Positions 1 to 64,000 of a stretch of DNA of 64,000 bases are shown in pieces. Source of the DNA: Acidimicrobiia bacterium (GTDB lineage Bacteria; Actinomycetota; Acidimicrobiia; Acidimicrobiales; Acidimicrobilacustridaceae); assembly GCA_020832495.1 (NCBI GenBank), contig JAFIEP010000086.1, positions 1 to 64,000 of the forward strand, read 5' to 3'. Below the pieces are notes generated by a model, which was not told the origin of the DNA, made no database searches, and was given only the letters and a program-made list of their open reading frames with translations. Numbering within the stretch: the first letter of the stretch is position 1; every line of letters starts with the position of its first letter. The position numbers were made by a program, and so were the translations under genes.

Positions 1-360
1 GGGCGTGGCCACCGACGCACACAGATCCACGATCCCTTCCGACAGCCGACCCTCGGCAAACGCAGCCGTCAACTTGGGCAGCTCTTCGAGCCGCGTGGCC
101 AGCCGCGCACACCGCGACGCCTCACTCTTGGTGAGCCCCACCGACATGGCCAGCCAGTGCCGCAACGTCACCCCAGGCAACGACCTGTCCAACACGGCCA
201 ACTCTGCAGTGAGCTCCACCATCTTCGCCTGCCGAGCGGACACCTCCGCCGACACCACCCGCAACTGCTCGGTCAACTCGGCAATGCGGGCCTGCTCGGG
301 TGGGCCGTCGAACACCGGAGTGACACCATCGAACGCAACCCCAACACCGCCCCCAGGCAT
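1..360 (-). CDS. DUF222 / 13E12-type HNH endonuclease family protein, N-terminal part (cut by window edge)
   Basis: The frame runs open for 120 codons and leaves the window at base 1, so only the N-terminal region is present. After a Gly/Val-rich start it shows a helical segment with AELTEQLRVVSAEVSARQ, then LPGVTLRHWLAMSVGLTKSE and ARLATRLEELPKL, and AFAEGRLSEGIVDLCA. This is the pattern of the DUF222 region that precedes an HNH nuclease domain in the actinobacterial 13E12 repeat family. The HNH motif itself would lie outside the window and is not seen. Start ATG at 360 is preceded only by a weak GACGGGG. These genes are multicopy in many actinobacteria; their role is unclear. Confidence 0.7.
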   Translation of the reverse strand, partial: MPGGGVGVAFDGVTPVFDGPPEQARIAELTEQLRVVSAEVSARQAKMVELTAELAVLDRSLPGVTLRHWLAMSVGLTKSEASRCARLATRLEELPKLTAAFAEGRLSEGIVDLCASVATP

Positions 361-499
361 CCCCGTCGGTTCGTCACCCGCACAAGCATCGTACACATGT
401 TCGACTCTAGCAGCTGGACGGGAACCCGCAACCCTGACCGACAGATTCCCCCTCGAGACCGCGGAGAGTGACCACACCCCTGGTCGGAGGATGCTGGGG

Positions 500-1678
500 T
501 CAGCCGTCCAGGCGAGTCAGGGCGCGACGCAGGTTCCGCACGGCCTGGCCGATGCGCTGCTCGTTCTCGATGAGGGCGAAGCGCACGTGCCCTTCGCCAC
601 CGGGACCGAAGCCGACGCCCGGCGAGGTGGCCACGTGGGCCTCGCGCACGAGGAATGATGCGAACTCGACCGAGCCCATCTCGGCATACTGCTCGGGAAT
701 GGGCGCCCAGGCGAACATGGTGCCCATGGGCGGCTGCATGTCCCACCCGATGCGCTCCAACCCCGAGCACAGTGCATCCCGACGGGTCTGGTAGACGTCG
801 CGGGCTTCCTTCGGGTAATCCGGCATCTCGTTGAGCGTCACCGTGGCGGCGATCTGCACCGGCTGGAACGTCCCGTAGTCGAGGTAGCTCTTCAGCTTGG
901 CCAGGGCCTGCACCACCTCGGGGTTCCCGACGAGGAAGGCCACCCGCCAGCCGGCCATCGAGAACGACTTGGTCATCGAGTACAACTCGACGGCCACCTC
1001 CTTGGCCCCCTCGGCCTGCAGGATCGAGGGAGGCTCGTAGCCGTCGAACCCCAGGTCGGCATAGGCGTTGTCGTGCACCACCACCACTTCGCGCTCGCGG
1101 GCGAAGTCCACCACCTTCTGCATGAACTCGAGGTCAACACAGGTGGTGGTGGGGTTGTGGGGGAACGAGATGACGATGACCCGCGGCTTGGGCCACGAGT
1201 ACTCCCACGCCTCACGCAGGTTCTCGATGAACACCTCGCCGGTGGCCAGGGGAACCTCGCGGATGTCGGCCCCGGCAAACAGGGGGGCGTAGATGTGGAT
1301 CGGGTACGACGGCGACGGCACCAGCGCCGCGTCACCCTGCCCGAGCAACACCCACATGAGGTGGGAGAAGCCCTCCTTGGCACCGATGGTGTTGATGACC
1401 TCGGTCTCTGGGTCGAGCGTCACCCCGAAGCGTCGCTGGTACAGCGCGGCCACGGCCTCCCGCAGCTTGGGCAGGCCCCGACTGGCCGAGTAGCGATGGT
1501 TCCGAGGGTTGCGCACCGCCTCCACGACCTTCTCGACAGCCACGTCGGGGCTGGCCAGATCGGGGTTGCCGAACCCCAGGTCGATCACATCGACCCCTTG
1601 GCGACGGGCCTCCACCTTGAGTGAGTCGATGATGGTGAAGACGTACGGGGGAAGCGACGTGATGCGGCGGAACTCCAT
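500..1678 (-). CDS. AlaC-like PLP-dependent class I/II aminotransferase
   Basis: A 392-residue fold-type I aminotransferase that begins MEFRRITSLPPYVF, the typical opening of the AlaC/YfdZ family (glutamate-pyruvate transaminase), which is close to LL-diaminopimelate aminotransferases. The PLP lysine is in SMTKSFSMAGWR (Lys about 237). PHNPT (175) and VHDNAY (203-206) supply cofactor contacts, and a late HVRFALIEN holds the substrate-carboxylate Arg. A longer frame reaching 1789 is rejected because the family start fits 1678. A TAGCCT box lies 7 bases upstream, suggesting a leaderless mRNA. It lies 10 bases after the ROK kinase stop. The exact amino-acid substrate cannot be told from sequence. 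Confidence 0.9.
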   Translation of the reverse strand: MEFRRITSLPPYVFTIIDSLKVEARRQGVDVIDLGFGNPDLASPDVAVEKVVEAVRNPRNHRYSASRGLPKLREAVAALYQRRFGVTLDPETEVINTIGAKEGFSHLMWVLLGQGDAALVPSPSYPIHIYAPLFAGADIREVPLATGEVFIENLREAWEYSWPKPRVIVISFPHNPTTTCVDLEFMQKVVDFAREREVVVVHDNAYADLGFDGYEPPSILQAEGAKEVAVELYSMTKSFSMAGWRVAFLVGNPEVVQALAKLKSYLDYGTFQPVQIAATVTLNEMPDYPKEARDVYQTRRDALCSGLERIGWDMQPPMGTMFAWAPIPEQYAEMGSVEFASFLVREAHVATSPGVGFGPGGEGHVRFALIENEQRIGQAVRNLRRALTRLDG

Positions 1679-1685
1679 TCCCCGG

Positions 1686-1691
1686 AGGCTA
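1686..1691 (-). promoter_or_regulatory. TAGCCT -10 box, 7 bases before aminotransferase start
   Basis: TANNNT hexamer spaced 7 bases from the ATG, so transcription would begin at or next to the start codon. No convincing -35 element was seen. It overlaps the end of the ROK gene. Confidence 0.4.
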
Positions 1692-2696
1692 CTCCGCCGC
1701 TCCCCCGACCCTTCGCGCCGATTCGGCGACGTGGTCGGTGGCCAGGAGCCACGCTCCCACCGAGCCGGCTTCAGGACCCAACTCGGCACGGACGATGCGT
1801 ACCGGTCGTCGGTGCTCGGTGGCCATCACCAATCCGTCGAAGTGGGAGCGGACGGGGGACAACAGCAGCTCCCCGATGCCCGACAGACCGCCCCCGACCA
1901 CCACCACCTCGGGATCCACCATGTTCACCACGTTGGCGATGCCGACTGCCACCCACCAGGCGAAGTCGCCGAGGATGCGCACCCCATCGGGATCGCCGAC
2001 CGCAGCGGCGTCGCCGACGTGCTCGCCCCGCACGGCGTCGGGGTCGCCGCCGGCGAGTGCCACCAGGTGGTCGGCCCGCCCTGCATGGGCGGCGTCCCGA
2101 GCCAGGCGCCCGAGGCCGCTGCCCGAGGCCATCCGCTCCCAACAACCCCGGCGACCGCAGGGACAAGGGGGGCCTGCAGGATCGACCAGCATGTGGCCCA
2201 GCTCCCCGGCGAAGCCGTTCGCCCCGCGCTGCAGTACGCCGCCGGCCACGATGCCGGCACCAATGCCCGTGCCGAGAGTGACGAGGACCATGTCCCGACA
2301 GCCCTGCGCTGCGCCCACCTGGAATTCGGCCCAGGTGGCGGCGGTGGCATCGTTCTCCACCACCACGTCCACACCCAGCCGGGTGGCCAGCGTGTGGCGC
2401 AACGGGAACTCGATCACGCCCGGCAGGTTCGGCGCATAGCGCAGCGACCCGTGGGCATCGACGAGCCCCGCCGCCCCGACGCCCACGGCGGTGACCGGCC
2501 CGAGACCCTGTTCGTCGAGCTGCCCTGCCGCTGCCTCCACCACACCGACGATGGCAGAGGCGATCTGTTCACCACCACGCGGCGTGTCGCAGCGCACCTC
2601 GGCGAGTCGCCGGGACGGCTCGTCCGGGTCGAACACATGGGCCAGGATCTTCGTGCCGCCGAGGTCGACCCCAGCGGCATACGCTCGCTCGGGCAC
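1689..2696 (-). CDS. ROK-family sugar kinase (glucokinase-like)
   Basis: A 335-residue ROK protein that probably phosphorylates glucose or a related sugar with ATP (or polyphosphate). The N-terminal phosphate-binding DLGGTK is at residues 11-16 and the catalytic END triplet at 114-116. GELGH is at 165-169, followed by the zinc motif CPCGRRGC at 178-185. The GTG at 2696 is chosen because it lies 2 bases after the eRF1-like stop and directly precedes the conserved start of the fold; further upstream the frame would run into that gene. No clear Shine-Dalgarno is present, so coupling to the upstream gene is likely. Substrate is inferred from family only. Confidence 0.9.
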   Translation of the reverse strand: MPERAYAAGVDLGGTKILAHVFDPDEPSRRLAEVRCDTPRGGEQIASAIVGVVEAAAGQLDEQGLGPVTAVGVGAAGLVDAHGSLRYAPNLPGVIEFPLRHTLATRLGVDVVVENDATAATWAEFQVGAAQGCRDMVLVTLGTGIGAGIVAGGVLQRGANGFAGELGHMLVDPAGPPCPCGRRGCWERMASGSGLGRLARDAAHAGRADHLVALAGGDPDAVRGEHVGDAAAVGDPDGVRILGDFAWWVAVGIANVVNMVDPEVVVVGGGLSGIGELLLSPVRSHFDGLVMATEHRRPVRIVRAELGPEAGSVGAWLLATDHVAESARRVGGAAE

Positions 2697-2698
2697 GA

Positions 2699-3796
2699 TC
2701 AGAACCGCAACAGGACTCCGATGCGCCCCAGCACGTCGAGATCGGCAGCGTCGGGGCACACCTCGACGCTGCAGCCGTGCTGCAACGCCAGGTCGATCAC
2801 ATCCTCCACCACGTCGGGAACCGCCGACATCTCCGACCCGCAGCGCGGGCACGACCGGCCGACCGCCGCCAGCATGCCGCAGGTGGCGCAGTGCCAGCCG
2901 GTGTCGGAGTAGCCCTCGGACACCAGCAGATGCTCGGCGCGGCTGTCCACCACGGCCTCGAGGCTGGCAGCCAGCCCGGCAAGACCCTTGCCGCCCCGGT
3001 GCACCTCCTGGCGGAGCAGGTCCACCAACGCACCGGTGCGTGTTGCTTCGAAGCGGTGTTCGGCCGCCAGGACGTACTCGCGCAGCTCGCCCGCCGGTGT
3101 GTCCACCCGCAGGTGGGTCCGCTCCCGCACCCGCTCACGCACGTAGGGGTGCAGGTCCGACTCCAGCTCGGCCACGAGTGCATCGGGGACACCGAGGACC
3201 ACATGTCGCACACCACGCTGCTCGAAGACCTCGAACGCCCGCCGAGCGACGCGCCGCACGTGCTGGGCCACCATCTCCTCGGTGTGCGCCGTGGGTTCGC
3301 CGTGGTCACGGTGACCGACCGTGTCCACGTCGCGAGGCAGGTCGTCGTCGACGTCGACAGCTTCGATCACCTGGCCGAGTTCGAATACCAGCAGCCGGGC
3401 GCGTTGGCGGTCGCAGAGCACCAAGCCGACACGCTCCGACTCGGCCAGCACCGCCTCGAGCTGCGCCAGCGCCGGTGCGTTGTTCACCACCACTCGGGAG
3501 CGCACGGCGATCGGGAGATGCACGGCCGCCCAGATGCCGTCGTCGGCGCCGCTGAAGAGCGCCACGCCGCGCACGTTCGAGCGGTCGAGCGTGCTCAGGT
3601 GGTCCCGCAAGCGGCGGGCGTCCTCGGGCGGCACCGACCCGTTCGCCGCGCTCAACGCCCGGTCCAGTTCGATGTGGCAGTCCTCCACCCGGGCGTGGTG
3701 CCGTCCGTCGACATCCAGGTAGCAGGTGACGATGGGGCCGGCACCTCCCCGCAGCTCTGCCAGCTTCCGGACGTCGACGTCAGCGAGCACGGTCAC
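2699..3796 (-). CDS. Bacterial eRF1-like (baeRF/Vms1-type) protein with C-terminal zinc ribbon
   Basis: A 365-residue protein resembling the bacterial archaeo-eukaryotic release-factor-like families. The N-terminal half has the alternating strand/helix pattern (VTCYLDVDGR, VRGVALFSG, VGLVLCDRQRARLLVFELG). A middle RNase-H-like/L7Ae-type part contains VRHVVLGVPDAL. The C-terminus has a zinc ribbon with Cys 303, 306, 316 and 319. The loop after residue 155 (TVGHRDHGEPTAHTEEM) has no GGQ or GxxQ, so peptidyl-tRNA hydrolysis is doubtful. GTG at 3796 is chosen for the strong AAGGGGG located 6-7 bases upstream. Relatives are implicated in ribosome stress or hibernation, but this role is not shown for this member. 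Confidence 0.7.
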   Translation of the reverse strand: MTVLADVDVRKLAELRGGAGPIVTCYLDVDGRHHARVEDCHIELDRALSAANGSVPPEDARRLRDHLSTLDRSNVRGVALFSGADDGIWAAVHLPIAVRSRVVVNNAPALAQLEAVLAESERVGLVLCDRQRARLLVFELGQVIEAVDVDDDLPRDVDTVGHRDHGEPTAHTEEMVAQHVRRVARRAFEVFEQRGVRHVVLGVPDALVAELESDLHPYVRERVRERTHLRVDTPAGELREYVLAAEHRFEATRTGALVDLLRQEVHRGGKGLAGLAASLEAVVDSRAEHLLVSEGYSDTGWHCATCGMLAAVGRSCPRCGSEMSAVPDVVEDVIDLALQHGCSVEVCPDAADLDVLGRIGVLLRF

Positions 3797-3874
3797 AACA
3801 GACCCCCTTCGGTGGTGTGTCCCGATGCTACTGCTCTCGCCGACCATCCCGGCCCGGTCGGGACCGAGCGTCGC

Positions 3875-5992
3875 TCAGGCAAAGGCCACGGGTGCTTCCA
3901 CCACGGCGGCCCGTTGGAACCCCACTTCCTGTGCCCACCCAGCCACGTCGGGCGCATCGCTCAGGTAGATCAGTTGCACCGAGTCCGACATCTTCTCGAG
4001 CTTCTCGAGCACCTCTCGGCGTGCCTCGGGGTCGAGGTCCACGAGGGCGTTGTCCAGCACGAGCGGCACCGAGCCGGCGAACGACAGGGACCGCACGGCC
4101 GCCAGACGGGAGAGGAGGAAGAACTCCAACGCTTCCTTGCCGGCGTCGGCATCGGCGGTGTCCACGAACGAGATCTCGGTGGCAGCGCCGATCCGGGTGT
4201 CGTCGAACGCGGCCAACGGGTCTGCAGCCCGCACATCGGTCTCGGTAGCCGCCAGTTCTGCCGCCAGCTTCTTCAGCCGGCCGGTCTGCACGCTCTCGAT
4301 CTGGATGGCGGCGTCCAACAGGGCCTCACGCGCCTCGAGGAATTCGCGCGCTTCCTCCTCGGCCTCGATGGCCTCGGCCAGCACCACCTCCAACTCGGGG
4401 TCGGTGACGCCGTCCGTCAGGACGTCGCCGACCACGTCGAGCGCTGCGTGCTCTGCCTGCTCGAGGTTGTGCATCTGACGTTCGGCTGCCGCCAACTCCG
4501 CTTCGACGGTAGAGCGCTCTTCCTCGAGTTCCGCGATGCGCGGGGCGACGTTGCTCGCCTCCTCGACGAAGGCCTCGGCCACCCGCACGGTCATGTCGAG
4601 CACGGGGTTCGGCCCGAGCGGCATGCCGATCAGATCGAGCTGATACGCCAAGGCGTCGACGAGTTCGTCGACGGTCACCTCGCGCTTTGCCACCTTCAGG
4701 TTCAGCAGCTCGGTCTCGAGGTCGCCCTCGGGCTCCCCGCCGAGTAGGTCGATGGCTTCCATGTAGTGGGCTTCCATCTGCTCGATGAGCGAGATGTGGG
4801 CAGGGTCGGAGAGCATCTCCTGGGACACCTGCGCCCACTGGGCTTCGGCCGCTTCGACCTCGAAGCGCGCCTTCTCCACCCGCTCCTGGGCCACCAGGTC
4901 GATCTCGAGAAGGTCGGCGCCCATCACGTACGCCGACCAGGTCGGGAAGCCGGCAGCGGCAAGCGCCGCTTCCTCACGAGCCAGCGCTTCCTCGAGACGG
5001 CGCTGCGCAGCCTTGCGGCCGATGCCACCAGAGGCCTTGCGGTCGGCCTCGAGGACCGCTTCGTGGGCGGCTTCGAGTTCGGCCTCCTGCTCGGGTGAGA
5101 GCTCAGGCTTGGCCATGCGGCGTTCTGCCTCGGCCAACTCGGCTCTCGCCGCTTCGAGCGCCGCCATCGCCGTTCGTGGCCCACGCCCCTGCTGCTCGAG
5201 CGCCTCCTCCATGCGGTCCAGCTCGGACTTGATCTGGCGCATCTCCTCGACCAACTCACGCGCCCGGTCCGACGCCACGTACTCCACCGGTTCAGGGTTG
5301 CGGATGGCCTCGAGCAGCACCTCGATGGGGCGGATGTCGAGACCGCGCAGCTCGGCGATACCCCGGTTGATGCGCTGCAGTTCGGCCTCGAGCTCCTCGG
5401 CCCGGGTGGCGAGCCGTTCCGTCTCGGCGGTGCGGGTGGCGAGGTCGAGCGCCGCTGCGTCGGCCTCGTCGCCGGCAGTGGAGGCGTCGAGTGCGGCCTG
5501 TGCACGACGACGTCGGGCGGACACCTCGTCGAGTTCGGTCCGGGCGGACTCGGCCGCAGTGCGGAGGATGGCCAATGCCTCGCGGCTGTCGGACTGCGCC
5601 TTACGGGCGGCGTCGAGCACCGGGTTCACACCGACCGGCGTCATCTCGAGCAGTTGCTCTGCGGTGATGGGACCGTCGTCGAGTGCCACCGCTTCGAGCA
5701 CGGCCTGCGGGGCAGCGATGCCGACCTGCTTGAGGTCGGAGCTCTCGAGCACCACCTGCACGTCGGCATCGAGGTCCAACATGGCGAGGGTCTCGACGTC
5801 GAGGTCCAAGAAGATGCCGTGCGCCTCGAGCAGCCCGGGACACCCGGGATCGCCGCTGCGGGGCAGCGCGGTGACCGCAGACCGCACGCGCTGGCGTCCT
5901 TCGTCGGACAATCCGGTCACGACGGTCACCATGGGGTGGAAGTCGAGGGCATCGGCTTCGGACCCAGTGGGGTTCAGTTGCAGCAGGCGCAT
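3875..5992 (-). CDS. SMC/RecN-like coiled-coil ABC-type protein lacking a Walker A lysine
   Basis: A 705-residue protein with SMC-like architecture. A short N-terminal half-domain (DFHPMVTVVTG...) is followed by about 500 residues of heptad-rich, Glu/Ala/Arg-rich coiled coil. The C-terminal lobe has a Walker B/D-loop-like segment: VPLVLDNALVDLDPEARREV, then LIYLSDAP. Where GxNGxGKS/T should stand (residues 25-36) the sequence is VTGLSDEGRQRV, with no P-loop Lys. It may bind nucleotide weakly or act structurally. ATG 5992 follows CGGAG by 4 bases. It lies 23 bases after the small helical protein and in the same run as the ArsA-like ATPase. No specific function is assigned. Confidence 0.75.
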   Translation of the reverse strand: MRLLQLNPTGSEADALDFHPMVTVVTGLSDEGRQRVRSAVTALPRSGDPGCPGLLEAHGIFLDLDVETLAMLDLDADVQVVLESSDLKQVGIAAPQAVLEAVALDDGPITAEQLLEMTPVGVNPVLDAARKAQSDSREALAILRTAAESARTELDEVSARRRRAQAALDASTAGDEADAAALDLATRTAETERLATRAEELEAELQRINRGIAELRGLDIRPIEVLLEAIRNPEPVEYVASDRARELVEEMRQIKSELDRMEEALEQQGRGPRTAMAALEAARAELAEAERRMAKPELSPEQEAELEAAHEAVLEADRKASGGIGRKAAQRRLEEALAREEAALAAAGFPTWSAYVMGADLLEIDLVAQERVEKARFEVEAAEAQWAQVSQEMLSDPAHISLIEQMEAHYMEAIDLLGGEPEGDLETELLNLKVAKREVTVDELVDALAYQLDLIGMPLGPNPVLDMTVRVAEAFVEEASNVAPRIAELEEERSTVEAELAAAERQMHNLEQAEHAALDVVGDVLTDGVTDPELEVVLAEAIEAEEEAREFLEAREALLDAAIQIESVQTGRLKKLAAELAATETDVRAADPLAAFDDTRIGAATEISFVDTADADAGKEALEFFLLSRLAAVRSLSFAGSVPLVLDNALVDLDPEARREVLEKLEKMSDSVQLIYLSDAPDVAGWAQEVGFQRAAVVEAPVAFA

Positions 5993-6015
5993 GTCGCTCC
6001 GGTGACGAGCCGGGG

Positions 6016-6309
6016 TCAGGAGACCCGGATGTGTTGGATCCTGGCGCTGTCGGACCCCGGGGGCTCCCCGTCGGTGGCCCCTGTCCATTCGGAGCCGACT
6101 CTGGCACCAGGTCGGTCGGTAGGCATGGTACGCACTGAGCGGACCGCGGCATCGGCAACCGCACCCACGGTGGCCACCACATCGGCGACCCGCTCACGAT
6201 CAGCCACGACACTCTCGGCGACGTCGAGGAAGGCCCGGGCGGCGTCGATCATCTCCATGGCGGCGCGCTGGAGGTGCTCGACACCCTCGGCTGCTCGCTC
6301 ATCGGCCAT
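6016..6309 (-). CDS. Small helical protein coupled to the ArsA-like ATPase
   Basis: A 97-residue protein, mainly helical in its first two thirds (EHLQRAAMEMIDAARAFLDV, then VADVVATVGAVADAAVRSV), with a polar disordered tail. I do not recognise a family. Its ATG lies inside the last codons of the ArsA-like gene (11-base overlap) and follows a GAGGGAG by about 8 bases, so the two are very likely translated together. Ala-rich amphipathic helices suggest a partner or adaptor for the ATPase, but this is inference from position. Confidence 0.65.
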   Translation of the reverse strand: MADERAAEGVEHLQRAAMEMIDAARAFLDVAESVVADRERVADVVATVGAVADAAVRSVRTMPTDRPGARVGSEWTGATDGEPPGSDSARIQHIRVS

Positions 6310-7543
6310 CGCTCGTCGCTCCCTCGTGCTGGGACACGTCGCCCTCGTGTCGATCGTCAAAGGTAATGCGCAGGACACCGTCGCGCAGGCTCGCACCTGC
6401 AACGTCCCGCCGACGCAGCGTATCGGGTAGCACGACCGCACGCCGGTACGGTCCCACCTTCACGAGGAGTTCGTCGGCGTGGCGGGCCAGCTCGAGTACG
6501 TCTCGCTCGGCGAAGGGGAGATCCATCTCGAGGATGTGATCGTCGCCCACACGTCGCACACGCAACGGCGTGCCCCGGTGGAGCACGCTGGTGGGGTCGG
6601 CTTCGCCGTAGAGCGCCGAGCCGAACGCCTCGAGCGCCTCGAGCCCGATGATCTCGGTGTCGGCCAGCGTCGCCCGCAACACGGGCACCGGGGCGAACCC
6701 CTCCTCGATGCTCGACATGTGGAGGGCCTGCAGTTCCTTCCAGCGGTCGAACCAGGGATCGTCGATCTCGGCCGGGAGGAGGCGGTTGGCCACCACGGCA
6801 TCGACGTGGTAGCCGAACAACGAGAGGTAGGTGTGGGTGCGACGGGCTTCGGCGATGACCATCCGCTCGGGGTTCACCACCAGGCGGACCGAGGCGCGCT
6901 CGGCGTCGCCGAGGAGTTCCTTCACACCTTCGAGGCGTTCGTAGAAGCGGCGGCCGGCGCCGAACACCTCGTCACCGGCGACGGGCAGCGAGGTGACCCG
7001 GCCCAGCACCGGGGAGACGAGTCGATTCACCCGGCGGCTGACCGGGAAGACCCGTTCCATGTACCAGGCCAGGATCTCCGGGAGGGAGAGGAGCCGGATC
7101 GTCTCGGCGGTGGGTGCGCAGTCGACGACCACCACGTCCCACTCTCCCGAGCGGGCATGGGTGCGGATGTCGCTCAGGGCGAACACCTCGTCGAGACCCG
7201 GCAACACGGCCAACTCCTCGGCGGCGACGTCGTCGAGTCCGGCCCAGCGGAACACCTCGGCGAGGTAGTCGGCGATCTCACCCCACGACTCCTCCATGCG
7301 CGCCTGCGCATCGAGTTGCTGACCCCACAGTGATCCGTGCAGGGGCGCCGGCTGGTCGGCCAAGGGCAGGTCGAAGGCATCGGCGAGCGAGTGGGCCGGG
7401 TCGGTGGACAGCACCAGCGTCCGTGCGCCCCGGGCGGCGCACACGGCCGCGGTGGCAGCAGCGGTGGTGGTCTTGCCCACGCCGCCCTTGCCGGTGAGGA
7501 GCAGGATGCGGGCACTGTCCTCATCTCCCGGCGAGGTCGTCAC
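6299..7543 (-). CDS. ArsA/Get3-like ATPase with C-terminal HSP20-like domain
   Basis: A 414-residue SIMIBI-class ATPase. The deviant Walker A GKGGVGKTT is at residues 18-26, the switch motif STDPAHS at 46-52, and VVVDCAPTAETIRLL gives the switch II Asp. After the ATPase core (to about 310) comes a beta-rich segment with LEMDLPFAERDVLEL and LVKVGPYRRAVVLP, matching the ArsA HSP20-like domain. There is only one ATPase unit, so it would work as a homodimer or with a partner. Actinobacterial ArsA-like proteins are usually not arsenite pumps; no arsB or arsR is nearby. The start GTG overlaps the SRPBCC stop as GTGA. Confidence 0.88.
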   Translation of the reverse strand: MTTSPGDEDSARILLLTGKGGVGKTTTAAATAAVCAARGARTLVLSTDPAHSLADAFDLPLADQPAPLHGSLWGQQLDAQARMEESWGEIADYLAEVFRWAGLDDVAAEELAVLPGLDEVFALSDIRTHARSGEWDVVVVDCAPTAETIRLLSLPEILAWYMERVFPVSRRVNRLVSPVLGRVTSLPVAGDEVFGAGRRFYERLEGVKELLGDAERASVRLVVNPERMVIAEARRTHTYLSLFGYHVDAVVANRLLPAEIDDPWFDRWKELQALHMSSIEEGFAPVPVLRATLADTEIIGLEALEAFGSALYGEADPTSVLHRGTPLRVRRVGDDHILEMDLPFAERDVLELARHADELLVKVGPYRRAVVLPDTLRRRDVAGASLRDGVLRITFDDRHEGDVSQHEGATSDGR

Positions 7544-8007
7544 TCCTCGCCCACAGCTGACTCGTGGTCGCCGGTCTCGACGCGATCGCGCAACGCATGG
7601 AGCGCCGACTTCATGATGCGCTCCTCGGCCCGCCGCTTCACGAAGCCGGGGACCGGCACCTTCAGCGAGATGGCCAGCTCGTAGACCACCTCGGTGCGGT
7701 CGTCGTCGAGGGCCTCGAGGCGGTACGACCCGTCGATGGCCCGCTGGATGTCACCCCCGTCGAGGGTCCATCCCATGGAGGCCGGTGCGTCGCTGTAGTC
7801 GTAGCGGAGCCGATAGGTGGTGGAACGACCCAGCCCCGCGGCGCGGAACTCCACGAGCGTCCCCCGTCCGTCGTCGTCGCGCTCGATGACGTCGACCTGC
7901 TTGAGGTCGGGCACCCACTCGGTGTAGCGCTCGAGGTCGACGAGTACGGCGAAGACCGCAACGAGCGGCGCATCGACGGAGATGGATTCGCGGGCCTCAT
8001 CTGCCAT
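7540..8007 (-). CDS. SRPBCC / polyketide-cyclase-like lipid-binding protein
   Basis: A 155-residue START-like protein. It opens MADEARESISVDAP, followed by VFAVLVDLERYTEWVPDLKQV and later TYRLRYDYSDAP and VYELAISLKVPVPGFVKRR, the standard helix-grip pattern of the cyclase/dehydrase (coenzyme Q-binding Coq10-like) branch. It likely binds a hydrophobic ligand. ATG 8007 has GAGGAG 8 bases upstream. Its TGA overlaps the GTG of the ArsA-like gene, so the two proteins are made together. Confidence 0.85.
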   Translation of the reverse strand: MADEARESISVDAPLVAVFAVLVDLERYTEWVPDLKQVDVIERDDDGRGTLVEFRAAGLGRSTTYRLRYDYSDAPASMGWTLDGGDIQRAIDGSYRLEALDDDRTEVVYELAISLKVPVPGFVKRRAEERIMKSALHALRDRVETGDHESAVGEE

Positions 8008-8075
8008 GGAACTGCTCCTCGGGCTCGGCGGCGGGACGAGACTACCGCCCGCCGACCGTGAGGGAACGAGACCGG

Positions 8076-8660
8076 TCACGCCTCGTCGTCGGCTGGCTCG
8101 TCGTCGTCATCGAACGCATCGTCTGACGTGTCTTCATCAGCGCGCGAGCGCTGCCCGGGGAGCACCCTCGGTGGGAAGACGCCGTGGCGGGCACCCCACA
8201 GGCCGAGCAAGCCGATGCCGAGCATGGGACCGAGCAGGGAGAAGGCCACACCGGTGAAGATCCGCACCGACGACACGACGAAGGCCACCACCACCTGTGT
8301 GGCGAACAGCCAGCGCATCGTTCGGGCCACCTGGCGCGGTGCGCTCCCGGCAAGGAAGAACAGCCCGCCCATGCCGATGGCGTCGGTTCGGCTGCGGCCG
8401 ATGGCGATGACGTAGGCCCACAGGAACGCCACGGTGCCGACCACGAACATGGTGACCGACACCACCACCACGGGGATGATGAACACCCGAGGCCACACCG
8501 CAGCGGCCACCGAGACCGCCACGAACACCGCGGTGGCCACCAGGTCGAGCCGGACGATGCCGGCACCGGTGTCGGGTGCCGCCACCGGCGGACGCTCATC
8601 CTCGCGCCCCACCTGTGGCCCGAACTCCGGTTCCGGGCGTCCGGACGGGGTCGGGGTCAC
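8076..8660 (-). CDS. Polytopic membrane protein of unknown function
   Basis: A 194-residue protein. The first 35 residues are polar and Pro/Glu-rich. Hydrophobic spans follow around LVATAVFVAVSVAAAV, VFIIPVVVVSVTMFVVG, VAFLWAYVIAI, VVVAFVVSSVRIF and LGPMLGIGLLGLW, giving four or five helices. The C-terminal tail is acidic (DEDTSDDAFDDDDEPADDEA). I do not recognise the family. The GTG start overlaps the stop of the PimB-like glycosyltransferase as GTGA, so it is translationally coupled to it. Confidence 0.75.
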   Translation of the reverse strand: MTPTPSGRPEPEFGPQVGREDERPPVAAPDTGAGIVRLDLVATAVFVAVSVAAAVWPRVFIIPVVVVSVTMFVVGTVAFLWAYVIAIGRSRTDAIGMGGLFFLAGSAPRQVARTMRWLFATQVVVAFVVSSVRIFTGVAFSLLGPMLGIGLLGLWGARHGVFPPRVLPGQRSRADEDTSDDAFDDDDEPADDEA

Positions 8661-9805
8661 GGCCGGCTGGGTCCGCTGGTGGCCGGGACGCTGGCCGCCA
8701 GAGCGGCGCCGAGGTCGCGGGCGAGGACGTCGTAGTCGAACGAGGTCACGGCGCGCTGGCGTGCTGCCGTTCCCAGCTGCCTGCGAAGCCCCTCGTCCTC
8801 GATCAGGGCCACCAGCCGCTCGGTGACCTGCTCGACGTCGGTGGGCGGGTCGACCACGAAACCGGTCTGTCCATCGGCCACGGCGTCGCCCGCGCCGCCG
8901 CTGGCCCCGGCGATCTGCGGCACCCCTGCGGCGGCGGCCTCGAGGAAGACGATGCCGAAGCCCTCCTGTTCGAGACCCATCCACCGGTCTCGGCACAGCA
9001 TGGCAAACACGTCGGCCATGCCGTAGACGTCGGCCAACTGCTCATCGGGCACCGCCCCCAGGAAGTGCACGTCGACGCTCAACGACGACGCCAGCCGGGC
9101 CAGGCGGTCGAGGTCGCGTCCGGTACCAGCGATGGCCAACTGCAGGGGTCCGGCCAGTTCGCCGGCGCGTCCGACGGCCTGGATGAGCGTGTCCATCCCC
9201 TTGCGGGGCACCAGACGGCTGACGCTGACCACGGTCGGCTGGTCGGCCACGAGCCCCAGCCCGGTGCGGACCTCCGCCCGCCGAGCGGCATCGAGGGGGA
9301 GGAATCGTTCGTGGTCGACCCCCGGTGGGACCACCACAGTCGGCAGTGGTCGCCCGGCGGCGCGCCGGGCCATGGCTGCGGGGTAGGCGCCGGCGGCCAC
9401 CACCAGCGCGGCGTCCCGCAGGCACCGTCGCACGAGGAGTTGCACCCCCGGCGCGTAGGCGGGCACCACCAACTCGGCGCCGTGCACCACCACTGCATAG
9501 GGCAGGTCCAGGCGCGCCGCCAGCGGGGCGAGCGGGCCGACGGGGTCGACCACCACCAGCTCCGCGCCGGTCTCTGCCGCCAGGCGTTCGACGCGTCGGC
9601 GTAACGCCGGGCCCGGCACCAAGACCGACTGGCCCATCCGTTCGACTCGGTAAGGCTGGGCGGCGTCCCAGTGCGCGGCGTCGGGATGGGCAGTGGTGAG
9701 CACACAGACGTCGTCGGGCGGCAGTCGACGCCAGAGCTCCCACAGGTAGCTCTGGATGCCCCCGAGCTTCGGGGGGAAGTCGTTGGTCACGAGGAGGTGT
9801 CGCAT
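8657..9805 (-). CDS. GT4-family glycosyltransferase, PimB-like mannosyltransferase
   Basis: A 382-residue GT-B enzyme. The N-terminus MRHLLVTNDFPPKLGGIQSY is close to the actinobacterial PimB' start (GDP-mannose-dependent mannosyltransferase acting on phosphatidylinositol monomannoside). Other features are VPPGVDHERFLP at the domain hinge, VSRLVPRKGMDTLI, and the EX7E donor-site motif in EQEGFGIVFLEAAAAGVP. Length matches PimB'. It acts at the cytoplasmic face of the membrane if the assignment holds. ATG 9805 is chosen from family alignment; a frame upstream to 10009 would overlap queG. Sugar donor and acceptor are inferred. Confidence 0.82.
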   Translation of the reverse strand: MRHLLVTNDFPPKLGGIQSYLWELWRRLPPDDVCVLTTAHPDAAHWDAAQPYRVERMGQSVLVPGPALRRRVERLAAETGAELVVVDPVGPLAPLAARLDLPYAVVVHGAELVVPAYAPGVQLLVRRCLRDAALVVAAGAYPAAMARRAAGRPLPTVVVPPGVDHERFLPLDAARRAEVRTGLGLVADQPTVVSVSRLVPRKGMDTLIQAVGRAGELAGPLQLAIAGTGRDLDRLARLASSLSVDVHFLGAVPDEQLADVYGMADVFAMLCRDRWMGLEQEGFGIVFLEAAAAGVPQIAGASGGAGDAVADGQTGFVVDPPTDVEQVTERLVALIEDEGLRRQLGTAARQRAVTSFDYDVLARDLGAALAASVPATSGPSRP

Positions 9806-9818
9806 CGGCCCCTCGACG

Positions 9819-11054
9819 CTATCGGGCGCGGGCGACGTCGGCAGCGAGCTCGTCGGCCACCAGTGGATGGGACGGGTCCCGCACCCCCGCCACCAGGTGA
9901 TCGAGACCCAACCGGCGACACGCCCACACGGCGTGGGCCTGCACCAACGGATCAGGGTGGGCCACGTGCTCGGCCAGCACGTGCACCACTCGTTCGTCAG
10001 CGGGATCACCCACGTTGCCCAGGGCCACCAGGGCGTTGCGCCGGAGGTAGCGCGCCTCCCGTCGTGGGATGTACCAACGGCCGTGACGGGCCATCAGGAC
10101 GTCGTCGCTGGCCGCCAACAGGTCGATGAGCGGAACCCACGCCCCTCGGTGAGGTGTCTGCTCATCGCCGAGGGGCGGGTGCGACCGACCGCTCGTACCC
10201 GAGCCGCCGCCGACGCCGACCGGGGCCTCCGCAACGGCACCCACCGAGGCGCTCGACGCCTTCGGGCGGCTGGGAGGACACACCTCCTGGCAGTCGTCGC
10301 ACCCGTAGATGCGGTTGCCGAGCGCCGTCCGCCAACGCCGAGGGAACACCCCGTCGTCCTGCACGAGCCACGCCAGACACCGACGGGCGTCGAGCACGCC
10401 CGGCGCCACGATGGCCCCCGTCGGGCACCCGTCGAGGCACCGCCGACAGCCCCCACACCCGTCGGGCACCACCGCCTCCGACGGAGCGAGTGGCGCATCG
10501 GTGACCACCGAGCCCAGCACCACCCACGACCCGTGTCCGGGGACGAGCAGGTTGGTGTTCTTGCCCCACCAGCCGAGTCCGGCCCGGTGGGCGACGGCGC
10601 GGTCGACCAGGGCGTTGTCGTCGGCCACCACCCGCGTGGCGTGCCCCGCACCTTCGAGCACGGCGGCCACCCCTGCGAGGGCCTGGCGCAGCTCGGCGTA
10701 GTGGTCAGCGGTGGCATAGCGGGCCACCGCCGCTGCGGGGTGGTCGGCCTGGTTACTCGGGGGGCGCACCGGTGAATACGGCAGTGCACCCACCACGATC
10801 GCAGCGGCACCAGCGAGGATCCGCCCGGGCTCGGTGGAGCGCGCCGGATTGCGATAGGTGAACTGCATCCCGCCGTGCAGACCCTCGGCCCGCCGTTCCT
10901 CGAGCACGACCCGCGCCTCGTGCAGCGGTGCAGCGTCGGTCACCCCGATGGCCACCAGACCGCCGGCCAGGCCGGCGTCGACCACTCGCTGGCGCAGTCG
11001 GAGATCGGCCATGGAGTGATCGGCATCGGCCATGGGTCCATGGTCCCACGACAT
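9819..11054 (-). CDS. queG: Epoxyqueuosine reductase QueG
   Basis: A 411-residue corrinoid/iron-sulfur enzyme that reduces epoxyqueuosine to queuosine in tRNA. Two [4Fe-4S] ferredoxin motifs are visible, CGGCRRCLDGCP and the split second cluster with CDDCQEVCP. The conserved GWWGKNTNLL and HGSWVVLGSV come before them, and a C-terminal HEAT-like segment (YLRRNALVALGNVGDP) follows. A Gly/Ser-rich insert of about 35 residues sits between the second cluster and the C-terminal part. Start choice is uncertain: ATGs at 11054, 11033 and 11012 are in frame and none has a strong ribosome site. Confidence 0.9.
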   Translation of the reverse strand: MSWDHGPMADADHSMADLRLRQRVVDAGLAGGLVAIGVTDAAPLHEARVVLEERRAEGLHGGMQFTYRNPARSTEPGRILAGAAAIVVGALPYSPVRPPSNQADHPAAAVARYATADHYAELRQALAGVAAVLEGAGHATRVVADDNALVDRAVAHRAGLGWWGKNTNLLVPGHGSWVVLGSVVTDAPLAPSEAVVPDGCGGCRRCLDGCPTGAIVAPGVLDARRCLAWLVQDDGVFPRRWRTALGNRIYGCDDCQEVCPPSRPKASSASVGAVAEAPVGVGGGSGTSGRSHPPLGDEQTPHRGAWVPLIDLLAASDDVLMARHGRWYIPRREARYLRRNALVALGNVGDPADERVVHVLAEHVAHPDPLVQAHAVWACRRLGLDHLVAGVRDPSHPLVADELAADVARAR

Positions 11055-11073
11055 GGCGATGCAGATGAGCCGG

Positions 11074-11286
11074 TCAGCCGTGGTCCTGGCGACGCACCTC
11101 GTGACGCAGCGGTGGCGTCAGGCCGGACTCGCCGATCAGACGAACGGCTCGGGCCTCCTCGAGGTCGATGACCACCGCTTCGCCCTCTCGGCGGGAGCAC
11201 AGGAACGTGACCATGCAGTCGTCGCACGTCGGTGTGCCGTCGTAGGCGCACTCGGCACAGTCGATGGTGAGATGGTTGGTTGCCAT
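11074..11286 (-). CDS. Small conserved Cys-rich protein
   Basis: A 70-residue protein with CAEC, then CDDCMVTFLC: CxxC-x9-CxxCx5C, a likely metal-binding site. The rest reads EAVVIDLEEARAVRLIGESG. Similar short proteins with DDCVVTFL are widespread in actinobacteria without assigned function, which is recalled knowledge and was not searched here. It is the first gene of the minus-strand run leading into queG, 19 bases upstream of it. TACGGT lies exactly 6 bases before its ATG, so its mRNA is probably leaderless and this may be the operon promoter. Confidence 0.75.
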   Translation of the reverse strand: MATNHLTIDCAECAYDGTPTCDDCMVTFLCSRREGEAVVIDLEEARAVRLIGESGLTPPLRHEVRRQDHG

Positions 11287-11292
11287 GTCGTC

Positions 11293-11298
11293 ACCGTA
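11293..11298 (-). promoter_or_regulatory. TACGGT -10 box, 6 bases before the Cys-rich gene
   Basis: TANNNT hexamer with 6-base spacing to the ATG and no ribosome-binding site in between. This fits transcription starting at the A of the ATG. It would drive the long minus-strand run ending at 500. Confidence 0.5.
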
Positions 11299-11324
11299 CG
11301 AAGGGGGTATGACACGAAGCGTGG

Positions 11325-12695
11325 TCAGCCAGCACGCAACAGGTCGACCAACACCGCCGAGGGCACGACGTTGGCACCCCGCGAGCGGGCACCGTCGGCC
11401 ACCTCGCGGTCGGAGGAGGCCACCACCACCGGGCGGTCGGACGACACCCGCTCGACGGCACGCACCACCACCTCGTCGGCGGTGGTGCCGCTCGGCGAGA
11501 AGTACACCTGCACGGAACGGGGCAGCGAGCCGCTGGGGCCGCCGTCGGCGTCGACCCCGTCGAACACCACGAAGGGTTCAACTCCGGTACGGGCCTGCAG
11601 GTTGCGCAGCGCCTCCACCAGCCGCCGCCGCTGCGTGGCCAGGGGCAGCTCCGGCCAGCCCTGCATCGACACGTTGTAGCCGTCGACGATCAGCACGGCA
11701 GCCGGTAGTCGGACCAGGTGACGGGCCGCCTGCACGGAATCGTCGAGCACGCCTCCGGGCAGGCTGGCCGGCCGACGCTGTTCGTCGCCGCGGTGCTGGT
11801 CACCATCGATGCTCGGCGCCGACTGCCCGTCGGCACCGCTCCCCGAATCGCCCGCTCCGGCCACCGGTTCCCCTGGCATGTCCCCGGCCGCACGGGCCAG
11901 TGCCGCGGCCAGCTCCGCTGCGGCGCGCGCCGCCGCACCGAGCTCCGCCGCCAGTCGAGCGGGCACGACGGCCACCCCAGCCACGACGTCCTCCGCGGTG
12001 GCGGCATCACCCGGTTCCTCGGCATCGCCCGGCTCCTCGACATCGCCAGGCTGCTCGGCATCCCCAGGCCGCTCGGCGGCACCACGGGTAGCCTGCGCAG
12101 CGGCCGCTGCGTCGCGTGCCCGACGCAGCTCCTTGGTGAGGTCTCCCCTGGCCTGCTCGGCCGCCCGACGCCGTTCCTCGGCCCGCTCACCGGCCTCTTC
12201 GGCTGCCCGCCGGGCCTGTTGCGCATCGGTGAGCGTCTGCTCGAGCACCTCCCGTGTCGCTCGCTCGTCGGCCAGCGTGCTCCGGAGCCGGTCGAGTTCC
12301 GCTGCCCGCCCGTCGAGCTCGGCACGGAGCTGCTCGACCAGGGCTTCGAGCGCGCTCACCCGGCGTCGGGCTCGTTGTTCCTCCCGCTCGTCCTCTGCGG
12401 CCTGCGCGGCGCGTTCGCGTACGGCCACCAGTGCCGCCAGTCGCTCCTCCCACCCCTGGGGACGCTCGAGGAAGAGGCGCCCCGCTTCGTCGAGCGACGA
12501 CAGGTCGAGCAACTCCACCACCTCGCCTCGGAACTCGGGCGCGTCGAGTGCTCGCCGAGCGGCGTCGAGGGCCTTCGTGGGGAAACGGGTGAAGCGGACG
12601 AAGGGCAGCAGCGACCGGGGCGGGTCCTCCAGCGCGCTGATGCAGCGGAGCGTCGCCTCGAGCGTCGGGCGGAGCAGTTCGGCGAGGGCGTTCAG
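11325..12695 (-). CDS. NYN-domain (YacP-like PIN) protein with long coiled coil; probable CTG start
   Basis: About 456 residues. The C-terminal 170 residues form a NYN/PIN-like RNase domain: VLIVDGYNVSMQGWPELP with the catalytic Asp, VVFDGVDADGG, ADEVVVRAVE and VVVASSDREVADGARSRGA. The N-terminal half is a helical head and a long Glu/Arg/Ala coiled coil, followed by a Pro/Gly/Asp/Glu repeat-like linker. No ATG, GTG or TTG stands near the upstream stop. A CTG overlapping it (CTGA) has GGGGAG 6 bases upstream and is taken as the start. The nearest standard alternative, ATG 12794, would overlap the zinc-ribbon gene by 103 bases. Role probably RNA processing; substrate unknown. Confidence 0.78.
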   Translation of the reverse strand: MNALAELLRPTLEATLRCISALEDPPRSLLPFVRFTRFPTKALDAARRALDAPEFRGEVVELLDLSSLDEAGRLFLERPQGWEERLAALVAVRERAAQAAEDEREEQRARRRVSALEALVEQLRAELDGRAAELDRLRSTLADERATREVLEQTLTDAQQARRAAEEAGERAEERRRAAEQARGDLTKELRRARDAAAAAQATRGAAERPGDAEQPGDVEEPGDAEEPGDAATAEDVVAGVAVVPARLAAELGAAARAAAELAAALARAAGDMPGEPVAGAGDSGSGADGQSAPSIDGDQHRGDEQRRPASLPGGVLDDSVQAARHLVRLPAAVLIVDGYNVSMQGWPELPLATQRRRLVEALRNLQARTGVEPFVVFDGVDADGGPSGSLPRSVQVYFSPSGTTADEVVVRAVERVSSDRPVVVASSDREVADGARSRGANVVPSAVLVDLLRAG

Positions 12696-12946
12696 CCTGT
12701 GCTCCCCGACGGGGACGACTCCGCGGCGTTGGCGGCTGCCACCTCGGCGTCGTCCATCACCACCACCGACGACCCACTCCCGCACCAGCGGCACGACACC
12801 TCTTCGACGGTCTCCGACAGCACCTCCTCGTCCTCGATCGACAGCTCACCACCGACCGTGAAGTGGTGGAAGGCACGGGTCCGTCGGGTGGCAACCACGT
12901 CGAAGCGAGTGAGGTTGCCGCAGGCACTGCAGCGGTAGCGGGTCAC
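12692..12946 (-). CDS. Small zinc-ribbon protein
   Basis: An 84-residue protein with CSACGN near the N-terminus and CRWCGSG about 45 residues later, so four cysteines can make one zinc ribbon. Between them are RFDVVATRRTRAFHHF and an acidic SIEDEEVLSETVEE. GTG 12946 is chosen since the sequence directly after it is VTRYRCSACG and a TACCAT box lies 6 bases upstream. Its TGA overlaps the presumed CTG of the NYN gene, tying the two. A nucleic-acid-related role is plausible from the fold only. Confidence 0.72.
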   Translation of the reverse strand: MTRYRCSACGNLTRFDVVATRRTRAFHHFTVGGELSIEDEEVLSETVEEVSCRWCGSGSSVVVMDDAEVAAANAAESSPSGSTG

Positions 12947-12952
12947 CTGATC

Positions 12953-12958
12953 ATGGTA
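12953..12958 (-). promoter_or_regulatory. TACCAT -10 box, 6 bases before the zinc-ribbon gene
   Basis: TANNNT hexamer with 6-base spacing to the GTG, indicating a leaderless transcript covering the zinc-ribbon and NYN genes. It faces the divergent exonuclease gene starting at 13027. Confidence 0.45.
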
Positions 12959-13026
12959 CCGCCCACCCCCGACCCCGAACCCGCCTGCCCGAGGTCCTTG
13001 ACCCCGAACGCCCGTTCGACCAACCT

Positions 13027-14790
13027 GTGGCGATGGCGCCACCACCCGTCGAGGCCCGACAGGATCGCACTGACACGCAACGGAGCTTCGACGAGCTCGG
13101 CACCCCGCTGTACGACGTCACGTTCTGCGTGGTGGACCTCGAGACCACCGGCGGCTCGCCCAAGGGTGACGCCATCACCGAGATCGGGGCCGTACGCCTG
13201 CGCGGTGGCGAGTGCCTGGGCACGTTCCAGACGCTGGTCAACCCCGGGTGCCCCATCCCCCCGTCGATCACCGTGCTGACCGGCATCACCGAGGCCATGG
13301 TGTTCCCCGCGCCACCCCTCGACGAGGTACTGCCGGCACTCATGGAGTTCATCGGCGACGCCGTGATCGTCGGCCACAACGTCCGCTTCGACGTCGGCTT
13401 CCTCGATGCCGCGCTCACCGCCCGAGGTCGTCCGCCGCTCACCAACCGCCGAGTCGACACCTGCGCCCTGGCCCGGCGGTTGGTGCGCGACGAGGTCCGC
13501 GACTGCAAGCTCGGCACGCTGGCCCGGCACTTCCGACTCCGCACCGAACCCACCCACCGAGCGCTCGACGACGCCCTGGCCACGGGAGAACTCCTCCACT
13601 GTCTCCTCGAACGGGCGGCCACCTTCGGCGTGACCGGCCTCGTCGACCTCGTCGATCTGCCTCGCATGGCCGGGCACCCCCAGGGCGCCAAGCTTCGGCT
13701 GACGCGCGACCTGCCACCACGCCCCGGTGTCTACTTGTTCCGCGACCGGGGCGGGCGTCCCCTGTACGTGGGCAAGGCCACCGACCTCCGGGCCCGAGTG
13801 CGGTCCTATTTCTCGTCCGATGATCGACGCAAGGTCGGCCAACTCCTGCGCGAGGCCCACCAGATCGACCATCGCGAGTGCGCCACCAGCCTCGAGGCCG
13901 CCGTGGTCGAACTGCGCTGGATGCACGCCCTGCGGCCGCGCTTCAACCGGGTGGCGCGCGATCCCGAGCGGTACCGCTACGTGCGGCTCACCGTGGGCGA
14001 GCCGTTCCCTCGGCTGTCGGTGGTCCGCACCCCTGATCCGGCCAAGGGACTCCACCTCGGGCCGGTGTCGTCCACCGCACGGGCACGAGCGGTGGTCGAA
14101 GCGATCGAGTCGGCGGTCCCGCTACGACGATGCACCCAGCGACTCGGACGCCTGCCGACACGTGCCCAGCCCTGTACTGCGGCGCAGCTCGGCGCCTCCC
14201 TCTGTCCGTGCGCCGACCCCGCCGGGGTGGCGTCCGCATACGCCGCAGCAGTCGAGGCCGCCATGGCCGGCTTCGGCGGGGCGCACGAGGTGTTCCTCGA
14301 ACCCCTGCGCCGGCGGATGGCCACGCTGGCGGGCGCCGAGCGCTTCGAGGAGGCAGCCGACGTGCGGGACCGAGCGGCGGCCGTGGCCGCCGTGCTGCGC
14401 CGCAGCCGCCAGCTCACCTCGCTGCGAGCCAGCGGCGAGTTGGTGGTGGAGGACCCCGGTGCCGGAGGTGCACGACTCATCGGCGGCGTGCTGCGCGAGT
14501 CGTGGGGACCTGACGGGCAGACCCGGCTGCTCGATCCCGACCCTCCCGGGTCGGCCGCCGACCCCTCACCGCACCACGTCGCCGACGGCGACGCCCTCCT
14601 CCTGACGACGGACGACTCACAGTGGGTGGCGGGCACCCACGAAGTGGACGAGTTGGTGGCCGTGGCCCGCTGGCTCGAGGACCGGGCAGCGCGGATCCGC
14701 ATCGTGGCGTGCTCGGGCACCTTCGCCCTGCCCCGCACCCCGGTTCCGACCTTCGCCATCGAACGGTCCGCCGGTAGGCTGAGGGGGTGA
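13027..14790 (+). CDS. DEDDh exonuclease fused to a UvrC/Cho-like GIY-YIG nuclease
   Basis: A 587-residue fusion. Residues about 30-200 are a DnaQ-type 3'-5' exonuclease: CVVDLETTG (D37, E39), GHNVRFDVGFL (D122) and HRALDDA (H177, D181/182). From about 230 a GIY-YIG domain begins: PGVYLFRDRGGRPLYVGKA, then LRARVRSYF. Further on are LEAAVVELRWMHALRPRFN and a UVR-like FEEAADVRDRAAAV. The endonuclease V half of full UvrC is not recognised. The combination is a known actinobacterial architecture (mycobacterial relatives exist) and points to DNA repair. GTG 13027 with an in-frame ATG two codons later is the start; a clear ribosome site is lacking. Confidence 0.88.
   Translation: MAMAPPPVEARQDRTDTQRSFDELGTPLYDVTFCVVDLETTGGSPKGDAITEIGAVRLRGGECLGTFQTLVNPGCPIPPSITVLTGITEAMVFPAPPLDEVLPALMEFIGDAVIVGHNVRFDVGFLDAALTARGRPPLTNRRVDTCALARRLVRDEVRDCKLGTLARHFRLRTEPTHRALDDALATGELLHCLLERAATFGVTGLVDLVDLPRMAGHPQGAKLRLTRDLPPRPGVYLFRDRGGRPLYVGKATDLRARVRSYFSSDDRRKVGQLLREAHQIDHRECATSLEAAVVELRWMHALRPRFNRVARDPERYRYVRLTVGEPFPRLSVVRTPDPAKGLHLGPVSSTARARAVVEAIESAVPLRRCTQRLGRLPTRAQPCTAAQLGASLCPCADPAGVASAYAAAVEAAMAGFGGAHEVFLEPLRRRMATLAGAERFEEAADVRDRAAAVAAVLRRSRQLTSLRASGELVVEDPGAGGARLIGGVLRESWGPDGQTRLLDPDPPGSAADPSPHHVADGDALLLTTDDSQWVAGTHEVDELVAVARWLEDRAARIRIVACSGTFALPRTPVPTFAIERSAGRLRG
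14775..14780 (+). promoter_or_regulatory. TAGGCT box, 6 bases before the 14787 start
   Basis: TANNNT hexamer inside the 3' end of the exonuclease gene, with 6-base spacing to the next GTG. Its GAGGGG spacer could equally be a ribosome site for a coupled start, so this is weaker than the intergenic examples. Confidence 0.25.
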
Positions 14791-15449
14791 CCGAGCTACT
14801 CGTCACCTTGCTGTGGATGCTCATCATCAGCCTCGTCATGGTCGGAGTCGCCATCGGCGCGGCGTGGTGGGCCATGGCGCGCCGCAATCGCGTGCACCCC
14901 AAGGTCCCCACCACGGCACCGCTGAGCTGGTTGTGGTCGCCCAGCCGGCCAGCCATCGCTCATCGCCGCCTGCGTTCGCTCGTGACCTGGCTCCGCAGCC
15001 TCGACGACCCCACCACCGATCTCGCCGTGCGCGACCGCCTGGTCGACCAGGCGGTCCGACTCGACCGCGAACTCGTGGTGGTGGCCCGAATGCCGAAACG
15101 CCACCGCCCGGCGGCGCTGGCCACGGTGACCACCCAGATCGATCGACTGGACCACCTCACCGTCCGGCTGCGCATGCTGGCCCACGAGGCGCGGCCGACC
15201 CCCGTGGCCGCCGAACCCGCCGGGGTGCAGATCGCCCGAGAGCTCGAGCAGATCGACCAGTCGATCGGGGCCTTCGAGGAGGCGCACCGTGCCCTGGCCA
15301 GTGTCGAGGCCGATGCGACACTCGACGAGGTGCGCCGGGCGACGAGTGGCTCGGGCCATGGGTCGAGCAGCCCAGCTTCCGCACCGGCGGCGGTGCACCG
15401 CGGCTCACAGCCCGAGCGCGAGCAAGGCGATGGCCGGGCAACGGCCTGA
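14787..15449 (+). CDS. Membrane-anchored helical protein of unknown function
   Basis: A 220-residue protein with one N-terminal membrane span (VTLLWMLIISLVMVGVAIGA) and WWAMARRNR as positive stop, which places the rest in the cytoplasm. The body is helical, with paired segments such as VRDRLVDQAVRLDRELVVVA and QIDRLDHLTVRLRMLAHEA, ending in a Ser/Gly-rich tail. No family recognised. The GTG overlaps the exonuclease stop as GTGA, so it is coupled to the repair gene. A scaffold role is only a guess. Confidence 0.7.
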   Translation: MTELLVTLLWMLIISLVMVGVAIGAAWWAMARRNRVHPKVPTTAPLSWLWSPSRPAIAHRRLRSLVTWLRSLDDPTTDLAVRDRLVDQAVRLDRELVVVARMPKRHRPAALATVTTQIDRLDHLTVRLRMLAHEARPTPVAAEPAGVQIARELEQIDQSIGAFEEAHRALASVEADATLDEVRRATSGSGHGSSSPASAPAAVHRGSQPEREQGDGRATA

Positions 15450-15720
15450 GGGGCACCCGGCCACCGACCGGACCGACGGTGGTGGTGCACCTTCGGGCGA
15501 CGGGTCCGGCGGTCCGCGCGCCGGGCCTGGGTCCGACCCTGGTGGCGACCCGGGCGGGCCGCCACCAGGCCGGCGGGACCGAGCCAGCCGCGTGGTGGCC
15601 ATCGTGATCCTGGCCGCCATCGTGGTGCCGATGCTGTGGCTCATCATCTCCACGGCCATCACCGGGTATGGCAACGACGAGCCCGATCGCTTCCCGGTCG
15701 TGACCAGACCGACACCTTGA
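15430..15720 (+). CDS. Short single-pass membrane protein
   Basis: A 96-residue protein. The first 45 residues are Gly/Pro/Asp-rich and likely disordered, then comes one strong span (VVAIVILAAIVVPMLWLII) and a short external tail. ATG 15430 lies inside the preceding gene (20-base overlap), and the reading frame ends 3 bases before the next ATG. No family recognised. Position suggests it belongs to the same transcription unit as its two membrane-anchored neighbours. Confidence 0.6.
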   Translation: MAGQRPEGHPATDRTDGGGAPSGDGSGGPRAGPGSDPGGDPGGPPPGRRDRASRVVAIVILAAIVVPMLWLIISTAITGYGNDEPDRFPVVTRPTP

Positions 15721-15723
15721 GCC

Positions 15724-16443
15724 ATGTCCTCCCGCCGCCGCCGACCCGCATCGAACGGATCCCCACCGTCCGAAGCGCTGGCCGCCCGCTCCGGAGGTCC
15801 ACCATTCTCCGACCACTGGCCGACCCAGCCCCCACAGGGTCCACCGGCAGCCGGGGCCAGCCACCCGTCGACCTCCCTCGAGCAGCAGCCCCCGCCGGCG
15901 AGCGGGATCGGCACCACGCCCACCGTCCCCCCGACCGGTGCACCCACCCGGGCGGCGTTCGCTCCGCCCGATGTCCCCGTCGTCGAGCCGGCCCCGAGTC
16001 GGGCACGTCGCCGGGGCTGGGGCCTGCTACGTGCCGCCGCGGTGATCGTCGTCATGGCCCTCGCCGGTGGCGCTGCCGGGCTGGCGGTCGACCATCGAGA
16101 GCAGCGGGAGGCAACCACCGCCGCCGCCATCGCCGAGCGACCCAGCTTCCGCAGCCTGCCACGGGGCGACTGGGAGGTCCTCCTCCTGGGATGTGATGCC
16201 GTGGGAAGCTCCTCGGTCCTCATCAACGGGCGGGTGCGCAACCTCGGATCCGACGCCCGCACGATGATGGTCGAGCTGATGGTGTTCGACAGCGCCGGAC
16301 GCGCCGTGGGAGCCGTCGAAGCGCACGCGGGCACCGTGTTCCCCGAACGAGTGGGGTTGTTCCGCGAGCTGGCCGAGGTCGGCGAGCTCGGCGGCGGGAC
16401 CACCATCACCTGCCGGCTCAGCCGGGTGCTGGCCGTCGACTGA
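15724..16443 (+). CDS. Membrane-anchored protein with C-terminal beta-sandwich-like domain
   Basis: A 239-residue protein. A Pro/Ser/Gly-rich cytoplasmic part (1-98) ends in ARRRGWG before a single span (LLRAAAVIVVMALAGGAAGLAV). The outer part has WEVLLLGCDAV, SVLINGRVRNLGSDARTMMV, ELMVFDSAGRAVGAV and TITCRLSRVLAVD. This resembles FxLYD-type domains, in which a short extracellular beta-sandwich follows a span. The two Cys (in LGCD and ITCR) could form a disulfide. Function unknown. It starts 3 bases after the previous stop. Confidence 0.68.
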   Translation: MSSRRRRPASNGSPPSEALAARSGGPPFSDHWPTQPPQGPPAAGASHPSTSLEQQPPPASGIGTTPTVPPTGAPTRAAFAPPDVPVVEPAPSRARRRGWGLLRAAAVIVVMALAGGAAGLAVDHREQREATTAAAIAERPSFRSLPRGDWEVLLLGCDAVGSSSVLINGRVRNLGSDARTMMVELMVFDSAGRAVGAVEAHAGTVFPERVGLFRELAEVGELGGGTTITCRLSRVLAVD

Positions 16444-16472
16444 GCGGCAGACGCCGCGCCACACGCACGTCA

Positions 16473-16513
16473 GCAGGGTCGCTCGATGGTGGGGCTCAGG
16501 GGCGGGACCCTGC
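16473..16513 (+). terminator. Inverted repeat after the membrane-protein genes
   Basis: GCAGGGTC and GACCCTGC form a perfect 8-bp stem around a 25-base loop, in the 128-base gap before the vWA gene. There is no T-tract, so it may be a weak terminator or an operator. Confidence 0.25.
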
Positions 16514-16571
16514 CGTGTCACGGCTGTCTGCTACCTGCACAGCAGCCCCTCACCAGCTGCAAAGGAACTCC

Positions 16572-17270
16572 ATGTCCCCTGATGCCCTCACACACCCCTC
16601 GGGCGACGCCGTCCACGTCATGTTCCTCCTCGACCGATCCGGGTCGATGGCATCGATCACCTCCGACGTGATCGGTGGCTTCAACGGGTTCCTCCGCGAT
16701 CAGCAAGCGTTCGGCCACGACGACTGCACGATGACCGTCGCCCAGTTCGATGGCCGGGCCCCCTTCGCCCCCGTCGTCGTCGACAAGCCACTGGCCGAGG
16801 TCGCCCCGCTCGACGCTGCCTCCTACATACCTCGTGCCACCACACCGCTCTACGACGCCATCGACGCCGCCATCACCCACGCCGAGCGGCACGCTGCACA
16901 GCACTTGGCCGACCACGGCCGGGAGGAGGACGTGATCGTCGTGGTCATGACCGACGGGCTCGAGAACGCCAGCCGGCGGTGCACACGCCAGCAGGTGTTT
17001 GCTCGCATCGCGACCAAGCAATCGGCCGACGGCTGGACGTTCGTCTTCCTCGGCGCCGATCAGGACGCCTACGCCACCGGTGAGCGGCTGGGGGTGCACC
17101 GAGGCAGCACCAGCGGCTGGGACCGGAACGCCGACGGCGCCGACGCCGCCTTCCGCAGCGTGTCGCGTGGGCTCCGCACCATGCGCAGCAAGCCCAGCGC
17201 CGCTCGGCGGCACGACCGCGACGACTTCTTCGACGGTCACCGCGAGGCCGAGCAGGACAGCCCCCGCTGA
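16572..17270 (+). CDS. Stand-alone von Willebrand factor A (vWA) domain protein
   Basis: A 232-residue cytoplasmic protein. A full MIDAS is present: DRSGSM near residue 22, RATTPLYDAI about residue 90 (Thr) and VVVMTDGLENAS near 125 (Asp). The sheet strands VMFLLD, TMTVAQFD, VIVVVMTD and WTFVFLGAD follow Rossmann-type order. The tail is basic and then acidic. ATG 16572 has AAAGGA 5-6 bases upstream and is preferred over upstream in-frame starts. It stands 80 bases before the TerB-COQ4-like gene. vWA and TerB domains co-occur in tellurium/stress systems, so the pair may work together. Confidence 0.85.
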   Translation: MSPDALTHPSGDAVHVMFLLDRSGSMASITSDVIGGFNGFLRDQQAFGHDDCTMTVAQFDGRAPFAPVVVDKPLAEVAPLDAASYIPRATTPLYDAIDAAITHAERHAAQHLADHGREEDVIVVVMTDGLENASRRCTRQQVFARIATKQSADGWTFVFLGADQDAYATGERLGVHRGSTSGWDRNADGADAAFRSVSRGLRTMRSKPSAARRHDRDDFFDGHREAEQDSPR

Positions 17271-17350
17271 GCGCAACGCCCACCGACCCCTCACTGTGGC
17301 AGGCTGGTGCACGACCACCGAGGACCACCAGCGGTCACGAGGAGGCAGCC

Positions 17351-18475
17351 GTGCTCGTCCACGCCACGAAGGCGCAGGCAACCGCCGTGTTGGCCGCCAT
17401 GCGCCTCGTGGCCACCGGTGGCGGCACCATGCCGATGTCGAACGCCGACCGGCGAGGCATCGCCGCTGCGTGGCACACCGTGTTCGGGCTCGACGGTGAC
17501 GTCGATTCCGACGACCTCCCCTCGCTCGACACGGGCGCCGTCGCCACTGCGCTCCCCACCGAAGGCGATCTCCGACTCACGGCCGTGCGACTGGTTGCGG
17601 TCATGGCGCTGGTCGACGGGGTGGTCGAGGACGCCAAGCTGTCACTGGTGGGACAGTTGGCCGAGGCGCTCGACGTGCACGCCGACTTCGTCGAGGCGCT
17701 GGCCCATCTGCTGCGCAACGACATCGGATGGGCGGCGTTCGACGAGATCCGCCACAACGTGGCCACCATCCCGGGCATGCCGTGGGAGCCCGACCACCCC
17801 TACGCCCCCTTCCTCCCCTACCGCGACGGCAACGACGACCCGCCCCTGACCGCACGTTACGAATCACTCGCCGACCGCCCACCGGGCAGCCTGGGACGCG
17901 CCTTCGTCCACCACTACCGGTCGAACGGCTACGCCCTTCCGGGGCTACCCGATGCCGTGGCCGAGGTGTGGGCCACCGCACACGACTGCCTGCACATCCT
18001 GTCGGGCTACTCGACGTCGGCCCAGGGGGAGCTGCTCGTGGCCGCCTTCACCGGCGGCATGCTCCGACGTGACGACGACCTGATGGAGAGCCACATCCTC
18101 CCGACGATCCTCATCTACCACATGGGTATCGACATCAACAAGGGTCTCAACGCCGGCGATGCCGAACGCATGGCGGCTGATCCGTCGTGGCGCGACAACT
18201 ACCAGGGCAACGTCCACCTGGGCCTCGACCCGGCGAAGCTGTGGGCCGCGTGGGGCCGTGGACGGGCCATGACCTGCGACGTCTACTCGGGACACTGGGA
18301 CTTCTGGGACCACGTCGACGAGCAGGTGAGCGACCTGCGCCGGCGCTGGGAGATTCCACCCCTCGAACCGTCGCTGGCTGCGCTTCCCGACGACGCCATC
18401 GTCCGCGACGACTACCTACGAGCGGGCATGACCCCGCCACCGCAGTTGGGTCCCGACGCCATCAAGGACCACTGA
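17351..18475 (+). CDS. TerB-like and COQ4-like two-domain protein
   Basis: A 374-residue protein. Residues about 75-135 look like an all-helical TerB domain (VRLVAVMALVDGVVEDAKLS, then LAEALDVHADFVEAL). Residues about 175-330 resemble COQ4: GSLGRAFVHHYRSNGY, the metal motif HDCLH at 211-215 with Glu 227 (HDxxH-x11-E), and GYSTSAQGELLVAAF. COQ4 proteins bind a divalent metal and act in ubiquinone synthesis, yet actinobacteria use menaquinone, so the substrate here must differ. GTG 17351 has GAGGAGG 7 bases upstream. It lies downstream of the vWA gene. The biochemical role is unknown. Confidence 0.75.
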   Translation: MLVHATKAQATAVLAAMRLVATGGGTMPMSNADRRGIAAAWHTVFGLDGDVDSDDLPSLDTGAVATALPTEGDLRLTAVRLVAVMALVDGVVEDAKLSLVGQLAEALDVHADFVEALAHLLRNDIGWAAFDEIRHNVATIPGMPWEPDHPYAPFLPYRDGNDDPPLTARYESLADRPPGSLGRAFVHHYRSNGYALPGLPDAVAEVWATAHDCLHILSGYSTSAQGELLVAAFTGGMLRRDDDLMESHILPTILIYHMGIDINKGLNAGDAERMAADPSWRDNYQGNVHLGLDPAKLWAAWGRGRAMTCDVYSGHWDFWDHVDEQVSDLRRRWEIPPLEPSLAALPDDAIVRDDYLRAGMTPPPQLGPDAIKDH

Positions 18476-18524
18476 GCGGCGAGCTCCCGGTCCACACCGA
18501 TGACGCCAACACTCCAACGACCGG

Positions 18525-18557
18525 CGCCCGCCGCTCCCTCAGTCCGGGCGGCGGGCG
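18525..18557. terminator. Inverted repeat between convergent genes
   Basis: CGCCCGCCG and CGGCGGGCG give a perfect 9-bp stem with a 15-base loop. It lies where the TerB-COQ4-like gene (plus) meets the ion channel gene (minus), overlapping the channel's last codons. With no T-tract its terminator role is tentative, but it could serve both strands. Confidence 0.3.
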
Positions 18558-19459
18558 TCGAGCACCCGACGCAAGTCGGCCACCTCGGCCCGCAACTCCC
18601 GGATCTCGCTCAAGAGGACCCTGACTTCGGTCTCGGACTCCGTGGCTCCTGCGACCGCTGCGGCACCTGCCACGGCAGCCGACGTTCCCGCAGTGGTCGC
18701 CGACGGTCGATCGCCTGCCGGATCCCGCTCGTCGGCCGGAGCATCGCCCTGGCCACCATCGTCGACGTAGTCGTCGTCCTCGCTCTGGAACAGTGATGCC
18801 AACGATCCGGCCATCGTGCCGAACAACGCCACACCGGACACGATGAGCAGACCGGCCACCCAACGAGCGAAGTCGGTGGTCGGCACCAGGTCGCCGTAGC
18901 CGACGGTGGCCACCGTCACGATGCCCCACCACACGGCGTCGCCGTAGCTGTCGAACCCCGCCGCGCCGTCCTCTGCCTGGTAGACGATGTAGGAGCAGCC
19001 CAACCAGATGGCGACGAAGTAGATGATGGCCTTGTTGAGCCGGTCGACCAGACGGCGGAAACCCGGCATGGCCGCCACGGCGACGGCAATGCGCACCAGG
19101 CGAGCCAGACGCAGCACGCCGAGCAACTGGCTCGACGCCCCGAACACGACGTACCAGGGGAACGTCGCCACCACGATGAGCAGGTCCACGCGTCCCCAGC
19201 CCGAGCGCAGGTAGTTGGACCTCAGCTTCATCCGGACGACGAAGTCGATGAGGAACACACCCCAGAACACGAAGTCGAGCACCTCGACCACACGCTCGCC
19301 CCGCTCGCCGATCCCGCCGTCGAACACCACGATGAGCGGGATGATCGCCGCCAGGATGATGAACGGCCGCGAGACCCGGTCCCAGCGTTCGTAGGGTGTC
19401 TCGGCGTGACGGCGGGAGCGGCGACGAACGAGCCGCTGAGGAGGTGTCGTCTCAGTCAC
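18539..19459 (-). CDS. Voltage-gated-type potassium channel
   Basis: A 306-residue six-helix ion transporter. Hydrophobic spans include IILAAIIPLIVV, VFWGVFLIDFVV and VDLLIVVATFPWYVVFG. An S4-like VLRLARLVRI (115-124) carries spaced arginines. The pore has VTVATVGYGD, so the filter TVGYG at 185-189 marks K+ selectivity. After the last helix come an acidic linker and a C-terminal coiled coil (VLLSEIRELRAEVADL) that could tetramerise the channel. GTG 19459 has a GAGGCGA about 5 bases upstream. It starts 12 bases after the flavoprotein stop. Confidence 0.9.
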   Translation of the reverse strand: MTETTPPQRLVRRRSRRHAETPYERWDRVSRPFIILAAIIPLIVVFDGGIGERGERVVEVLDFVFWGVFLIDFVVRMKLRSNYLRSGWGRVDLLIVVATFPWYVVFGASSQLLGVLRLARLVRIAVAVAAMPGFRRLVDRLNKAIIYFVAIWLGCSYIVYQAEDGAAGFDSYGDAVWWGIVTVATVGYGDLVPTTDFARWVAGLLIVSGVALFGTMAGSLASLFQSEDDDYVDDGGQGDAPADERDPAGDRPSATTAGTSAAVAGAAAVAGATESETEVRVLLSEIRELRAEVADLRRVLDARRPD

Positions 19460-19471
19460 GACTCGCCTCGG

Positions 19472-21106
19472 TCATCGCGAACGGCCCACGATGACGCCCG
19501 GGTTGCAGACACCGGCAGGGTCCAATGCGCTCTTGGCCGCAGCGATGGCCCGCCCGACCACATCGGGCCGCTGCTGCTCGTACCACGGCATGTGGTGGCG
19601 ACCGACAGCGTGGTGGTGGGTGATGGTGCCACTGTTGGACAACAGTGCCTCAGAGGCTGCTGCCTTGATCTCGTCCCATATGGCCATCTCGTCGCCGGGG
19701 CGGCCCGGGGCATAGACCGTGAAGTAGGGAGCGGGTCCGTCGGGGTAGACGTGGGTGAACCGACAGGTCACCACGCCGAACCCACACCGCCGGGCGGTCA
19801 CCTCGTGCACGGCATCGGTGACCGCTGTGTGCAGGTCGCCAAACCGATCCCAGGGGCAGGCGGTCTCGAAGGTCTCGACGATCATGCTCATGCGCACCAG
19901 AGCGTCGCGGGTGTAGGGCGCCCGCAGGAACGAGTTCCGCCAGGCGCCGACCGCTCCCTCGCGTCCGGCGGCGTCGGTGGACGCCGTGTCGGTGTGCGTC
20001 ACGCCGGCCGGCACTCGACCGCCGTGGTCCCCACAGAGCTCGACGGCACGCTCCATGGCAGCCGACGGCGGGTGGTCGGCCGACTCGAAGCCCAGCACCA
20101 GCAGTGCCGAGCCGTCCTCCACGCCGGCGGACAGCGCTGCCTCTCCCCCGTCCAACAGCCGACAGTTGCTGGGTGCCAGCCCTGATTGTGACAGGGCGCG
20201 CACGGCCTCGGCGCCGGTGGCGAGGTTCGCGAAGTGCACCCCGGCCGACGCTTTGAAGCGCGGGCGGTCCTGCAGGCGCATCCACGCCTCGGTGATCACC
20301 CCCAACGAGCCTTCCGAGCCCAGGAACAGCCGATCGGGCGACGGCCCGGCCCCGGAGCCGGGCAGGCGGCGGGACTCGCTGATGCCGGTGGGGGTCACCG
20401 TGCGCATCGACGCCACCATGTCGTCGATGTGGGTGAGCACCGTGGCGTAGTGACCACCGGAGCGGGTGGCCAACCAGCCGCCGAGGGTGGAGAACTCGAA
20501 TGACTGCGGGAAGTGCCGCAGGGTGAGCCCGTGCGGGCGGAGTTGGTCCTCGAGCACCGGACCGAGGGCGCCCGCCTGGATACGGGCCGAGCGCGACGTG
20601 CGCTCCACCTCGAGCACCCTATCCATGCGCGTGAGGTCCAGGCTCACCGCCCCGGCGAAGCCCTCACCCACGTCCGGCTCCACCCCACCCACCACCGACG
20701 AGCCGCCGCCGTAGGGCACGACGGCGATGTCGGCGTCGCTGCACCATTCGAGCACCGCCACCACATCGGCTTCGTCGCGGGGGTGCACGACCACGTCGGG
20801 TGGGTGCGGGAGCTGCCCGTAACTGGCCTGCACCACGTCGCGGTAGGCCTTGCCCAGACTGTGGCCGGCGCGGTCACGATCGGTGATCGAGCAGAGGTGG
20901 GCCAGTGCCGCGGGCGGCTCGATGCGAGGCCGGGGAAGGTCCAGGTCGGCCAGCCGCGGGGCCGGGCGAACCTCGAGGCCGTCGAGACCGAAGCGCGCAG
21001 CGATGCTGGTGGCCAGCTTGGCCGTCTGCTCGTCGGTGAGCGCCTCGTCCTCCCAACCCCATCCCCACCACGATCGCTGCCGTTGTTCGGTGCTCACGGA
21101 CCCCAC
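19472..21106 (-). CDS. FAD-linked oxidase family, alkyldihydroxyacetone-phosphate-synthase-like
   Basis: A 544-residue VAO/PCMH-fold flavoprotein. The FAD domain shows PPDVVVHPRDEADVVAVLEW, VPYGGGSSVVGGV, and HFPQSFEFSTLGGWLATRSG, with LFLGSEGSLGVIT after it. Near the C-terminus THHHAVGRHHMPWY corresponds to the His-rich active-site loop of AGPS, which exchanges the acyl chain of acyl-DHAP for a fatty alcohol in ether-lipid synthesis. No fatty acyl-CoA reductase is adjacent. Starts GTG 21106 and GTG 21097 are both possible; GAGGGA favours 21106. Substrate is uncertain, since D-lactate/glycolate oxidases are related. Confidence 0.85.
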   Translation of the reverse strand: MGSVSTEQRQRSWWGWGWEDEALTDEQTAKLATSIAARFGLDGLEVRPAPRLADLDLPRPRIEPPAALAHLCSITDRDRAGHSLGKAYRDVVQASYGQLPHPPDVVVHPRDEADVVAVLEWCSDADIAVVPYGGGSSVVGGVEPDVGEGFAGAVSLDLTRMDRVLEVERTSRSARIQAGALGPVLEDQLRPHGLTLRHFPQSFEFSTLGGWLATRSGGHYATVLTHIDDMVASMRTVTPTGISESRRLPGSGAGPSPDRLFLGSEGSLGVITEAWMRLQDRPRFKASAGVHFANLATGAEAVRALSQSGLAPSNCRLLDGGEAALSAGVEDGSALLVLGFESADHPPSAAMERAVELCGDHGGRVPAGVTHTDTASTDAAGREGAVGAWRNSFLRAPYTRDALVRMSMIVETFETACPWDRFGDLHTAVTDAVHEVTARRCGFGVVTCRFTHVYPDGPAPYFTVYAPGRPGDEMAIWDEIKAAASEALLSNSGTITHHHAVGRHHMPWYEQQRPDVVGRAIAAAKSALDPAGVCNPGVIVGRSR

Positions 21107-21225
21107 GCTCCCTCGTCGTCGTTGCCGTCGTCACGGCGCATGGCCATCAGGTAGCGAATGCAGAGCACGACCGTGCCGCCGCTGGCCACGATGCCCACCA
21201 CGGCGAACCAGACGTCGTCCGACAC
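21094..21225 (-). CDS. 43-residue single-span membrane peptide
   Basis: A short open frame that reads VSDDVWFAVVGIVASGG followed by TVVLCIRYLMAMRRDD and an acidic end. It has one membrane-length hydrophobic stretch with positive residues (RYLMAMRR) after it, so the N-terminus is outside. It overlaps the first 13 bases of the flavoprotein gene in another frame. GTG 21225 has TAGGGT 7 bases upstream. Codon third positions are G/C-rich, as in the neighbours. Function unknown; it may modulate or anchor a neighbour such as the channel. Confidence 0.5.
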   Translation of the reverse strand: MSDDVWFAVVGIVASGGTVVLCIRYLMAMRRDDGNDDEGAWGP

Positions 21226-21232
21226 GGCGACG

Positions 21233-21238
21233 ACCCTA
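21233..21238 (-). promoter_or_regulatory. TAGGGT -10 box, 7 bases before the 43-residue frame
   Basis: TANNNT hexamer in the 55-base gap after pheT. It would give a leaderless or near-leaderless mRNA for the small membrane peptide, flavoprotein and channel genes. Confidence 0.4.
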
Positions 21239-21280
21239 ATGGGGCTCGACCAGTCGCCGCTGACCGGCCGCTCCCCGGGC

Positions 21281-23653
21281 TCAGCCGCGTTGGCGCGCCT
21301 GGTGGTGCGATCCGGCCGCCGCCACCATGGCGGCGCTCACCTCGGCTACCTCGGCGTCGGTGAGTGTCCGGTCGGCGGCCTGCAGCCGCACCCGGTAGGC
21401 GAGCGAGCGGTGTCCGTCCTCGATGCCCGCCCCGCGGTACGTGTCGAACAACCGCACCCAGGCCACCAGGTCGCCACCGGCGGCTACCAGGGTGCGCCGC
21501 AAGGCCATGGCCGACACGTCGTCGGACACCACGAAGGCCAGGTCGACGTCGCTCGAGGGGAAGCGCGACACCGTGCGGTAGTGGGCCGGGCCAGCCGGGC
21601 GGGCCAGCACGGCGGCCAGGTCCAGTTCCAGCCAGGCCACCCGCTCGTCGATACCCAGCGCCTCGACCACCGCCGGGTCGATCTCCCCCACCCAGCCGGC
21701 CTCCGTGGGCCCAGCGCCCGCCGGCAGCAGGATGCGCGCCGAGCGGGTGGGGTGCAGTCCGGGCGTCGGCTCGTTGTGCAGGTCCCACCCCTCGATGCCG
21801 AAGGACTCGAGCACGACGTCGAGCACGGCAACCGCTGCCGGCGCCTCGTCACCGGCCAGTGCCACACCGAGGTGCTCGGGTTCGTCCGGCAGCACCCCGT
21901 CGGTGGGCAGGAACACGGTGCCCACCTCGAACAGCCGCACACCGGGGTTGCGGTGGGCTGCGTTGTGGGCGACGGCTGCAAGCAGCCCGGGACGCAACGA
22001 GGTGCGTAGCACCGACTCCTCGGCGGCCATCGGGTTGGTGAGGACCATGGCGTCGGTGGGAGCACCGCAGCGCTCGAGCTGCTCGGGCGACAGCAGCGGC
22101 GACGGCATGGCCTCGGCCAGACCCAGGCCGGCCACCACTGCTCGCAGTCGACGACGGTCCCGTTGGCGATCGGTGAGCGATCCCGTCTGGGGCGACGCCG
22201 GTCGCCGCGACGGCAGCGACGAATAGCTGAGGTGGCGAGCCACCTCCTCGACCACGTCGGTCTCGGTCCGGGTGTCGTAGCGATACGACGGCACCACGAC
22301 ATCGAGGTCAGCGCCGGCCGACGCGCAGGTGAAGCCGATCGGGGTGAGTTCGGCGGCCACGGCACCCGCATCGAGGTCGGTGCCGAGCAGTCGGTTCACC
22401 CGCGCAGTGCGCACCCGTACCGGCTGGCGGTCGGGCAGCTCACCGCGTGCATCGAGCGAACCGGCGAGCAGCGTGGCGCCGCTCGTGGCCAGCAACTCGG
22501 CGAAGCGTTCGGCCGCCCGCTCCACCACCTCGGGATCACAGCCACGTTCGAAACGCATCGACGCCTCGCTGCGCAGACCCAGGCGACGCGACGAACGGGC
22601 GATGGTCATCGGGTCCCACCAGGCCATCTCGAGCAGTACCCGCTGGGTCGACGCCGAGATCTCGGTGGAAGCACCACCCATGACCCCGGCGATGCCGATG
22701 GCCCGGTCCTCGGCATCGGCGATGACGCCGTCGGCCCCGTCCAGGGTGCGTTCGGCGTCGTCGAGGGTGGTGATGCGCTCGCCGTCGTTCGCCCAGCGGA
22801 CCCGCAGCCCTGGCCCGCTCACCAGGTCGAGGTCGTAGGTGTGGTTCGGTTGGCCCAACTCCAACATCACGTAGTTGGAGACGTCCACCACCGAGTTGAT
22901 GGGCCGCATCCCCGCACAGCGCAACCGATGGGCCATCCACGCCGGCGACGAACCGACGACGACGTCCTCGAGCACCCGAACGTGGAAGCGGCCGCACAGC
23001 TCCGGTGCCGAGATCTCGACCGTGGGCGGCCGGCCCGCGCCCCAGGGTGCGTCGGCCCCGGCCCGCCGAGGCTTCGGCGTGGGCAGCTCGAACGGAAGGC
23101 GCAGCCGAGCCGCCAGGTCGCGGGCCACGCCGGCGACCGACATGGCGTCGGGACGGTTGGGGTTGATCTCGAGGTCGTAGAGCACGTCGGGGGTGACCCC
23201 GATCGCCTCGGCCAGCGGCGTGCCCAGAGCCAGGTCACCGGGGAGGACCCAGATGCCTTCGTGGTCGTCGCCCATGGCCAGCTCCCGAGCGGAGCACAGC
23301 ATCCCGTTCGACCATTCGCCGCGCAGCTTGCGGCGTTCGATGGTCATGCCGTTGGCCATGGTGGTGCCCAACGTGGCCAACGGGACGAGGTCGCCCTCGG
23401 CCATGTTGAACGCCCCGCAACAGATCTGGGTGGCCTCGCCGTCGCCGGCGTCGACGTCGACGAGTTGGATGCGCTCGGCGTCGGGATGGGGTCGCAAGGC
23501 CAGCACACGGGCCACCACGACCCCGTCGAGTCCGCCACCGACGTGGTCGATCGACTCGACGGCCATGCCGAGGTCACTCATCTGGTCGCCCAACTCGACC
23601 GGGTCGCCCTCGAAGGGGGCGAACTCGCGTAGCCATGACAGGAGCACCTTCAT
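21281..23653 (-). CDS. pheT: Phenylalanyl-tRNA synthetase beta subunit
   Basis: A 790-residue protein of the usual length that joins PheS in an alpha2-beta2 enzyme charging tRNA-Phe. Order visible: MKVLLSWLREFAP (N-term), tRNA-binding OB domain with VVARVLALRPHPDAERIQLV, B3/B4 editing region, B5 with ERFAELLATSG following MRFERGCDP, and the C-terminal anticodon-binding ferredoxin-like domain (RFPSSDVDLAFVV and SLAYRVRLQ). ATG 23653 overlaps the pheS TGA by one base (TGATG), so subunits are made in step. Confidence 0.97.
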   Translation of the reverse strand: MKVLLSWLREFAPFEGDPVELGDQMSDLGMAVESIDHVGGGLDGVVVARVLALRPHPDAERIQLVDVDAGDGEATQICCGAFNMAEGDLVPLATLGTTMANGMTIERRKLRGEWSNGMLCSARELAMGDDHEGIWVLPGDLALGTPLAEAIGVTPDVLYDLEINPNRPDAMSVAGVARDLAARLRLPFELPTPKPRRAGADAPWGAGRPPTVEISAPELCGRFHVRVLEDVVVGSSPAWMAHRLRCAGMRPINSVVDVSNYVMLELGQPNHTYDLDLVSGPGLRVRWANDGERITTLDDAERTLDGADGVIADAEDRAIGIAGVMGGASTEISASTQRVLLEMAWWDPMTIARSSRRLGLRSEASMRFERGCDPEVVERAAERFAELLATSGATLLAGSLDARGELPDRQPVRVRTARVNRLLGTDLDAGAVAAELTPIGFTCASAGADLDVVVPSYRYDTRTETDVVEEVARHLSYSSLPSRRPASPQTGSLTDRQRDRRRLRAVVAGLGLAEAMPSPLLSPEQLERCGAPTDAMVLTNPMAAEESVLRTSLRPGLLAAVAHNAAHRNPGVRLFEVGTVFLPTDGVLPDEPEHLGVALAGDEAPAAVAVLDVVLESFGIEGWDLHNEPTPGLHPTRSARILLPAGAGPTEAGWVGEIDPAVVEALGIDERVAWLELDLAAVLARPAGPAHYRTVSRFPSSDVDLAFVVSDDVSAMALRRTLVAAGGDLVAWVRLFDTYRGAGIEDGHRSLAYRVRLQAADRTLTDAEVAEVSAAMVAAAGSHHQARQRG

Positions 23654-24684
23654 CAGAACTGCTCCAGGAAGCGGATGTCGTTGGTGAACAGCTCGCGCAG
23701 GTCGTCGACGCCGTTGCGCTGCGCGGTCATGCGGTCGATGCCGAACCCGAAGGCGAAGCCCGTCCACTCCTCGGGGTCGTAGCCCACCGCAGCGAACACG
23801 TTCGGGTGCACCATGCCGCAGCCCCCCAGCTCCAACCAGCCGGTGCCACCGCAGGAACGGCAGCCGTCGCCACCGCAGAACACGCAGGTGATGTCGAATT
23901 CGGCCGACGGTTCGGTGAAAGGGAAGTAGGAGGGCCGCAACCTCGAGTGAATGGAGCGACCGAAGTAGGTGGTGGTGAACGCCTCGAGCGTGCCGGCCAG
24001 GTCGGCGAAGGAGATCCCCCGGTCGACCACCAGCCCCTCGATCTGGTGGAACACGGGCGTGTGGGAGGCATCGGCGGTGTCCCGGCGGTACACCCGTCCC
24101 GGCATCACCGAGTAAATGGGCGGTTCGCTCTCGGACATCACCCGGATCTGCACCGGCGAGGTGTGGGTCCGCAACAGCACGGTGCCGGGTTCACCCGAAT
24201 CGAGGTAGAGGGTGTCCCACATGCCTCGCGCCGGGTGCGCCGGCGGCAGGTTCAGCGCCTCGAAGTTGTACCAGTCGGTCTCCACCTCGGGACCTTCGGC
24301 CACGGTGAAGCCCATGCCGACGAACACGTCCTCGAGCTCGTCGCGGGCCTGGGTGACGAGGTGGAGGTGGCCGGCGCGACCGCCGGGTGACTCGGTCAGG
24401 TCGAGCCGTTCGGCCTCGAGCAGCTCGGCCCGGGCTGCCGCGGCCAGTTCACTGCGCCGTGTCTCCACGGCAGTGGCCACCTCGGCCCGGGCTTCGTTGA
24501 GTCGTCGCCCGAGCTCCTTGCGTTGGTCCGGCTCGAGCGCACCCAGCGACCGCTTCGCCGCGTTCAGCGGCGCCGACTTGGCACCGAGGGCGGCTTCCAC
24601 GGCGGCCAGCGACTCGAGGTCGTCGGCTGCTCGCACCGAGGCCACCGCTTCGCTGGCGGCGCGGTCCACATCCTCGGCGTTCAT
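23653..24684 (-). CDS. pheS: Phenylalanyl-tRNA synthetase alpha subunit
   Basis: A 343-residue class II synthetase catalytic subunit. The N-terminal helical arm (about 1-85) is followed by HPARGMWDTLYL, motif 2 region VLLRTHTSPVQIR, PGRVYRRDTADASHTPVFHQ, then FPFTEPSAEFDI and motif 3 FAFGFGIDRMTAQRNG. A small Cys cluster, CVFCGGDGCRSCGG, is in its standard place. ATG 24684 lies after GCAGGGTGAGAGC. The 67-base gap to the methyltransferase gene holds an AT-rich GTATTCGATTTG that might be a promoter. No T-box motifs were seen. Confidence 0.97.
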   Translation of the reverse strand: MNAEDVDRAASEAVASVRAADDLESLAAVEAALGAKSAPLNAAKRSLGALEPDQRKELGRRLNEARAEVATAVETRRSELAAAARAELLEAERLDLTESPGGRAGHLHLVTQARDELEDVFVGMGFTVAEGPEVETDWYNFEALNLPPAHPARGMWDTLYLDSGEPGTVLLRTHTSPVQIRVMSESEPPIYSVMPGRVYRRDTADASHTPVFHQIEGLVVDRGISFADLAGTLEAFTTTYFGRSIHSRLRPSYFPFTEPSAEFDITCVFCGGDGCRSCGGTGWLELGGCGMVHPNVFAAVGYDPEEWTGFAFGFGIDRMTAQRNGVDDLRELFTNDIRFLEQF

Positions 24685-24751
24685 GCTCTCACCCTGCCCT
24701 CGCCCAACCACCGCCGACAAATCGAATACTTCCCGCTCGGGCCGGGTGGTG

Positions 24752-25576
24752 TCACGGCTCTGCACCGTCGTCGGTGTGCCGGCGGCGACGGGCCAGTTCG
24801 AACAGCAGGATCGACCCGGCCACGGCCACGTTGAGGCTCTCCAGCCCACCGGCCATGGGGATGGCCACCGTCTCGTCGAGACGCTCCGCCAGCGCCGGGT
24901 CGATGCCGTGGGTCTCGTTGCCGAGCACCAGCACCGTCCCCCGCCGCCCGGCTGGTCGTCGCATGGCCTCGGGCGCGTCGTAGGGACGTCCCCCGGCATC
25001 GGCCCCCACGACGTGCAGGTCTCCCAGACCCTCCACGAGGTCGTCGATCGACACCCCCACGACCACCGGGAGTCGCAACAACGAACCGGCGGCTGCCCGA
25101 ACGACCTTCGGGGCGAACAGGTCGGTACTGCCGGCGGTGGCAGCCACCCCGGCCACACCGGCGCCCTCGGCGCTGCGCACCAGCGTGCCGGCGTTGCCGG
25201 GGTCGGCGACACCGCAGAGCACGAGCCCCGGGTGTTCGCCGTCGACGGCGCCCAGCACGTCGACGAACGAGGGCGTCGGTCGAGCGGCCACCGCCAGCAC
25301 GGGTCGTGGGGCGACGGCATCGCTGAGCGCACCGAGGACGCCGGGGCGGACCGTGCGGACCCGGCACCCGGCGGCGATGGCCACCGACACCGCCTCAGCC
25401 ACCTTGGGGTCGTCGCCCTCCTCGGCGAACACCACCTCGAGCTGTGCCCCGCTGGCCACCGCGTCGAGCACGACGGTGGGTCCTTCGAGGACCAGCACGT
25501 TCTCACCACGGCGCACGTCGGGGCGCGCCAAGAGATGGCGGACCCGCTGCAGCTCGGGGTGGCGCGGACCGATCAG
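24752..25576 (-). CDS. SpoU/TrmH-family rRNA methyltransferase (TsnR-like); probable CTG start
   Basis: About 274 residues. SPOUT motifs: [17 protein letters not shown] (motif 1), [15 protein letters not shown] (motif 2) and [17 protein letters not shown] (motif 3). An N-terminal L30e-like substrate-binding part includes [16 protein letters not shown]. Family members usually begin with an xRHPxLQRxRxLL element; here [19 protein letters not shown] is coded just before the first standard start (TTG 25531), leaving CTG 25576, which overlaps the rplT stop as CTGA. Mycobacteria also carry tsnR between rplT and pheS, so a 23S rRNA 2'-O-methyltransferase is likely, site unknown. Confidence 0.85.
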
Positions 25577-25965
25577 GCCGACTCGCTCACCGCTTCGGCA
25601 TTGGCTGCGCCCGGCGCATGCTCCTTGGCCGTGGCCACCAGCGCGGCGAACGCCGCCGGCTCACGAACGGCCAGGTCGGCCAGGATCTTGCGGTCCACCT
25701 CGATCTCGGCAGCCCGCAACCCGGCGATGAAACGGCTGTAGCTGATGCCCTCGGCGCGACAGGCGGCGTTGATCCGCTGGATCCACAGCTTACGGAACTC
25801 GCCCTTCCGGGCGCGACGGTCCCGATGGGCGTACTGCAGCGAGTGCATGACCTGCTCGTTGGCGGAGCGCCAGGAACGGCTCTTGTTGCCGTAGTACCCC
25901 TTCGCTCGCTCGAGCGTCACCCGACGCTTCTTCTTGGCGTGCACAGCGCGCTTGACACGGGCCAT
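25573..25965 (-). CDS. rplT: 50S ribosomal protein L20
   Basis: A 130-residue protein that binds 23S rRNA early in assembly. It starts [15 protein letters not shown] and has the conserved [37 protein letters not shown] and [17 protein letters not shown]. It is slightly longer than usual through an Ala-rich tail. ATG 25965 has AAAGGAG 6 bases upstream; a GTG just before is not preferred. It is the third gene of the infC-rpmI-rplT operon. Confidence 0.97.
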
Positions 25966-26038
25966 CACGAACTCCTTTCGATGAGGTGGGGGCCACCGAG
26001 GCCCCGAGATCGGTGCGGCAGCGGGACTGCCGGGCTGT

Positions 26039-26233
26039 TCAGATGCCGAGCTGGCGGCGGACGGCGTCGCGGTTGGCGGCGTCCACCTCGCCGACGCCGC
26101 GGAGGCGGCGCTTGCGGCGGCTCGACTTCTTCTCGAGGATGTGGCTCAGGTTGGCCCGGCGGCGGACGATCTTGCCGGAGCCGGTGACCTTGAAGCGCTT
26201 GGCCGCGCCTCGGTGCGTCTTCATCTTGGGCAT
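26039..26233 (-). CDS. rpmI: 50S ribosomal protein L35
   Basis: A 64-residue, very basic protein of normal length: [20 protein letters not shown], then [20 protein letters not shown] and a tail ending VRRQLGI. ATG 26233 has GGAG 6 bases upstream (GGAGACCTCC). It lies 52 bases after infC and 73 bases before rplT. Confidence 0.97.
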
Positions 26234-26285
26234 GGAGGTCTCCATCGTTTCGGTGCGGGCGGACCCGCACTCGGAGGCGGGCCCG

Positions 26286-26966
26286 CTACTGCTGCTGTTC
26301 GGCGGCGGTGGGCGTGGTGTCGGTGCTCGCGGGAGGAGACTCGGGAGCGGGTGGTGTCGCCGCCGGCGCACTGTCGGCCTGCGGGGCCGGGGCTGGCGGT
26401 CGAGCGGTTCCCTCGTCGGAGCGACTCCGCTTCTTCGAGCCCGACTTGCGGTCCGGTCCGAGCACCATGGTCATGTTGCGGCCGTCGAGGCGGGGGTAGG
26501 TCTCGACCTTGCCCACCTCTTCCACGGCCTCGGCCACCTCGTCGAGGATCTTGCGACCCAGCTCGGGATGCTGTGTCTCGCGACCCCGGAACATGATGGT
26601 GATTTTGACCTTGTGGCCCTCACCGAGGAACTTGGCAACCTTCTTCGTCTTGGTCTCGAAGTCGGCCTCGCCGATCTTCGGTCGGTACTTCATCTCCTTG
26701 ACCGAGACGTGAGCGGCGTTGCGCCTGGATTCCTTGACCTTCTGGGCTGCCTCGTACTTGTACTTCCCATAGTCCATGATGCGGACCACCGGAGGGGAGG
26801 CCTTGTCGGCCACCTCGACGAGATCGAGTCCCTGCTCACGGGCCAGGTTCAGCGCTTCGGGCAGCGGCTTGATACCGAGCTGCTCCCCGTCTCGGGCGAT
26901 GACCCTGACTTCGCGGGCCCGGATGCGGTCGTTGATCCGTGCTTCGTTGTTCGACGGCGGTGCTAT
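26286..26966 (-). CDS. infC: Translation initiation factor IF-3, non-canonical ATA start
   Basis: 226 residues. IF-3 prevents subunit joining and proofreads the start codon. The N domain reads [20 protein letters not shown] and [20 protein letters not shown], then [17 protein letters not shown]. The C domain has [20 protein letters not shown] and [14 protein letters not shown] Pro/Ala/Ser-rich tail of about 45 residues follows. An in-frame TGA stands 9 bases before the ATA, and no ATG, GTG, TTG or CTG exists before the N domain. GAGGAG is 9 bases before ATA. ATG 26813 would remove the whole N domain. Rare start codons are a known self-control device of infC. Confidence 0.9.
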
Positions 26967-26983
26967 GACCCGTCACTCCTCAT
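26963..26983 (-). CDS. Six-codon upstream frame (MRSDGS) whose stop overlaps the infC start
   Basis: ATG at 26983 opens six codons ending in TAG, which shares two bases with the ATA of infC. Its own GGAG (in AGGAGGAGC) is 9 bases upstream. Such a stop/start overlap could feed ribosomes to the weak ATA by re-initiation. Translation of this frame is inference. Confidence 0.35.
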   Translation of the reverse strand: MRSDGS

Positions 26984-27190
26984 CAAGCGCAGCTCCTCCT
27001 CACGGCACTACGGCGGGTATCGCCCGCTCCGAAAAAAGGAGGAGCGGACGCCGGGAGCCGACGTCCGCGACGGCCTCGTCGAGGCCGCTTCAGTCATCGA
27101 CCCGGCGCACCGGCGCACTCACCTGGCGGTGGGAACGCTGTGGCCGGGTGGGGGCCCGAAGGCCCACGCTTCCGGTCAGTTGTCCTGAGC
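26967..27190 (-). ncRNA. Structured leader of the infC operon with alternative hairpins
   Basis: About 220 untranslated bases between a TACGAT box and infC. On the minus strand, in order: a UUCG-capped hairpin (GGGCC TTCG GGCCC near 27155-27168), GGCCTC-GAC-GAGGCC, and CCGCTCC (27047-27041) pairing with GGAGCGG (27030-27024) around a T6 loop. The pyrimidine run GCTCCTCCT (27045-27037) is also perfectly complementary over 9 bases to AGGAGGAGC (27000-26992), the ribosome site of the short upstream frame. The two pairings exclude each other, which suggests a translational switch. A ligand (IF-3, L20 or other) is not known. Confidence 0.5.
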
Positions 27191-27196
27191 ATCGTA
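27191..27196 (-). promoter_or_regulatory. TACGAT -10 box, candidate infC operon promoter
   Basis: TANNNT hexamer upstream of the long infC leader. No good -35 match was found at 16-19 bases. Transcription would start near 27184 and give a leader of about 218 bases. Confidence 0.3.
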
Positions 27197-27305
27197 GCAG
27201 CGCCACTACATGACGCGCCACCGAGCCCCGCACACCGCGCCGGGACGTCGCCCCACCCAGCGGCCTCTGGTAGACAGGGACTCCCCAGTCAAGGAGATCC
27301 GACCG

Positions 27306-27761
27306 ATGAGCCTGTGGACCCCCGGCGGCGAGGTGCCCGTCGATCGCAGTGGCCAGCAGTCCCCCCAGCCCGGCCCCGCCGCCGGACCCGAGGCGGTCGC
27401 GCTCAGCGACGAACAGCTCGAGGCGCTCGGCATCGACCCAACCCAGCTCACCGCCGAGCAGCGGGCCCAGGCCGAGCAAATGGTGGCGCAGCTCGCCGAG
27501 AGCCAGGCCCGCATCGCTGCGACGCCGGCTGCCGACCTGGTGGCCAACCACGCCATGGGCCTGTACGAACTGGCCGCCATCAAGCTGACCGCCTCCGACC
27601 CACCGCAGCTCGACGAGGCCAAACTGGCCATCGAGGCCCTGCGGGCGCTCGTCGATGCCGTCGGCGAGCAGTTGGGTGAGGCCACCGAGACGCTGACCCA
27701 GGCGCTCAACGCCGTGCAGCTCGGGTTCGTCGAGGCGAAAGAGGCTGCTGGGCAGGGGTGA
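27306..27761 (+). CDS. Small helical protein, DUF1844-like
   Basis: A 151-residue protein. After a Pro/Gln/Gly-rich start, two helical regions follow: SDEQLEALGIDPTQLTAEQR and HAMGLYELAAIKLTASDPPQ with DEAKLAIEALRALVDAVGEQ. The second resembles DUF1844-type proteins (helix with PPxLxxAxxAID-like spacing), which I state with low confidence. ATG 27306 has AAGGAG 9 bases upstream and is preferred to upstream starts. It is transcribed divergently from infC and stands alone. Confidence 0.7.
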   Translation: MSLWTPGGEVPVDRSGQQSPQPGPAAGPEAVALSDEQLEALGIDPTQLTAEQRAQAEQMVAQLAESQARIAATPAADLVANHAMGLYELAAIKLTASDPPQLDEAKLAIEALRALVDAVGEQLGEATETLTQALNAVQLGFVEAKEAAGQG

Positions 27762-27904
27762 CCCCGCCACACTGAAACCATCTTTCGAATAGCCGGCGAG
27801 GTCGGACGTCTGACACTTTACGCTGCCGACCATGTATCTGTCGGCGGCGCGGCCCGCGTCCGCAGCCTCCGGAAGAATCGACAGCTCCCGGCAAGGCGCG
27901 ACCG

Positions 27905-29692
27905 ATGTGGGGTGAGCCGACACCTCCCACCACGACCGGTGACGACACCCCCACTCGTGCCGAACGTGGCGCGCTGGGGCGCAACCCCAGGGTGGCGGCG
28001 GCCGTGGTCGTGTGCGCCTCGGGGGTGCTGGCCGCCGTGGTGGTTCGATCGGCCAGTGCGTGGGTACCGACCACCGACTGGGCGCTGATCGAGGCCGAGG
28101 TGCGAGCGGTGGGTCGGCGGATGCCCCTCCTCGGCGTACCCTCCGCCGATGGGTTCCACCATCCGGGGCCGCTGATCTACTACGCCTTGGCACCGTTCTA
28201 CCGGCTCTTCGGATCCGATCCGCGTGCCCTGTCGCTGGCGGCGGGGGCGTTGGCGGTGGGCACCACCGCAGCGATCGGCGCCACCGCCTGGCGGCGTGGC
28301 GGCACCGTGCTGGTGGCGCTCACCATGGCGGTTGTGCTGTGGATGGTCGGCTCCTTCCCCACCGGGACGCTGGTCGACCCGTGGAACCCCTGGGTCGCCG
28401 TCGTGCCCTACCTGCTGTTGGTGCTGCTGGCCTGGTCGGTGCTCGACGGCGACCTGTGGGCATTGCCCGCCGCCGCGCTCGTCGGCTCGTTCGTCGTGCA
28501 GGCACACGTCGGCTACCTGCCGACGGTGGCGATGCTGGGAGCGCTCTGTGCGGCGTCATTGATCGTGCGCCGTCGGCGCCGGTGCGATGGCTCCTCGACC
28601 GAGGACAGGACCGCCTCCACACAGCCCCGGGCAACGCCCCGACCGCCACCGCTGCGACGGCCCGTGGCGACGACCGCCGTCGTACTCGCCGTCTGCTGGG
28701 CGGGACCGGTGGTGAATCTCGCGGGTGCCGAGCCGGGAAACCTGCGCAGGGGTTGGCAGCGGTTCGGCAGCGACACCGAGACGGGTCGTGTCGGCCTCGA
28801 TGGCGCATCGGGCCTGATGGCACAGGTCAGTGGATGGTCGGCTCCCTGGCTGGGGTTCACCGAGGCAGTCGATCCCACCACACTGCAGGTCAACAGTTCG
28901 TCGCTGTGGCACCTGAGCTTCCCCGTCGTGCTCCTCGGTGCGACCTGGTGGTGGAGTCGGGGCGACCGCTCACTGCGGGCACTCGCTCTGGTCCTGACCA
29001 CTGCACTGCTCGCCGCCATCGGATCGGCGGTCGTGCTCGAGGTCGGAAGAGTGTTCCCCTACGTGGTGCGATTCGCCTGGGTCGTGGCCGCCGCGCTGGC
29101 CCTCGGCGCCGTGTGGGCCGCCGCCGCACGCATCCTCGGCCGACGCCCCGACTGGACCTCAGCGATCACGGCCACGGCGGTCGCCCTGGTGGTCGTGGCG
29201 GCGGTGCGTCTGGTGGCGGTCAGCGGCGACCCGACAGTCCCCGTCTACCAGCCGGACAACCGTGCCGTGGAGGCACAGTGCCTGGAAGAACTCCTCTCCC
29301 CTGTCCGCACCGAGGTCGGGAGCCAGCCTGTCCACATGGAGACGAGCGAGTTCTGGCCGGTCTCGGCCGCCGGGTTGTTCAACGAGCTGGACCGCTCAGC
29401 CAGCGCCGTCGAGATCGGGGAACGTCTCGGGTTCTTCGTCCACCAGCGGGCGATCGAGCCGCATGCCGGGTCGGTGCAACTCGTCGTGGTGGCGGGTGCT
29501 GCCATCCGGCACTGGGAGACGCGCTCTGATGTGACCGAGGTGGCGCGGTGCGACCTGCTGGACCCCGACGAGCGCGCCGAGTTCGAACGCCTCGAGGCGC
29601 TCGAAGTCCGTGATGCCTTCGACGGTGGTCGCTACCTCGAGCTGGTGCCCAGGGCTCGCGCCACCGCGGTGTTCCGGGTGGATGGTCCGTGA
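27905..29692 (+). CDS. Large polytopic membrane protein, GT-C/PMT-like
   Basis: A 595-residue protein with about ten hydrophobic spans. Examples are VAAAVVVCASGVLAAVVV, LIYYALAPFYRLFG, LVALTMAVVLWMVG, VVPYLLLVLLAWSVL and LVVVAAVRLVAV. An acidic WALIEAEVRAVGRRMPLLG after the first span and the short FHHPGPLIYY loop recall GT-C glycosyltransferases of the PMT/ArnT type. These carry acidic residues in the first outer loop and use lipid-linked sugars. The C-terminal 140 residues are soluble. No neighbouring cell-wall genes fix a role. The plausible -35/-10 pair CTGACA and TGTATC upstream (27810-27838) is weak. Confidence 0.7.
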   Translation: MWGEPTPPTTTGDDTPTRAERGALGRNPRVAAAVVVCASGVLAAVVVRSASAWVPTTDWALIEAEVRAVGRRMPLLGVPSADGFHHPGPLIYYALAPFYRLFGSDPRALSLAAGALAVGTTAAIGATAWRRGGTVLVALTMAVVLWMVGSFPTGTLVDPWNPWVAVVPYLLLVLLAWSVLDGDLWALPAAALVGSFVVQAHVGYLPTVAMLGALCAASLIVRRRRRCDGSSTEDRTASTQPRATPRPPPLRRPVATTAVVLAVCWAGPVVNLAGAEPGNLRRGWQRFGSDTETGRVGLDGASGLMAQVSGWSAPWLGFTEAVDPTTLQVNSSSLWHLSFPVVLLGATWWWSRGDRSLRALALVLTTALLAAIGSAVVLEVGRVFPYVVRFAWVVAAALALGAVWAAAARILGRRPDWTSAITATAVALVVVAAVRLVAVSGDPTVPVYQPDNRAVEAQCLEELLSPVRTEVGSQPVHMETSEFWPVSAAGLFNELDRSASAVEIGERLGFFVHQRAIEPHAGSVQLVVVAGAAIRHWETRSDVTEVARCDLLDPDERAEFERLEALEVRDAFDGGRYLELVPRARATAVFRVDGP

Positions 29693-29719
29693 GCCACCGT
29701 TTCTTGCTCGTCGGAACGA

Positions 29720-29935
29720 TCAGAGCGGGCGCACGCCCGTCGGTTCGAACCGACCGAGATGGCCGGGCACCAGGGTGAAGGCGACCGCGGTGTCGGTCGG
29801 GATCGTTCGGCTGCCGTCGCTCACCGCCGTGCAGTGGAACCACCAGCGCGCCCCCGACGGCTCGACGATGGTGCCCTGCCCACCGTCCTCGTCGAACTCC
29901 TCGACGATCCCCGATCGCTCGGTGACCCGGGCCAT
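29720..29935 (-). CDS. Cold-shock-domain-like small protein
   Basis: A 71-residue beta-rich protein: SGIVEEFDEDGGQGTIVEPS, then WWFHCTAVSDGSRTIPTDTA and VAFTLVPGHLGRFEP. The pattern (G-V-x-F-D-x4-G-x-G, F-H-C-T-A, G-x-V-x-F) follows a diverged cold shock fold in which the classical RNP1 aromatic patches are partly lost. It may bind RNA or act as a small regulator. ATG 29935 overlaps the hisG TGA by one base, so it is the last gene of the hisG unit. Confidence 0.7.
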   Translation of the reverse strand: MARVTERSGIVEEFDEDGGQGTIVEPSGARWWFHCTAVSDGSRTIPTDTAVAFTLVPGHLGRFEPTGVRPL

Positions 29936-30810
29936 CAGTGCACGATCTTCGAGATGGGCAACTCGATGATGTCGGACCCACCGGCGTCGCTGAGCGCCGG
30001 GATCAGCGTGTTGATGGCGTTCTTCGGCACCACGGTCTCCACGGCGTAGCCCTCGCCGCCGTAGAGCTCGTTGACCGTCGGCGCCTTCATGGACGGCAGC
30101 AGGTCGATGACCTCGTCGAGGCGACCCTTGGGCACGTTCACCTTCACCAGCACCTTGCCCCGGGCCTCGAGGACACCCTCGAGCAGGGTGTGCAACTGGG
30201 CCATGGCGTGCGCCTTGGCCGGGTCGGCCGCGCTGGCGGGGTTGGCCACCAGCTCGGTGTAGGACGTCAGGATGGTGTCGATGATCTTCAGCCCGGCGGC
30301 CCGCAGGGCGCGCCCGGTCTCGGTCAAGTCGACGATGCAATCCACGATGTCGGGCACCTTGGCCTCGGTGGCCCCGTAGGAGAGCCGGATGTCGGCGTCG
30401 ATTCCCCGGTCGGCGAAGAATCGCCGGGTGAGCTCGGGGTACTCGCTCGACACCCGCACACCCGACGGCAGGTCGGCCACCGACTCGAAGGGCGAATCGG
30501 CCGGGACGGCCACCACGATGCGCACCGGCAGCTCGGTGGCCTTCGAGTAGCGGAGCTCGCCGAGCGACGTGACCTCGGAGTCGGTCTCCTCCACCCAGTC
30601 GCGCCCGGTGATGCCCAGGTCGAACAAGCCCTCGGCCACGTACCGGGGGATCTCCTGTGGCCGCAGGATGCGCACCTCGTCGATGCGAGGGTCATCGACG
30701 CTCGCCTTGTAGGTCACCGCCGAGTCGCGGCGGATCTTGAGGTCGGCCGCTTCGAACAGTTCCATGGTCGACTTCTCGAGCGACCCCTTCGGCAACACCA
30801 GCTTCAGCAT
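29935..30810 (-). CDS. hisG: ATP phosphoribosyltransferase, long form (HisG-L)
   Basis: A 291-residue enzyme for the first step of histidine synthesis (ATP + PRPP). MLKLVLPKGSLEKSTMELFE opens it, VDLGITGRDWVEE-like GLFDLGITGRDWVEE and DIVDCIVDLTETGRALRAAGL follow, and a C-terminal ACT-like regulatory domain (VKVNVPKGRLDEVIDLLPSM) makes it the long, histidine-inhibited form that needs no HisZ. ATG 30810 is preferred to GTG 30819: a TACCGT box stands 7 bases before it. No other his gene is in the window; hisE is not adjacent. Confidence 0.95.
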   Translation of the reverse strand: MLKLVLPKGSLEKSTMELFEAADLKIRRDSAVTYKASVDDPRIDEVRILRPQEIPRYVAEGLFDLGITGRDWVEETDSEVTSLGELRYSKATELPVRIVVAVPADSPFESVADLPSGVRVSSEYPELTRRFFADRGIDADIRLSYGATEAKVPDIVDCIVDLTETGRALRAAGLKIIDTILTSYTELVANPASAADPAKAHAMAQLHTLLEGVLEARGKVLVKVNVPKGRLDEVIDLLPSMKAPTVNELYGGEGYAVETVVPKNAINTLIPALSDAGGSDIIELPISKIVH

Positions 30811-30817
30811 GGGGTGC

Positions 30818-30823
30818 ACGGTA
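30818..30823 (-). promoter_or_regulatory. TACCGT -10 box, 7 bases before hisG
   Basis: TANNNT hexamer in the 71-base ribH-hisG gap, with no ribosome site between it and the ATG. It suggests hisG and the cold-shock-like gene are transcribed as a leaderless unit. Confidence 0.45.
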
Positions 30824-30881
30824 GCGCCCGCTCACCGTCGTTCCGAAGCCCGTTCCGTGCGGCACCAGCCGAGGAACGCCG

Positions 30882-31376
30882 TCAGCTGCCGGCGGCCACC
30901 CGTCGGAGCAGGTCCACCATCTCGATGGCGGTGCGGGCCGCTTCCTCGCCCTTGTTGTCGCCCTCGGGTTCGCTGCGCACCAGCGCCTGGTCGAGATCCT
31001 CGGTGGTGAGCACCCCGAACACCACCGGCAGCCCGGTGTCGAGGGCCACCTGCTGCAGGCCGTTGGCGCACCCGCCGGCCACGTAGTCGAAGTGCGGCGT
31101 GTCGCCCCGGATGACCGCACCGAGCGCGATGACGGCGTCACACCGACCCGACGTGGCGAATGCTCGCGCCGCCAGCGGGAGTTCGTAGGCGCCCGGCACC
31201 CAGGCCACGGTGACGTCGTCCTCGGACACGCCGTGCAACCCCAACCCGGCCAGGGTCCCGTCCAACAGGCGGGTGGTGATCAGATCGTTGAACCGCCCGC
31301 ACACGATGGCAATGCGCATACCTGCGCCGTCCACCTCACCGGTGAGGTCGGTACTCGCTCGGAAATTGGTCGACAC
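30882..31376 (-). CDS. ribH: 6,7-dimethyl-8-ribityllumazine synthase
   Basis: A 164-residue enzyme that joins the RibA/RibB branch products into lumazine. RIAIVCGRFNDLITTRLLDG, VPGAYELPLAARAFA, ALGAVIRGDTPHFDYVAGG and GVLTTEDLDQALVRS are all in place; the catalytic His is in the HFDYV segment. GTG 31376 has GAGGAG 6 bases upstream. It follows ribBA after 84 bases. Confidence 0.96.
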   Translation of the reverse strand: MSTNFRASTDLTGEVDGAGMRIAIVCGRFNDLITTRLLDGTLAGLGLHGVSEDDVTVAWVPGAYELPLAARAFATSGRCDAVIALGAVIRGDTPHFDYVAGGCANGLQQVALDTGLPVVFGVLTTEDLDQALVRSEPEGDNKGEEAARTAIEMVDLLRRVAAGS

Positions 31377-31460
31377 GGTGTCTCCTCGCTTCGGTGGCCC
31401 GGCACGCTGCACGGCACGGTCACGACCGCGCCGACCAGGGGCAGCGATCGCGACCACGAC

Positions 31461-32705
31461 TCAGGTGGCGTCGAGTCCTTCCATGATGTGACCCATCCGC
31501 TCCACCTTTGTGCGAAGGTAGCGGAGGTTCTCGGGGTTCGGTGCCACCTGCAGGGGCACGCGCTCGGTGATCTCCAGACCGAAGCCGTCGAGGCCGCCGT
31601 ACTTCTGGGGGTTGTTGGTCATCACCCGCATGGTGGTGATGCCCAGATCGACCAGGATCTGCGAACCGATCCCGTACTCGCGGCTGTCGATGGGCAGGCC
31701 CAGCTGTAGGTTGGCGTCGACCGTGTCGGCGCCCTGGTCCTGCAGCGAGTAGGCGCGGATCTTGTGACCCAACCCGATGCCCCGGCCCTCATGGCCGCGC
31801 AGGTAGACGAGCGCACCGAGGCCTTCCTCGGCGATCCGTTGCATCGCCGCATCGAGCTGGATGCCGCAATCACAGCGCAGCGAGCCGAAGATGTCGCCGG
31901 TGAGGCACTCGGAGTGCACCCGCACCAACACGTTGTCCTCACCCTGCACGGCGCCGCGCACCATGGCCAGGTGCTGCTCGCCGTCGAGCACCGACTCGTA
32001 GACGTAGCAGGTGAACTCGCCCCAGTCGGTGGGCAGGCGCGCCTCGGCCACTCGGCGGATCAGCTTCTCGTGCTGGCGGCGGTAGCGGATGAGTTCCGCA
32101 ATGGAGATGAGCAGGAGGTCGTGCTCGGCGCAGAAGTCGACCAGATCCGGGACCCGGGCCATGTCGCCGTCGTCCCGCACGATCTCACAGAGCACGCCGG
32201 CTGGGTACAGCCCGGCCATGCGGGCGAGGTCGACGGCGGCCTCGGTGTGCCCGGCCCGCTTGAGTACGCCGCCCTCGCTGTACCGCAGCGGGAAGATGTG
32301 CCCCGGCCGGGCCAGGTCTGCTGGTCGAGTGGCGGGGTCGATGAGCGACCGGATGGTGGTCGAACGATCGGCGGCCGAGATGCCGGTGGTCGTTCCGTGC
32401 TGGTAGTCGACCGAGTAGGTGAACGCCGTGCGCTGCGACTCGGTGTTGTCGCGCACCATGAGCGGGATCTCGAGTTCGTCGAGCCGTTCGCCGGTCAGCG
32501 GCGTGCAGATCACCCCCGAGGTGTGACGCACGAAGAAGGCGATCTTCTCGGGGGTGGCCGCTTCGGCAGCCATGATGAGGTCGCCCTCGTTCTCGCGGTC
32601 CTCGTCGTCGACCACCACCACGATCTCACCACGACCGATCGCTGCCACCGCCTCGGGGATGGTGGCGAAGTGCTCGGCGTAGCTCGCCGCGTCGGGGTTG
32701 GTCAT
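31461..32705 (-). CDS. ribBA: Bifunctional DHBP synthase / GTP cyclohydrolase II
   Basis: 414 residues. The N-terminal half (RibB) has [19 protein letters not shown] and [20 protein letters not shown] for making 3,4-dihydroxy-2-butanone 4-phosphate. The C-terminal half (RibA) has the zinc ligands of [33 protein letters not shown], and [17 protein letters not shown] for opening GTP. ATG 32705 has AGGAGG 8 bases upstream and overlaps the ribE stop as ATGA. A longer frame up to 33794 exists only because it has no stop across ribE and is not used. Confidence 0.97.
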
Positions 32706-33376
32706 GGCGAGTCCTCCTGAGGGGACGATGCAGGCTGAGGGGACGATGCAGGGAAGAGCGGGTCGCCGGCGGGGCCGGCGACATCGGACGCAGTCTGTGC
32801 CGGTGGTGTGTGGGGGGCAACCAGCCGCTCCACGTACTTGGCAATGACGTCCATCTCGAGGTTGACCGGGTCGCCGACACCCTTGTGACCCAGCGTGGTG
32901 ACTGCCGCCGTGTGCGGGATGAGCGCAACCGTGAAGCCCTCGTCGGTGACGTCCACCACGGTGAGGCTCACCCCGTCGACGGTGACCGACCCCTTCTCCA
33001 CCAGGTAGCGCCGCAGCGGCTCGGCGGCAGCAACGGCCAGGTCGGGTGCCGGCGCGGTCAACGTCCCCACCCCGTCGACGTGGCCCTGCACGAGGTGGCC
33101 ACCGAGGCGGTCGGCCAGGCGCACCGGCCGCTCCAGGTTGACCGGGTCGCCAGCAGCCAGTGCCCCCAGGCAGGTGCGGTGCCAGGTCTCGTCGCTGACG
33201 TCGGCTTCCCACCAGGAGCGATCCTCGGCGATGGTCACCACGGTGAGACAGCACCCGTTCACCGCGATGGAGTCGCCGATGCGGGCGTCGTCGAGCACCT
33301 CGCTCGCCTCGATGCGCAGCCGCGTGCCGCTGCGCGCTGCCACCCGACCCAGTTCCTCGACGATGCCGGTGAACAT
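32702..33376 (-). CDS. ribE: Riboflavin synthase alpha chain
   Basis: A 224-residue enzyme that dismutates two lumazines to riboflavin. It starts [10 protein letters not shown] and has two lumazine-binding barrels: NGCCLTVV with [13 protein letters not shown], and [14 protein letters not shown] with [14 protein letters not shown]. The last 30 residues contain a short repeat ([13 protein letters not shown]). ATG 33376 overlaps the ribD stop by one base. Confidence 0.97.
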
Positions 33377-34467
33377 CAGGACTCCGTCGCCACGAGCGGT
33401 GGGTGGGCCACAGCCGGTCGATCCTCGGCGTCGGCGCGGACCGGCTCGAGATCGAGACGCACGTCCGCACCCAGTCGCCGCACCGACACGATCTCGCCCC
33501 GCCAGACGTCGGCCAGCGTGGCCGCACCCTGGCCAGCGAACATGCCACGTGCGTCGTCACCGCCGACCAGGGCCGGCGCCAGGTACATGACGTAGCGATC
33601 GACCAACCCTGCGGTGTGAAAGGCGTGGGCCACGGTGGCACCTCCTTCCACGAGGAGTTGCAACACGCCCCGCTGGCCGAGGTCGTCGAGCACGTCCTCG
33701 AGCGGTCCGTCGACCTCCAGCGCCGGATGGACCGCCGCCCCGGGAGGCGCGGCGCCCAGCACCACCCGCAGGGGTTGCTCGGTAGCCGGCTCACCGAGCG
33801 CCGAGCGAACGGTCAGCCGCGGGTCGTCGGCTCGCACGGTGCCCGCTCCGACGAGCACTGCGTCGCTGTCGGCTCGCAGACCGTGGGCATCGAGGCGGGC
33901 CTCAGCGCCGGTGATCCACTGACTGGTTCCGTCGGGTGCAGCGGTGGCGCCGTCGAGCGTGGCCGCCAGCTTCAGCACCACCCAGGGGCGTCCCGTGCGG
34001 CGATGCGCCAGGTAGGGGGCGAGTTGCGCCTCGGCCTGATCGGCGCACGTCCCCACCTCGACGGCGATGCCGGCCGCGCCCAGCCGGTCGAGTCCGGCGC
34101 CGGCCACGTGCGGATCGGGGTCCACCAGGGCCACCACCACCCGGGCGATGCCTGCGTCGATGATGGCGTCGGCGCACGGCGGAGTGGTGCCGTGGTGCGA
34201 GCACGGTTCGAGCGTGCAGTAGAGGGTGGCCCCCCGGGCAGCGTCCCCGGCGGCCGCCAAGGCGTTCACCTCGGCGTGAGGCCCGGTGCGACCGTCGGTG
34301 GCGCCGGTGTAGACAGGTCCGACGGAGGGGTCCACCCCGGCCGGCACCACTGCTGCACCGACCCATGGACGCGGCGACACCGACCGTCGAGCGCACCACG
34401 CGGCAGCGATGGCCCGCTGCATCCCCTCGAGATCGGGGTCGTGTGGTCGGAAGAGGTAGGGCTCCAC
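33376..34467 (-). CDS. ribD: Bifunctional pyrimidine deaminase/reductase RibD
   Basis: 363 residues. The deaminase half has [10 protein letters not shown] (zinc His and catalytic Glu) and [17 protein letters not shown] (zinc Cys pair). The reductase half, from about 150, includes [49 protein letters not shown] and [16 protein letters not shown] 34467 is the longest sensible start; no strong ribosome site. It leads the rib genes, with a possible promoter about 55 bases upstream. No FMN riboswitch was seen. Confidence 0.95.
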
Positions 34468-34521
34468 GCTCGTTGCGCCCGAGGCTGGTCGAATCTCGAC
34501 ACGGTCGTGGCGAATACGACC

Positions 34522-34551
34522 AGTCTAGGGAACCCGCCGATGGAGCGGCAA
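34522..34551 (-). promoter_or_regulatory. Candidate rib operon promoter
   Basis: TTGCCG and TAGACT, separated by 18 bases, give four of six matches to each sigma-70-type element. They lie between moaB and ribD. A GGTCGT/ACGACC inverted repeat lies just downstream. Confidence 0.4.
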
Positions 34552-34572
34552 TCGTCCGCCGTGGCCTCCGTC

Positions 34573-35100
34573 TCAGTGCTCGGTGGGTTGCTCGGCCAAC
34601 AACCGCAGCGCATGCGGTAGCACGTCAGCCACGGCCTCGAAACACTCGACGGCACCCTTGGTGGACCCGGGCAGGTTCAGCACGAGTGCCGATCCCCTGG
34701 TGCCGGCCCGACCCCGGCTGAGCCGCCCCAGCGGGTTCACGTTCCGCATGGCCTCGGCCAGGCCGGGGGCCTCCCGATCGAGGATGATGGCCGTACCTTC
34801 GGGAGTCAGGTCCCGTGGGCTGAATCCGGTACCGCCGGTGGTCAGGATCAGCCCGGCGAACCCCTCGGCCATCTCGGCCAACGCCTCGCCCACGGTGTGG
34901 CGTCCGTCGGCCACCACGCGGTGCGCCACCACGACGTACCCTGCGCCCTCGAGGGCCGCCACCAGCGCCGGGCCACCCCGGTCCTCGCGGGTCCCGGCCA
35001 CCACGCCGTCGGACACGGTCAGCACCTTGGCGGCCAACGGCGGGCCGTCGGCGTCACGGTGTGCGTGCTCGTGGTGGTGACCACCGTCGTCGCTGCTCAT
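34573..35100 (-). CDS. MoaB/MogA-family molybdenum cofactor protein
   Basis: A 175-residue molybdopterin adenylyltransferase-like protein. LTVSDGVVAGTREDRGGPAL, LILTTGGTGFSPRDLTPEGT and GSALVLNLPGSTKGAVECF are typical of the MPT-binding fold. The N-terminus holds GHHHEHAHRD, an unusual His cluster that could bind metal. No other moa/moe genes are nearby. A TACGGT box lies 6 bases before the ATG, so its transcript is probably leaderless. Confidence 0.9.
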   Translation of the reverse strand: MSSDDGGHHHEHAHRDADGPPLAAKVLTVSDGVVAGTREDRGGPALVAALEGAGYVVVAHRVVADGRHTVGEALAEMAEGFAGLILTTGGTGFSPRDLTPEGTAIILDREAPGLAEAMRNVNPLGRLSRGRAGTRGSALVLNLPGSTKGAVECFEAVADVLPHALRLLAEQPTEH

Positions 35101-35106
35101 CGCCTC

Positions 35107-35112
35107 ACCGTA
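35107..35112 (-). promoter_or_regulatory. TACGGT -10 box, 6 bases before moaB-like gene
   Basis: TANNNT hexamer in the 75-base gap after rsmB, spaced 6 bases from the ATG. Leaderless start expected. Confidence 0.45.
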
Positions 35113-35175
35113 CCGTGCCGCTCGGGGGCGTCTGCAGTGCCGTGGCCCGTCTCCTCCGGTGTGGCCGGCAGGTGG

Positions 35176-36354
35176 TCACCCGCGGCGGCGGAGGGCCAAC
35201 AGGAACATCCCGTCGGTGTCGGCGGCCTGGGGCACCAGCAGCGCTCCTCGACCCCACGGGTGCCACGGGCCGCTCGGCGGCTCGAGCGGTTCGAAGTCGG
35301 GTCGGACCTCGGCCAGGTGAGCGTCCACGTCGAGGGTCTCCTCGCCGGTGAGCGTGCACACGCTGTAGACCAGCACCCCGCCGGGACGCACCAAGCCAGC
35401 AGCATCGGACACCACGGTGCGCTGCAACGCCGCCAGTCGACCCACGTCGTCGACCTCGATGCGCCAGCGGGCATCCGGCCGCCGCCGCAGCGTGCCCAAC
35501 CCCGAACAGGGCGCATCCACCAGCACCCGGTCCATCGAGTCGTTGCGGAACGGCGGGTGCGCGGCGTCCGCCGCCACCACCACGACCCTGCCGGCCGAGG
35601 CCGCCGGATCGACGGCTGCCAGACGGGCCACATTGCCGGCCAACAGCGTCACCCGGGACCAACGCACATCGGCGGCCACCACGGTGGCACCCCCGGCCGC
35701 CATGGCCGTGGCCTTTCCGCCCGGTGCAGCGCACAGGTCGGCCACCACGTCGCCTTCCCGGGCGCCGACCGCCGCTGCGACCCACTGCGAGGCCAGGTCC
35801 TGCACGTAGCCGTCGGCCCGCACGTGCACCGGCGGCGGCTCGTTCATCACCTCGAGCGCACCGAGGGCCAGTTCTTCGCCGAGATCGGTACGCAACCGCT
35901 CCACGATCCAGGTCGGGTAGCTGAGCCGCGTGGGTTCGTCGGGCCAGCCGTCGGCGGCGGGCAGCGCACCGGCGACCTTGCGGAGCACGGCGTTCACCAA
36001 GCCGCGGAACCGTCGGGGTGACGCCGACACGGTGGCGTCGACTGCGGCGTGGGCCGGGGTGTGGAGGAAGGCCAGTTGGTAGGCACCCACTGCCAGGGCG
36101 GCACGGGCGGCGGGCGGCGGCGCGTCGGTCAGGAAACGGTCGACCAACCAGGCGCACGAGCGACGCATGCGCGTCGTCCCGTAGACGAGCGTGGTGACGA
36201 AGGCGCGCTCACGCTCGGGCAGGCCGCTGCGTTCGAGCATGTCGGCCAGGACCAGGTTGGCGTAGGCCCCTTCGGCCTCGATCCGCACCAGCGCTTCGAT
36301 GGCCAGCCGCCGTGGCGCCACGCCGTCGCTCGTCGGTTGATCACCCGTGCTCAC
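35176..36354 (-). CDS. rsmB: 16S rRNA m5C967 methyltransferase RsmB
   Basis: 392 residues. The N-terminal NusB-like RNA-binding domain (about 1-130) has ERAFVTTLVYGTTRMRRSCAW and RRFRGLVNAVLRKVAG. The SAM-dependent domain has VADLCAAPGGKATAMA (SAM site), VLVDAPCSGLGTLRRRPDAR (Cys of motif VI region) and VYSVCTLTGEETLDV (catalytic Cys). It modifies helix 31 of 16S rRNA. GTG 36354 overlaps the fmt stop as GTGA; the order def-fmt-rsmB is widely conserved. Confidence 0.95.
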   Translation of the reverse strand: MSTGDQPTSDGVAPRRLAIEALVRIEAEGAYANLVLADMLERSGLPERERAFVTTLVYGTTRMRRSCAWLVDRFLTDAPPPAARAALAVGAYQLAFLHTPAHAAVDATVSASPRRFRGLVNAVLRKVAGALPAADGWPDEPTRLSYPTWIVERLRTDLGEELALGALEVMNEPPPVHVRADGYVQDLASQWVAAAVGAREGDVVADLCAAPGGKATAMAAGGATVVAADVRWSRVTLLAGNVARLAAVDPAASAGRVVVVAADAAHPPFRNDSMDRVLVDAPCSGLGTLRRRPDARWRIEVDDVGRLAALQRTVVSDAAGLVRPGGVLVYSVCTLTGEETLDVDAHLAEVRPDFEPLEPPSGPWHPWGRGALLVPQAADTDGMFLLALRRRG

Positions 36355-37325
36355 GTACCGAGCACCACGCGGTCGTACCGCAGACCTCGACGCCAGGCGT
36401 CCGCCCCCTGGCGTGCCTTGCCCTCGGGCTGCACCTCGACCAGGCGAAGCACACCGTCACCGGTCCACACGTCGATCCCGTCCCCGGGTCCGGTGCCGCA
36501 CTCCGCTCCCGGTTCGGCCTCGCCGTCGTCGGTGTCGGCGGTGTCGGTGTCGGGGGTGCCGGAGGTGTCAATGCCGGGGGGTGGCGCCGGGACCGGCTCG
36601 GCCCGATGGATCTTGAGGCGGCGGCCGTCGAGCGTCGTCCAGGCACCACCCACACGCACGACTCGCCCGAGGTGCTCCGCGGGCAGCGACCAGTCGAGAC
36701 GCAGGTCGTCGGGGGTCAGCTTGCGGGCGTAGGTGGGTTCGCCGAGTTGTGGTTCCGGCTCGGCCAGCCCGCTGGTGAGCGTGGCCACCATGAGCTCGGC
36801 ACCGAGGTCGGCCAACGTGGTGCCCAACTCGTCGACGGTGGTGGTCGGCCCGATCGGCACGTCGACCACGGCGTACACGCCGCCGGTGTCCAGCCCTTCC
36901 TCCACCGCCATCACGCACACGCCGGTGCGCTCGTCACCGGCCATGACCGCCCGCTGGACCGGCGCCGCACCTCGCCAGCGGGGCAGCAGCGAGAAGTGCA
37001 GGTTCACCATCGGGACGGCCTCGAGCACCTCACGGCCGAGGATGTGTCCGAAGGCCACCACCACGCCGAGGTCGACCTCGGCATCGACAACCGCCTCGAC
37101 GTCGTGGGCCACGCGCAGCCCGAGTCGCTCGGCGGCTGCCTTCACCGGGCTGGGGCTGGTGGCACCACCGCGTCCACGCCGTCGATCCGGCCCGGTGACC
37201 ACGACGGCCACCTCGAAGCCCCCGGCGACCAACGCCTCGAGGGTGGGCACCGCCCACTGCGGGGTGCCCAGGAAGGCCAGGCGCCGCGGGTGGGTGGGCG
37301 GGACCGCCAGGGCCCCGTCGGTCAC
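36351..37325 (-). CDS. fmt: Methionyl-tRNA formyltransferase
   Basis: A 324-residue enzyme that formylates initiator Met-tRNA. LAFLGTPQWAVPTLEAL opens it, then VVVAFGHILGREVLEAVPM and the active-site NLHFSLLPRWRGAAPVQRAV (Asn, His), with AVEEGLDTGGVY. The C-terminal OB domain is interrupted by a Thr/Asp/Glu-rich insert of about 25 residues (DTDTADTDDGEAEPG) not expected in the family. GTG 37325 overlaps the def stop as GTGA. Confidence 0.96.
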   Translation of the reverse strand: MTDGALAVPPTHPRRLAFLGTPQWAVPTLEALVAGGFEVAVVVTGPDRRRGRGGATSPSPVKAAAERLGLRVAHDVEAVVDAEVDLGVVVAFGHILGREVLEAVPMVNLHFSLLPRWRGAAPVQRAVMAGDERTGVCVMAVEEGLDTGGVYAVVDVPIGPTTTVDELGTTLADLGAELMVATLTSGLAEPEPQLGEPTYARKLTPDDLRLDWSLPAEHLGRVVRVGGAWTTLDGRRLKIHRAEPVPAPPPGIDTSGTPDTDTADTDDGEAEPGAECGTGPGDGIDVWTGDGVLRLVEVQPEGKARQGADAWRRGLRYDRVVLGT

Positions 37326-37909
37326 GGGAGCGACAGCCCCGGCGACGCCGATGAGCCGGTGCTCGCCGCTGCTCCGCCAGGGACACCCAACGCGCCGCCG
37401 AGCGACGAGGGCTCGACGTCGCTGCCCAGCGCCAGCTCACGCAGGGCGCGCTTGGCCGCCTTGCGCTCGTCGGCTTCGAGACGTTCGATCAGCAAGATGC
37501 CGTCGAGGTGGTCGAGTTCGTGGAGGAACACCCTGGCCTCGAGTTCGTCGGCTTCGATGCTCACCTCGTTGCCGTTCAGGTCCAATCCGCGGATCAGCAC
37601 CTGCTTGGGGCGCACGATGTCCCAGTGGAGCCCCGGCACCGACAGGCACCCCTCGGGGTAGACCCACTCCCCGTCGCTCTCGGCCACCTCCGGGTTGATG
37701 AGCACGCCCGGGCGGTCGTCGTGGTCGTACACGAAGATGCGCTTGCTCACCCCCACCTGCGGCGCGGCCAGCCCCAGCCCGGGAGCCTCGTACATGGTGG
37801 TGAACATGTCGTCGACCAAGCGGGCGACGCCGCCGTCGATGTCGGTGACGTCGGAGGCGCGACGGCGCAGGACGGGGTCGCCGATCAAGCGGATCGCGTA
37901 CGGGGCCAT
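37322..37909 (-). CDS. def: Peptide deformylase
   Basis: A 195-residue iron/zinc metalloprotease that removes N-formyl groups from new proteins. All three motifs are present: GLGLAAPQVG (Gln), EGCLSVPG (metal Cys) and HELDHLDG (two metal His and the Glu). A Gly/Ser/Pro-rich tail of about 30 residues extends past the usual end. It is first gene of def-fmt-rsmB. TAGCCT lies 6 bases before its ATG. Confidence 0.96.
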   Translation of the reverse strand: MAPYAIRLIGDPVLRRRASDVTDIDGGVARLVDDMFTTMYEAPGLGLAAPQVGVSKRIFVYDHDDRPGVLINPEVAESDGEWVYPEGCLSVPGLHWDIVRPKQVLIRGLDLNGNEVSIEADELEARVFLHELDHLDGILLIERLEADERKAAKRALRELALGSDVEPSSLGGALGVPGGAAASTGSSASPGLSLP

Positions 37910-37915
37910 GTGACA

Positions 37916-37921
37916 AGGCTA
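37916..37921 (-). promoter_or_regulatory. TAGCCT -10 box, 6 bases before def
   Basis: TANNNT hexamer with 6-base spacing; the gene is probably read from a leaderless mRNA. It faces the divergent box at 37983. Confidence 0.5.
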
Positions 37922-37982
37922 GAGGATCGGAGCAACGCTCCGGCAGTCTGGCGGGCGGCGAGGGCGATACGGCGCGGTCCGG

Positions 37983-37988
37983 TACCGT
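37983..37988 (+). promoter_or_regulatory. TACCGT -10 box, 6 bases before the RsmC-like gene
   Basis: TANNNT hexamer with 6-base spacing to GTG 37995. Together with the divergent def box it makes an 85-base region with two leaderless promoters back to back. Confidence 0.5.
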
Positions 37989-37994
37989 GGCCCG

Positions 37995-38675
37995 GTGAGC
38001 GGCGACCACTACTTCTCCAGCCAACCGGCTGCTCCGTCACGTCCCCGCCAGGTCGAGCTGGCGCTGCCAGATCTCACCATGACGCTCACCACCGACGCCG
38101 GGGTGTTCTCACCCGAGCGCATCGACCCGGCCACCAAGCTGCTCCTGCAGGAGGCCACCGACCTCGGCCCGACAGCCGCCGAGCACACCGACCCGCACCT
38201 GCTCGATCTGGGCTGTGGGTACGGACCGATCGCCCTCACCCTGGCCAGACGCTTCCCCACCGCCACCGTGTGGGCGATCGACACCAACGAGCGCGCCGTG
38301 GCGCTGTGCCGGGCCAACGCCCGCGCGCACGGGCTCGACCACGTGCGGCCCTGCGTGAGCACCGACGACGAGCCCTTCGCCGGGGTGCCCGACGACATCC
38401 GCTTCGCCGGCATCTGGTCCAACCCCCCGGTGCGCATCGGCAAGGCGGCGATGACGGCGCTGGTGTCGACCGCGCTCGACCGACTGACCGCCACGGGCCT
38501 GGCCCACCTGGTGGTACATCGCCACCTCGGCGCCGACTCGCTGCACCGTTCCCTCGAGGGTGCCGGGTGGCAGGTGACCCGTCGGCTGTCTCGTCGGGGC
38601 ATCCGCCTTCTCGAGGTGTCCCGACGAGACGACCGTGACCTCCCCGCCCCCGACGCACACCCGGAGCAGCCGTGA
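37995..38675 (+). CDS. RsmC-like class I SAM-dependent methyltransferase
   Basis: A 226-residue methyltransferase. The start HYFSSQPAAPS and FSPERIDPATKLLL match the RsmC/RlmG-type (MTS domain) pattern. SAM motif I is LLDLGCGYGPIALTLARRFP, followed by VWAIDTNERAVAL. The catalytic NPPY-like motif reads SNPPVRIGK, as in 16S rRNA m2G1207 methyltransferases. The exact rRNA target is not determined. GTG 37995 has the TACCGT box 6 bases upstream. Its stop overlaps the next gene as GTGA. Confidence 0.88.
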   Translation: MSGDHYFSSQPAAPSRPRQVELALPDLTMTLTTDAGVFSPERIDPATKLLLQEATDLGPTAAEHTDPHLLDLGCGYGPIALTLARRFPTATVWAIDTNERAVALCRANARAHGLDHVRPCVSTDDEPFAGVPDDIRFAGIWSNPPVRIGKAAMTALVSTALDRLTATGLAHLVVHRHLGADSLHRSLEGAGWQVTRRLSRRGIRLLEVSRRDDRDLPAPDAHPEQP

Positions 38676-39223
38676 GCAACCAACCCCCTGCGCCCCGGCC
38701 GCTCGGCGCCACCGAGTTGAAGCGCCTGCAACGCCAGTGGCGACGACTCCCGGCGGGTCGGCTGCACGTGCTGCTCGATGCCGTGGGCAACCCCTTCAAC
38801 GTGGGGTCCATCATCCGCACCGCAGCGGCCCTGCGCGTCGAACACCTGTGGCGCTGCGGGCAGGTGCCCTCCCCCGGCGACTCCAAGGTGGCCAAGACGG
38901 CACTCGGCACCCATCGCTACCTGCCCTCCAGCCACGTCCCCCTCGACGAGGCACTGAGCACCGTGGCCTCCGAAGGGTTGCGCCTGGTGGGTGTGGAACT
39001 GGCCGACGGCGCTCACCCGCTGTTTGCCGCCGACCTCGGCGGTGACGTGTGCCTCGCCGTGGGACACGAGGACCGTGGCCTGTCCGCCACCTGCCTTCGG
39101 GCCTGCGACGAGGTGGTCTACATCCCCCACACCGGCAAGGTGGCGTCGTTGAACGTCGCCCAGGCGGCCGCCATGGCTCTCTACGAGGTGCGCCGCCAAC
39201 ACTGGAGCGCCGCCACCGAGTAG
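38672..39223 (+). CDS. TrmH-family tRNA/rRNA methyltransferase
   Basis: A 183-residue SPOUT enzyme. Motif 1 is AVGNPFNVGSIIRTAAAL, motif 2 LAVGHEDRGLSATCL, and motif 3 HTGKVASLNVAQAAAMALYE. Together these show a 2'-O-methyltransferase of the TrmH class, without the extra N-terminal L30e domain. It is coupled to the RsmC-like gene by a GTGA overlap, so both likely modify RNA. It ends 16 bases from the convergent priA. Confidence 0.87.
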   Translation: MSNQPPAPRPLGATELKRLQRQWRRLPAGRLHVLLDAVGNPFNVGSIIRTAAALRVEHLWRCGQVPSPGDSKVAKTALGTHRYLPSSHVPLDEALSTVASEGLRLVGVELADGAHPLFAADLGGDVCLAVGHEDRGLSATCLRACDEVVYIPHTGKVASLNVAQAAAMALYEVRRQHWSAATE

Positions 39224-39239
39224 TGCCCCGGGCGGGCCA

Positions 39240-41051
39240 TCACACCCGCAGGGGGTCGACGGCCACTCGCAGGCGCCCCGGTGGTCGGGGCACGGCAGCC
39301 AGCGCATCACACAGCACCGTGTGGGTCGGGGCGCGCAGCAACCAGCGTCCGTCGGCAGGCCCGAGCAGCTCCACCCCGTCGAGCGCCGCCTCGGCCAGTC
39401 GCTCGGTGTAGGTCTCCGCCGACGGCCCGCTGATCTCGGCCAGCACCTTCGCCGGCGGGAACCCCAACATGGCCCGGCGTTCTCGCTCCACGTCGTCGAG
39501 GCGGGTGGGGTCGCCCAGCACTGCTGCGGAGATGGCCTCGTGCTGCGGCAGGCGGGTCTGCACCAGGACCCGACCAGCGCCGGGGCTGCCTCGTCCACCG
39601 ACCACCCGCCCGGCTCGCACCAACAGCGTCAGTGCCTCGGTCGCCGCTCGGTAGCGAGGGGCCAACAGCTCCTGGTCGAAATCCAGGAACGCCACCACGT
39701 CGGCCCGCTCCACCCGGTGCAGCGCCGCTTCGGTGCCCACCACCACCCGTGAGCTGGCCTGGGCGGCATCGGTCGAGGCGGTGATCTCGACCACCGGTTC
39801 ACCGGCGAGCACCTCGAGCTCCTCACGCAGCCGACTCACCCCTCGCCGCAGCAGCTTGAAGCGGGTGCGATGGCAGTGCAGGCACACCACCGGTCGAGTG
39901 GTGCCGCACCGACGACACTCGAGCACCCCTTCGCCGGGTTGGACCACCGCCGCCCCACAGCGTTCGCACTCCCCCACCCGCCCACAGCCCACACAGGCCA
40001 CCAGCCGGGCGCGGCCTGTGCGGTTGACCACGCACACCACCCGACGGCCGTCGCGCACCGCCGCCACCAACCGTTCACCGAGGAGCCCCTTCGTCGGGTC
40101 CTCGCTGCGCTGGTCGACCACGTCCACGATCGGCCACCCCGAACGCTCCACCCGCCGAGCCAGCACGTGGACCGGCCCCATCTGCCCTGCCTCGAGGCTG
40201 GGCATGGGCGACACCAGCACGCAGGGCACCCCGGCGCGCCGCGCCCGCTCGACGGCCACGTCCCGGGCGTGCCAGGTCGGGGTGCGCTCCTCCTGGTGCG
40301 CTTCGTCGTGTTCGTCGAGCACGACGATCGCCGCCGCCTCGGGACACGGCGCCCATGCGGCCAGCCGGGCGCCCACCACGCTCACACCACCGGCGCGGGC
40401 GTCGGGCCACCCTCGTGGCAGGACGGCGACGGGCACCCCGCCCCGGCGCAACCGGACGCCGAGGCCTGCCGCCACCTCGTGGGTCGGGGCCACCACCACC
40501 ACGGGACCGGTGTGACAGAGCGGCTCGACCACGGCCAGGGGGTCGACCGCCGGGGGCACCCTGACGGTGGAGACCGGGTGCGCGGCGGCAGCGCGCACCA
40601 CGTCGGCCACGGCGAGGCCCGTGGTCGTGGTGGCCGCCGTCGGCGGCGAGGGCGACCTCGGACGCGTGGTCACCGGCACGCTCGGCACGGCACGTTCCGG
40701 TGTGGCCGCTGCCAGCAGGGAACTGCGCGGTCCGGCCCAGCGCCACGCCGCCCACTCGGTGAGGGCCACTTCTTCAGGGGTCGGCCCCCAACCGGTGACC
40801 TTGGCCAACGGACGCAGCGTCACCCCTGGGGGCGGTTCGACGTCGTCGGCCACCACCCAGCCGCGCACCCGGCGTCCGTGCAGCACGATGCGCACCACGG
40901 TGCCCACCCGCACGTCCGCATCGAGCGCCGGCGGTACCAGGTAGTCGAAGGCACGCGCCAGACCCCGAACGTCCGGTACCACCCGGACGACCCGTTGCCG
41001 TGCTGCGGTGTCGAGGGGCGGCGACTGGGGAGACCGCCCCGTGGGGGTCAC
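39240..41051 (-). CDS. priA: PriA-like primosomal protein with lost ATPase motifs
   Basis: A 603-residue PriA homologue. The N-terminal DNA-binding domain ([39 protein letters not shown]) and the zinc cluster ([31 protein letters not shown]) are kept. The helicase core lacks a GxGKT Walker A: the region reads [17 protein letters not shown], and the DEAH-like box is [10 protein letters not shown]. Actinobacterial PriA proteins are known to lack helicase residues, so a structural role in replication restart is likely. GTG 41051 overlaps the metK stop as GTGA. Confidence 0.92.
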
Positions 41052-42250
41052 AGCCCGAGGGCGCCCTTCAGGTCGGCCACCCGGTCGGTGCGCTCCCAGG
41101 TGAAGCCTTCGCCGTCCTCCCGACCGAAGTGGCCGTAGGCCGCGGTGCGCTTGTAGATCGGGCGGCGCAGATCGAGGTCACGGTTGATGGCGGCCGGGCG
41201 GAGGTCGAACACCTCGCGCACCGCGGCGCTGATCTTGTCGGGATCGGTGGCCTCGGTGCCGAACGTCTCCACCATCACCGACACCGGATGGGCGACGCCG
41301 ATGGCGTAGGCCACCTGCACCTCGCAGCGCTGAGCCGCCCCGGCGGCCACCAGGTTCTTGGCCACCCAGCGTGCGGCGTAGGCAGCCGACCGGTCGACCT
41401 TGGAGGGGTCCTTGCCCGAAAACGCACCACCACCGTGGCGGGCGGCACCGCCGTAGGTGTCGACGATGATCTTGCGGCCGGTGAGGCCGGCGTCACCCAC
41501 CGGACCACCGATCACGAACTTCCCGGTGGGGTTGACCAGCACCTCGTAACCGTCATCGGCGAAGGCCTCGGGCACAACCGGGCGGATGACGTGCTCGATG
41601 AGGTCGGGCTTGATCTCGCTGTCGCGCTCCACGCCGTCGTTGTGCTGGGTGGAGATGAGCACGGTGCGCAGCCGCACCGGTCGGCCGTCCTCGTAGTCGA
41701 AGGTCACCTGGGTCTTGCCGTCAGGGCGGAGGTAGGGCACGACGCCGGAGCGCCGTACCTCGGCCAGCCGCTCGGCCATGCGGTGCGCCAGGTGGATCGG
41801 CTGGGGCATGAGCACGTCGGTCTCGTCACAGGCGTAGCCGAACATCATCCCCTGGTCGCCGGCGCCCTGCTTGTCGAGATCGTCCTCTTCCCCCGCAGCG
41901 CCCGAGCGCACCTCTTCGCTGGCGTCCACCCCTTGGGCGATGTCGGGCGACTGCTCGTCGAGGGCCACCATCACCCCGGCGGTCGACCCGTCGTAGCCGT
42001 AGGACTCGCGGTCGTAGCCGATGCCGCGGATCGTCTCGCGCACGATGGCGGGGATGTCGACATAGCCCTGCGTGGTGATCTCCCCCGCCACGATGCACAA
42101 ACCGGTGGTGACCAGCGTCTCGCACGCCACCCGACTGGCCGGGTCGGCGTCGAGCAACGCATCGAGGATGGCGTCGGAGATCTGATCGGCCATCTTGTCG
42201 GGGTGCCCCTCGGTCACCGACTCCGATGTGAAGGTCCAGCTGCTCACCAT
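41048..42250 (-). CDS. metK: S-adenosylmethionine synthetase
   Basis: A 400-residue enzyme making SAM from ATP and methionine. [72 protein letters not shown] and [19 protein letters not shown] are all present. ATG 42250 has AAGGAG 2 bases upstream; a GTG directly after it at 5-base spacing is also possible. A TAGGGT box about 55 bases upstream suggests a short leader without a SAM riboswitch. Confidence 0.97.
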
Positions 42251-42304
42251 GGCTCCTTGTCGAAGAGATCGCAGGGCGCCCATGCGGCGCCCACCACGGC
42301 GGGA

Positions 42305-42310
42305 ACCCTA
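42305..42310 (-). promoter_or_regulatory. TAGGGT -10 box upstream of metK
   Basis: TANNNT hexamer about 55 bases before the metK ATG. Unlike its neighbours this gene has a leader carrying AAGGAG. It is divergent from the thioesterase box at 42361. Confidence 0.35.
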
Positions 42311-42360
42311 CCCGACCGAGGTGCCCCGCCCAGCCTTCCCTCGTCCCGCGCCCCCTCCGC

Positions 42361-42366
42361 TAGGTT
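42361..42366 (+). promoter_or_regulatory. TAGGTT -10 box, 6 bases before the thioesterase gene
   Basis: TANNNT hexamer with 6-base spacing to GTG 42373, indicating a leaderless mRNA. Confidence 0.45.
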
Positions 42367-42372
42367 GCCGGG

Positions 42373-42813
42373 GTGCGCCTCTCCCACCGCCCGTCCCTCG
42401 ACCCCGCCGAGTACGCCTACGAGCACCGGGTCCGCACCCGCTTCGCCGAGACCGACGCCATGGGCGTCATCCACCACGCCAACTACCTCCTCTACCTCGA
42501 GGAAGCACGTGTGGCCTGGCTGGCCGAGGTGGGACGCAACTACGCCGAGGTCCGCGACGGGGGCATCGACTTCGCCGTGATCGAGAGCTTCGTGCAGTAC
42601 CGGCGCCCGCTGCACTTCGACGACGTGGTGGCCGTGCACCTGCGGGTCGGGCACACCACCCGCAGCACCGTGCAGATCGGCTACCTGTTGGCCGTCGACG
42701 GCGAGGCCCGAGCAACTGCCGTGACCGTGCACGCCGCCGTGCGGCCCGACGGTCGCCCCGTGAAGCTCCCCACGTGGTTGTCGGACCCGGCCTTCGCCGG
42801 TCCCGCCACCTGA
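42373..42813 (+). CDS. Hotdog-fold acyl-CoA thioesterase (YbgC/FadM type)
   Basis: A 146-residue 4HBT-family thioesterase. The signature RFAETDAMGVIHHANYLLYL with its catalytic Asp (equivalent to the DxxGxVxHxxY motif) is near residue 23. FVQYRRPLHFDDVVAVHLRV and STVQIGYLL follow. It would hydrolyse an acyl-CoA; chain preference is unknown. It is a plus-strand gene placed between metK and coaBC, which are otherwise neighbours in actinobacteria, and ends 9 bases from convergent coaBC. Confidence 0.9.
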   Translation: MRLSHRPSLDPAEYAYEHRVRTRFAETDAMGVIHHANYLLYLEEARVAWLAEVGRNYAEVRDGGIDFAVIESFVQYRRPLHFDDVVAVHLRVGHTTRSTVQIGYLLAVDGEARATAVTVHAAVRPDGRPVKLPTWLSDPAFAGPAT

Positions 42814-42822
42814 ACGCGCAGG

Positions 42823-44037
42823 TCAGTCGGACAAGCGCGCCACCACGGCGTCGAGCACGGCGTCGGCGACTTCCGCCTTCGAGGTCAGCGGCACCGTCGT
42901 GGCGTCCTCAGCGGCCACGATCGTGACGGCGTTGGTGTCGTGTTCGAAGCCGACACCGGGCGCACTCACGTCGTTGGCCACGATGAGATCAGCACCCTTG
43001 CGGTCCAGCTTCTGGCGGGCGTTGGCCAGCACGTCGTCGGTCTCGGCGGCGAAGCCGACGAGGACCTGGCCATTCGGCTTGTCCGTGCCCAGGCCGGCCA
43101 GGATGTCCGGTGTCGGCTCGAGTTCGATCGGCGGCGGCACCCCGTCGCGTTTCTTCACCTTGCGGTCGTGACGGCGTACGGGCCGGAAATCGGCCACCGC
43201 CGCCGCCATCACCACCACGTCGCACCCCGCTGCGCGCTGGCTGACCGCCTCCTGCAGTTCCGCAGCAGTGGCCACCGACACCACCTCGTGCACGCCCGGT
43301 GGGATCGGCAGGTCGGCGCAGGTGACGAGGGTGACGGCCGCACCTCGACGAGCGGCGGCGGCGGCGATGGCGTAGCCCTGCTTGCCCGAGGAGCGGTTGG
43401 TCAGCACCCGGACCGGGTCGATGGGTTCGCGGGTCCCCCCGGCGGTGACCAACACCGAGCGGCCCGCCAGGTCACCCCGACCCACCACGTCGGCAACAGC
43501 GGCGACGATGTCACTCGGTTCGGCCAGACGACCGGCACCCACATCGCCCCCGGCGAGGCGACCCTCCTCGGGCGGCACCACCACCACGCCACGCCGGCGC
43601 AACACGTCGAGGTTCTCCTGCACCGCAGGGTGCTCCCACATCTCGGTGTGCATGGCTGGGCAGACCACCACCTGCGCCCGGGTGGCCAACAGCGTGGCCG
43701 TGAGCAGGTCGTCGCTGATGCCCGCCGCATACCGACCCAGCAACGATGCCGTGGCCGGTGCCACCACGATGACGTCGGCCCGCTGGCCAAGGCGGGTGTG
43801 AGGGATGGGACTCGGCTCGTCCCACAACGAGGTGCCCACCGGCTCCGATGCCAGCGCCGAGAACGTGACCTCGCCGACGAAGCGGCGAGCCCCGTCGGTG
43901 AGCACCGGCGCCACGTGGGCACCGGCGTCGACCAAGCGGCGGCAGACCTCCACCGCCTTGTAGGCAGCGATGCCGCCGGCCACGCCGAGCACGACGAACC
44001 GGCCCTGGAGGGCTCCGAGGTCGTCGGTGTCACTCAT
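42823..44037 (-). CDS. coaBC: Bifunctional PPC decarboxylase / PPC synthetase
   Basis: A 404-residue coenzyme A enzyme. The CoaC flavoprotein half begins VVLGVAGGIAAYKAVEVCRR, with APATASLLGRYAAGISDDLL and the substrate motif CPAMHTEMWEHP, in which His stands where many homologues have Asn. The CoaB half has VLVTAGGTREPIDPVRVLTN, SSGKQGYAIAAAAARRGA, DVVVMAAAVADFRP and a Lys-rich KVKKRDG. ATG 44037. It lies 51 bases after rpoZ in the conserved gmk-rpoZ-coaBC order. Confidence 0.96.
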   Translation of the reverse strand: MSDTDDLGALQGRFVVLGVAGGIAAYKAVEVCRRLVDAGAHVAPVLTDGARRFVGEVTFSALASEPVGTSLWDEPSPIPHTRLGQRADVIVVAPATASLLGRYAAGISDDLLTATLLATRAQVVVCPAMHTEMWEHPAVQENLDVLRRRGVVVVPPEEGRLAGGDVGAGRLAEPSDIVAAVADVVGRGDLAGRSVLVTAGGTREPIDPVRVLTNRSSGKQGYAIAAAAARRGAAVTLVTCADLPIPPGVHEVVSVATAAELQEAVSQRAAGCDVVVMAAAVADFRPVRRHDRKVKKRDGVPPPIELEPTPDILAGLGTDKPNGQVLVGFAAETDDVLANARQKLDRKGADLIVANDVSAPGVGFEHDTNAVTIVAAEDATTVPLTSKAEVADAVLDAVVARLSD

Positions 44038-44088
44038 CGGCGTCGGGTCGTTGTCGGGGTGACGGTCGCGGTCACCACCGCCAGCAGC

Positions 44089-44385
44089 TCAGCTCTCGGC
44101 GTCGACGTCGCCGTCGGCCTGGGTCGACTCGCCGGCCGGATCGACGTGGGTCACCACGATCTTGTCGGCGGCGATCTCCTCGAAGGCGATGGACAGCGGC
44201 TTGCGGGCCACCGAGGTCACCTGCGGGGGAATGCTCAGCCCGGAGGCATCGCCGAGCTGGTTGTAGTACGAGTTGATCTGACGCGCTCGGAGCGCCCCGA
44301 GGGTGACGAGGGTGAACTTCGAGTCGACCTTGGTCAGCAGTTCCTCGATCCGTGGGTTCATCATCGAGTCATCGGTCGAGATCAC
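44089..44385 (-). CDS. rpoZ: RNA polymerase omega subunit
   Basis: A 98-residue omega subunit, which helps assemble beta-prime into RNA polymerase. MMNPRIEELLTKVDSKFTLV, TLGALRARQINSYYNQL and a late KPLSIAFEEIAADKI match the family. GTG 44385 has GGAGG 8 bases upstream; the longer frame with MHYHSRARP has no support. The C-terminal tail is acidic. Confidence 0.94.
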   Translation of the reverse strand: MISTDDSMMNPRIEELLTKVDSKFTLVTLGALRARQINSYYNQLGDASGLSIPPQVTSVARKPLSIAFEEIAADKIVVTHVDPAGESTQADGDVDAES

Positions 44386-44472
44386 GTGGAGGTCCTCCGC
44401 TGGGGCTGCTGGCGCGCTCAGGAACGGTCGAGCACGAGAATGGTAGTGCACCAGAGGCGGCGCACCTGCATC

Positions 44473-45021
44473 TCAGCGACCGTGCACCGCTGCTCGGTGG
44501 CGGTCGATCAGCGCCCGGATGCCGGCCACCGTGCGAGCCACGTCGTCGTTCACCACCCGCTCACCACCGAGTTCCCGGCCGGCGGCGCGCTCCTCGACTC
44601 CCTTGGCCAACCGCTCACGGATCTGCTCTGGCGGATCACCCCGTCCGCGCAGCCGTTGCTCCTGCACCTCGTCGGAAGGAGCTTCGAGAAAGATGAGCAG
44701 GGCATCCGGGTGGCGGTCGATGACCTGTGCTGCCCCCTGCACGTCGATTTCGAGCACCACGTCCTGGCCCGGCTCGGGGTCGGGGAACGGCGTTCCGTAG
44801 AGGTTGCCGAGGAACTCCGCCCACTCGAGGAACCCGCCCGCCTCGGCGTGCGCCTCGAAGGTGGCTCGGTCGACGAAGTGGTAGGCGTCCTGTGCCTCGC
44901 CCTGTCGACGAGCGCGGGTGGTCCACGAACGGCTGAGCCACAGCGCGGGATCCTCGTCCACGAGCGCCTTGACCACCGTGCCCTTACCGACGCCGCCGGC
45001 GCCGGACACCACGATGATCAA
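44473..45021 (-). CDS. gmk: Guanylate kinase, TTG start
   Basis: A 182-residue enzyme that phosphorylates GMP. P-loop [10 protein letters not shown] (residues 6-15), GMP-binding [13 protein letters not shown] and [20 protein letters not shown], then [13 protein letters not shown] and a lid with RLRGRGD. The TTG at 45021 overlaps the mihF stop as TTGA; no ATG or GTG lies before the P-loop strand. It lies between mihF and rpoZ, as in mycobacteria. Confidence 0.96.
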
Positions 45022-45353
45022 CGTCGCTGACCGGGAAAAGCCTCGAGCAACGCCGAGCGCTGCTGGTCACCCAGGCCACGCATACGGCGGGTCTCGGCGA
45101 TCCCGATCTCCTCCATGGTCCGCCGCGCCTTGACCTTGCCGACACCGGGCAGCGACTCGAGCACGGCCACGACCTTCATCTTGCCCACGACATCGTCGCC
45201 CTCGGCCCGCTCGAACAACTCGTCGAGGGTGACCGAACCCATCTTCAGCAGGTTCTTCAGATCAGCGCGTTCTCGGCGAACACGACCGGCCTTCTCCAGC
45301 GCCGCTTGGCGCGCCTCCGGAGAGAGTTGGGGCGGCTTGGGTGCAGTCGACAT
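45018..45353 (-). CDS. mihF: Integration host factor, actinobacterial type (MihF)
   Basis: A 111-residue nucleoid protein with the actinobacterial IHF helix-two-turn-helix fold rather than the HU fold. [20 protein letters not shown] and [20 protein letters not shown] are followed by the DNA-binding [20 protein letters not shown] and [21 protein letters not shown] 45353 is chosen: TAGGGT lies 7 bases upstream. gmk follows with a TTGA overlap. Confidence 0.95.
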
Positions 45354-45360
45354 GGCGCGC

Positions 45361-45366
45361 ACCCTA
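45361..45366 (-). promoter_or_regulatory. TAGGGT -10 box, 7 bases before mihF
   Basis: TANNNT hexamer in the 108-base gap upstream of mihF. It suggests a leaderless mihF-gmk transcript. Confidence 0.45.
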
Positions 45367-45461
45367 TCCCAACCAGCGGGCGGGCAACGAGGCTACGGGG
45401 TCGCTCGGGAACCCGGCGGGCCCGCGCTCGGACCGTGGGCGACGCCCGCGGATACCCATAC

Positions 45462-45914
45462 TCACTGCACACACCATCGACGCCGGCGCAGTTCGTCGAG
45501 CAGCGAACCCGCATAGGTCGGGCTCACGGCGACGGGCAGCGGCCACAGGTCGAGAGACGTCCTCGCCCACATGGTCTTGTCCGTGCGGAAGCAGTGGGTG
45601 TGGTACCGCCGATCGAGGTGGAATCGCCGCACCGAGAACACCTCCACGACCACGACCACCAACGTCGCCTCGTCGGCCACGACCACACACCAGGCCGAAC
45701 CCTTCCGACCGTGCACCACGACGCCAGGACAGGCGTGGCGGGTCATCGGTCCAACAGGCCCGAGAGCGCGGAACTCCTCGCCGAGGACCTGCCAACCCTT
45801 GGTCTCGACTCCTCTCGCAGCGTGCCACACGCGCCAGAGTCGAACGTGGTAGATCGCAGCGTACGCGGCGCAAGCGAGACACACCACGAGCAGCAGCCCC
45901 GACGCCATCGCCAC
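45462..45914 (-). CDS. Small membrane protein of unknown function
   Basis: A 150-residue protein with one N-terminal span (LLLVVCLACAAYAAIYHV) followed by a compact domain: GPMTRHACPGVVVHGRKG, SAWCVVVADEATLVVVVVEV, and RRFHLDRRYHTHCFRTDKTM. The domain has several Cys/His that could bind metal. I recognise no family. Start is GTG 45914 or ATG 45908; a TAGGTT box is 8 bases before the GTG. It sits between pyrF and mihF. Confidence 0.6.
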   Translation of the reverse strand: MAMASGLLLVVCLACAAYAAIYHVRLWRVWHAARGVETKGWQVLGEEFRALGPVGPMTRHACPGVVVHGRKGSAWCVVVADEATLVVVVVEVFSVRRFHLDRRYHTHCFRTDKTMWARTSLDLWPLPVAVSPTYAGSLLDELRRRRWCVQ

Positions 45915-45974
45915 GAGCAGCGAACCTAACCGACGCTGCCGACGGGGCGCGCCCGTGGCGCCACCTGTGCTCGG

Positions 45975-46724
45975 TCAGGCCACGCTGGCGGCGATGGCTG
46001 CGGCCGCGGCAGCGGGGTCGTCAGCTTGGGTGATGGGTCGACCGATGACCAGCAGGTCGGCGCCGGCCGCCACCGCCTCGGCCGGGGTGGCCACCCGCGC
46101 CTGGTCGTGGACGTTGGCCCCCGCAGGACGGATACCGGGCACCACGGTCTGCACCCGCGGTGCGATCTCCCGCACGTCTTTGAGGTCTGCGGCAGCGCAC
46201 ACCACCCCGGCGCAGCCGCACTCGACCGCCAGTGCCACCCGGCGGGGCAGCACGTGGGGCGGTGCCCCCGGGTCGCTGGTCAGCACGGTAACGGCCAACG
46301 CCGCCGGCTCCGGCAGACCGGCCTCCGAGGCGCCGTCGAGCAGCCCTTCCACACCGGCACGCAGCATGGGGGCGTCGTCACGGGCGTGCAGGGTGAGGTA
46401 GCGCGCCCCGAGCGCTCCCACCACGCGTGCCGCCCGCTCGACGGTGGTGGGGATGTCGAACATCTTCAGGTCGACGAACACGTCGAAGCCCATCTCCGCC
46501 AGGCTGCTGACCGCGTCGGGTCCCGCTGCGCTGTACAGCTCGAGGCCGACCTTCACGGTGGCGGCGTAGGGCTGCACTTGTCGGGCCAGGCGCAACGCCG
46601 AGACGAGGTCGTCCACGTCGAGGGGAACGACGAGCCGCTCCGCTCCCGGCACCCGACCGTCGTCGCCGGCAGGGTCGCGGGGGGCCGTCGAGCCCGCCGT
46701 TGCTGCTGTGGGTTCATCGCTCAT
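45975..46724 (-). CDS. pyrF: Orotidine 5'-phosphate decarboxylase, class 1
   Basis: A 249-residue TIM-barrel enzyme for the last step of UMP synthesis. LVVPLDVDDLVSALRLA, VKVGLELYSAAG, VFVDLKMFDIPTTVERA (catalytic Asp-Lys-x-x-Asp), LTLHARDD and PGIRPAGANVHDQARVATPA. This is the E. coli-like class, whereas mycobacteria use the longer second class. An acidic N-terminal extension of about 28 residues is extra. ATG 46724 overlaps pyrD by 11 bases. Confidence 0.95.
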   Translation of the reverse strand: MSDEPTAATAGSTAPRDPAGDDGRVPGAERLVVPLDVDDLVSALRLARQVQPYAATVKVGLELYSAAGPDAVSSLAEMGFDVFVDLKMFDIPTTVERAARVVGALGARYLTLHARDDAPMLRAGVEGLLDGASEAGLPEPAALAVTVLTSDPGAPPHVLPRRVALAVECGCAGVVCAAADLKDVREIAPRVQTVVPGIRPAGANVHDQARVATPAEAVAAGADLLVIGRPITQADDPAAAAAAIAASVA

Positions 46725-47742
46725 GGACCGCTCCGATCACTTCGTCGAGGGAGGTGACGCCGTGGTGGCGACACCAGTCGTGCAGTTCTCTGGCCACGAT
46801 GCCGCAGGCCCGTGGGTCGGCGAACGAGGCGGTGCCCACCTGCACTGCCGAGGCACCCACCAGCAGGAACGCGGCGGCGTGGGCGCCGCGGGCGATACCG
46901 CCGACGCCCACGACGGGCACGTCGGGTCGGGCCGCTGCCACCGTGTGCACGGCGCGCAGTGCCACCGGTCGGATGGCGGGACCGGAGAGGCCACCACCAC
47001 GCCCACCGAGGCGCACCTGCCAGCGTTCGGTGTCGACGTCGAGGCCCATGACCGTGTTGACGAGCGTCACCGCCTCGGCGCCCGCCTCGACCACGGCGTC
47101 GACCACAGGCAGGAGGTCACCACCGTTGGGGCTGAGCTTCGCCCAGCGGGGACGTCCGCACAGCGCAGTGGCCGCCACCGCCTCGGCGGCCGCCGTCGGT
47201 GAGTGGGAGAACATGCGCGAGCCGTCGTGCAGGTTGGGGCAGGAGACGTTGACCTCCACGGCCACCACCTCGGGCGGTGCCCCGGCGAGGGCCTCGGCAG
47301 CGGCGGCGAACTCGTCCACCGTCTGGCCCCACACCGACGCCACCACGGTGGCACCGGCGTCGAGCAGGCCCGGGAGCTCGTGCTCCAGCCACCGCGGCAC
47401 GCCGGGGCCCTGCAGGCCCACGCTGTTGAGCATGCCCGCCGGGGTCTCGTGCACCCTCGGCGCCGGGTTGCCGGCCCACGGCCCAGGGGCCAGCGACTTG
47501 GACACCACCGCCCCGAGACTCGACAGCTCGACGTAGCGCCCCAGCTCGACGCCGTGCCCGGCAGTGCCCGACGCCGTCATGACCGGCGAGGGCAACCGCA
47601 CCGAGCCCACGCGTGCGGCCAGGTCCACCCCGTCGCTGCACCCGTTGGGCGCCACCACCGGCTGGCGCAACCGGTCGAGCGATCGCCGGGCGCGATCGAG
47701 GAGCGGAGCTACCCGCCCCCCGTCGGGACGTGCGCCGGCCAT
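46714..47742 (-). CDS. pyrD: Dihydroorotate dehydrogenase, class 1 type
   Basis: A 342-residue FMN enzyme that oxidises dihydroorotate. The barrel starts at DLAARVGSVRLPSPVMTASG; ETPAGMLNSVGLQGPGV, EVNVSCPNLHDGS, AKLSPNGGDLLPVVDAV, TLVNTVMGLDVD, GGGLSGPAIRPVALR and VPVVGVGGIARGAHAAAFL follow. This fits class 1B, which normally needs the PyrK iron-sulfur/FAD subunit; no pyrK is in this operon. ATG 47742 lies 4 bases after the carB stop; about 50 extra residues precede the barrel. Confidence 0.92.
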   Translation of the reverse strand: MAGARPDGGRVAPLLDRARRSLDRLRQPVVAPNGCSDGVDLAARVGSVRLPSPVMTASGTAGHGVELGRYVELSSLGAVVSKSLAPGPWAGNPAPRVHETPAGMLNSVGLQGPGVPRWLEHELPGLLDAGATVVASVWGQTVDEFAAAAEALAGAPPEVVAVEVNVSCPNLHDGSRMFSHSPTAAAEAVAATALCGRPRWAKLSPNGGDLLPVVDAVVEAGAEAVTLVNTVMGLDVDTERWQVRLGGRGGGLSGPAIRPVALRAVHTVAAARPDVPVVGVGGIARGAHAAAFLLVGASAVQVGTASFADPRACGIVARELHDWCRHHGVTSLDEVIGAVHER

Positions 47743-47746
47743 CGAC

Positions 47747-51020
<3,274 letters not shown>

Positions 51021-51034
<14 letters not shown>

Positions 51035-52139
51035 GGGCGCTCCCTTCCATCAATTCGGCGAAGCGGTCGAACAAGTGGGCAGCGTCGTGCGGTCCCGGAC
51101 CTGCCTCGGGATGGTGCTGCACCCCGAAGGCACGCAGCCGCTCCGACGAGAGACCCTCGATGGTGCCGTCGTTGAGGTTCACGTGGGTGACCTCGACGCC
51201 CTCGAGCGAGCCCTGATCCACCACGAAGTTGTGGTTCTGGCTGGTGATCTCCACCGCGCCGGTGGTGAGGTCCCGCACCGGGTGGTTGCCTCCATGGTGC
51301 CCGAACGGCAGCTTGGTGGTCGCCCCGCCGAGCGCCGCCCCGAGGATCTGGTGGCCGAGGCAGATGCCGAACACCGGCACCTCGCCGAGCAGGTCTCGCA
51401 CGTTGTCGACGGCACCGCTCACCGCTGCGGGATCGCCGGGGCCGTTGGAGAGGAACACGCCGTCGGGCCGGCGGGCGAGCACGTCCGCGGCCGGCGTGGA
51501 GGCGGGCACCACCTCGACGGTGGCGATCCGACCGAGGTGGCGCAAGATGGTGCGCTTGATGCCGAAGTCGTAGGCCACCACCCGGTGGGGGCCGGTTCCC
51601 ACCGTGTAGGGCTCGGTGGTGGTCACGGTGGCCACCAGGTCGACCCCGTCGGTGCCGGGCTCTGCAGCGGCAGCAGCGCGCAGCGTGGCCTCGTCGGCCG
51701 TGCCGAACGCCCCGGGCATCGCCCCGGCGTCGCGGATGTGGCGGGTCAACCGGCGGGTGTCCACCCCGGCGATGCCGGCCAGACCGTGAGAGCGCAACCA
51801 CCCGTCGAGGTGGGCGTCACTGCGCCAGTTGGAATGGCGTCGGGCCAGGTCTCGCACCACCACGCCCCGGCAGTGAGGTGTGACCGCCTCGCCGTCGGCC
51901 TCGGTGACGCCGTAGTTGCCGATGTGGGGGTAGGTGAAGGTGATGATCTGCCCGGCGTAGGACGGGTCGGACAGGATCTCCTGGTACCCGGTGAGCGCCG
52001 TGTTGAACACCACCTCACCGCTCGACACGCCGTCGGGCACGTCGGCGCCGATGGCTTCTCCTTCGAACAACGTGCCGTCGGCCAGCACCAGCACAGCAGC
52101 GCGCACCGAGGGGCGGGGGGTCGGACCTGTAGTGGTCAT
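51021..52139 (-). CDS. carA: Carbamoyl-phosphate synthase small (glutaminase) subunit
   Basis: A 372-residue subunit that delivers ammonia to CarB. The N-terminal domain has [19 protein letters not shown] and [20 protein letters not shown]. The class I amidotransferase domain has [29 protein letters not shown] (nucleophile Cys) and [13 protein letters not shown] (His, Glu). ATG 52139 overlaps the pyrC stop as ATGA. Confidence 0.97.
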
Positions 52140-53443
52140 GGGCGGAGTTCTCCATCGACGAGGACGGGACGGCCGTCGACCAGGGTGTGGCGGACACGAC
52201 CGCGCACCTCCCGGCCGGCGTAGGGGATGTTGCGTGAGCGGCTCCGGCTCTTCGCCGGCTCGACCGTCCAGCGGGTCTGCGGATCGAACACGCACAGGTT
52301 GGCGGGGCGCCCCGCAGCGATCGGTCCGCCATGGCGGTCAGCCATCCGGCCGATCTCCGCCGGGCGGGACGACAGCAACTCCACCAGCCGCACCAGGGGC
52401 AGGTCGAGTTCGGTGAGCGCCAGGGCCAGGGCCGTCTCGAGCCCCAGCATGCCCGGGGGCGCCTGGTCGAAGGGCAGTTCCTTCGACTCCTGGGTGTGCG
52501 GGGCGTGGTCGGTGGCGATGACGTCGATGGTGCCGTCGGCCAGCCCGGCTCGCACCGCCGCCACGTCCTCGTCGGTGCGCAACGGCGGGTTCACCTTGAA
52601 CACCGGGTCGTAGGACGCACAGGCAGCGTGGGTGAGCGTGAAGTGGTGGGTGGTGGCCTCGGCGGTGACGGCCAGCCCTCGGGCCTTGGCCTCGCGCACC
52701 ATGGCCACCGAACGGGCGGTGGACAGGTGCTGGAAGTGCGCCGGGGCGCCGGTCCGCTCGGCCAGCAGCAGGTCGCGGGCCACCATGAGGTCCTCGGACT
52801 CCGCCGGTTGGCCGGGGATGCCCAGGCGGGCCGACCACTCGCCCTCGTGCATGTGTCCGCCGGCGGCCAGGGCGTCCACCTCGCAGTGCTGCGCCAAGGT
52901 GACACCCAACCCTCGGGCGTACTCGAAGGCCCGACGCATCAACCGGTCGTCCTGCACGCCGGTGCCGTCGTCGGTGAACATGCGCACGCCCAGGTCGGCC
53001 ATCTCGGCCAGGGGCGCCAGCCGCTCCCCGGCGCGTCCTTCGGTGATGGCACCGGTGGTGTAGACGTCGCACAACGCGGCGCGCCCCAACTCGAGTACCT
53101 CGCGCACCACGGCGGCGGAGTCGATGGGCGGCGTGGTGTTGGGCATGGCCACCACGGCGGTGTACCCACCGGTCACTGCACACCAGGCGCCGCTCTCGAT
53201 CGTCTCTGCTTCTTCCTTGCCGGGCTGGCGCAGGTGGGTGTGCAGGTCGACGAACCCGGGAGCGACCACGCAACCGGCGGCGTCGAGCACGGGGGCACCG
53301 TGCGGATCGATCTCGGCGGCCACCTCGGCGATACAGCCGTCGGCCGACACGGCCACGTCGGCCCGACGCTCACCGGTGCGGTCCACCACCAGACCACCGC
53401 GGATGACCACCGCGCCCCGTGTCGTCGTCTCAGTGTTCGTCAC
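52136..53443 (-). CDS. pyrC: Dihydroorotase, class I
   Basis: A 435-residue zinc amidohydrolase that closes the dihydroorotate ring. Metal motif [20 protein letters not shown], then [56 protein letters not shown] and [13 protein letters not shown] (catalytic Asp). GTG 53443 overlaps the pyrB stop as GTGA. The class I form is typical of Gram-positive pyr operons. Confidence 0.96.
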
Positions 53444-54393
53444 TGCTGCGCTCCCTGCTGCTCGTCGGGTTCCGCCACGAGGTCGGTGCCGGCACCGAGC
53501 ATCGACCACAGCACCGCCATGCGGACGGCCACGCCGTTGCGCACCTGATCCACCACGGCGAGTTCGGCACGGTCCACCACGTCCCCGGCGATCTCCACCC
53601 CGCGGTTCATCGGGCCGGGGTGGAGCACCACGGCGCCGTCACGCAATCGGTCGGCGCGGGCATGATCCAGGCCGAAGCGGCGGCTGTACTCGCGCAGGCT
53701 GGGCACGAGGTGCTCGGTCATCCGCTCACGCTGCATGCGCAGCAGGTAGAGGACGTCGACGCTGTCGATCACCCCGTCGAGGTCCTCGGTGACCTTGACC
53801 GGCCACCCGTCGAGCGACGGGGGCAGCAGGGTGGCCGGCGCCACCAGGATCACCTCGGCACCGAGGGTGCTGAAGGCCACCACGTTCGATCGGGCCACCC
53901 GGGAGTGGGCGATGTCACCCACGATGGCCACCCGACGTCCGGCCAGGGACCCGAAGCGACCACGGAGCGTGTAGGCGTCGAGCAACGCCTGGGTGGGGTG
54001 CTCGTGCCAGCCGTCGCCAGCGTTCACCACGCTCACGTCGGTCCAGTCGGTGATGCGCTGGGGCACCCCGGCCGAGCCGTGGCGCACCACCATCGCGTCA
54101 ACGCCCATGGCGTCGATCGTCTCGATCGTGTCGCGCACAGACTCGCCCTTGCGCATCGACGACGACGCCACCGAGAACGTCATGGTGTCGGCACCGAGGC
54201 GCTTGGCTGCGGTCTCGAACGACAGCCGGGTACGGGTGGAGTCCTCGAAGAAGAGCGACACCACGGTGCGGCCGCGCAAGGCCGGCACCTTGGGGATGCG
54301 TCGGGCCGAGACCTCGGCGAAGGAGTCGCTGAGGCGGAACAACTCCTCGAAGTCGTCGGCATCGAGGTCGGCCACCGACAGCAGGTGCTTCAC
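53440..54393 (-). CDS. pyrB: Aspartate carbamoyltransferase catalytic subunit
   Basis: A 317-residue enzyme. Carbamoyl-phosphate loop LFFEDSTRTRLSFETAAKRL, SVASSSMRKGESVRDTIETI, VRHGSAG, NAGDGWHEHPTQALLDAYTL, VGDIAHSRVARSN, YLLRMQRERM and HPGPMNRGVEI. No pyrI regulatory subunit is present. GTG 54393 has GGAGGA about 6 bases upstream and lies 16 bases after pyrR. Confidence 0.97.
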   Translation of the reverse strand: MKHLLSVADLDADDFEELFRLSDSFAEVSARRIPKVPALRGRTVVSLFFEDSTRTRLSFETAAKRLGADTMTFSVASSSMRKGESVRDTIETIDAMGVDAMVVRHGSAGVPQRITDWTDVSVVNAGDGWHEHPTQALLDAYTLRGRFGSLAGRRVAIVGDIAHSRVARSNVVAFSTLGAEVILVAPATLLPPSLDGWPVKVTEDLDGVIDSVDVLYLLRMQRERMTEHLVPSLREYSRRFGLDHARADRLRDGAVVLHPGPMNRGVEIAGDVVDRAELAVVDQVRNGVAVRMAVLWSMLGAGTDLVAEPDEQQGAQQ

Positions 54394-54409
54394 CGCTCGT
54401 CCTCCCGTC

Positions 54410-54913
54410 TCACTTGACCATCTCCCCGAGATCCACGCCGTCCGGCCCGACGTTCACGACCTCGTCGCGACGGGTGGGCAGGTTCTTGCCCACGTAGTCG
54501 GGTCGGATGGGCAGCTCCCGGTGACCCCGGTCCACCATCACGGCCAACTGCACCGCCCGCGGGCGACCGAAGTCGGTGAGCGCATCGAGCGCGGCGCGGA
54601 TGGTGCGCCCGGTGAAGAGCACGTCATCGACCAGCACCACCGTCCGGCCGGTCAGGTCGTAGGGGATGTCGGTGGTGGCCTCGGGCAGTACCGGGCGCAA
54701 GCCGATGTCGTCGCGGTAGAAGGCCACGTCCAGGGTGCCCACCACCACCGACGCACCTTCCTCGATGCGCTCGAGGGCGTCGGCCAGGTTGCGGGCGAGG
54801 GGCACCCCGCCGGTCTGCAGCCCCACCAGGAGGACGTCGTCGATGCCGTGGTTGCGCTCGAGGATCTCATGGGCCATCCGCCACACCGCACGTTCGGTGT
54901 CGTCGGAGGTCAT
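54410..54913 (-). CDS. pyrR: Bifunctional pyr operon regulator / uracil phosphoribosyltransferase
   Basis: 167 residues from ATG 54913. It binds pyr leader RNA in response to [41 protein letters not shown] and the PRPP loop [20 protein letters not shown], then [21 protein letters not shown] frame reaching GTG 54979 runs through the terminator hairpin at 54933-54956 and is rejected as start. It is the first gene of the pyr operon and would act on the leader just upstream of itself. Confidence 0.95.
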
Positions 54914-54932
54914 CACCCGTGTCCGGGCAACG

Positions 54933-54956
54933 AAAACGCCCCCGAAGGGGGGCGTC
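54933..54956 (-). terminator. Intrinsic terminator (attenuator) in the pyrR leader
   Basis: ACGCCCCC and GGGGGCGT pair over 8 bp with a CTTC loop, followed by TTT. It ends about 20 bases before the pyrR ATG, so it can stop transcription before the operon. It fits PyrR-controlled attenuation. Confidence 0.7.
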
Positions 54957-54998
54957 AGTCTCCGCTCGCGTTCAGCCACGCAGTGGTCCTTCCTGTCC

Positions 54999-55020
54999 GT
55001 GCGGGCCTCACCGGACCCAC
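54999..55020 (-). promoter_or_regulatory. PyrR-binding loop consensus in the pyr leader
   Basis: On the minus strand the segment contains GGTCCGGTGAGGCC, which matches the PyrR RNA consensus ARUCCNGNGAGGYU at all but its two end positions. It is flanked by GTG and CAC, which can close the stem. It sits 43 bases before the terminator. UMP-bound PyrR would favour termination. Confidence 0.65.
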
Positions 55021-55037
55021 TTCACGGTCAGATGCGA

Positions 55038-55067
55038 ACCGTAGCACCGCCCGGGCACCGGTGCGAA
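55038..55067 (-). promoter_or_regulatory. Candidate pyr operon promoter
   Basis: TTCGCA and TACGGT separated by 18 bases, between nusB and pyrR. Transcription would start near 55031 and give a leader of about 118 bases holding the PyrR loop and the attenuator. Confidence 0.5.
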
Positions 55068-55095
55068 CGTCGCCGACGTCGCCCGAGCGGTCGAC

Positions 55096-55509
55096 CTAGG
55101 GCTGCTCGTCGGGCCGCACGTCGCGGGCCACGGCGGCGAGGATGCCGTTCACGAAGCGGGGCGAGTCGTCGGTGGAGTAGGTCTTGGCCAACTCCACCGC
55201 CTCGTCGATCACCACCGCCGTCGGCACGTCGTCGCAGGCCAGCAACTCGAAGCTGGCCACCCGCAGCACGGCGCGGTCCAACCAGGCCATGCGCTCCACA
55301 CTCCACCCTCGCGCGTGACGGCCCAGGAGGGCATCGAGGTCGCCGAGGCGGTCGTCGACCCCTTCCACCAGCCGGATCGTGTAGTCGTCGGGAGCGATGG
55401 GCAACGCGGCAAGGGCCTCGCTGGCCGACACGGCGCGGGCGTCCGCCTCGTACAACAGGTGCACCGCCCGCTCCCTGGCGTCGGACCGGCCGGCGGTCAG
55501 CGGGTCCAT
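55096..55509 (-). CDS. nusB: Transcription antitermination factor NusB
   Basis: A 137-residue all-helical protein that with NusE binds boxA in rRNA leaders. SDARERAVHLLYEADARAV, WLDRAVLRVASFELLACDDV, PTAVVIDEAVELAKTYSTDD and SPRFVNGILAAVARDV are characteristic. ATG 55509 lies 39 bases after efp. The pyr promoter follows within 60 bases of its stop. Confidence 0.95.
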   Translation of the reverse strand: MDPLTAGRSDARERAVHLLYEADARAVSASEALAALPIAPDDYTIRLVEGVDDRLGDLDALLGRHARGWSVERMAWLDRAVLRVASFELLACDDVPTAVVIDEAVELAKTYSTDDSPRFVNGILAAVARDVRPDEQP

Positions 55510-55548
55510 GTGACCACGTGGCCCCGGCGGTCGGCCGTGGCGCCGCCC

Positions 55549-56112
55549 TCAAGCACGGGTGAGGTACTCGCCGCTGCGGGTGTCGACCTTGATGCGCTGG
55601 CCCACGTCGACGAACAACGGCACCTGCACCACGAGTCCTGTCTCGAGCGTGGCCGGCTTGCGGGCGCCCGACACCCGATCACCCTGGATCCCGGGCTCGG
55701 TCTCGGCCACCGTCAGCTCCACGGCAGGCGGAAGATCGACGCCGACGATGTCGTCGCCGTGCAGGTTCAGCACGGCGTTGGCGTTCTCCACGAGGTAGTC
55801 GGCCGCCACACCGAGCGTCTCGGGGGTCAACGTCGTCTGGTCGTAGGTGGTGTTGTCCATGAACACGTAGTCGCTACCGTCCCGGTAGAGGAACTGCATC
55901 TCGCGCTTGTCGATGATGGCCCGTTCCACCTTCTCGTCGGCACGGAAGGTGCGCTCCACCACGGCCCCGGTGCGGGTGTTCTTGAGCGTCGTGCGCACGA
56001 AGGCGCCTCCCTTGCCCGGCTTGACGTGTTGGAACTCGACGACGTCGAACAGGTTCGAGTCCAATTCGAGCGTCATGCCGTTCTTGAGGTCGTTGGTGCT
56101 GATGGTGGGCAT
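55549..56112 (-). CDS. efp: Elongation factor P
   Basis: A 187-residue factor that rescues ribosomes stalled at polyproline. Three beta-barrel domains. The loop HVKPGKGGAFVR places Lys34 at the tip, as in actinobacterial EF-P, where this Lys is believed to stay unmodified; no earP, epmA or ymfI-like gene is adjacent. VFMDNTTYDQTTL and KVDTRSGEYLTRA close the protein. ATG 56112 has GGAG 5 bases upstream. Several proteins in the window contain Pro-rich stretches. Confidence 0.97.
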   Translation of the reverse strand: MPTISTNDLKNGMTLELDSNLFDVVEFQHVKPGKGGAFVRTTLKNTRTGAVVERTFRADEKVERAIIDKREMQFLYRDGSDYVFMDNTTYDQTTLTPETLGVAADYLVENANAVLNLHGDDIVGVDLPPAVELTVAETEPGIQGDRVSGARKPATLETGLVVQVPLFVDVGQRIKVDTRSGEYLTRA

Positions 56113-56163
56113 GGGGGCTCCGGGGATCATCTCGGGAGGCCGCCGAGCGCGTCGGCTCGGGCC

Positions 56164-57327
56164 TCAGGGGTGGGGGACGCGGGGTGTGGACGTGAGCCGC
56201 CGACAGCCGTCGTCGGTGACGACGACGATGTCCTCGATGCGAACCCCGCCGTGCGGCGGCAGGTAGACCCCGGGCTCGACGGTCACCACGTAACCGGTGG
56301 CGAGCGTAGCATCGACCGTCCCGGCCACCCGCGGGGCCTCGTGGATGTCGAGACCCACGCCGTGACCGGTGGAGTGCACGAAGGCATCGGACCAACCGGC
56401 CTCGTCGATGACGGCGCGGCAGGCCTTGTCCACCTCGGCCACCGTGGCACCGGCGCGCACCGCGGCCACGCCGGCGGCCTGCGCTGCCTCGACCACCTCC
56501 CACATGCGCCGCTGCAGCGCGGTGGGCTCGCCCACCCAGAAGGTGCGGGTCATGTCGGAGTGGTAGCCGTCGACCATGGCGCCGAAGTCGCAGACCACCA
56601 GGTCGCCGTCGGTGATCCGCCGGTTCGACGGCCGAGCGTGCGGCTTGGCGCCGTTCGGGCCGGCGGCCACGATCGTCTCGAACGACAGATCCGCCGCACC
56701 CAGGCGGCGCATCTCGGTGTCGAGTTCGAGGCCGAACTCGGCCTCGGTGGGCTCGTCGAGTAGGCGCCCACGCACCCGGGTGAGCGCCACATCGGCAATG
56801 GCGCAGGCCAACTCGATCCGCTGCACTTCACCGGCGTCCTTCACCAGGCGCAGTTGCTCGACCAACTCGCCGGTGGGGACCAGTGACGCGTCGGGGAACC
56901 ACTCCGAGTCGAACGTCTGCACCCGGGCCCACGTGACGTCCCCGGCCTCGAGACCCACCCGGGCCGCACCGCCGGCGGCTGCGGCCACGGCCTCGCGCTG
57001 GCCGTCGGCGGTGGCAGGGATCTCGACGCGCACCTCGGCGCCACCCTGGGCGATCTCGTCGGCCGCCTGGGTGCGGTAACGGCCGTCGGAGACGAACAGC
57101 GCCTCGTCGCCACCCACCCACAACAACCCGGCCGAGCCGGTGAACCCACAGAGGTAGCGGATGTTGGTCAGCGACGTGACCAGGAGCCCGTCACACTCGG
57201 CCTCCGCCATGGCTTGGCGCAGGCGCGGGAGGCGCCCGGCGATGTCCATGGGGTCGAGGTCGCCCAGACGGGCGGTCAACTCGTCGACGGAGAGTTCGTG
57301 GTGGGACGGATCAGCGGCGATGGTCAT
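56164..57327 (-). CDS. pepQ: Xaa-Pro aminopeptidase (M24B family)
   Basis: A 387-residue pita-bread-fold dipeptidase/aminopeptidase. The creatinase-like N domain (RLPRLRQAMAEAECDGLLVT, IRYLCGFTGSAGLLWVG) is followed by the metal site: VVCDFGAMVDGYHSDMTRTF (two Asp), GHGVGLDIHEAP (His), VVTVEPGVYLP (Glu) and GVRIEDIVVV (Glu). ATG 57327 overlaps the aroQ stop by one base. The aroQ-pepQ-efp-nusB order is common in actinobacteria. Confidence 0.95.
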   Translation of the reverse strand: MTIAADPSHHELSVDELTARLGDLDPMDIAGRLPRLRQAMAEAECDGLLVTSLTNIRYLCGFTGSAGLLWVGGDEALFVSDGRYRTQAADEIAQGGAEVRVEIPATADGQREAVAAAAGGAARVGLEAGDVTWARVQTFDSEWFPDASLVPTGELVEQLRLVKDAGEVQRIELACAIADVALTRVRGRLLDEPTEAEFGLELDTEMRRLGAADLSFETIVAAGPNGAKPHARPSNRRITDGDLVVCDFGAMVDGYHSDMTRTFWVGEPTALQRRMWEVVEAAQAAGVAAVRAGATVAEVDKACRAVIDEAGWSDAFVHSTGHGVGLDIHEAPRVAGTVDATLATGYVVTVEPGVYLPPHGGVRIEDIVVVTDDGCRRLTSTPRVPHP

Positions 57328-57806
57328 CAGGTCTCCTCTGCCAGGCCCAGCAGGCCGGCCACGGCGCGCACGGCCAGTACGTAGCCCGCTGCCCCCAACC
57401 CAGAGATGGTGCCGGTGGCCACCGGGGCGACCACCGAGGTGTGGCGCCACGCCTCCCGTCGCTGGGGGTTCGACAGGTGCACCTCCAGAATCGGCCCGTC
57501 GAAGGCCGCCAGGGCGTCGTGCAGCCCCCACGCGTAGTGGGTGAAGGCACCGGGGTTGATGACGACGGCGTCCACCTCGCTGCGAGCAGCGTGCACGGCG
57601 TCGATGAGCACACCCTCGTGGTTCGACTGCACGTGGTCGAGGTCCACTCCGTAGCGGGCCGCCTCGGCGGCAGCTTCCTCCACGATCTGCGCCAGGGTGG
57701 TCGTCCCGTAGACAGCCGGCTCGCGTTCGCCCAGGAGATTCAGGTTCGGGCCGGACAACAACCGGAGCCGACCGTGCTGTAGCTGGGGGACGCCGGTGCC
57801 ACTCAT
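57327..57806 (-). CDS. aroQ: 3-dehydroquinate dehydratase, type II
   Basis: A 159-residue dodecameric enzyme for the third shikimate step. LLSGPNLNLLGEREPAVYGT carries the catalytic Tyr and Asn, HVQSNHEGVLIDAVH and VVINPGAFTHYAWGLHDAL the substrate residues, and EVHLSNPQRREAWRHTSVV the catalytic His. ATG 57806 overlaps the aroB stop as ATGA. Confidence 0.96.
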   Translation of the reverse strand: MSGTGVPQLQHGRLRLLSGPNLNLLGEREPAVYGTTTLAQIVEEAAAEAARYGVDLDHVQSNHEGVLIDAVHAARSEVDAVVINPGAFTHYAWGLHDALAAFDGPILEVHLSNPQRREAWRHTSVVAPVATGTISGLGAAGYVLAVRAVAGLLGLAEET

Positions 57807-58807
57807 GGCCGCACCGCCTCGAGGGCTGAGCGCACCGCCGACTCGTCGACGGGGGCCACCACCTCGGGTCCGTGGGGGCCGTCGAGGACGAAGGTCAAGC
57901 CGTCGGTGGCCTTCTTGTCACGACCCATGAGCACGATCAGCTCATCGGCATCGGCGCCTGGGGGCAGGGTGGCGGGCAGGTCATAGGTGGCCACCACCCG
58001 CCGGTGTTCCTCCACCCGGTCGGAGTCGATCCGCCCGAGGGTGTGTGCCAGCTCGGCGGCGAACACCAGGCCCACGGCCACGGCCTCGCCGTGACGCAGG
58101 TCGTAGCGTCCGGCGGTCTCGAGCGCATGCGCCAGCGTGTGGCCGTAATTGAGCAGCGCCCGCCGGCCGCCCTCGCGCTCGTCGGCGGCCACCACATCGG
58201 CCTTCAGTTGCACGCAGGCCGCCACCCGCTCGTCGAGTGGCAGGGCGTCGAGGTCACCGCCACCCAGGAAGTGGTACTTGGCCAGCTCACCGAGTCCTGA
58301 TCGCAACTCTCGTGGCGGCAGGGTGGCCAGCACCTCGGTGTCGCACAGCACGGCGCTCGGCTGCCAGAAGGCACCCACGAGGTTCTTGCCCTCGGGCAGG
58401 TTGACCCCCGTCTTGCCCCCGATGGCCGCGTCGATCTGCCCCAGCAGGGTGGTGGACACGTAGACCACCGACACCCCCCGGTGATAGACGGCAGCGGCGA
58501 AGCCGGCCACGTCGGTGACCAGGCCACCGCCGACGGCGACCACCACGTCGGACCGGGTGAGACCCCAGCGTGCCCACGAACGGCACAGGTCCTCCACAGT
58601 GGCCAGCGACTTGGCCTGCTCACCGTCGTCGATGACGCAGGTGAGGTGTTCACAGCCCGGATCGACGTCGACGCCCACCGACGCCTGGGTGACCACCACG
58701 GCGCGAGCCGCCGCAGGCGGCACCACCGACGCCAGCTCATGGCGTGCGCCGGCGCCCACGAACACCGGGTAGGTGCGCTCACCGAGAGGTACGGCCAGCT
58801 CGATCAC
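57803..58807 (-). CDS. aroB: 3-dehydroquinate synthase
   Basis: A 334-residue NAD- and metal-dependent enzyme for the second shikimate step. VVAVGGGLVTDVAGFAAAVY, YVSTTLLGQIDAAIGGKTGV, NLPEGKNLVGAFWQPSAVLC, and the metal ligands in LLNYGHTLAHALE. GTG 58807 overlaps the aroK stop as GTGA. Confidence 0.96.
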   Translation of the reverse strand: MIELAVPLGERTYPVFVGAGARHELASVVPPAAARAVVVTQASVGVDVDPGCEHLTCVIDDGEQAKSLATVEDLCRSWARWGLTRSDVVVAVGGGLVTDVAGFAAAVYHRGVSVVYVSTTLLGQIDAAIGGKTGVNLPEGKNLVGAFWQPSAVLCDTEVLATLPPRELRSGLGELAKYHFLGGGDLDALPLDERVAACVQLKADVVAADEREGGRRALLNYGHTLAHALETAGRYDLRHGEAVAVGLVFAAELAHTLGRIDSDRVEEHRRVVATYDLPATLPPGADADELIVLMGRDKKATDGLTFVLDGPHGPEVVAPVDESAVRSALEAVRP

Positions 58808-59403
58808 GGCTGCACCACCCCGAGACGCAGGATGCGATCGACCACGTCGTCCACCTCGAGACCGTCGGTGTCGACCACCGCAGCGGCCACCGAGTGATAG
58901 AGCACCTCGCGCTCGGCGGCCAGGCGGGCGACGGCGGGCTCGACCGGCGACGTGGGCTCGGCCCGGGTCCCGGGGGCGGCGCCGTTGCCGCCAGCCGTCG
59001 GATCGGGTCGCAGGAGCGGTCGATCGGCGGGGTCACCATCGAGGCGCGCCACCAAGGTAGGCACCTGGGCCCGCAGCCACACGGCCAGACCTTCCCGCTC
59101 GAGCAGCGCCCGGTTGGTCGCGTCGGTGACGACGCCGCCGCCGGTGGCCACCACGGCGTTGCGCCCGTCGGCGAGGACGTCGGCCAAGGCCTGGCGCTCG
59201 GCGGCGCGGAAGGTGGCCTCGCCGTGGCGATCGAACACCTCGGCCACGGTGGCACCGAGGCGCTCCTCCACCAGCTCGTCGAGATCAACGAAGGGGCGGT
59301 CGCAGCGCTCGGCCAGTCGCCGGCCGACGCTGGACTTCCCCGACCCCATCATGCCGACCAGCACCAGCGGGCCATCGGGCAGGGAGGCGGCGGTCTCAGG
59401 CAC
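58804..59403 (-). CDS. aroK: Shikimate kinase with extended lid
   Basis: A 199-residue P-loop kinase. LVLVGMMGSGKSSVGRRLAE, FVDLDELVEERLG (shikimate Asp), FRAAERQALADV and VVATGGGVVTDATNRALLE. It is about 25 residues longer than usual because of a Gly/Pro/Ala-rich insert (TAGGNGAAPGTRAEPTSP) in the region of the lid after RPLLRP. GTG 59403 overlaps aroC by 8 bases. Confidence 0.95.
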   Translation of the reverse strand: MPETAASLPDGPLVLVGMMGSGKSSVGRRLAERCDRPFVDLDELVEERLGATVAEVFDRHGEATFRAAERQALADVLADGRNAVVATGGGVVTDATNRALLEREGLAVWLRAQVPTLVARLDGDPADRPLLRPDPTAGGNGAAPGTRAEPTSPVEPAVARLAAEREVLYHSVAAAVVDTDGLEVDDVVDRILRLGVVQP

Positions 59404-60634
59404 GGAACGCCTCGTCGGGATCCCAGTTGAAGGCGACGTCGTCCACGGCGTCGGTCGTGGCCTGGGCCTGCTCGGCGACCTGGCGAGCGAAGCCCGCCGC
59501 GTTGCGGCGCAGCTCCCCCACCGAGTCGCCACCGAACTTCCGCAGCGCCTCCGAGGCCACCACCAGGGCACACATGGTCTCGGCCACCACCCCGAGCGCG
59601 GGTACCGCGGTGACGTCGGTGCGCTCGCGGAACGACACCGTGGCCTCCTTGGTGGCGGTGTCGACCGTTCCCAGGACAGGTCGGTTGAGGGTGGCCAGCG
59701 GCTTCATCGACACGCGGGCCACCAGGGGCCCACCGGTGCTGATGCCCCCTTCGAGGCCGCCGGCGCGCGTCGTGGCTCGCACGTAGCGTCCGTCGGCCTC
59801 GTCCCAGCCGATGGCGTCGTGGGCCACCGAGCCACGCTGGGCAGCCAACGCCACCCCGGCCCCGAGCTCTACCGCCTTGACCGCCTGGATGCTCATGAAG
59901 GCCTGCGCCAGGAGCCCGTCGAGCTTGCGATCCCAGTGGACGTGGCTCCCCAACCCGACCGGCACCCCGTGGGCCACCACCTCGACGGTGCCACCCAGCG
60001 AATCACCGTCGCGAGCGGCAGCCTTGATGGCGTCGACCATGGCCGCCTCGGCCTCAGGATGCACACAGCGCACCTCGGAGGCGTCGATGCGCTCGAGAGC
60101 CCCGGGCTCGGGGCCCGCCATGTCATCGGGCACGGCGGCGTCGCCGATGCGCACCACGTGGCTCAGGATCGACACCCCCAACTCGGCCAGCAGCGCCTTG
60201 GCCAGCGCGCCGGCTGCCACCCGGGCGGCCGTCTCGCGAGCCGACGCCCGCTCGAGCACGTTGCGCGCATCGTCGAAGCCGTACTTCTGCATGCCGGCCA
60301 GATCGGCGTGACCCGGTCGGGGCTTGGTCAGTGGCGCCTCGGTGCGACCGGGCGCCGGGTCCATCTCGGCATTCCACTTCCCGCGCTCCCACTCGCTGTT
60401 GCCGATCTCCACCGCCACTGGAGAGCCGAGGGTGCGGCCGTGGCGAACACCGGCCAGGAGGGTGACCTCGTCGGCCTCGAAGCGCATGCGCGGCCCGCGG
60501 CCGAACCCCAGGCGGCGTCGGGCCAATTCGTCGGCGATCTGCGCGACGGTGATGGGCAGGCCTGCCGGCAGGCCTTCGACGATGACCACCAGGCCACGGC
60601 CATGGGACTCGCCGGCGGTGAGGAAGCGGAGCAC
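59396..60634 (-). CDS. aroC: Chorismate synthase
   Basis: A 412-residue FMNH2-dependent enzyme for the last shikimate step. It opens MLRFLTAGESHGRGLVVIVE, with ADELARRRLGFGRGPRM, the FMN-binding AKPRPGHADLAG-like TKPRPGHADLAGMQKYG, ASARETAARVAAGALAKALL, and GGLEGGISTGGPLVARVSMK. GTG 60634 has TAGATT exactly 6 bases upstream, so transcription probably begins at the gene. It starts the aroC-aroK-aroB-aroQ-pepQ unit. Confidence 0.96.
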   Translation of the reverse strand: MLRFLTAGESHGRGLVVIVEGLPAGLPITVAQIADELARRRLGFGRGPRMRFEADEVTLLAGVRHGRTLGSPVAVEIGNSEWERGKWNAEMDPAPGRTEAPLTKPRPGHADLAGMQKYGFDDARNVLERASARETAARVAAGALAKALLAELGVSILSHVVRIGDAAVPDDMAGPEPGALERIDASEVRCVHPEAEAAMVDAIKAAARDGDSLGGTVEVVAHGVPVGLGSHVHWDRKLDGLLAQAFMSIQAVKAVELGAGVALAAQRGSVAHDAIGWDEADGRYVRATTRAGGLEGGISTGGPLVARVSMKPLATLNRPVLGTVDTATKEATVSFRERTDVTAVPALGVVAETMCALVVASEALRKFGGDSVGELRRNAAGFARQVAEQAQATTDAVDDVAFNWDPDEAFRA

Positions 60635-60640
60635 CCCTGC

Positions 60641-60646
60641 AATCTA
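60641..60646 (-). promoter_or_regulatory. TAGATT -10 box, 6 bases before aroC
   Basis: TANNNT hexamer in the 51-base gap after the prepilin peptidase gene, with 6-base spacing to the GTG. The best -10 match among the leaderless candidates. Confidence 0.5.
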
Positions 60647-60685
60647 CCGGCGTCGGACGACCCGGCCCGAACCGGATCCGGGGGC

Positions 60686-61420
60686 TCAGATCGTGAGGGT
60701 GGTGAGCGACGGGTACACGAACACCACGGTCAGCGCGCCGGCGACGAGGAACGGCCCCAGAGCGAACCAGCGTCGGGGGCGGGATCGGCGCTCTTCGATG
60801 GGCACCCGCACCGTGTAGACGATGCGATCCACGATGCCGTACACCGAGGCCAGCAGCACCCCGATCATCAGTGCGTAGAGCACCAGCCCCACCGCTTGCA
60901 GGCCGTCGGGCGCCAACCACCCGAGGTACAACCCCATGACGCCGCCGGCCTTCACGTCGCCGAAGCCCATCCCGATCAACCACCCGACGCCCAAGCAGAC
61001 GACCCACACGGCACCGCCGGCCAGCGCCCACCGGATACGCGCTGGTTCGTCCATGAGCAGCGAGCCGCCGACCACGATGGTGAAGATGACGACGTACAGC
61101 GGCGCCACGATGGCGTCGGGTAGTCGTTGCACGCGGATGTCCACCACGGCGAGCGGGACCAGACCCACCACCAGCGCCAGCGCCCCGAGCAGGTAGGGCA
61201 ACGGCTGATCGGCGAACCGCCAGCCGCAGGCCACGAACAGCGCCGTGGTGGTCAGGCTGATCACCAGTTGGTGCTCGTCGGGCCGCCAGCCGGGCCACGG
61301 ACGAACCAGGTTCTCGCGGTCGGGCACCCGCGTGGCCAAGACTCCGGCGAACCAGCCGGCCGGCAGCGACACGACGGCGCACACCAGCGCCAACACCGAC
61401 GCCTCGGGGGTGATCACCAC
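60686..61420 (-). CDS. A24-type prepilin leader peptidase
   Basis: A 244-residue polytopic aspartic peptidase. The catalytic Asp pair is D94 in VVDIRVQRLPDAIV and D155 in GMGFGDVKAGG. LGPFLVAGA near the end corresponds to the FGPxL element. An N-terminal PAGWFAGVLATRVP replaces the usual N-methyltransferase/Cys region, so it would only cleave. It processes type IV pilin-like or Tad proteins; no pilin gene is in the window. GTG 61420 or 61417 starts it. Confidence 0.88.
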   Translation of the reverse strand: MVITPEASVLALVCAVVSLPAGWFAGVLATRVPDRENLVRPWPGWRPDEHQLVISLTTTALFVACGWRFADQPLPYLLGALALVVGLVPLAVVDIRVQRLPDAIVAPLYVVIFTIVVGGSLLMDEPARIRWALAGGAVWVVCLGVGWLIGMGFGDVKAGGVMGLYLGWLAPDGLQAVGLVLYALMIGVLLASVYGIVDRIVYTVRVPIEERRSRPRRWFALGPFLVAGALTVVFVYPSLTTLTI

Positions 61421-61442
61421 GACGGCTCGACCGTCGGAGTGC

Positions 61443-62510
61443 TCAGGAGTTCACCGAACCCAAGAACTTGAGCAACAGGTCGCGGTTGAGCGAGCCCTCC
61501 TCCTCGGGGATACCGGCCAGCGCTTCCTCACGCTCCTCGGGCGTGGACGCCTTGGCCGCGGCAGCCACCGCTCGTGCGGCCGCCGGACTCAAGGTGGCCA
61601 ACTGGCGAGCGATGTCGGCGGCATCCATCTCGGGTTCGGCGCCGCCGTCGAGGTCGGCGCCCGCCGCTGCGTCGTCGGAGGCCTCGACGAGGGTGTCCTC
61701 CTCTGCCAGGGTGTCACTGGGCGACTCGTCGACACTCCAGCTGTCCTCGACGACCAATCCGTCGGGATCGAACGACTCGAACGACTCGGACTCGGCCCCC
61801 TCGACCACCTCGTCGACCCCACCGAATGCGGCGAGGCCCTCGCCCTCATCGGTGGCCTCCGCCGATTCGGTTGCGACGTCATCGGTCGACTCGGCCGGCG
61901 GCGCCACCACGTCGTCGACCTCGGGGACGCTCGGCTCGGCGACGGGAGCCTCAGGAGCATCGGCAGGGGCATCTCCCACCTCGGCCACACCCAGCTCCAC
62001 CAGGTCGCGCACCTGGCGCATGACGGCCAGCTCACCCAGTTCGGTGGCGGCTGCGTAGTCGCCCACCCGCCGGCCACCTTCGACTGCCACCACGGCCTTC
62101 CACTGAGCCGCATCCAAGGTGATGCTGTCAGCGGACAGCTCGGCACGCAGCGACACCCAGGCGTCGAGCGAGGGCACGACGGCCTCGAGTTCCTGCCATT
62201 CGGCGAGCATGGCTTCGGCGTCGGTGAGTGCCGTCTCGACCTCCACCGGTGCGCCGACCTCGGGCGCCAGCTCGTCCTGGTCGAAACTGAAGTCGCCGTC
62301 GGGGAAGCGCAGCAGTTCGAAGAGCACGTCGGTGGGGGTGGCCGTCGTGGCCGTCGACACGTCGCCGCCCACCAGCTTTCCTTCCACTGCCCACAGGCTC
62401 CCCGAGCCACGGGTGCCGGACAGGCGCAGCCGCCCGGTCTTCGACGTGGACGCCAAGAGACGGAGCACGTCAGCAAGTGCGAACGTCTCGATACTGCCCT
62501 GCAGAGCCAC
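61443..62510 (-). CDS. DUF4388 (PATAN-type) regulatory protein
   Basis: 355 residues. The first 90 form a DUF4388 unit: VALQGSIETFALADVLRLLA, STSKTGRLRLSGTRGSGSLW and LFELLRFPDGDFSFDQDE. A second helical piece is at about 95-190. The rest is very acidic (Asp/Glu/Ser/Ala) and probably disordered, ending in a short helix (NRDLLLKFLGSVNS). DUF4388 proteins are linked to response regulators, GTPase switches and surface motility. GTG 62510 has GGAGG 6 bases upstream. The prepilin peptidase gene follows after 22 bases, so a link to pili is plausible. Confidence 0.8.
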   Translation of the reverse strand: MALQGSIETFALADVLRLLASTSKTGRLRLSGTRGSGSLWAVEGKLVGGDVSTATTATPTDVLFELLRFPDGDFSFDQDELAPEVGAPVEVETALTDAEAMLAEWQELEAVVPSLDAWVSLRAELSADSITLDAAQWKAVVAVEGGRRVGDYAAATELGELAVMRQVRDLVELGVAEVGDAPADAPEAPVAEPSVPEVDDVVAPPAESTDDVATESAEATDEGEGLAAFGGVDEVVEGAESESFESFDPDGLVVEDSWSVDESPSDTLAEEDTLVEASDDAAAGADLDGGAEPEMDAADIARQLATLSPAAARAVAAAAKASTPEEREEALAGIPEEEGSLNRDLLLKFLGSVNS

Positions 62511-62612
62511 GTTTGACCTCCGGATCGACACTGCGAACGGACTACCTGCTCTCTGTCGGCAGGTTGGCGCCGGTGTGGAGGATTCCGATCAACCTCCCGG
62601 CAGCAGCGGAAC

Positions 62613-63467
62613 CTACACGACGGACGAGGCGCCGGTGTCGGCTGCCTGGCGCATGACCGCCACAGGGGCCGGTCGGCCCGTCCACAGCTCGAAGGCGGCA
62701 GCCGCCTGGTGCACCAGCATGCCGAGACCGTCGATGGCGACGACGCCCGCTCGGCGAGCCTCGGTCAGCAACTCGGTCTCGAGCGGCTGGTACACCAGGT
62801 CCGCCACCGCAGCGACCCCTTCGAGCACCTCGGCGGGGACCGGCAGGCCGGGCGTGCCCGCCATACCCACGGGCGTGGCGTTCACCAGCAGGTCGGCGCC
62901 GGCCACGTCGGCGGTGGTGCCGAGCCGACCGCGGTCACCGGCCAGCATCGCGGCCCGGCGCCCGCGCGCCTCGTCACGGTTCACCACCGTGACGGACTCG
63001 GCACCGGCCTCGGCCATGGCGGCCACCACAGCCCGGGCGGCACCGCCGGCGCCGAGGACCACCACCCGACGACCAGCGGGGTCGATGCCCTCGGCTCGCA
63101 GCGATGCCACGAACCCGGCACCGTCGGTGTTGTGCCCGACGAGCTCCGACCCCTCGACCGCGACGCAGTTCACCGCCCCGAGCGTGGTGGCCGCTCCCGA
63201 GCAGCGGTCGACCGCGGCGGCGACCTCGGCCTTGAGCGGCATGGTCACCGACAACCCACCCAGCCCGAGTGTGCGCATCGCCTCCACCGCCGCCGCCCCG
63301 CCGCCGGCGCCCACCTCCCAACCGGCGAACACCCAGTCCAGCCCGCAGGAACGAAAGGCGGCGTTGTGGATGGCAGGCGAGCGCGAGTGCCGCACGGGGT
63401 CACCGATCACGCCGGCCACGGTGGTGGCGGCGGTCAGCGGGTGGGACACGCCCGACGGGTCACTCAC
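62613..63467 (-). CDS. aroE: Shikimate dehydrogenase
   Basis: A 284-residue NADP-dependent enzyme for the fourth shikimate step. GVIGDPVRHSRSPAIHNAAF, GLSVTMPLKAEVAAAVD (catalytic Lys), GAVNCV, GHNTDGAGFVASL (catalytic Asp), VVLGAGGAARAVVAAMAEAG and LVNATPVGMAG. GTG 63467 overlaps the mltG stop as GTGA, an order also found in mycobacteria. Confidence 0.96.
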   Translation of the reverse strand: MSDPSGVSHPLTAATTVAGVIGDPVRHSRSPAIHNAAFRSCGLDWVFAGWEVGAGGGAAAVEAMRTLGLGGLSVTMPLKAEVAAAVDRCSGAATTLGAVNCVAVEGSELVGHNTDGAGFVASLRAEGIDPAGRRVVVLGAGGAARAVVAAMAEAGAESVTVVNRDEARGRRAAMLAGDRGRLGTTADVAGADLLVNATPVGMAGTPGLPVPAEVLEGVAAVADLVYQPLETELLTEARRAGVVAIDGLGMLVHQAAAAFELWTGRPAPVAVMRQAADTGASSVV

Positions 63468-64000
63468 TCGAACAGGCCTCGGGCGCGGGATTCGTCGGCC
63501 ACGCGCAGGAACTCGTCGTAGTTGTTGGTGAAGAAGTGGCGGCCATCCTCCTCGGCGAGCACGTAGAACAGCCAGTCCCCCTCGGCGGGTGCCAGCGCGG
63601 CGGCGATCGAATCGCGCCCCGGCGCGGCGATCGGCCCCGGCGGGATCCCGAACGAGGCCCGGGTGTTGTACGGCGAGTCGGTGTCGAGCTGGCTCTGGGT
63701 GAGGGTCTCGACCCGCTCACCGATGGCGTAGAGCACGGTGGCGTCGATGTCGAGACGCATGTCGCGCAGCAGCCGGTTGTAGATGACCCGCGCCACCATG
63801 GGCTTCTCCTCGGGGATGCGGGTCTCGGACTCGATCATCGAGGCCACCACCAGCGCCTCGAACGGAGTGATCGGGCGCGAGCCGGCCGCCCCCTCGAGGC
63901 GAGCCGTCGCGTCACCCAGCCCCTCCTCGTCGGCCACCCGGTCGAAGGTGGTCACCATCTCCTCGACCAGTCGCTGGGCGTCGTGGCGATGCTCGTCGAG
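63464..64000 (-). CDS. mltG: Endolytic murein transglycosylase MltG, C-terminal part (cut by window edge)
   Basis: The last 178 residues of a YceG/MltG protein, which cuts nascent glycan strands at the inner membrane. EALVVASMIESETRIPEEKP carries the catalytic Glu. MVARVIYNRLLRDMRLDIDA, SPYNTRASFGIPPGPIAAPG and HFFTNNYDEF complete the domain. The N-terminal membrane anchor lies beyond base 64000. Confidence 0.93.
   Translation of the reverse strand, partial: LDEHRHDAQRLVEEMVTTFDRVADEEGLGDATARLEGAAGSRPITPFEALVVASMIESETRIPEEKPMVARVIYNRLLRDMRLDIDATVLYAIGERVETLTQSQLDTDSPYNTRASFGIPPGPIAAPGRDSIAAALAPAEGDWLFYVLAEEDGRHFFTNNYDEFLRVADESRARGLFE

Follow-up and report, generated by a model that had tools for sequence, protein, structure and literature searches.

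The translation initiation factor IF3 gene, infC, of an Acidimicrobiia bacterium begins with ATA, and this start codon shares two bases with the stop codon of a conserved upstream open reading frame (uORF) of six codons. It appears rather likely from the arrangement and its conservation that infC translation starts at this AUA and is coupled to translation of the mini-uORF (6–8 codons among relatives), which would deliver ribosomes to it. That infC starts at AUA or another AUN codon is already known and not new; what would be new here is a ribosome-delivering uORF added to IF3 self-control via a non-AUG start. An earlier note on this DNA had envisaged a "different way to control" infC; the uORF could plausibly be one, supplementing the feedback already known for IF3. 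The features of the locus within the window—the whole analysed stretch of 64,000 nt, from contig JAFIEP010000086.1—are collected in Table 1.

Table 1. Features of the infC locus, in positions of the window.
Feature	Position	Strand	Remarks
infC (translation initiation factor IF3)	26286..26966	-	read from ATA at 26966; 226 aa
infC start codon ATA	26964..26966	-	245 loci compared: ATA 150, ATC 76, ATG 0
TGA in infC frame	26975-26973	-	part of AGGAGTGA
infC SD-like GAGGAG	26976..26981	-	9 nt 5′ of ATA, within uORF
uORF ATG AGG AGT GAC GGG TCA TAG (MRSDGS)	26963..26983	-	frame conserved in relatives
uORF TAG stop	26963..26965	-	shares TA with ATA (A/TAG, –4 nt spacing)
uORF SD-like site AGGAGGAG	26993..27000	-	anti-SD CCTCC in genome
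Terminator-like hairpin GCGGACGTCGGCTCCCGGCGTCCGC, then T-rich	27044..27068	-	~80 nt before infC start
Conserved leader element GGAAGYGGGG..CCCCCACCYGGCCAC..GTGCGCCRGGTCGA	27097..27177	-	probably structured RNA
–10-like TACGAT	27191..27196	-	by eye; TACCCT or TACTCT in the same place in relatives, before ACAAC

infC occurs once in the genome and heads an infC-rpmI-rplT operon, whose L20 was recognized through Pfam and whose L35 by its sequence MPKMKTHRG. Both IF3 domains score above cut-off in the product (PF05198, IF3_N, residues 11–79; PF00707, IF3_C, residues 87–171; numbering from ATA). Between the in-frame TGA and the conserved RINDRIR, the infC frame reads CGG GTC ATA GCA CCG CCG TCG AAC AAC GAA GCA, a stretch that holds no ATG, GTG, TTG or CTG and so rules out a start at any of these codons; ATA at 26966 is well supported as the only sensible start. 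The earlier note had described the closed upstream frame, the lack of a usable canonical codon ahead of the conserved domain and the GAGGAG in front of ATA, and all three observations hold. Among relatives, the infC Shine-Dalgarno (SD) sequence most often reads AGGAG and lies 9 nt from the start codon, and the anti-SD of this genome is the standard GGATCACCTCCTTTC, which includes CCTCC. Two other candidate starts were rejected: GTG at 26813 would cost the protein 51 N-terminal residues and split the IF3_N domain, and in most relatives the place of the GTC directly 5′ of ATA is taken by GCC, GCG or GCA.

For comparison, 245 infC 5′ ends were gathered from the family, order, class and phylum (Actinomycetota), mostly from metagenome-assembled genomes and with start sites inferred from sequence; the best infC matches in named genomes were mostly records of class Acidimicrobiia. 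ATA was the start at 150 loci and ATC at 76, with few GTC, ATT, CTG or GTG, starts other than ATA and ATC being assigned by a simple rule and in some cases uncertain. The codon is ATA in 81 of the 82 genomes of the clades bearing the uORF and invariant in the family and in most of the order, usually behind a closed upstream frame. ATG was found at none of the 245 loci, and the counter-evidence named in the earlier note, an ATG in relatives that lack the short frame, thus did not turn up. Some loci stood out in other respects. infC apparently starts with CTG in one family of the same class (f36; L137, L139, L184 and L192), and in another elsewhere in the phylum (f62; L221, L235, L236, L243 and L244) apparently with GTC, behind a strong SD of the AGGAGGTGAT type, recalling the GTC start of Streptomyces sigR. 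Acidimicrobiia-type infC regions also turned up in two records named "Acidobacteria" and in one "Bifidobacterium breve" metagenome-assembled genome (L048, L110 and L034), probably mislabelled bins.

The short frame itself is present as the earlier note had read it, from ATG through five codons to a TAG on the infC ATA (26983–26963), and is preceded by an SD of its own (27000–26993). A TTG (26986–26984) adjoins the ATG on its 5′ side, and the uORF may thus span seven codons. The stop shares two bases with the start (A/TAG at 26966–26963), which is the –4 nt geometry of NTGA-type gene pairs. This overlap follows automatically from ATA and a purine, which together make TAG or TAA, and a purine follows infC ATA in 134 of 136 distinct upstream regions. 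As it is just as common after ATC (73 of 75), the overlap itself is a by-product. The informative features are instead the choice of ATA and the upstream start codon in the frame of the overlapping stop: unlike the stop, the uORF is not automatic.

Conservation of this frame is pronounced. An open, SD-preceded start 12–35 nt upstream, in the frame of the overlapping stop, occurs in 77 of 82 dereplicated genomes from two clades of the same order, a count that omits some uORF-bearing loci left among the "other ATA" group by the clade selection. Dinucleotide-preserving shuffles of the region from –75 to –13 gave a mean of 7.65 (s.d. 2.5, maximum 13 in 40 runs), and across the three frames such starts are distributed 83:2:3 in the uORF clades. 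The short frame, whose retention in relatives the earlier note had proposed to check, is thus strongly conserved, beyond what could be told from this DNA alone, and, as in coupled pairs, the upstream frame with its own start and SD is conserved in frame. Relatives mostly have uORFs of 6, 7 or 8 codons that start with TTG, ATG or GTG (TTG being the commonest) 17, 20 or 23 nt, rarely 14, 26 or 32 nt, upstream. An SD with at least four matches precedes the uORF start in 116 of 125 loci and is clearest in AT-rich genomes, e.g. AAGGAG-TTATAAC-TTG in L081. On a quick LG+G4 tree of IF3, whose deep branching is weak as it comes from one short protein, the uORF start moves to a new position no fewer than 19 times and changes codon no fewer than 14 times while the frame is kept; these changes were counted over uORF-bearing loci only, the frame ratio of 83:2:3 being the unbiased figure. 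The TGA in the infC frame has been lost in 24 of 88 uORF-bearing relatives, which have retained the uORF.

Its peptide varies, except for R-S-D/E, encoded by the infC SD (AGGAGTGA). A leader peptide that senses by stalling was therefore rejected, as neither a conserved peptide nor regulatory codons were seen and only the SD-encoded residues are kept; conservation of frame and SD without that of the peptide fits a uORF that brings a ribosome to AUA. Among the families sampled, roughly 14 belonging to the same order carry the uORF (f1, f2, f3, f6, f8, f9, f11, f12 and f14–f19), and those of other orders lack it. Genomes with an ATC start have no excess of such frames (4 of 70, vs. 3.7 after shuffling); in L175, an ATC-start genome within the uORF clades, a related upstream frame is kept, but its end no longer coincides with the start codon. 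ATA does not require the uORF, which is missing from some of the order's lineages with an ATA start.

We infer a sequence of events in which 30S subunits would bind the uORF SD and initiate at AUG, UUG or GUG; the ribosome would translate a few codons and halt at the UAG overlapping AUA, where the infC SD within the uORF could hold it after termination and let it initiate at AUA, with an efficiency set by the IF3 level. 30S complexes formed on non-AUG codons are destabilised by IF3, which represses initiation at such starts, that of its own gene among them (PMC5472188), and IF3 overexpression lowers reinitiation in E. coli (PMC2268962). As IF3 rejects AUA in 30S complexes and its excess lowers reinitiation in E. 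coli, a high IF3 level would curb IF3 production at two steps, and a low level would release infC. infC would probably be doubly sensitive to IF3, its translation dropping steeply as IF3 rises. Having its own SD, infC might also be initiated directly at AUA. A counterpoint to ribosome delivery is that many uORFs start with TTG, itself a weak codon.

Several known systems share parts of this arrangement. The infC gene of E. coli starts with AUU and is under IF3 autocontrol (Butler, Springer, Sacerdot et al., as cited in PMC5472188); the gene described here would likewise be expected to be repressed by IF3 through an AUN start, but its codon is AUA and is preceded by an overlapping short uORF. 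Closer in codon is infC of Staphylococcus aureus, in an unrelated phylum, for which Ribo-Ret indicated an AUA start, likewise with an SD, and autoregulation was assumed; the infC passage of that report mentions no overlapping uORF (PMC13009471). Non-canonical actinobacterial starts sensitive to IF3 are represented by infC (ATC) and sigR (GTC) of Streptomyces, both repressed by IF3 (PMC5472188), although ATC cannot form an overlapping stop and no –4 nt uORF is described there. Among coupled genes, –4 nt is the commonest spacing, and short ribosome-delivering uORFs are a recognised idea (PMC12548453). The locus resembles NTGA termination-reinitiation pairs (PMC12548453, PMC6728339) in its two shared bases and in the second SD inside the first frame, and differs in having AUA/UAG in place of NUG/UGA, an upstream frame of only 6–8 codons and a product that governs initiation. 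Like ribosome-delivering uORFs and the mycobacterial MIRUs (PMC12548453), it places a short ORF, thought to deliver ribosomes, before a –4 nt gene, whereas here that ORF has kept its place before a single essential gene in many families. In the literature searched, mostly without subscription papers, no report was found of an infC uORF ending on the start codon.

Other explanations of the uORF have to be weighed against ribosome delivery. It might act as a decoy, a 30S subunit or an elongating ribosome on the uORF covering the infC SD and AUA and so lowering infC translation, with IF3 favouring the canonical uORF start. The two initiation sites, 17–23 nt apart, could indeed not be occupied together, and the infC SD is situated inside the uORF; yet a decoy has no need to end on the overlapping stop and leaves the one-frame bias (83:2:3) unexplained, and a weak TTG start would be odd for it, making this reading unlikely. 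We give somewhat less credence still to the idea that uORF translation opens the RNA around the infC SD and AUA for new 30S subunits to initiate. Such unfolding is one of the two accepted models of coupling (PMC12548453), and averaged over the uORF clades, positions –12 to –8 and –4 to –2 are for the most part paired, but local folding around the site is no stronger than in shuffled sequences (z 0.15), AUA is on average mostly unpaired and no conserved sequestering helix was seen.

It is very improbable that the uORF has no function and that the short frame simply arises from ATA, an Ala codon giving an automatic TAG, and the purine-rich SD. While the purine after ATC starts makes this argument for the overlap, SD-preceded starts in the frame of the overlapping stop are ten times as frequent as after shuffling, the other two frames have almost none, and the uORF start moves in steps of three only. 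Barely credible is a programmed frameshift, in which ribosomes starting at the uORF would slip by –1 at its stop into infC and make an extended IF3: the two frames do differ by one base, but the codon before TAG varies (CCA, CAA, CGA, TCA, ACA) without any slippery site, and a slipped tRNA would be unable to re-pair.

Further upstream, a leader element ~200 nt from infC recurs across Acidimicrobiia (L003–L209), including genomes with an ATC start. Its main helix (columns 41–51 with 85–96) is 92.8% paired over 30 aligned copies, and three of its pairs have changed on both sides, one of them being CG in 16, UA in 9 and UG in 5 copies; the covariation score of these copies exceeds 499 of 500 shuffles, support that is overstated as copies were picked partly by pairing. 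Searches against Rfam, including the L20 leader, returned no match at gathering score, and at E ≤ 5 only chance-level eukaryotic and archaeal families. The element may represent a candidate autoregulatory leader of the infC-rpmI-rplT operon. The –10-like TACGAT was not detected by a sigma-70 scan. Relatives carry hairpins similar to the terminator-like one, followed by short T-runs, and a possible role for it is that of an attenuator. In this genome, a CTCCTCC 3′ of the hairpin (window positions 26990–27050, minus strand) could pair with the uORF SD; sequestration of that SD by leader CUCCUCC was rejected, as CTCCTCC did not recur in those leaders of the family that were examined.

Among AUA, AUC and AUU, an overlapping stop arises only with AUA before a purine, and AUA may be kept at infC for this reason. 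We tentatively extend ribosome delivery to a broader possibility, about which we are less confident than about coupling itself: a lineage-wide IF3 autoregulator in which a peptide-independent mini-uORF would serve as a termination-reinitiation sensor, AUA would be fixed for the stop overlap and IF3 would exert dual control. The role of IF3 in reinitiation, and that of 30S vs. 70S ribosomes, is still argued; one review, for instance, describes in vitro work in which coupling by 70S ribosomes depended on IF3 (PMC12548453). Gene callers restricted to ATG, GTG and TTG may truncate infC in these genomes and overlook the uORF. If the coupling is real, the overlap geometry would explain AUA rather than AUC or AUU, and these bacteria would hold a conserved natural switch—reinitiation at a codon rejected by IF3 feeding the IF3 gene itself—and hence a direct test system.

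Follow-up and report, generated by a model that had tools for sequence, protein, structure and literature searches.

In Bacillus subtilis, the binding site of ribosomal protein L20 in its leader RNA is located at the junction of helices H1 and H2, and binding leads to the formation of a terminator (PMC6097659). Two elements that imitate the 23S rRNA site, an AA dimer and two G-C pairs in succession, are common to the known L20 leaders (PMC7247131). The B. subtilis-type leader has been placed in the Firmicutes (PMC6097659) and in the Firmicutes and Thermotogales (PMC3766115). For Mycobacterium tuberculosis, a long infC 5'UTR over-represented with respect to the gene was reported (UTR/CDS ratios of 2.6 and 4.9), and the B. 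subtilis L20 case was mentioned as an analogy for this leader (PMC3207917). A second kind of control is represented by the infC gene of Streptomyces, which has an ATC start and IF3 autoregulation (PMC5472188). In the open-access literature searched, we found no published L20-type structure in Actinomycetota.

Here we analyzed a stretch of 64,000 nucleotides (the window) from a member of the class Acidimicrobiia, in which Pfam searches on the encoded proteins identified the minus strand at 27190-26967 as the leader of the infC-rpmI-rplT operon (Table 1), the position 5' of these genes that is occupied by the L20 leader. The closest IF-3 proteins were approximately 70-80% identical to that of the window, and the relatives used for comparison belong to the class Acidimicrobiia, none having been returned from a second species of the genus. 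The whole leader was more stable than its shuffles (fold energy z = -2.78), and our results make it likely that it is a divergent bL20 autoregulatory attenuator. Beside the leader, a divergent frame on the plus strand (27210-27761, around MSLWTPGG) had no Pfam match; in many relatives its start-like sequence is found again in reverse orientation 5' of the leader, and the frame may be a conserved neighbor.

Table 1. Features of the infC-rpmI-rplT leader and operon in the window, listed in the direction of transcription.
Feature	Position	Strand	Basis
Extended -10-like promoter box TGCTACGAT	27191..27199	-	Conserved TAnnnT (-10-like box 27196-27191) before AAG
G-AAG, proposed AA dimer of the L20 site	27169..27172	-	AAG invariant in 46/46 aligned class leaders (partly by construction)
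P1 hairpin, one U-C mismatch in the window	27151..27167	-	Double-sided changes at 4/5 pairs
P2 hairpin	27100..27149	-	Double-sided changes at 6/9 pairs; R1 match
Small hairpin CGGCCTCGACGAGGCCG between P2 and P3	27071..27087	-	In the minimum-energy fold
P3, intrinsic-terminator-like hairpin GCGGACGTCGG-CTC-CCGGCGTCCGC plus U-rich tail UCCUCCUUUUUU	27032..27068	-	Terminator scan; conserved core
Local hairpin CCGCTCC-N10-GGAGCGG	27024..27047	-	Sequence; 5' arm overlaps the P3 base
Shine-Dalgarno region of the mini-ORF	26992..27000	-	Sequence complementary to 27045-27037; no class-wide conservation of the pairing
Mini-ORF TTGATGAGGAGTGACGGGTCATAG	26963..26986	-	TAG overlaps the infC ATA start; same arrangement in most ATA-start relatives
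infC (IF-3)	26286..26966	-	ATA start codon 26966-26964; Pfam IF3_N and IF3_C; alignment of relatives
rpmI (bL35)	26039..26248	-	Pfam Ribosomal_L35p; coordinates are the stretch scanned, not the exact start
rplT (bL20), presumed ligand	25573..25965	-	Pfam Ribosomal_L20

The conserved element spans positions 27174-27096, upstream of the 9-base pairing on which a preliminary description of this leader had centered, and the parts follow the order AAG(C/U), hairpin P1, a single C, helix P2, a terminator-like hairpin (27068-27032) and infC. P1 is the hairpin with a UUCG loop that had already been pointed out, GGGCC-UUCG-GGCCC, present at 27165-27152. P2 is formed by ACCCGGCCAC (27149-27140) on its 5' side and by GUG-C-GCCGGGU (27110-27100, with the C bulged at 27107) on its 3' side; in the relatives its consensus reads ACCYGGYCAC..GUG-C-RNCYRGGU, with ACC/GGU closing the helix and the bulged C on the 3' strand. 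In the alignment of 46 class leaders (A1), pairing was kept in 95.5% of the pair cells, a value to be read knowing that pairing had a part in setting the P2 register at extraction, which favors the pairs near the P2 base, and that upper P2 was scored at that step for consensus sequence and not for pairing. Double changes occurred at 10 of the 14 pairs, summing to 47 double-changed cells versus 11.6 in shuffles (0 of 500 shuffles as high), and pairing fell to 30-53% in the control in which the partners were slid by 1-3 columns. At the P2 pairs in alignment columns 46-93, 49-89 and 52-85, C-G and U-A were swapped in several lineages, and the same helices were recovered by an unguided consensus fold. 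The idea of a regulatory RNA akin to the L20 leaders in this actinobacterial operon is borne out by this covarying structure; the compensatory changes that the preliminary description had proposed to look for in homologous leaders are strong, but they lie in P1 and P2.

The element shows the hallmarks of an L20 leader. An AA dimer stands 5' of the first hairpin, within an AAG as constant in the other Actinomycetota (30/30 leaders) as in the class (Table 1), an invariance that is partly by construction because the AAG was required by the leader extraction. Two consecutive G-C pairs are found at the base of the second helix, C-G being present in 45/46 and 46/46 of the class leaders and the two pairs in 30/30 and 30/30 of those from other Actinomycetota, the latter counts also being partly by construction. 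As in the structure line of RF00558, the Rfam family of the L20 leader, the two helices are joined by one base and the second one carries a one-base bulge on its 3' strand. As the AA dimer and the G-C pairs are invariant or nearly so, bL20 is the most likely ligand of the window's leader, the mimicry of 23S rRNA being judged from its published description; we propose the near-invariant CC/GG pairs at the P2 base as the second L20 element.

Upstream of this element, a TAnnnT sequence was found 14-45 nt before the AAG in 65 of 66 leaders, mostly at 22-27 nt and at 25 nt in the window. A sigma-70 consensus scan by itself found no promoter; the -10 box rests instead on its conservation. From this box, transcription is likely to start near 27184, that is, upstream of position 27030, the limit that the preliminary description had set for a start compatible with its proposal.

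According to that proposal, GCTCCTCCT (27045-27037, minus strand) would pair either locally or with AGGAGGAGC (27000-26992), at the Shine-Dalgarno site of the mini-ORF, switching the translation of the mini-ORF and infC, with L20 or IF-3 making the choice. The two segments are indeed perfectly complementary over 9 bases, and the minimum-energy structure of the leader includes their long-range helix. In the window this helix surpassed about 97% of dinucleotide shuffles (p ~0.03, 60 shuffles), only mildly above chance; moreover, the leaders L088 and L012 show helices at a similar location right after P3, although their sequences differ. The relatives as a group do not follow this pattern: in 64 of them that carry the mini-ORF, the best helix between the upstream leader and the mini-ORF Shine-Dalgarno site had a mean of 14.05 versus 13.61 in shuffled leaders (median p 0.62), so that class-wide conservation of the pairing was rejected for showing no excess over dinucleotide shuffles, and a shared compensatory pattern was absent. 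In addition, the local hairpin competes with the base of the terminator. This 7-bp hairpin (CCGCTCC/GGAGCGG) does exist at 27047-27024; its loop, however, comprises 10 bases (TCCTTTTTTC) and not just the T6 assigned to it, and the T-run belongs to the terminator-like hairpin P3. Given the lack of excess across the class and the position of the L20-type element upstream, we consider it improbable that the 9-base pairing is the key switch.

The P3 stem-loop extends over 27068-27044 and its U-rich tail continues to 27032. Its terminator score was 22.4 in the window against a shuffle mean of 4.6, its conserved core reads GTCGGCTT..CCGRCG and its lower stem covaries. Thus, a sequence-predicted intrinsic terminator is placed between H2 and infC, as in L20 leaders, with an imperfect U-run that in the window begins 6 bases past the stem. 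Terminator-like hairpins 3' of P2 are in excess across the leaders, scoring higher than almost every shuffle in 33 out of 66. The feature is not universal in the class: some lineages lack it and carry instead a hairpin near the ribosome site of infC, possibly representing a translational version of the control. Five leaders (L064, L072, L076, L077 and L081) had no terminator-like hairpin with a U-run, and in several of them a CTTGC is complementary to a GCAAG beside the infC ribosome site. A search for antiterminator pairing among P2, the P2-P3 linker and P3 gave no segment pair significant versus permuted partners (best p values of 0.067 and 0.115).

On the other hand, the beginning of infC has features of its own. 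In the class relatives this gene starts mostly with ATA and in some cases with ATC, and in most of the ATA-start relatives the ATA is overlapped by the TAG stop of a mini-ORF, approximately 5-8 codons long and preceded by a Shine-Dalgarno site of its own, an arrangement that is absent in the ATC-start relatives and partly automatic, as it results from an ATA followed by a codon starting with G. Similarly, the residues RSD of the mini-ORF peptide follow for the most part from the infC Shine-Dalgarno sequence. A non-canonical infC start accompanies the known cases of IF3 autoregulation, and the mini-OR­F lying over the conserved AUA suggests a separate layer of IF-3 control on infC. Carried to its extreme, this reasoning would make IF-3, and not bL20, the regulator, the AUA/mini-ORF overlap serving translational autoregulation and the upstream RNA being a passive leader. 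The presence of ATA and ATC starts throughout the class, together with the ATC start and IF3 autoregulation of Streptomyces (PMC5472188), is consistent with such a view, which nevertheless leaves the covarying P1 and P2 and the match with the L20 leader unexplained; as the bL20 and IF-3 layers can coexist, we regard an exclusive role of IF-3 as highly unlikely.

The distribution of the element was followed with two motif models, R1 and R2. R1 matched the window once at significance (27174-27096, 54 bits, E 1e-12) and, at E <= 0.01, the infC leader of 62 out of 79 Acidimicrobiia loci, many of which are its training sequences. About one fifth of the infC loci tested in the class are without a detectable motif; R1 found none at E 0.1 in L024, L029, L031, L033, L037, L041, L045, L047, L049, L054, L056, L060, L063, L066, L073, L074 and L080, in which we read the motif as lost, diverged or replaced. 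Genome-wide, R1 had matches in at least 64 of the 198 Acidimicrobiia genomes scanned, a first look in which only a few candidates per genome were scored, and the 35 in-class matches whose surrounding DNA was fetched (the window's included) were all directly upstream of infC-rpmI-rplT. The eight weaker matches from other classes whose loci were inspected (E 6e-4 to 0.0095) were all away from infC and were treated as chance. Named actinobacterial leaders were matched by R1 in Nonomuraea (28.1 bits) and Tsukamurella (22.3 bits). Of the 68 infC leaders from other Actinomycetota, 46 carried the descriptor AAG-hairpin-CACC..GGU, which did not occur in the shuffles. In examples from this group (L167, L183, L189, L199 and L201), a terminator-like hairpin before infC was read by eye.

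RF00558 itself gave no match in the window up to E 10 and no credible match in 41 close relatives, and Rfam searches of the window and the Acidimicrobiia relatives at gathering and relaxed thresholds returned nothing relevant. Among 198 Actinomycetota genomes, RF00558 had matches at E <= 0.01 in 43 (best 3.9e-13), many of them at the infC leader, and its curated cut-off was passed by one. The window does not reach this cut-off, and for this reason we call its leader a variant of the kind rather than counting it in the curated family. R2, trained on 30 Actinomycetota leaders outside the Acidimicrobiia and on no Firmicutes, ranked Firmicutes L20 leaders first, at the position of RF00558 (Anoxybacillus, 34.6 bits, E 4.5e-5; Enterococcus, 25.5 bits), and its matches at E <= 1 in 36 Acidimicrobiia loci numbered 27, of which 25 coincided with the R1 motif. 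As R2 gave only 11.1 bits to the window's own motif and RF00558 was silent there, the window is linked to the L20 leader through its relatives. The best explanation for these data is that an L20-type leader is widespread in Actinomycetota, where it goes without detection by RF00558.

The Rfam family RF02830 (Scr1601) corresponds to the infC leader of Streptomyces: full-length matches of 184 bits were obtained at L189 and L242, and at these loci (293-499 and 273-496, respectively) they coincide with the infC leader plus its terminator. Among 149 Actinomycetota genomes, only 3 scored over the cut-off of the family, and these belong to a single genus-level group; in the window, the family gave neither a match nor a score over the curated cut-off; the same core is present in its Streptomyces members. 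Following the Rfam label of this homologue, the conserved RNA could be taken for a trans-acting small RNA, in line with the full-length match and with the detection of Scr1601 as an expressed small RNA, as cited in PMC8388888. However, in the loci examined the RNA is encoded on the sense strand immediately 5' of infC, an attenuator is expected to leave a short RNA that ends at the terminator, and the S. ambofaciens homologues are located in UTRs (PMC8388888). A role in trans is thus hardly credible, and the "sRNA" label of Scr1601 should probably be changed to leader.

Taking the bL20 attenuator as the preferred reading, transcription would begin near 27184 and the AAG-P1-C-P2 segment would copy the two-part bL20 site of 23S rRNA, namely the AA dimer and two stacked G-C pairs. 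Free bL20 in excess would bind this segment and hold P1 and P2, allowing P3 with its U-rich tail to form and to stop transcription before infC-rpmI-rplT; once newly made ribosomes have absorbed the bL20, RNA polymerase would read through, possibly with the help of an antiterminator pairing. The AUA start overlapping the mini-ORF would provide infC with a further layer, conferring sensitivity to IF-3. More tentatively, bL20 attenuation of this operon might be ancestral to Firmicutes and Actinomycetota, the Acidimicrobiia having added the mini-ORF/AUA switch, which would let termination-reinitiation and the IF-3 level determine the output of IF-3 independently of L35 and L20; we see this as a possible but doubtful scenario. 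The present results extend the range of the L20 leader over much of Actinomycetota in a form that Rfam misses, and the L20-type reading explains Scr1601 and offers a testable account of the long mycobacterial infC leader. With this range, ribosomal protein feedback on the infC operon would be common to two large phyla and not a narrow invention.

Compared with known systems, the window's leader is closest to RF00558 of B. subtilis and other Firmicutes, which in Anoxybacillus and Enterococcus reads AAGaAGAAGC-accc-GCUUCU-C-gCCU..Gc-a-guuCAGGc, followed by a terminator. Both share the infC-rpmI-rplT operon, the AAG, H1, one linker C, an H2 closed by two G-C pairs ([A/G]CC..GG[U/C]) with a one-base bulge on the 3' strand, and then an intrinsic terminator. 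They differ in P2, which in Acidimicrobiia runs GC-rich and uninterrupted through the site of the RF00558 internal loop, in the bulge, mostly C in Acidimicrobiia and A in RF00558, and in the mini-ORF overlapping the infC start, which is a feature of the window's leader. Scr1601 has in common with the window's element the AAG-P1-CACC..GGU and the terminator, although it is filed as an sRNA and has a longer internal part. The L20 r-leader candidate of Deltaproteobacteria (PMC7247131) also carries the AA dimer and two consecutive G-C pairs, on another scaffold and in another phylum. With the L20 operators of the Escherichia coli rpmI-rplT genes, the window's leader shares the presumed ligand bL20 and the mimicry of 23S rRNA (PMC10931766), whereas those operators lie inside the operon, act on translation through a pseudoknot and leave infC uncontrolled. 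Finally, the AUA of the window is of the same type as the non-canonical starts used for IF3 autoregulation in E. coli (ATT) and Streptomyces (ATC), but unlike these it overlaps the stop codon of a mini-ORF that has a separate Shine-Dalgarno site.
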